A stretch of 32,396 nt of DNA from Spirogloea muscicola (lineage: Eukaryota > Streptophyta > Zygnematophyceae > Spirogloeales > Spirogloeaceae), in contig WELB01000121.1 of NCBI GenBank assembly GCA_009602725.1, positions 131,787-164,182 on the forward strand, given 5' to 3'. Below are positions 1 through 32,396 of this stretch, in pieces. The stretch's first letter is position 1, and every line of letters starts with the position of its first letter. Position numbers and translations under genes: made by a program. Under the pieces are notes generated by a model. The model was not told where the DNA came from, searched no databases, and worked only from the letters and a program-made list of their open reading frames with translations.

Positions 1-20
1 CCCTCCCTCCCTCCCTCCCT
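1..20. repeat. short (CCCT)n tract at window edge
   Basis: Five CCCT units open the window. It lies in what is probably an ELM1 intron, upstream of the first recognisable exon at about 99. Confidence 0.8.
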
Positions 21-98
21 CAATCCGTCTCTCATTGGCCTTGTGAACAGGATCCACCTCTCTGGCTGACTGCTGGCACTTCGTACCCTGTGGGGCAG

Positions 99-3000
99 CA
101 GAGAGGGCCCGCTCCTCGTCGTGGCATCGGGCAGGGACACCGCGCCAGCTGCCGCGGCCATCAAGAGCCTCTCGCACGGTGCCGCATTCGTGGTGCAGGT
201 GTATGCCACAACCGCCATCTCCACTTGGGCAACTCACTGCTGCTAGTGCTGGCCGTCCTCCCTCCACCTCTCTCACCTCTAACCCCCCATAAACCCTGCT
301 TCTCCTCCCCCCCCCCAACCTCCGTCCAACCAGATCCAGCACCCTCGCATGCCCGCCGAGCTCTTTGACGCGATCGTCGCCCCCGCGCACGACTTCCACG
401 TGCACTCCGAGGCGGGCCGGCGGGAGCGGCCGCCATACCTGCGCCGCTACCTCGGCAGCGCCGTCGAGCTCCCCGGCCCCACTGTGGTCCGCCTCCTCGC
501 TGCCCCTGGCCACCGCTGCACACCCTATACCCTGAACCCTAACACTGAACCCTAAACCCTATACGCTAAACCCTGACCCTAAGTCCTAATTGCATCTCGC
601 TTGCTCAAGATTGTTTGTATCCGCGGTCCGACAATATTAACCTCTGCTTGTTAATTTTTTGATCCATTAAAAGCCGGATAGCAACTTCGGCAGCAATCAA
701 AGCAGCAAATAGAGTGCTTCTTTTTGCACCTTTGAAACCACATGGACCTGCTGAAGATCAGGATACTACTTGTCCTCTTACATACTGTTAGATTACTATT
801 GTGGAAATTGCTTGTATATGAATAACTTCCTTATAGATTCCTTTTATTTTAATGTGAATCACTGTCTGGTACTACTTAGATTCATTTCCTCAGGGCGTCA
901 CTGAACCATGGTCGCACACCTGCCCTGTGCGCCCAGGTGCAGACCATCGGCGCACTACACGCTGCAGATGCCTCGGCACTGCGGTCTGCCGCCGAAGCCT
1001 GGCATGGCGAGCTCGCGGACTTGCCTCGCCCTCTGGTCGCTGTCAGTGTCGGCGGCCCCACACGTGCTTTTCGCAGCCACTGGCGACTCCGCTGGACCCC
1101 TCCAATTTTCCTAAACCAATTCCTATATCCTAACCCCCTACTCCTTCTGGAAATCTATCTACCTTAGAGCTCTAGTTTCTCACCATCTGTCATTCTCAGT
1201 AACAGCCCTTGCTATCTGAGTTGCTACGTCAACAAGCTGGCAGGAAGAACAGTCAGTACTCTAAATAATATGTGCTCCAGACACTTCACCAAGTGCCTCA
1301 TTCTCATTCCCAAAATCTCGAAGTCCCCTACATCTTGTGAAGCACTTTTTAACATATTGCTCTTATAACTCCCGGTGTCCCCTGCAGGCAACTGCTGGTA
1401 CAGCCGCCAGCTGGCAGTGCACCTCTGCAAGGCCCTGACAGGGGTCCTCGCCCAGTCCGGCGGCACTGCACGCGTCTCCTTTTCCCGGCGCACTCCCTCC
1501 CACGTGCGATGCTTGGATCCATGCTCCCCATTCGTCTCACAGCCTTGTGCTGCTTCTGGTGTCCTCAGCACATGTTTCACGAAATTCAGGCTGACTGTCT
1601 GCCCATTGTGTCACTCATACAATTGGCCAGTCAAGGTGTTGCTAATTGCGCATGTCCACAAGCGAGACACATCTTCTAGGCCGGGGGTTCAAAAGTTAGA
1701 CGTTTTGGCTGTAGATCAAAGCGCTTGTCATTGGCGCACTTACAATGCCGCTATATTACCTGCAATCATTGCCTGCTGTGATCTCCAGCTAGTACTGAGC
1801 TTGATGCAGATCAAAAGCGTCGTTCAGGAGCAGCTCGGGGGCCACTCCAACGTGTATATTTGGGACGGACGAGGTGAGGGGCTCAGCCCAAATCTCTTGG
1901 CCACCAGCGTCAGTTTGAAGCAGAATGTTGCAATCAGGAAATAATGAGGTTATTGTAGTTTCGGCTTTGGCCTGGTCCAGCAGGAGCGTGCTGTACTTCA
2001 TGTGCATGTTGTGCACTTGTTTCCTACTAGTCACAAGACCTTAATCATCATTGTCCAGCTTTGTGCATTGCTTTTTACGAGGACCCAATTACCTGCTTGC
2101 AAACCCCAACATTAATGTTCACGGGTTGCATTCCATCTTGGACCCCATCTCTCAGTAGTGTCAGATACACCCCCTCTAAGATGAGGTTAGTGCCTCCACC
2201 CAATTCTTGTCATGGCAGGTGCCAATCCGCACTTTGGGCACCTGGCATGGGCGGACGCTTTCGTCGTCACCGCGGACTCAGTCAGCATGCTCAGCGAGGC
2301 CTGCACTACGGGGTGAGCAAGTGCGCATCTCATGTCGACCGCTGCGAACATATTGAGTCCAGTCCAGATCCCGTGCAGCTGCAGACTCCCCGGAGTCGTG
2401 CAGTCTGGCTGTGCTGCCATGTGAGCATTTTTCTAGTAACTTGTCTCAGCTCCCAGGCGAGGCCTAGTATCACAGAGCACATAGCTATTAGGAGGTCAAG
2501 TACTGGGGCATGTAATGAACCCCACAGTCTGTGATGAGGAAGGGCCTCAGCTCATGATGGTAAGCACTAATGCCCTGCGTAGGAAGCCGGTGTATGTTGT
2601 GGGCCGGGACCTCTGCCGGTGGAAGTTTGCCGCCTTGCACCGGCTGCTCGAGGAGCGGGGCGCGACACGGCCGCTCACCGGAGACGAGACGGTAGGCCCA
2701 ACCCCATCTCTTCTCAGATCGGGCGTCTGCAGCATAGGAGCCCTTAATATACAAGATGCAAAATTACTTTAAAAACGATCTGGTGTTGATGGAAAACAGA
2801 CGTGGAATCCTGCAGACTTGCAATCTTCATGCATGCGATTGTTTGTCCTGTGACCACTTCAATCTTTAGTTAGCTCTTTGAAATGACTGCCATATGCGCT
2901 CAGCAAATCCATCTGCATGAGCTCCTCATTGCTGTTTGGAGGTATGGTGGGCCTGCTTCTTCGCATGCCTTTGGCGCAGTTTTGGACTGAGCACATAGGA

Positions 3001-3119
3001 TTAGCTGGCAGATTGAGGAGTACTGGAGCTACCCGCCACTGACGGACAACGCCAATGCTGCTGCCAAGATACGGGCCATGATAGCCGAGCGCAACTGGAG
3101 CATTGCCCCGCGCTCTTGA
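99..3119 (+). CDS. ELM1: ELM1-like mitochondrial fission protein, 5'-partial, 8 exons visible
   Basis: This encodes the C-terminal ~290 residues of an ELM1 family protein (Mito_fiss_Elm1, formerly DUF1022). In plants ELM1 sits on the outer face of mitochondria and recruits dynamin-related DRP3 for division; bacterial relatives exist. Exons with matching phases: ~99/102-198, 334-486 (or 483), 937-1063, 1388-1503, 1810-1873, 2219-2312, 2583-2691, 3012-3119 (TGA). Conserved blocks seen are LLVVASGRDT, IQHPR, TIGALH, GGPTRN (split over exons 3/4), VSFSRRTP, VYIWDG, HLAWADAFVVTADSVSM, GKPVYVVG and WSYPPL, in family order. Plant ELM1 is about 430 residues, so one or more N-terminal exons lie left of the window. 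Introns 1-3 contain CCCTAA-like tracts. Function is by homology; the start is not in this sequence. Confidence 0.95.
529..583. repeat. degenerate CCCTAAA telomere-like tract
   Basis: About eight imperfect copies of CCCTAAA / CCCTGAA lie in ELM1 intron 2, starting about 40 bases after the exon. The unit matches the plant-type telomere repeat. The copies are too divergent to be a functional telomere. Confidence 0.8.
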
Positions 3120-4385
3120 GTGCATGTCGTGAGCTTGCCCCTGAGTTGTCTTGTGCTGCTTTCAACATTCATTGAAGCGTAGCACCTACAATTGCATAGT
3201 GGCCTCTGTGATCGAACTCCCTGTGAGCAGTGCCATGCCAGAGCTGACGGCCTGCTGCAGCAGAGCCCGAATGTGTGCTTGGCAAGTGAGTCCATCGTGA
3301 TGTCTAGTCTAAGCTCAACCCAAATGCCATGCCCAGTTGTGTTGCTGTAAGTAGATTGGTATCGCAGAGAGAAGTGGCATGGAATTGAAAGGCGACCAGG
3401 ATGCAGAGGAGGTAACTTGGGACATGCACATCCGTGAGCTGCATTATTGGCTGTTGTCAATTTTATTGTAAGCAAGCTTCATGGCCTTGAAGAACGATGT
3501 GAAGGCACCAAAGGACGTGCCAAGCGCAGCTAGTTGCAAACGGAGCAGGCAGAGCAGAGCATGGGAAAGGAAGGGACCTGCCTGGTCACAAGGGTGCGTG
3601 GGTGTGAGGATTTTTGAGATCAGGCAATTGCAGATAATACTACCAGCTTGATTGTAATTTACAACGTAAAAGGATGTACTCCGTGCAAGTGTCAGGCTAG
3701 CATACGAAATCTAGGATGGCACTATGAGGGCACGGGTCAGTGGCAGCTGGGCTGATAGGTATGGGGCTTGTGCCACCGTGACGGCTGCACTAAAGCCTAA
3801 GCCCTAAATCGTAAACCTCTAAACCCTAACCCAAACCCTCCTGCTCCTCTTGTGCCACTTTTCGCTGGCAGCGTGCCAGTCGATGCGGCTGTGCCGAGCA
3901 GCGGCAGAACCTTGGACCAGAGCTGCGCAAGCGAGATCATTGTCGGAGTTTGGGGCTGCTGCTGCGAAACAGTGGCTGAACTGCTGCTAGTATACAGCAC
4001 ATGGGCGAAGGCTCACGTGGTTGCCTGAGCAAGGACACATATGCAGCCTGACACTCTGCCACCTTTGCCCAATTACCTTTGTGGGTTGAAGCTGGTGTTC
4101 TCGGACTCGCTCGTTGGGAGGATGCAGAGACGTATTGGCGAGCAGCTGAAGTGAACTTGTGTGCAAGCAACGCCTCAATTTGAAGCGGCGTCCCATGCCC
4201 CTGGCGTGCCTGGCGCATCATCCAGTAGTGGTAGGACTGAGCAGCGACACGACAGCACGCACTTGATTCTGGCAACAAGTGGGCTGTCGCCCTTAGACCA
4301 TTAAGGATCTCACTTGCACAGCTAAGCCTCATGCAGGCCACGAACGCATGGATGCGGAGCTGACAGTGTAAGCAATCAATTTCAA
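3120..4385. other. intergenic region between convergent ELM1 and FkbM genes
   Basis: This holds the 3' flanks of ELM1 (stop 3117-3119) and of the FkbM gene (stop 4386-4388, minus). No frame here shows recognisable protein similarity. TGTAA, a common green-algal polyadenylation motif, occurs at about 3469 and 3652 on the plus strand, but these are weak evidence. A second telomere-like tract lies at 3796-3840. Confidence 0.6.
3796..3840. repeat. degenerate CCCTAAA telomere-like tract, intergenic
   Basis: Imperfect copies such as GCCCTAAAT, CTCTAAACCCTAACC and AAACCCT run for about 45 bases. The orientation is the same as in the ELM1 intron tract (C-rich strand on plus). Confidence 0.75.
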
Positions 4386-7300
4386 TCAATTTAATGTACC
4401 TGGAGTAACTGGGTCACTGCGGCGCGCGTAGAGGTTGTAGAGGGTGCTGCCACGAAGCTCTTCTGCCTGTGTCACCTGGATGGGGTCGAAACCTGCACCC
4501 CTCAACAGATCCACCTGCATGATCAACATACGAGATCAGTGGTCTGCATCTTGTCATGCGAGAAGACAGTGGGCTCCGAAAAGTGGCAGGCAAGTCTCTT
4601 TCTTACGCCACATCAACTGGATCAGAACTTGGTGCTAGAGATTGCAATGCCATAAGACACCAAGTCAGATTTGAGTTGGTGTTGTTGGTGAATTACAGCA
4701 ACCAATACCCCAGTACCTCACAGAGCGTTTGGGATGCGCCGTGTGCCAGAAGAACACGCCATGATTATGCACGACTTGCTCTCTAATTCTGTAGTCCTGT
4801 GTGCCAATGAGCATCACATCTTACCGCTGCCTGGAGCTGGCCGCCTTGATCATGGATCTCCAAGACAACCTGCATAACATGATACTTTCAGCAAATGAGC
4901 CAGTAGAGAAATAGCTAGGACTAGGAGGTACCTGCTTCAATTCACTTCAATGCTCAATCCTTGCATGGGCACAACAGTCCTTGCACGGGCACAAAGGGGA
5001 GGACTTAGATTCTGAACGATCTGATGGTGGCAGCTCGCCTGTTGAATGAGGGGCCAGTGGCTGGAACGTACTCCACCAAGGACGTCAAGCTCCGCCCGCT
5101 CCACATCAACCTTGAGGAGGTCGATGCGCCTGCATTGTGACATTCACGCGCGCTAGGATGCCATGAAGAGGCTGCTTCAGAAACATGGGTTGTGAAGGCA
5201 CTGGCAATGTAAGGAGTGCTCACTTGAGGTCCTCTTTGGTGATGATGTCAGAGAGGCTCACCAACGGGCAGGACACCTGGCCCAAGGACCAGCAACTTAA
5301 AAGACCATCAAGAATGAGCTGACATCTGACGCCATTTAGCACTTGCACATGAAACCTGACTCTCCAACGAGCAACCCATTTCGGGCCCGCTTGTGCCTTC
5401 CTTGGCTATCACAAGCAAGACTTACAAGTCTAGGAAGGTAATCAATGTGCTTCATCAACAAAATAGAGTTATTCTGTTGATGAAAACATCAAGGATTGGT
5501 ACCATGCCTCTAGATGGTGAGGCGGGAGACACCTTGCTCTGCTTCCCCAGCATGTGCTGCACGAAGTTGCGCACTGCTGCATCATACAGCCACGAGGGGC
5601 AGCAGTCTCGCAGCCACCTCCCAGCAGATGCCTGGCATGCGCCAGGCAATGCCGTAGAACCTCAGGGTGAGACCAGTCCAGGCCAGACAGCAGAGGGCAT
5701 CAAGGAATCCTTGATAGAAAGATGACGAGAAGAGAGTCTGACTTCATTCAAGTTCCACATCCTTCAGATTTAGATCAAAAGTGAAGTGCACCAGTCAACA
5801 AAGACTTAGGAGTCTGCTAAGTGCTCTCAAGAGTGTAAGTCCTCAAGGGGCCTACCAACGGGCCATGCGGCAAGAGCTCAGATCCTCCGAGCGCATTCCT
5901 AAGGAAAATTACCATGGCAGCTTCTACCTGCGCGGTGCAGGCCCTGGCAGCTGTGACACTCTTCAAGGCCAGCTCCATGGCCAGCTAAGGACCACAGCGC
6001 TGAAGAAGTCTGGTACTTGACCACCCCAAAAGCAAAAGCTATATATTCTGCCTCACCTCGCCAGGGTCTGGCCTCATTGTGCTCCATCCGGAGGCCCGTT
6101 CGTAGAATGTGAACTCTGCCTGCACACATGAGAGAGAGAGGGATAAGTTGCAGTGTTCTTGATGCGATTCTCCTGCATGTTCTGGGCTGCAGCGTCCGCT
6201 CTCGCTGCAGCAGCTTGAGCTCACGGCCCCGGCTGCTTGCCTTGTCAGTGGATCCGTCCGAGACACCAACATTGAGCAGCCGCACCTCTGCCACTTCTGC
6301 TCGGTACACGCGATGTGTGCCGCAGATGGGCGACAAAAGGGGTAAAGATCGCAAGATTACGACGACTGTCGGCTGAACGCTGGCGCGTACATAGTGACTG
6401 TGCCAGCAGTTGTCTAGCGAGCCCCACTGAAGGCCTCAAATGGAAGTCCTTCAAGTCCAAGATTAAGACAGTATGCAGCGTGCAGCTCACACCACAAGCT
6501 GGCTGGTGCCGCCTGAGGGATGCGAGGTTCCACTGCAGCGCCCTGAAGTTGGCGGCAATGGGCTCGATGGCAAGCACAATCCCGCCTGGGCAAGCCTGGC
6601 CAATTGGGTGCCGCCAGAAGCTCCATGAAAGCTGGCGGTGGATTCGCCCGCAATTTTGCGAGCCCTTGCATTGATGTGCTCACAGCAGTGTGAATGGAGC
6701 CGAGCTCACAATGAAACATAGTGACCAACAGGAAGCTCAGCGTGATGGGTCTGGCTTTTGCTCACTTGCCTTGGCCGCCAACATGGTAAAGAAGCCAATG
6801 TTGGCGCCCACATCGACGATGACAGCGCCGGGTACCAGTTCAGCCTGCAGCATTGAGGTATCACAGTCGAGCCCAGCATTGCTTGCGAGCTCCACCAGGC
6901 TGCGAAACGATGGACTCTCTGCCATTCGACGATGTGACTTCTGGCAACTTGAGCATCACATATAGACGAGCAAGAAGCACGACGTCATCCGATCTCTATC
7001 TTAGCCGAAGGCCCAGGCCAGGCTCCTGACCCTACACTTTGCACCGGCCATGGATGTGCAATAGCAGACGCTTTGCGGGGCTGCGGCCATCACCCCAAGC
7101 CGTTGGTACTGCGCTTGCTCCACGACCTCCCGGTATAAGAACTCCGCGTCCAACCTGCTGACGTGCCTGCAGCAGAATACGATGCCAGCCAAAACGGAGG
7201 CAGCGGTTATGTAGGCATTCACCACTGTGCCGCGAGGCACATTGTAGTGCCGACACACTGCACAAACGATAAACCCACGACACTGCCGAGGTCTACGGGC

Positions 7301-7670
7301 GCTGTCGTCGCCGCCATCATCGTCGCTGCCAGTGTCGCCGCCTGAGCCATTGCCAGACCTCCGCCGCCGCCGCCGCCGAGACGGAGGTGAATCCGAGCTG
7401 ACCTTAGCGGTGCCGTCCAAGCACGTGCAGTGACGTTTCCTACAACAACTTGGCAGAGCCCTGGACGCACTTGATGGGTAGGCCGTCGGGCTGCACCATG
7501 ATGCTCAACTGCGCGTCCGCCGCTTCCGCCGCCGTCGCCGGCGCCTCCGCCGCCTTCGGCAAACCCGCCAACTGTCGCCTGCCGCGATGCCATCTTGCAG
7601 ACGCAGCTGCTGCTGGGAGCCACACTTTACAAATGGCCACTGGTGGTGCCGCCAGCACTGTCAGCGCCAT
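4386..7670 (-). CDS. FkbM-family SAM-dependent methyltransferase, 12 exons
   Basis: A 357-residue FkbM-type methyltransferase (Methyltransf_21). The family transfers a methyl group from SAM, often to hydroxyls of glycans or secondary metabolites; the substrate here is unknown. Exons (minus strand): 7670-7450, 7166-7094, 6844-6766, 6585-6493, 6296-6241, 6119-6057, 5927-5856, 5631-5533, 5276-5224, 5129-5039, 4869-4825, 4514-4386. All junction phases agree and the sum is 358 codons with the stop. Landmarks: SAM motif I VDVGANIG at residues 108-115, acidic E in IEP at 132, GWSTM at 185-189, IFLRNAL in exon 7, DLLKVDVERAEL at 273-284, VVLEIHD in exon 11, and STLYNLYARR near the end. The first 40 residues are Ala/Arg-rich with no acidic residue, so an organelle transit peptide is possible (inference). 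Introns after 6241 and 5039 use GC donors. ATG 7670 is chosen because exon 1 joins exon 2 in phase. Confidence 0.9.
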
Positions 7671-8481
7671 TGGCAGTGGTGGTGTGAGCCTCCTTTAACG
7701 CGCCTCCATTGAGCTATAACCAAAGGCCTGCTTGTGGACATCGACTGCGTCGGCTGCAGCTGGCGCACCGACGTGGGCGGGCAACTGCAACCACTGCTCA
7801 ATGGAGATAACCCCCCAATAGTGCCACACACTGCTACTTATGTGTAGGCTTCCCAAGCCACTCGCTTCTCTTCGGGCATCTTGCTATGGAAAGACCTAGC
7901 GCAGTGTGGTGGTGGATGATGCAGATTGAATACAGCAATTCCAAGCAAGCTGCCACACCTCTTATGCATTAATGCCACCCTCACAAGCTTGCGCGTGCAA
8001 TCATGACTGCCCTGCAACATTTAGTGATGGTTTTGCCAACATGCGGCAATCCTTTGTATGTCATGCCAGACTTGTCAATTGCGCTTGCTGCTTGCGCCAA
8101 GCTGCAGGTGAGGCAGGCTCCGTTGGCCTTCGCATGGCGGACATTGATCACTTGCATTGGCAAGGTCAATGGCCAGTCTGGGCTGCCAGTTGCAACTTCT
8201 AGCATTGGGAGCTGCCACGCCCGCGCAATCGCCGGGCTTGCCCACCAAATCCTTGCTAGCACTTGCAGCAATCTTGGCCATCGAGGCGAACGATGGCGGC
8301 GCAGAGCGTCCGCAACAGGTGCCCGCTTCTGGCCACGCAGTGCTGAGACGACGCCTCGCCGCCATTATCAAATGACCAGCCTGCGGCATCAGGACTTCGC
8401 AGCTGGCATTGGCGGCGAGGCCACTGACGCCATCACCGCCAGCGACTAGATGGCGACGCCGCGCCGCCGCCTCCGCCGCCA
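7671..8481. other. spacer between NDUFB3 3' end and FkbM start
   Basis: These 811 bases should contain the NDUFB3 3' untranslated region and the FkbM promoter, both on the minus strand. The long minus frame at 8075-8614 overlaps NDUFB3 in another frame and resembles nothing I recognise. I see no gene here. Confidence 0.5.
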
Positions 8482-8687
8482 TCAGTGGTCGCCGTGCTTG
8501 GCGCCGCCGCTGCTGCCGCGCGGTGCGGCGAGCTTGGACGCCATGCCCTCGACGAAGAGGTACACGGCGAAGGCGGCGACGCCGAGGCCGAGGCCCGGGA
8601 AGGCGTGGCGCCACGGCGAGCGGATCATGGGGTGGAAGCGGTACTCGTCGCGCGCCCGGAAGAAGTCCCCGGGCCCGCCGCCCGCCA

Positions 8688-8688
<1 letters not shown>
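8482..8688 (-). CDS. NDUFB3: NADH dehydrogenase 1 beta subunit 3 (complex I B12), single exon
   Basis: A 68-residue accessory subunit of mitochondrial complex I, in the inner-membrane arm. It closely follows the short plant B12 form: FFRARDEYRFHP near the N-terminus, RHAFPGLGLGVAAF leading into one transmembrane helix (about residues 27-47), then a short Ala/Ser/Gly tail ending in HGDH. The length fits the ~70-residue plant proteins, so it looks complete. ATG is at 8688-8686 and TGA at 8484-8482. No intron is present, unlike most neighbours. A (GCC)n run lies directly upstream of the ATG, in the 5' leader. It is divergent from KRR1. Confidence 0.93.

Positions 8689-8689
<1 letters not shown>

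Positions 8690-8720
<31 letters not shown>
8690..8720. repeat. (GCC)n microsatellite in NDUFB3 5' leader
   Basis: About ten uninterrupted GCC/GGC units lie immediately 5' of the NDUFB3 ATG on the minus strand. It would be transcribed as a GGC repeat in the leader. Confidence 0.85.
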
Positions 8721-8722
<2 letters not shown>

Positions 8723-9050
8723 GCGATGGCTGCCGTGGCACTGGCAGTAAGCTAACTTTTGCTTAGAGTAACAGGAGTGCGGCTGCCCATTCCAAAAGAG
8801 CGGCAGTAAAAGCTCGAAGTGAAAAAATATACCCAGGGGGAGGCAACACCACTTGAGTAAATTGTTTCAGATAGGAAAAGCAATGCCTCACTGCCTCAGC
8901 TCACGTTTGACATTCATATTTTGTCCCGTGGTTGTTGAGCGGGTCAATCTGCTGTGAGTTATGTAGATCAGAGGAAGCGCTAAGAAACCAAAGCACACAA
9001 AGAAAGAAAGCAGCTACAAATTACTCAGTAACCCCTGCTTCTCATTCGTC
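8721..9050. promoter_or_regulatory. bidirectional intergenic region between NDUFB3 and KRR1
   Basis: These roughly 330 bases separate the NDUFB3 ATG (minus) from the KRR1 5' region (plus), so both promoters are expected here. No coding similarity is seen, and I could not place a TATA box or other defined element. The region is inferred from gene orientation only. Confidence 0.5.
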
Positions 9051-9105
9051 GGCTTTGGACATTGTCCATTCTTTTTGGGCTGGCTTTGCCAGCCCCTCTT
9101 TCTTT

Positions 9106-9116
<11 letters not shown>
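9051..9116 (+). repeat. solo arm fragment of the inverted-repeat element
   Basis: About 65 bases nearly match the right arm of the element at 32326-32390: ggctttggacattgtcc, then the perfect hairpin GGGCTGGC-TTT-GCCAGCCC, then a pyrimidine run and ATGGGCG. No inverted partner was found nearby, so this looks like a solo or truncated copy. Confidence 0.85.
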
Positions 9117-13248
<4,132 letters not shown>

Positions 13249-14081
13249 CCATCCAAACCCTTATGCTCAAACAAGAACTAGTGGTCCATAGATTGGTCCA
13301 TAAGATTCCAGAAAGACTTGAGCCACTTGCTGGATAGCCATGAAATAGTGAAGAGATAGCTCTTGGGCCCCCTCCTGGCCCTGGCAGTGCCCAAGATCGT
13401 TTATGCACGAAGGCGATACATTCCCTTGCAGCTTCTGCTCCAGGGCGAGTCCGCAGCTTCCAGCGGCTGCATGTCTTGCTCGCGGTCTCTCTTTGCAGAC
13501 ACTGGCACAATCTATCCGCTTTGACTGTTTCACAGGAGCGGTGTAGAGCCTCACCATCTCCTGTCTCTCGAAACTTCTCGATGCCCTGTTGAGGGACTCC
13601 ATTCGAGCATCTGTCCTGCGTACAGTGTGCACGTACTGACAGTCAGCCGAAAGTGAGCTCTTCCGAGATGGTGATTGCTGCAACGACACAGTACAGCAGC
13701 AACTACAAAGACTTTGACAGCCAATAACGATATGGAAGCACCTGGCGCAGCGGCACTTGGTGGGTCAGCCATAGGGCGGAGGGCAGGGGCGGATCAAGCT
13801 ACGGCGTCAGTGTCAGAATGACCGGGCCTTCTTAGCTCGCTGGAACATTCGAAGCTCCAGGGGCCAGTTGGTCTGCACAAGGTGATCCATCTTCAATACA
13901 GGCTTGCGATGGTCATAATCGCCTGTACTGGGGACGATGCTGCAGTGCCCAAGAAGTACATGGCTGACTGCTCCATGAGATCATGCGCATGCAACGTGGT
14001 CCCTCTAGCGAGTGCTTGGGAACTTGCTGCTTCCAAACTTCGACGGTGTACAGACGACATTCGTGGTGGGAGAAGGGGGCG
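13249..14081. other. KRR1 3' flank and upstream region of POLR3B
   Basis: No recognisable protein is encoded on either strand. The 140-residue minus frame at 13267-13689 lies antisense to the KRR1 3' flank and shows no family features. The POLR3B promoter and first codons may be at the right end of this region or inside the N gap. Confidence 0.5.
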
Positions 14082-14102
14082 GCTCTCTCTCACTCACTCA
14101 CA

Positions 14103-14177
<75 letters not shown>
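14082..14177. repeat. (CT)n microsatellite abutting the assembly gap
   Basis: About 96 bases of nearly pure CT, with a few CACT units at the left end, run straight into the N block. The repeat is the probable cause of the gap, and its true length is unknown. Confidence 0.95.
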
Positions 14178-14419
14178 NNNNNNNNNNNNNNNNNNNNNNN
14201 NNNNNNNNNNNNNNNNNNNNNNNNNNNNNNNNNNNNNNNNNNNNNNNNNNNNNNNNNNNNNNNNNNNNNNNNNNNNNNNNNNNNNNNNNNNNNNNNNNNN
14301 NNNNNNNNNNNNNNNNNNNNNNNNNNNNNNNNNNNNNNNNNNNNNNNNNNNNNNNNNNNNNNNNNNNNNNNNNNNNNNNNNNNNNNNNNNNNNNNNNNNN
14401 NNNNNNNNNNNNNNNNNNN
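14178..14419. other. assembly gap, 242 N
   Basis: A run of N separates the CT repeat from the first visible POLR3B codons. The POLR3B start codon probably lies in this missing sequence or just left of it. Confidence 1.
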
Positions 14420-26120
<11,701 letters not shown>

Positions 26121-26516
26121 GAGCTCGAGGATAGAGCCCCGTACATTGTTGCTGCCGAACGGTGCACAGCACGCTTGGCTACTCTTGCTTTCCTTGCTGC
26201 TGGAGGTAAGGCTGAGATGCTACCTTGACTGGACTGGCCTGAGGAGCAACAGCAGAGCTAATGTAGTACTAGTCCCTACTGCAGGTGCTTCACTCCAGGC
26301 GCAGGCTGCTGAGGGGAAACACTGATGCATGAGTTGTTGTGATGCTAGCAGGAGTTGCTTGTCGTGGCTTGAAGGGGTTCAACATGCGAGGGCCAGGCGG
26401 AACAGGTTGGCATGGAGCAATACTGGTCTCTGAGGTCAAGGGCGTGACATGCGTGAAGCTGCCAGCCTAGCTGCCAAGCGGGGGGCCAAATTGAACCTGT
26501 CTTCTCATTTGTTCTA
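26121..26516. other. intergenic region between convergent POLR3B and sulfotransferase-like genes
   Basis: These 396 bases carry both 3' flanks. No coding similarity or clear polyadenylation signal was recognised. Confidence 0.6.
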
Positions 26517-27898
26517 CTATTGAGCAGCAAGGTGCAGCTCCGCTCCGACGTTTGACCACTTCGACAACAAGCTTCTGCAATGAACTGGTTGCTGACGCCT
26601 CATGCTTATGGTGCACAGTGGTGTGCTGAGCTCACCGCCAGCTGCTCTGGCTTACATTGGACTGTAGCCCATGCCCAGGATGGCCTTGCCAAGGGCAGCC
26701 ATCACAGATTCTCGGTTGCCAGCAGTGAAGTGCTGGAGCAAGCAAGCAGTCCAACGCAGTCAGGTCAGATTGTGCGAAGTAAAGACAGCACAGCAAGTAC
26801 ATCAGGCCAGGTCCCCGCAAGGTCGGCGGCCAAGAGAAACTTACACTGCGCCAGGCTCCTATTTCTCGAGCCTGCAGGATGTGCGAGCTGCGGAACAGGC
26901 GCTGGCAGTCTTCTGCAAGAGTACAAGATGTTTGATCAAAGAGCTGTCATTGAACAAAAGCGTGCAGTTGCTGAAGAATCACAGAGACCTACGTGCAAGC
27001 TGGTCTCGCCTTGTGCTCCTCCTGTATCAGCATTCTCCTCAGTCTCCTCCGGTCGTTGTGCCTTGCAACTGGCAACTGGTTCGTCTGCAATCTTGGTAGC
27101 TGCTCTTTGTCTGACTGGCACTTGCGAACTGCTGTGAGGTACATCTCAAGGACGACTGATCTGGGATCTCGAACAATAAGGCTGATGCGAGATGGCCTTG
27201 GTAAAAATAATAGCAAGTCATCAGAATAGTCCTCAATCTGCAAAGCAGCACAAGAAGATTCATCAGAGGGCAAAATTGCTGTGCAAATATGTAGCCCTTG
27301 ACTATGGTGGCCAATAACGACATCACAGACAGCCACTATCTTGTCTGGCCATACGAAGGGTTCAAGACCTGGAATGCATCGTGGCTGCAGCTTATGACCG
27401 CATCTCCACTGTCACCGAAGACCAGCCCTTCTCGTACCGCAAAGCTTCGCAGAGTCTCTCTCCACCAGCCACCACCAGTATTTCGACCGGCCACGTTGAT
27501 TATGATTGGGCGTAGACCTGCTCGCAGGGTGTCACTGCGCCTTTGAATCGTAGACTGTATGCGCACTGGACAGAGGAGGGCAGTAGAGTATACTGCCGAT
27601 GTGTAGACTGCACAGCAGGACATAAGGGTAAGCGTTACAGCAGCAGAGCGATGATCCTGATATACTGATGATGTTTATAGCTTCAGAGAAACAGCAGGCT
27701 GCTAGCAATAGCTGGATCATTGCATCATCTGATATGCATGACAAGGTACAGCACTGATGACTGACCTGCTGCAGAAAGATTGACTTCCTGCGTACTCGCA
27801 TATACCAGGGATAGGCCAATCACGCCGAAGATGCACAATCCGACCAGCACAGAGAAGACTGCTGCAATTTTCGTGCTGCTCTTTGCCCTCCCGCGCAT
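26517..27898 (-). CDS. predicted type II membrane sulfotransferase-like protein, 6 exons
   Basis: This is a gene model I assembled from phase-compatible exons: 27898-27766, 27607-27369, 27237-~27126, 26912-26845, 26732-26656, 26574-26517 (TAG), ~228 residues. Residues ~11-33 form one hydrophobic helix after a basic N-terminus (RGRAKSSTK), as in Golgi type II enzymes. Residues 85-97 (GRNTGGGWWRETL) sit where a sulfotransferase 5'-PSB loop is expected. Residues 141-155 contain RISLIVRDPRSVVLE, resembling the 3'-phosphate-binding motif of PAPS-dependent sulfotransferases, but with E where Ser is usual. The C-terminal REIGAWRSHF...LGMGY block resembles the WR-sHL...lGY end of sulfotransferases. 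The exon 3 donor is unresolved; a GC site (gcaagt) after 27126 keeps phase. No transcript support is available, and a different glycan-modifying enzyme is possible. Confidence 0.55.
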
Positions 27899-28039
27899 GC
27901 CGTACACTGCAAGCGGCAAGATATAGTCCCTGCAGCAGGGCAGAAGCGGTAGCTCGTTAAGATGCGCATGACAGCAATTTACGAGATGTTTTGTGCGCTT
28001 GTGTGAATCATCTTGAAATGATCAGCGCTGGCGCAACGA

Positions 28040-29720
28040 AGCACAGTTGACGTAAAAAGCTTGCCGAGTAGTTACGCGCTACAGGACTTGGTTCGGGCTT
28101 TGCAGACGACGCCCGCACCCATGGCATCCCTATTCCCGCCCAGCAGCCCGCTGCAAAAGCAAGCGCATGATTACCAGCGCCGGCAACCCGAAAATACCGT
28201 CCTGTACCAAACCGTGGCCGAGAATTTGGCCACTTTTGTACAAAACACCGCTGACCAAGGCGGACGCTTGCCTTGGTTTGTGCACCATTCGAGGCCTACT
28301 TGGGCTAAGGCATTTTGGCCAATGGCTTTTTGCGGGTTCGATGTGGCGATTGCGGCCTGGATCAGTTTGTGGCGTCTTCGTGTAAAACAAGGTCCATCTG
28401 CCCATCCTGCGGCGTCCGGCGCATGGAGGACGGTGCGGCGCACATCGTCGAAAACATCCTCCCTCGTGTCCCTGTTCGGCAATGGGTCCTATCTTTGCCC
28501 TTCTGGTTGCGCTTTCGCGTCGCCTACGACAGCAGTTCAAGCAGCCAGGTTCTCGGCCTTTTCATTAAGGCGGTCCTGCGCTGGTACCGTCACACAGCCA
28601 AGAGGCTCAAGGGGCTGGCGTCCGTTAAAGTGGCGCACAGCGGCTCGGTGACCTGTATTCAGCGCTTTCCAGCTCCCTGAGCCTCAATGTGCACTTTCAT
28701 GCCCTGGTCATTGACGGTGTCTACATCGAAGAAGCTGAGGACCGCATACGCTTTTTGGCATTGCCACTACCTACTGTGGCAGATCTCCAAGAGGTCACCG
28801 ACGAGGTATATCGCAAGGTCGCAACATCGCTTGGCATGGCGTGAAGATTGCGGGGAGCCGGGTGGTTTAACTCGCGACGAACCCCTTTTGGCAGCGTGTG
28901 CCACGGCCTCGGTCCGCGGTTGTATCGCCACGGGCGATCGCCGGGGCCACCAAGTCGAGCGCCTTGGGACAAGGGAGCAGAGGTCGCCCCCCAACTTTCA
29001 ACCGAACTGCGCCCAGACCGAGCAGGCGAGCGTGCGCGTAAAAGCTGATGATCGCCGTTGTCTCGAAAGAGTTGTGCGCTACATTTTGCGGCCGCCCATC
29101 AGCCAAGAGCGCTTGGAAAAGCTCGGCGACGGGCCGCTTCTTTACAATTTTAAGCGCGTCTGGTCCGATGAAGCCCGCAGCGTGGTGTTTACTGGGCTGG
29201 AACTCATTGAAAAGCTCGTAGCCTTGGTTCCACCACCCCGCGTGCACCAGATCGTGTACCACGGCGTGATTTCTTCGCATGCACGTCTACGACCCTTGGT
29301 CGTGCCGCGGGACGATGGGCCTCTGACCGAAAAACATGGGCCTTGTCATGCGCACAAACGCACCCGCATGGACTGGGCAATGCTCCTCAAACGCGTATAC
29401 GCCATGGACGTTTTGGTTTGCCGAAATTGCGGCAAAACCATGAAATTTATCGCCGCGATTACCCAAGCAAAAGTGATCCAGGCCATTTTGCGATCTTGCG
29501 AGTTGCCTCTGGCCCCACGCTTGCGCAGACCGGCGCCCTCTCGGGCGTGTCAACAGGAATGGGCCTGGTAAACCAGGCTGCCTACTGCGACGATAGGCAT
29601 TGCGATGAGTCCCCCTCCACCGCGAAGGCGATGCTACGCTCTTCTCTGTTCTTTTGTGAGCTAAGCCGTTGATCTGGCGGTTCATTTTGCCGGAGAAATT
29701 TTATGAACAATCCGCTCTCT
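28040..29720 (+). mobile_element. IS91-like insertion remnant, ends not fixed
   Basis: The transposase relic plus about 150 bases of downstream sequence that keeps a bacterial character, including an imperfect ccg-ttgatct-gg hairpin-like piece near 29669, probably make up the insertion. IS91 elements lack terminal inverted repeats and do not make long target duplications, so neither edge can be set by eye. The boundaries given are estimates. Confidence 0.6.
28061..29571 (+). pseudogene. decayed IS91-family (HUH) transposase
   Basis: Frames spread over all three phases, in order, give a full-length (~500 residues) IS91-type transposase. Frame 2 (28061-~28287) carries SSYALQDLVRALQ and ENTVLYQTVAENL. 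Frame 1 (~28288-28668) carries FEAYLG, an in-frame TAA at about 28303, then the zinc-finger block CGDCG...CPSCG and RQWVLSLPFWLRF. Frame 3 (28668-~28840) carries NVHFHALV, with the HxH of the HUH nuclease. Frame 1 again (~28840-29571) carries RDEPLLAACATASVRG, RVVRYILRPPISQERL, ELIEKLVALVPPPR, YHGV and a second CxxC, VCRNCGKTM. At least three frame changes and one stop make it inactive. The known family moves by rolling-circle transposition in bacteria. No introns are seen. Confidence 0.92.
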
Positions 29721-30315
29721 GCGATTTTCAGGTTTTTAGCGGGCACAGCATATCTGAGGGTTTTCCCGCTTCATTTGTCCTATCAGCCTGCCGCCGCCAC
29801 CGGCCTGTTGTGTGCCGCCACATGGTAAGCTGCCCTGGGAGCTCCCTCTTGATGAGTCTTAGTGGGTGCTGGCATTGGTCCTGGCACAAGCCCCAGGCCA
29901 GCTGCAGCAGCGCTCGAAAAGGGGGGGGGGGGGTGTGGCTGACTTCTCGATCTCATTCTGGTCGTGGGCCTTTGGACGGCCGCCCTGGCAAGAGTGCGTG
30001 CTTTGCATCCACCGCGTCAAGTGCTTGTAGCATTTCGGATGGGGGCATTGGGAGTGGAAGCAGTGCCAGCACAGACAGGCAGTAAAGCGAACAGAAGCAC
30101 GAGGCTGAATTGAGAACAGCCAAGCATGTAGAAAGCGAACGTCAGTATGAGTCGCAAGTGTGCTCAATAGCCGCGCAAAGCAGGCATTTATGGACTTGGA
30201 AGAATGCACATTATGCCTGTGCAGTGTACAAATAAAGTACAAGCAAAAAATGTGGTCCGTCTGCGGGATGGTCCTTGGCAAAATGCATACAGTCTGCACA
30301 AGCAATTGGGTCTGC
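29721..30315. other. spacer between the IS91 relic and the secreted-protein gene
   Basis: This should include the 3' flank of the minus-strand gene ending at 30316. A 13-base G run sits at 29921-29933. No coding similarity was recognised in either strand. Confidence 0.55.
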
Positions 30316-31128
30316 CTAGCAGATGGTGCCTGTCGAGGTAACCAGCAGCGGACAGATTATTTGACCAAAGTCCTCATTAAACGAGCACTTTCCGTTAAGC
30401 TTGATGGAAGTTGATGCTGGAGCTGCGGTGAAGGGGGGCGAGACGGTGACCTGCTTATTCAAGCTGGTGCAAACATCATTCCCATATGTGTCGTAGTTGC
30501 AGCAGCTTCCTGTGACTGTGCATGCCAACTTGAGGCCCGAGACACCGCAAGTTACTGCTGTGTTCTTCACAGAGAAGCAACCACCATCGCCAACAATGCC
30601 CGAATCATACCGCCAGGTGTCGGCGGCAGTTGCACCATTAGGATACAGGTCCTTGGCCTTGCTCACGCAGTGCGTTGTCGTAGCCGTCGCCGTGTCGAAC
30701 TCGACATTGAAGGACGTTGACGTGAAGTAGGAGTTGGCCGTGCATCCTTTCTCAACAGATGAAAAGCAGTAATCGCCGCCGCCGTCGCTGGCGCTGCAGA
30801 GTAGAGTACCAGACAACGGAGGCGGCCGGAGTTCACACTTGGGAAACAGACCAAGATTGTTGCAGCCGCTGATGTCCAGAACGAGTGTCTCTTGTGTGCA
30901 CAAGACCGCTGGTGCTGGCGGCGGGATCACCGGCAAGGGAGGCTTTGGTGCCGCCGGGGGAGGGGTGGGTGGTGGCGCGCGCACTGGCCGGGGGGGACTG
31001 GTGTGGGGCGTAGGGGTGGGCGGATGGTGATGGTGCCCGTGGCCTGCAGGGTGATGGCCACCGTGCTGGTGTGGCTTGCCGTGAGCAGCAAGCACGAGGG
31101 TGGCGAGGATGGCAAGAGCCAAAATCAT
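30316..31128 (-). CDS. secreted Pro/His-rich, Cys-rich protein, intronless
   Basis: A 270-residue protein, likely extracellular. It has a clear signal peptide (MILALAILATLVLAAHG), then a His-rich patch (HQHGGHH...GHGHHHH), then a Pro-rich spacer of PPTPTP/PPPTPPP type suited to hydroxyproline glycosylation, and a C-terminal domain with 16 Cys beginning at LCTQETLV. This layout resembles algal cell-wall glycoproteins such as pherophorin-type proteins, but I could not match the Cys domain to a named family. ATG 31128 is chosen because the signal peptide begins there; an upstream in-frame extension to 31221 lacks such features. The stop is TAG at 30318-30316. One uninterrupted exon is notable among intron-dense neighbours. 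Metal binding by the His patch is possible (inference). Confidence 0.82.
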   Translation of the reverse strand: MILALAILATLVLAAHGKPHQHGGHHPAGHGHHHHPPTPTPHTSPPRPVRAPPPTPPPAAPKPPLPVIPPPAPAVLCTQETLVLDISGCNNLGLFPKCELRPPPLSGTLLCSASDGGGDYCFSSVEKGCTANSYFTSTSFNVEFDTATATTTHCVSKAKDLYPNGATAADTWRYDSGIVGDGGCFSVKNTAVTCGVSGLKLACTVTGSCCNYDTYGNDVCTSLNKQVTVSPPFTAAPASTSIKLNGKCSFNEDFGQIICPLLVTSTGTIC

Positions 31129-31769
31129 GTTCACGAGACTGGGCTTAACCGCTGTGGTTCCTGCAGGATTCCTGCAGCAAACACACTGCATATGAGGAGA
31201 GGCTGGGTAGCGCAGCGACAAACACAGGTGGTCCAGGGGTCAGTCTCAGTGGTGCTTGGAAACTAAGAGGAGCAATGAGCAGGCTCCAATCCTGGCAGCA
31301 AACAGCAGATGAGCAGCTCAAGCGAAAGAACAATGCAACGACAATCCCAGCAGAGCACAACCGCTGCAGCAGGAGAGCGCAGCCGCAAGAACCTCAACAG
31401 ACGCAGGAGGGCTGACAAGTGGGTATCGACCGGCAGGAAGGCGTCGGGAGCCGGGGCCGCCAGCGAGCTCGAGAGCCGCCATTAGCTCGCTGGGAGGGGG
31501 GGCTGGCAGGCTGCAGGAGGCTGGACTGCCCGGGGTTTCGTGCACTCGAGGTCTCCTGCTCTGTCCCCCTCCACCGGTCACGGGGCCCTCCCTCCTCCCC
31601 TCCCTCCTCCCCCCCAGGGCCCTGCGGAGTGAACCACCCGCACACACACGCCAGGCTTGCTCCGGCAGACTGCTGCGACGGTGCTGCGGGCGCGTGCGAC
31701 GCGCAGGCCCGCCAGCTGTGCATGGAAGCTGGAGCGCAGGCATTTCAACGGCCGCGCAGGCACGAAGAT
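31129..31769. other. upstream region of the secreted-protein gene
   Basis: This is presumed promoter and leader sequence for the minus-strand gene starting at 31128. Several overlapping frames exist on both strands, but none has recognisable features. Confidence 0.5.
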
Positions 31770-31927
31770 GTGCGCGCCTATAGAGAAGAGGGGCTGGCAA
31801 AGCCAGCCTAGAAAAGAATGGACAGTGTCCAAAGCCAAAGAAAGAGGAGCCGGAGAAAGGACTACACTACAAAACACTGCAGAACACAGAGACGATGCAG
31901 AGGGAAGCTCAGTACCCACGAGTGAGC
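31770..31927 (-). repeat. left inverted arm of the foldback element
   Basis: This is the reverse complement of 32233-32390. The inner end contains the ctcagtacccacgagtgagc string that mirrors gctcactcgtgggtactgag on the right. Confidence 0.88.
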
Positions 31928-32232
31928 CACGCATTGAGTCAGCGCCGGGGCTGAGGCAGGAAGCGTAGACTTTGGAAGATCCCAATGCTCTGCCAAACGA
32001 GGGGCATCCCGCGCCGTCGCCCGGGGGGGATCCAGGGTAGGGCGGCATGGCCGCACCCACTGAGGTGGCGACGCGCGCCCACCCCCCCGCCCCCCCCCTC
32101 CCCAATACAAGGCGCCAGGCCCGCTGCCATCGCTGCCGCCCCGGCGGCCGGCTTCTTGACTCGTGGCCGTGCCACCCACTCAGGTGGCGACGCGCGGCCA
32201 AGACCCCTCCCGGTCGCCCGCCCGTCGGCCCC

Positions 32233-32390
32233 GCTCACTCGTGGGTACTGAGCTTTCCTTTGCATCGTTTCTGTGTTCTGCAGTGTTTTGTAGTGTAGTC
32301 CATTCTCCGGCTCCTCTTTCTTTGGCTTTGGACATTGTCCATTCTTTTTTGGGCTGGCTTTGCCAGCCCCTCTTCTCTATGGGCGCGCAC
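32233..32390 (+). repeat. right inverted arm of the foldback element
   Basis: Partner of 31770-31927, and same orientation as the solo fragment at 9051-9116. Confidence 0.88.
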
Positions 32391-32396
32391 TTCTCT

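Follow-up and report, generated by a model that had tools for sequence, protein, structure and literature searches.

The window, meaning the whole stretch of 32,396 nt that was analysed, contains a block of DNA from 28033 to approximately 29790 that is probably a bacterial fragment captured in a nuclear genome. The block carries a broken transposase gene of the IS91/ISCR family, found as a single copy, and has a sharp left edge and steps in composition at its edges. The features on which the argument rests are given below; coordinates are positions in the window unless a scaffold label (C3, C67, C115 or C121) precedes them.

20796-23602, + strand: RNA polymerase III RPC2-like gene, exon pieces 20796-20891 and 23462-23602 (PF04567)
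24012-28032, no strand assigned: four-copy host segment, truncated at 28032, with the other copies on C121, C67 and C115 (DNA matches)
28033-29790, + strand: foreign (bacterial) DNA block (end of host homology, CpG steps, C3 match)
28172-29544, + strand: broken IS91/ISCR-like HUH transposase gene (profile matches, frame-aware alignment)
28306-28308, + strand: in-frame TAA stop at a conserved Cys column (22 of 27 alignments)
28342-28410, + strand: N-terminal conserved cysteines at 28342, 28351, 28381, 28399 and 28408 (column check, PF14319)
28669-28671, + strand: -1 frame change, approximate place (24 of 27 alignments)
28692-28700, + strand: HUH nuclease motif H-F-H, H28692/H28698 (column check)
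29062-29097, + strand: LERVVRYILRPP block with RYILRPP and the presumed catalytic Tyr at 29080 (alignment, column check)
29419-29430, + strand: C-terminal CxxC, C29419/C29428 (column check)
29739-29788, + strand: 50-bp stretch, 86% identical to C3:401034-401083 (DNA search)
30316-31239, - strand: right neighbour ORF, Pro/His-rich and then Cys-containing (signal-like start by eye)

The transposase gene and its breaks

Most of an IS91/ISCR-family HUH transposase is encoded in the listed interval, in pieces; with one relative alone (L108), weak similarity begins at 28061 already. The N-terminal zinc domain is recognised by PF14319 (Zn_Tnp_IS91; E 3.1e-13, 50 bits against a cut-off of 26.3) in the frame 28309-28680, and PF04986 (Y2_Tnp; E 9.4e-15, 55.5 bits against a cut-off of 20.9) matches in the frame 28681-29571, covering profile positions 93-179 of 183 only, which is the C-terminal half of the domain. 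The HUH domain has both its HxH and its tyrosine, but the HxH sits in a different frame from the PF04986 match and was revealed by frame-aware alignment. The NCBIfam profile ISCR_clade_Ia (NF052416) was matched in three pieces (73-188, 185-244 and 317-486 of 509) scoring 100.9, 26.4 and 102.6 bits, too low for membership of a family whose whole-protein score exceeds 925 bits; the gene is not only broken but belongs to a deep lineage. The N-terminal cysteines include two CxxC pairs (C28342/C28351 and C28399/C28408), and the zinc, HUH, Tyr and C-terminal Cys residues are all kept, while conservation is poor and the frame uncertain from 28842 to 29035. A LERxxRY motif with one Tyr is common to the relic and four plasmid proteins; this is the ISCR Y1 type. 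The four blocks named in a preliminary description of this DNA (CxxC, HxH, RYILRPP and the C-terminal CxxC) are present.

The open reading frame is not intact. Frame-aware alignment of the relic with 27 relatives, all of them 440 aa or longer, places a frame shift somewhere in 28259-28295 in 21 of the 27 alignments and another somewhere in 28788-28872 in 25, or in 24 if the badly aligned L113 is set aside, in addition to the stop and the frame change listed above. The stop and three or more frame changes, which the preliminary description had also claimed, are seen jointly in 21 of 27, although these alignments are not independent because several relatives are near-identical. Where features are missing, the alignments of L105 and L127 lie wholly to the right of 28306, that of L120 begins at 28288, those of L019 and L114 cover the C-terminus only, and the ORF of L113 is itself frame-changed. 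Introns were rejected as the source of the frame changes: at 28669 one base has been lost, and nothing is inserted where the two pieces meet. Judged from its sequence, the relic cannot work as a transposase now.

Relatives and phylogenetic position

The best frame-aware scores were those of L111 (195 of 449 positions identical) and L108 (210 of 478), both from a phylum sample of 395 genomes around one with a contig titled Desulfovibrio piger. ISVsa3, which is ISCR2 (183/442, 41%), and ISCR1 (177/453, 39%) have the same domain order and motifs as the relic; the relic differs from them in being broken and in grouping with L108 and L111 instead. In the tree these three are split from the 16 other rows with support of 100/100. 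The relic is placed with L111 at 89/72, but its branch is the longest in the tree (2.06 versus 1.16 and 1.13) and long branches may attract, so that this placement carries a warning.

No relative above about 44-45% identity over most of the length of the relic was found in bacterial, plasmid, viral or whole-genome searches. Short pieces reached 45% over 168 aa (L019) and 48% over 93 aa, and in plasmids the best of the matches listed was 49% over 120 aa, with one further record in the 60-80% band. An alignment-based scan of genome contigs gave at least 477 relatives among at least 587 pattern matches, of which 79 loci were kept; among the matches listed these relatives are 36-44% identical and have mostly proteobacterial titles. 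In the corresponding scan of viral contigs 2 of 25 were relatives, two IMG/VR contigs encoding ISCR relatives at 40%. A single-piece query returned no relatives from genome or viral contigs, the genome query peptides having come partly from out-of-frame stretches. Whole-genome searches found relatives in 8 of 8 genomes and, in larger sets, in 43 of 395 at E <= 1e-3 and in 5/398, 2/387 and 15/399 at E <= 1e-20. The DNA of the relic matched 16 plasmid records, those listed being about 66% identical over 12-13% of its length. A distant DNA search of plasmids with 29545-30320 gave one match (E 0.7), the 3' flanks of the relatives showed no similarity downstream of the relic at z >3 among the matches listed, and a 25-base motif had 0 exact matches in viral contigs.

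Helitrons are eukaryotic HUH rolling-circle transposons with a mechanism related to that of the IS91 type. The zinc domain and Y2_Tnp domain of the relic are, by contrast, of the bacterial type, and a Pfam scan of six pieces gave no Helitron or helicase family. Helitron and giant-virus readings of the relic were considered and not adopted.

Limits and setting of the block

The left edge is defined by a host segment with four copies. The copy on the same scaffold (C121:179.9-184.1k) matches 24259-28032 at 93-94.6%, and those on C67 and C115 match at 81-90% and 82-88%, respectively; the query began at 24001, so the latter two may extend further to the left. The three other copies run on jointly for 1.2-1.4 kb, whereas the window copy ends at 28031-28032, directly preceded by CAGCGCTGG. 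Among the 25 places listed for the host continuation only three are long, the other 22 being short repeats, and therefore no orphan half of the segment was found.

The right edge is approximate (about 29740-29830); the searches gave no close donor, so composition and the 50-bp match define it. CpG o/e rises from about 0.65 in host DNA to 1.08 in the block and drops to 0.3-0.5 just past 29800; at the edge itself it falls from 0.99 (29651-29800) to 0.37 (29751-29900). The 50-bp stretch on C3 is the only other match of 29500-31760 in the assembly. An end at 29738 was given up once the DNA around that C3 match was recognised as bacterial-looking. The span proposed at the outset, 28061-29571, was thus correct in location and slightly narrow. 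Candidate tetranucleotide target words of the IS91 type occur at 28012 and 28060 (CTTG), 29648 and 29680 (GTTC) and 29705 (GAAC), with no known ends for comparison. No oriIS or terIS element ends could be recognised, and the predicted fold of 29560-29800 is unremarkable (z -0.45).

Eukaryotic DNA lies on both sides. RPC2 is the best solved match for both exon pieces on the left (E 3.4e-5 and 3.8e-22), which are about 250 residues but 2.6 kb apart and must therefore be separated by introns; these exons, with an 18S rRNA fragment on C33, show a eukaryote. On the right, the ORF at 30316-31239 has no Pfam match, and at 31766 begin repeats that have relatives elsewhere in the window as well as on C121, C67 and C115. 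The 18 kb from 14420 to 32396, which contain the block, are free of N, so that the assembly has contiguous host DNA, with repeats and RPC2-like exons, on both sides. Runs of N occur at 14178-14419 and to the right of the window (10,000 bases and 359 more, possibly a gap), the latter starting 2.6 kb to the right of the block. The claim of a bacterial IS91-family gene set between eukaryotic stretches, with an intron-rich left neighbour, accordingly stands.

Two further repeats were observed in the window. An inverted pair of 162 bp (31766-31927 and 32233-32394, 94% identical) has related sequence at 9034-9125 and in repeats on C67 and C115, and an interstitial telomere-like ACCCTAA array lies at 522-589.

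Other scaffolds had been suggested as places to look for the same relic, but no other copy appeared. PF04986 and PF14319 have one match each in the assembly of 153.1 Mb and 471 contigs (153,112,186 bases), and the DNA of 27800-29900 gave no second copy there in a search that may miss matches.

Age of the block

A CpG-poor, TG/CA-rich host is the expectation when methylated CpG decays. Over 152 overlapping windows of host DNA the means are 0.65 for CpG o/e and 1.34 for TG/CA, versus 1.08 and 1.16 in the block; 28 bacterial relatives range from 0.89 to 1.36 in CpG o/e (mean 1.12). Only one of the 152 host windows reaches the CpG of the block, and it is located in the C3 block described below, which was included in the background. 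Elsewhere host windows extend up to 0.96, with 0.68-0.72 in the right flank of the window, and because GC-rich host windows reach 0.96, CpG alone is not proof. GC content (0.58 in the block, 0.52-0.53 in the left flank, 0.56-0.64 in the right) and tetramer distance (matched or exceeded by 2 of 84 windows, all taken from the left of the block), a comparison of the kind proposed in the preliminary description, are only suggestive.

Protein erosion is mild. Among 19 conserved Arg columns 14 still have Arg, 13 of these as CGN, and one of the five changed columns looks like a CpG transition. Of the 120 columns that do not vary among 15 relatives, 31 are changed in the relic, 23 in L111 and 20 in L108, while leaving out each of the 15 relatives in turn gives 0-9 changes in 124-136 fully conserved columns. 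At 159 columns conserved to 90% the figures are 45, 44 and 33. An earlier column test (17 rows below 90% mutual identity, with L113, L127, L105, L019 and L114 left out) gave 12/88 for the relic, 12/105 for L111 and 10/103 for L108, an uneven comparison because L111 and L108 had helped to choose the columns of the relic. On equal terms, the counts at the 120 and 159 columns show a modest excess of changes over the intact deep relatives.

Since the block is without the CpG depletion of the host and the excess of erosion is modest, the long decay in the alga that was first proposed is not supported. Taken together, mild erosion and unspent CpG would most simply mean that the gene arrived late, when it was already dead or dying, and the death of the transposase gene may have occurred in the bacterium, before transfer. 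The longest branch and the excess at invariant columns would still allow some decay in the host.

A second bacterial-looking block

A stretch of about 10.7 kb on another scaffold (C3:394500-405200), mostly without CpG depletion, is a second candidate bacterial insert. CpG o/e there stays at about 0.9-1.14 except at 399.5-400.25 kb, where it drops once to 0.68; host DNA rich in GC also reaches 0.96, at 385-389 kb. The stretch is flanked by an ORF with a reverse-transcriptase domain and a chromodomain retrotransposon polyprotein. Within it, residues 132-220 of a bacterial-type aspartate kinase of 412 residues are encoded as a piece of 89 aa with 60% identity, and the 25 kb examined contained no further part of that gene. 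The other ORFs scanned had no match at E 0.01 save one below the cut-off (CCDC90-like, E 3.4e-4), and two of the ORFs had no matches in plasmids. The 50-bp stretch common to the two blocks only suggests one donor lineage.

A search for bacterial 16S rRNA gave at least seven partial matches on at least five contigs (5 of 2175 candidates scored). That on C33 is eukaryotic 18S by Rfam. C262 has SSU, tRNA, 5S and 23S-like pieces, and C19, C307 and C79 have 16S-like pieces of about 390-490 bases that are 76-91% alike. The rRNA-like pieces on these four contigs may be organellar or bacterial, and neither prove nor exclude a co-sequenced bacterium.

Origin of the block

The probable course of events is that about 1.76 kb of bacterial DNA with one ISCR-like (IS91-family) transposase gene became part of a nuclear chromosome. 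The most plausible route would be end joining at a double-strand break, with the fragment serving as filler DNA, and this event or a neighbouring one would have cut off the copy of the host segment at 28032. Capture at a break explains the abrupt left edge, the lost host continuation and the single copy. It would have been passive, not by transposition, with a gene dead or dying before transfer and an arrival late on the CpG clock of the host.

The main rival is an artefact of assembly, in which gap filling or misjoining placed a bacterial fragment from the culture between host contigs. Runs of N lie at 14178-14419 and from the end of the window, the left edge coincides with the end of a repeated segment whose missing continuation could mark a misjoin, the CpG of the block is of bacterial type, and partial 16S-like pieces exist in the assembly. 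Bacterial genomes also commonly carry dead or degenerate IS copies, so the earlier argument that decay speaks against contamination is weak. The sharp break in the four-copy segment, the N-free host flanks and the fact that no other copy of the relic was found speak more strongly against a chimera. An artefact requires two false joins around 1.76 kb, neither with N, and a similar bacterial-looking block occurs on C3 with its sole recognisable gene reduced to a piece; it is considered unlikely. Old horizontal transfer followed by long decay in the alga, the preference of the preliminary description, would fit the stop and the three or more frame changes, the long branch and the 31 changed invariant columns, as well as the stop at 28306, which takes two base changes from a Cys codon, if Cys was the ancestral state at that column. 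The lack of CpG depletion, the near equality with L111 at the 90%-conserved columns and the intact zinc, HUH and Tyr residues stand against it, and it appears less probable still than an artefact. A rolling-circle jump of the element from a bacterial replicon into the nuclear chromosome would suit a block barely larger than one element, and since IS91-type elements insert without target duplication the clean edge fits as well. However, no element ends could be recognised and no special fold was seen, a single copy was found, and the missing host continuation means that this was not a simple insertion. Such self-transposition is very improbable, and equally so the version that combines a direct jump of an ISCR-like element out of a bacterial replicon with a C3 block derived from the same donor lineage. 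Passive capture of a bacterial fragment is thus the reading preferred here.

Precedents and significance

There are two precedents. The nuclear genome of Volvox carteri has an insert of about 9 kb of rickettsial DNA (PMC4324946), which resembles the present block in having bacterial, apparently non-functional gene pieces on a green algal nuclear scaffold; it is backed by several strains and phylogenies, while the relic is known from one assembly and its transposase belongs to another bacterial lineage. The Ectocarpus genome also has bacterial-type IS genes (PMC3627910), but these are IS4-type elements with terminal inverted repeats within viral DNA, and are viewed as virus-borne. No report of an IS91-family gene in an algal nucleus was found in the open-licence literature, within the accessible portions of its texts.

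The relic does not demonstrate a working transposon in the nucleus. It indicates that, where reads are absent, the limits of foreign inserts can be drawn from CpG depletion and from duplicated host segments. If reads confirm the block, it would be a bacterial insert in a eukaryotic, probably green algal, nucleus that is datable as late by CpG depletion, and it may share its donor lineage with the larger block on C3.
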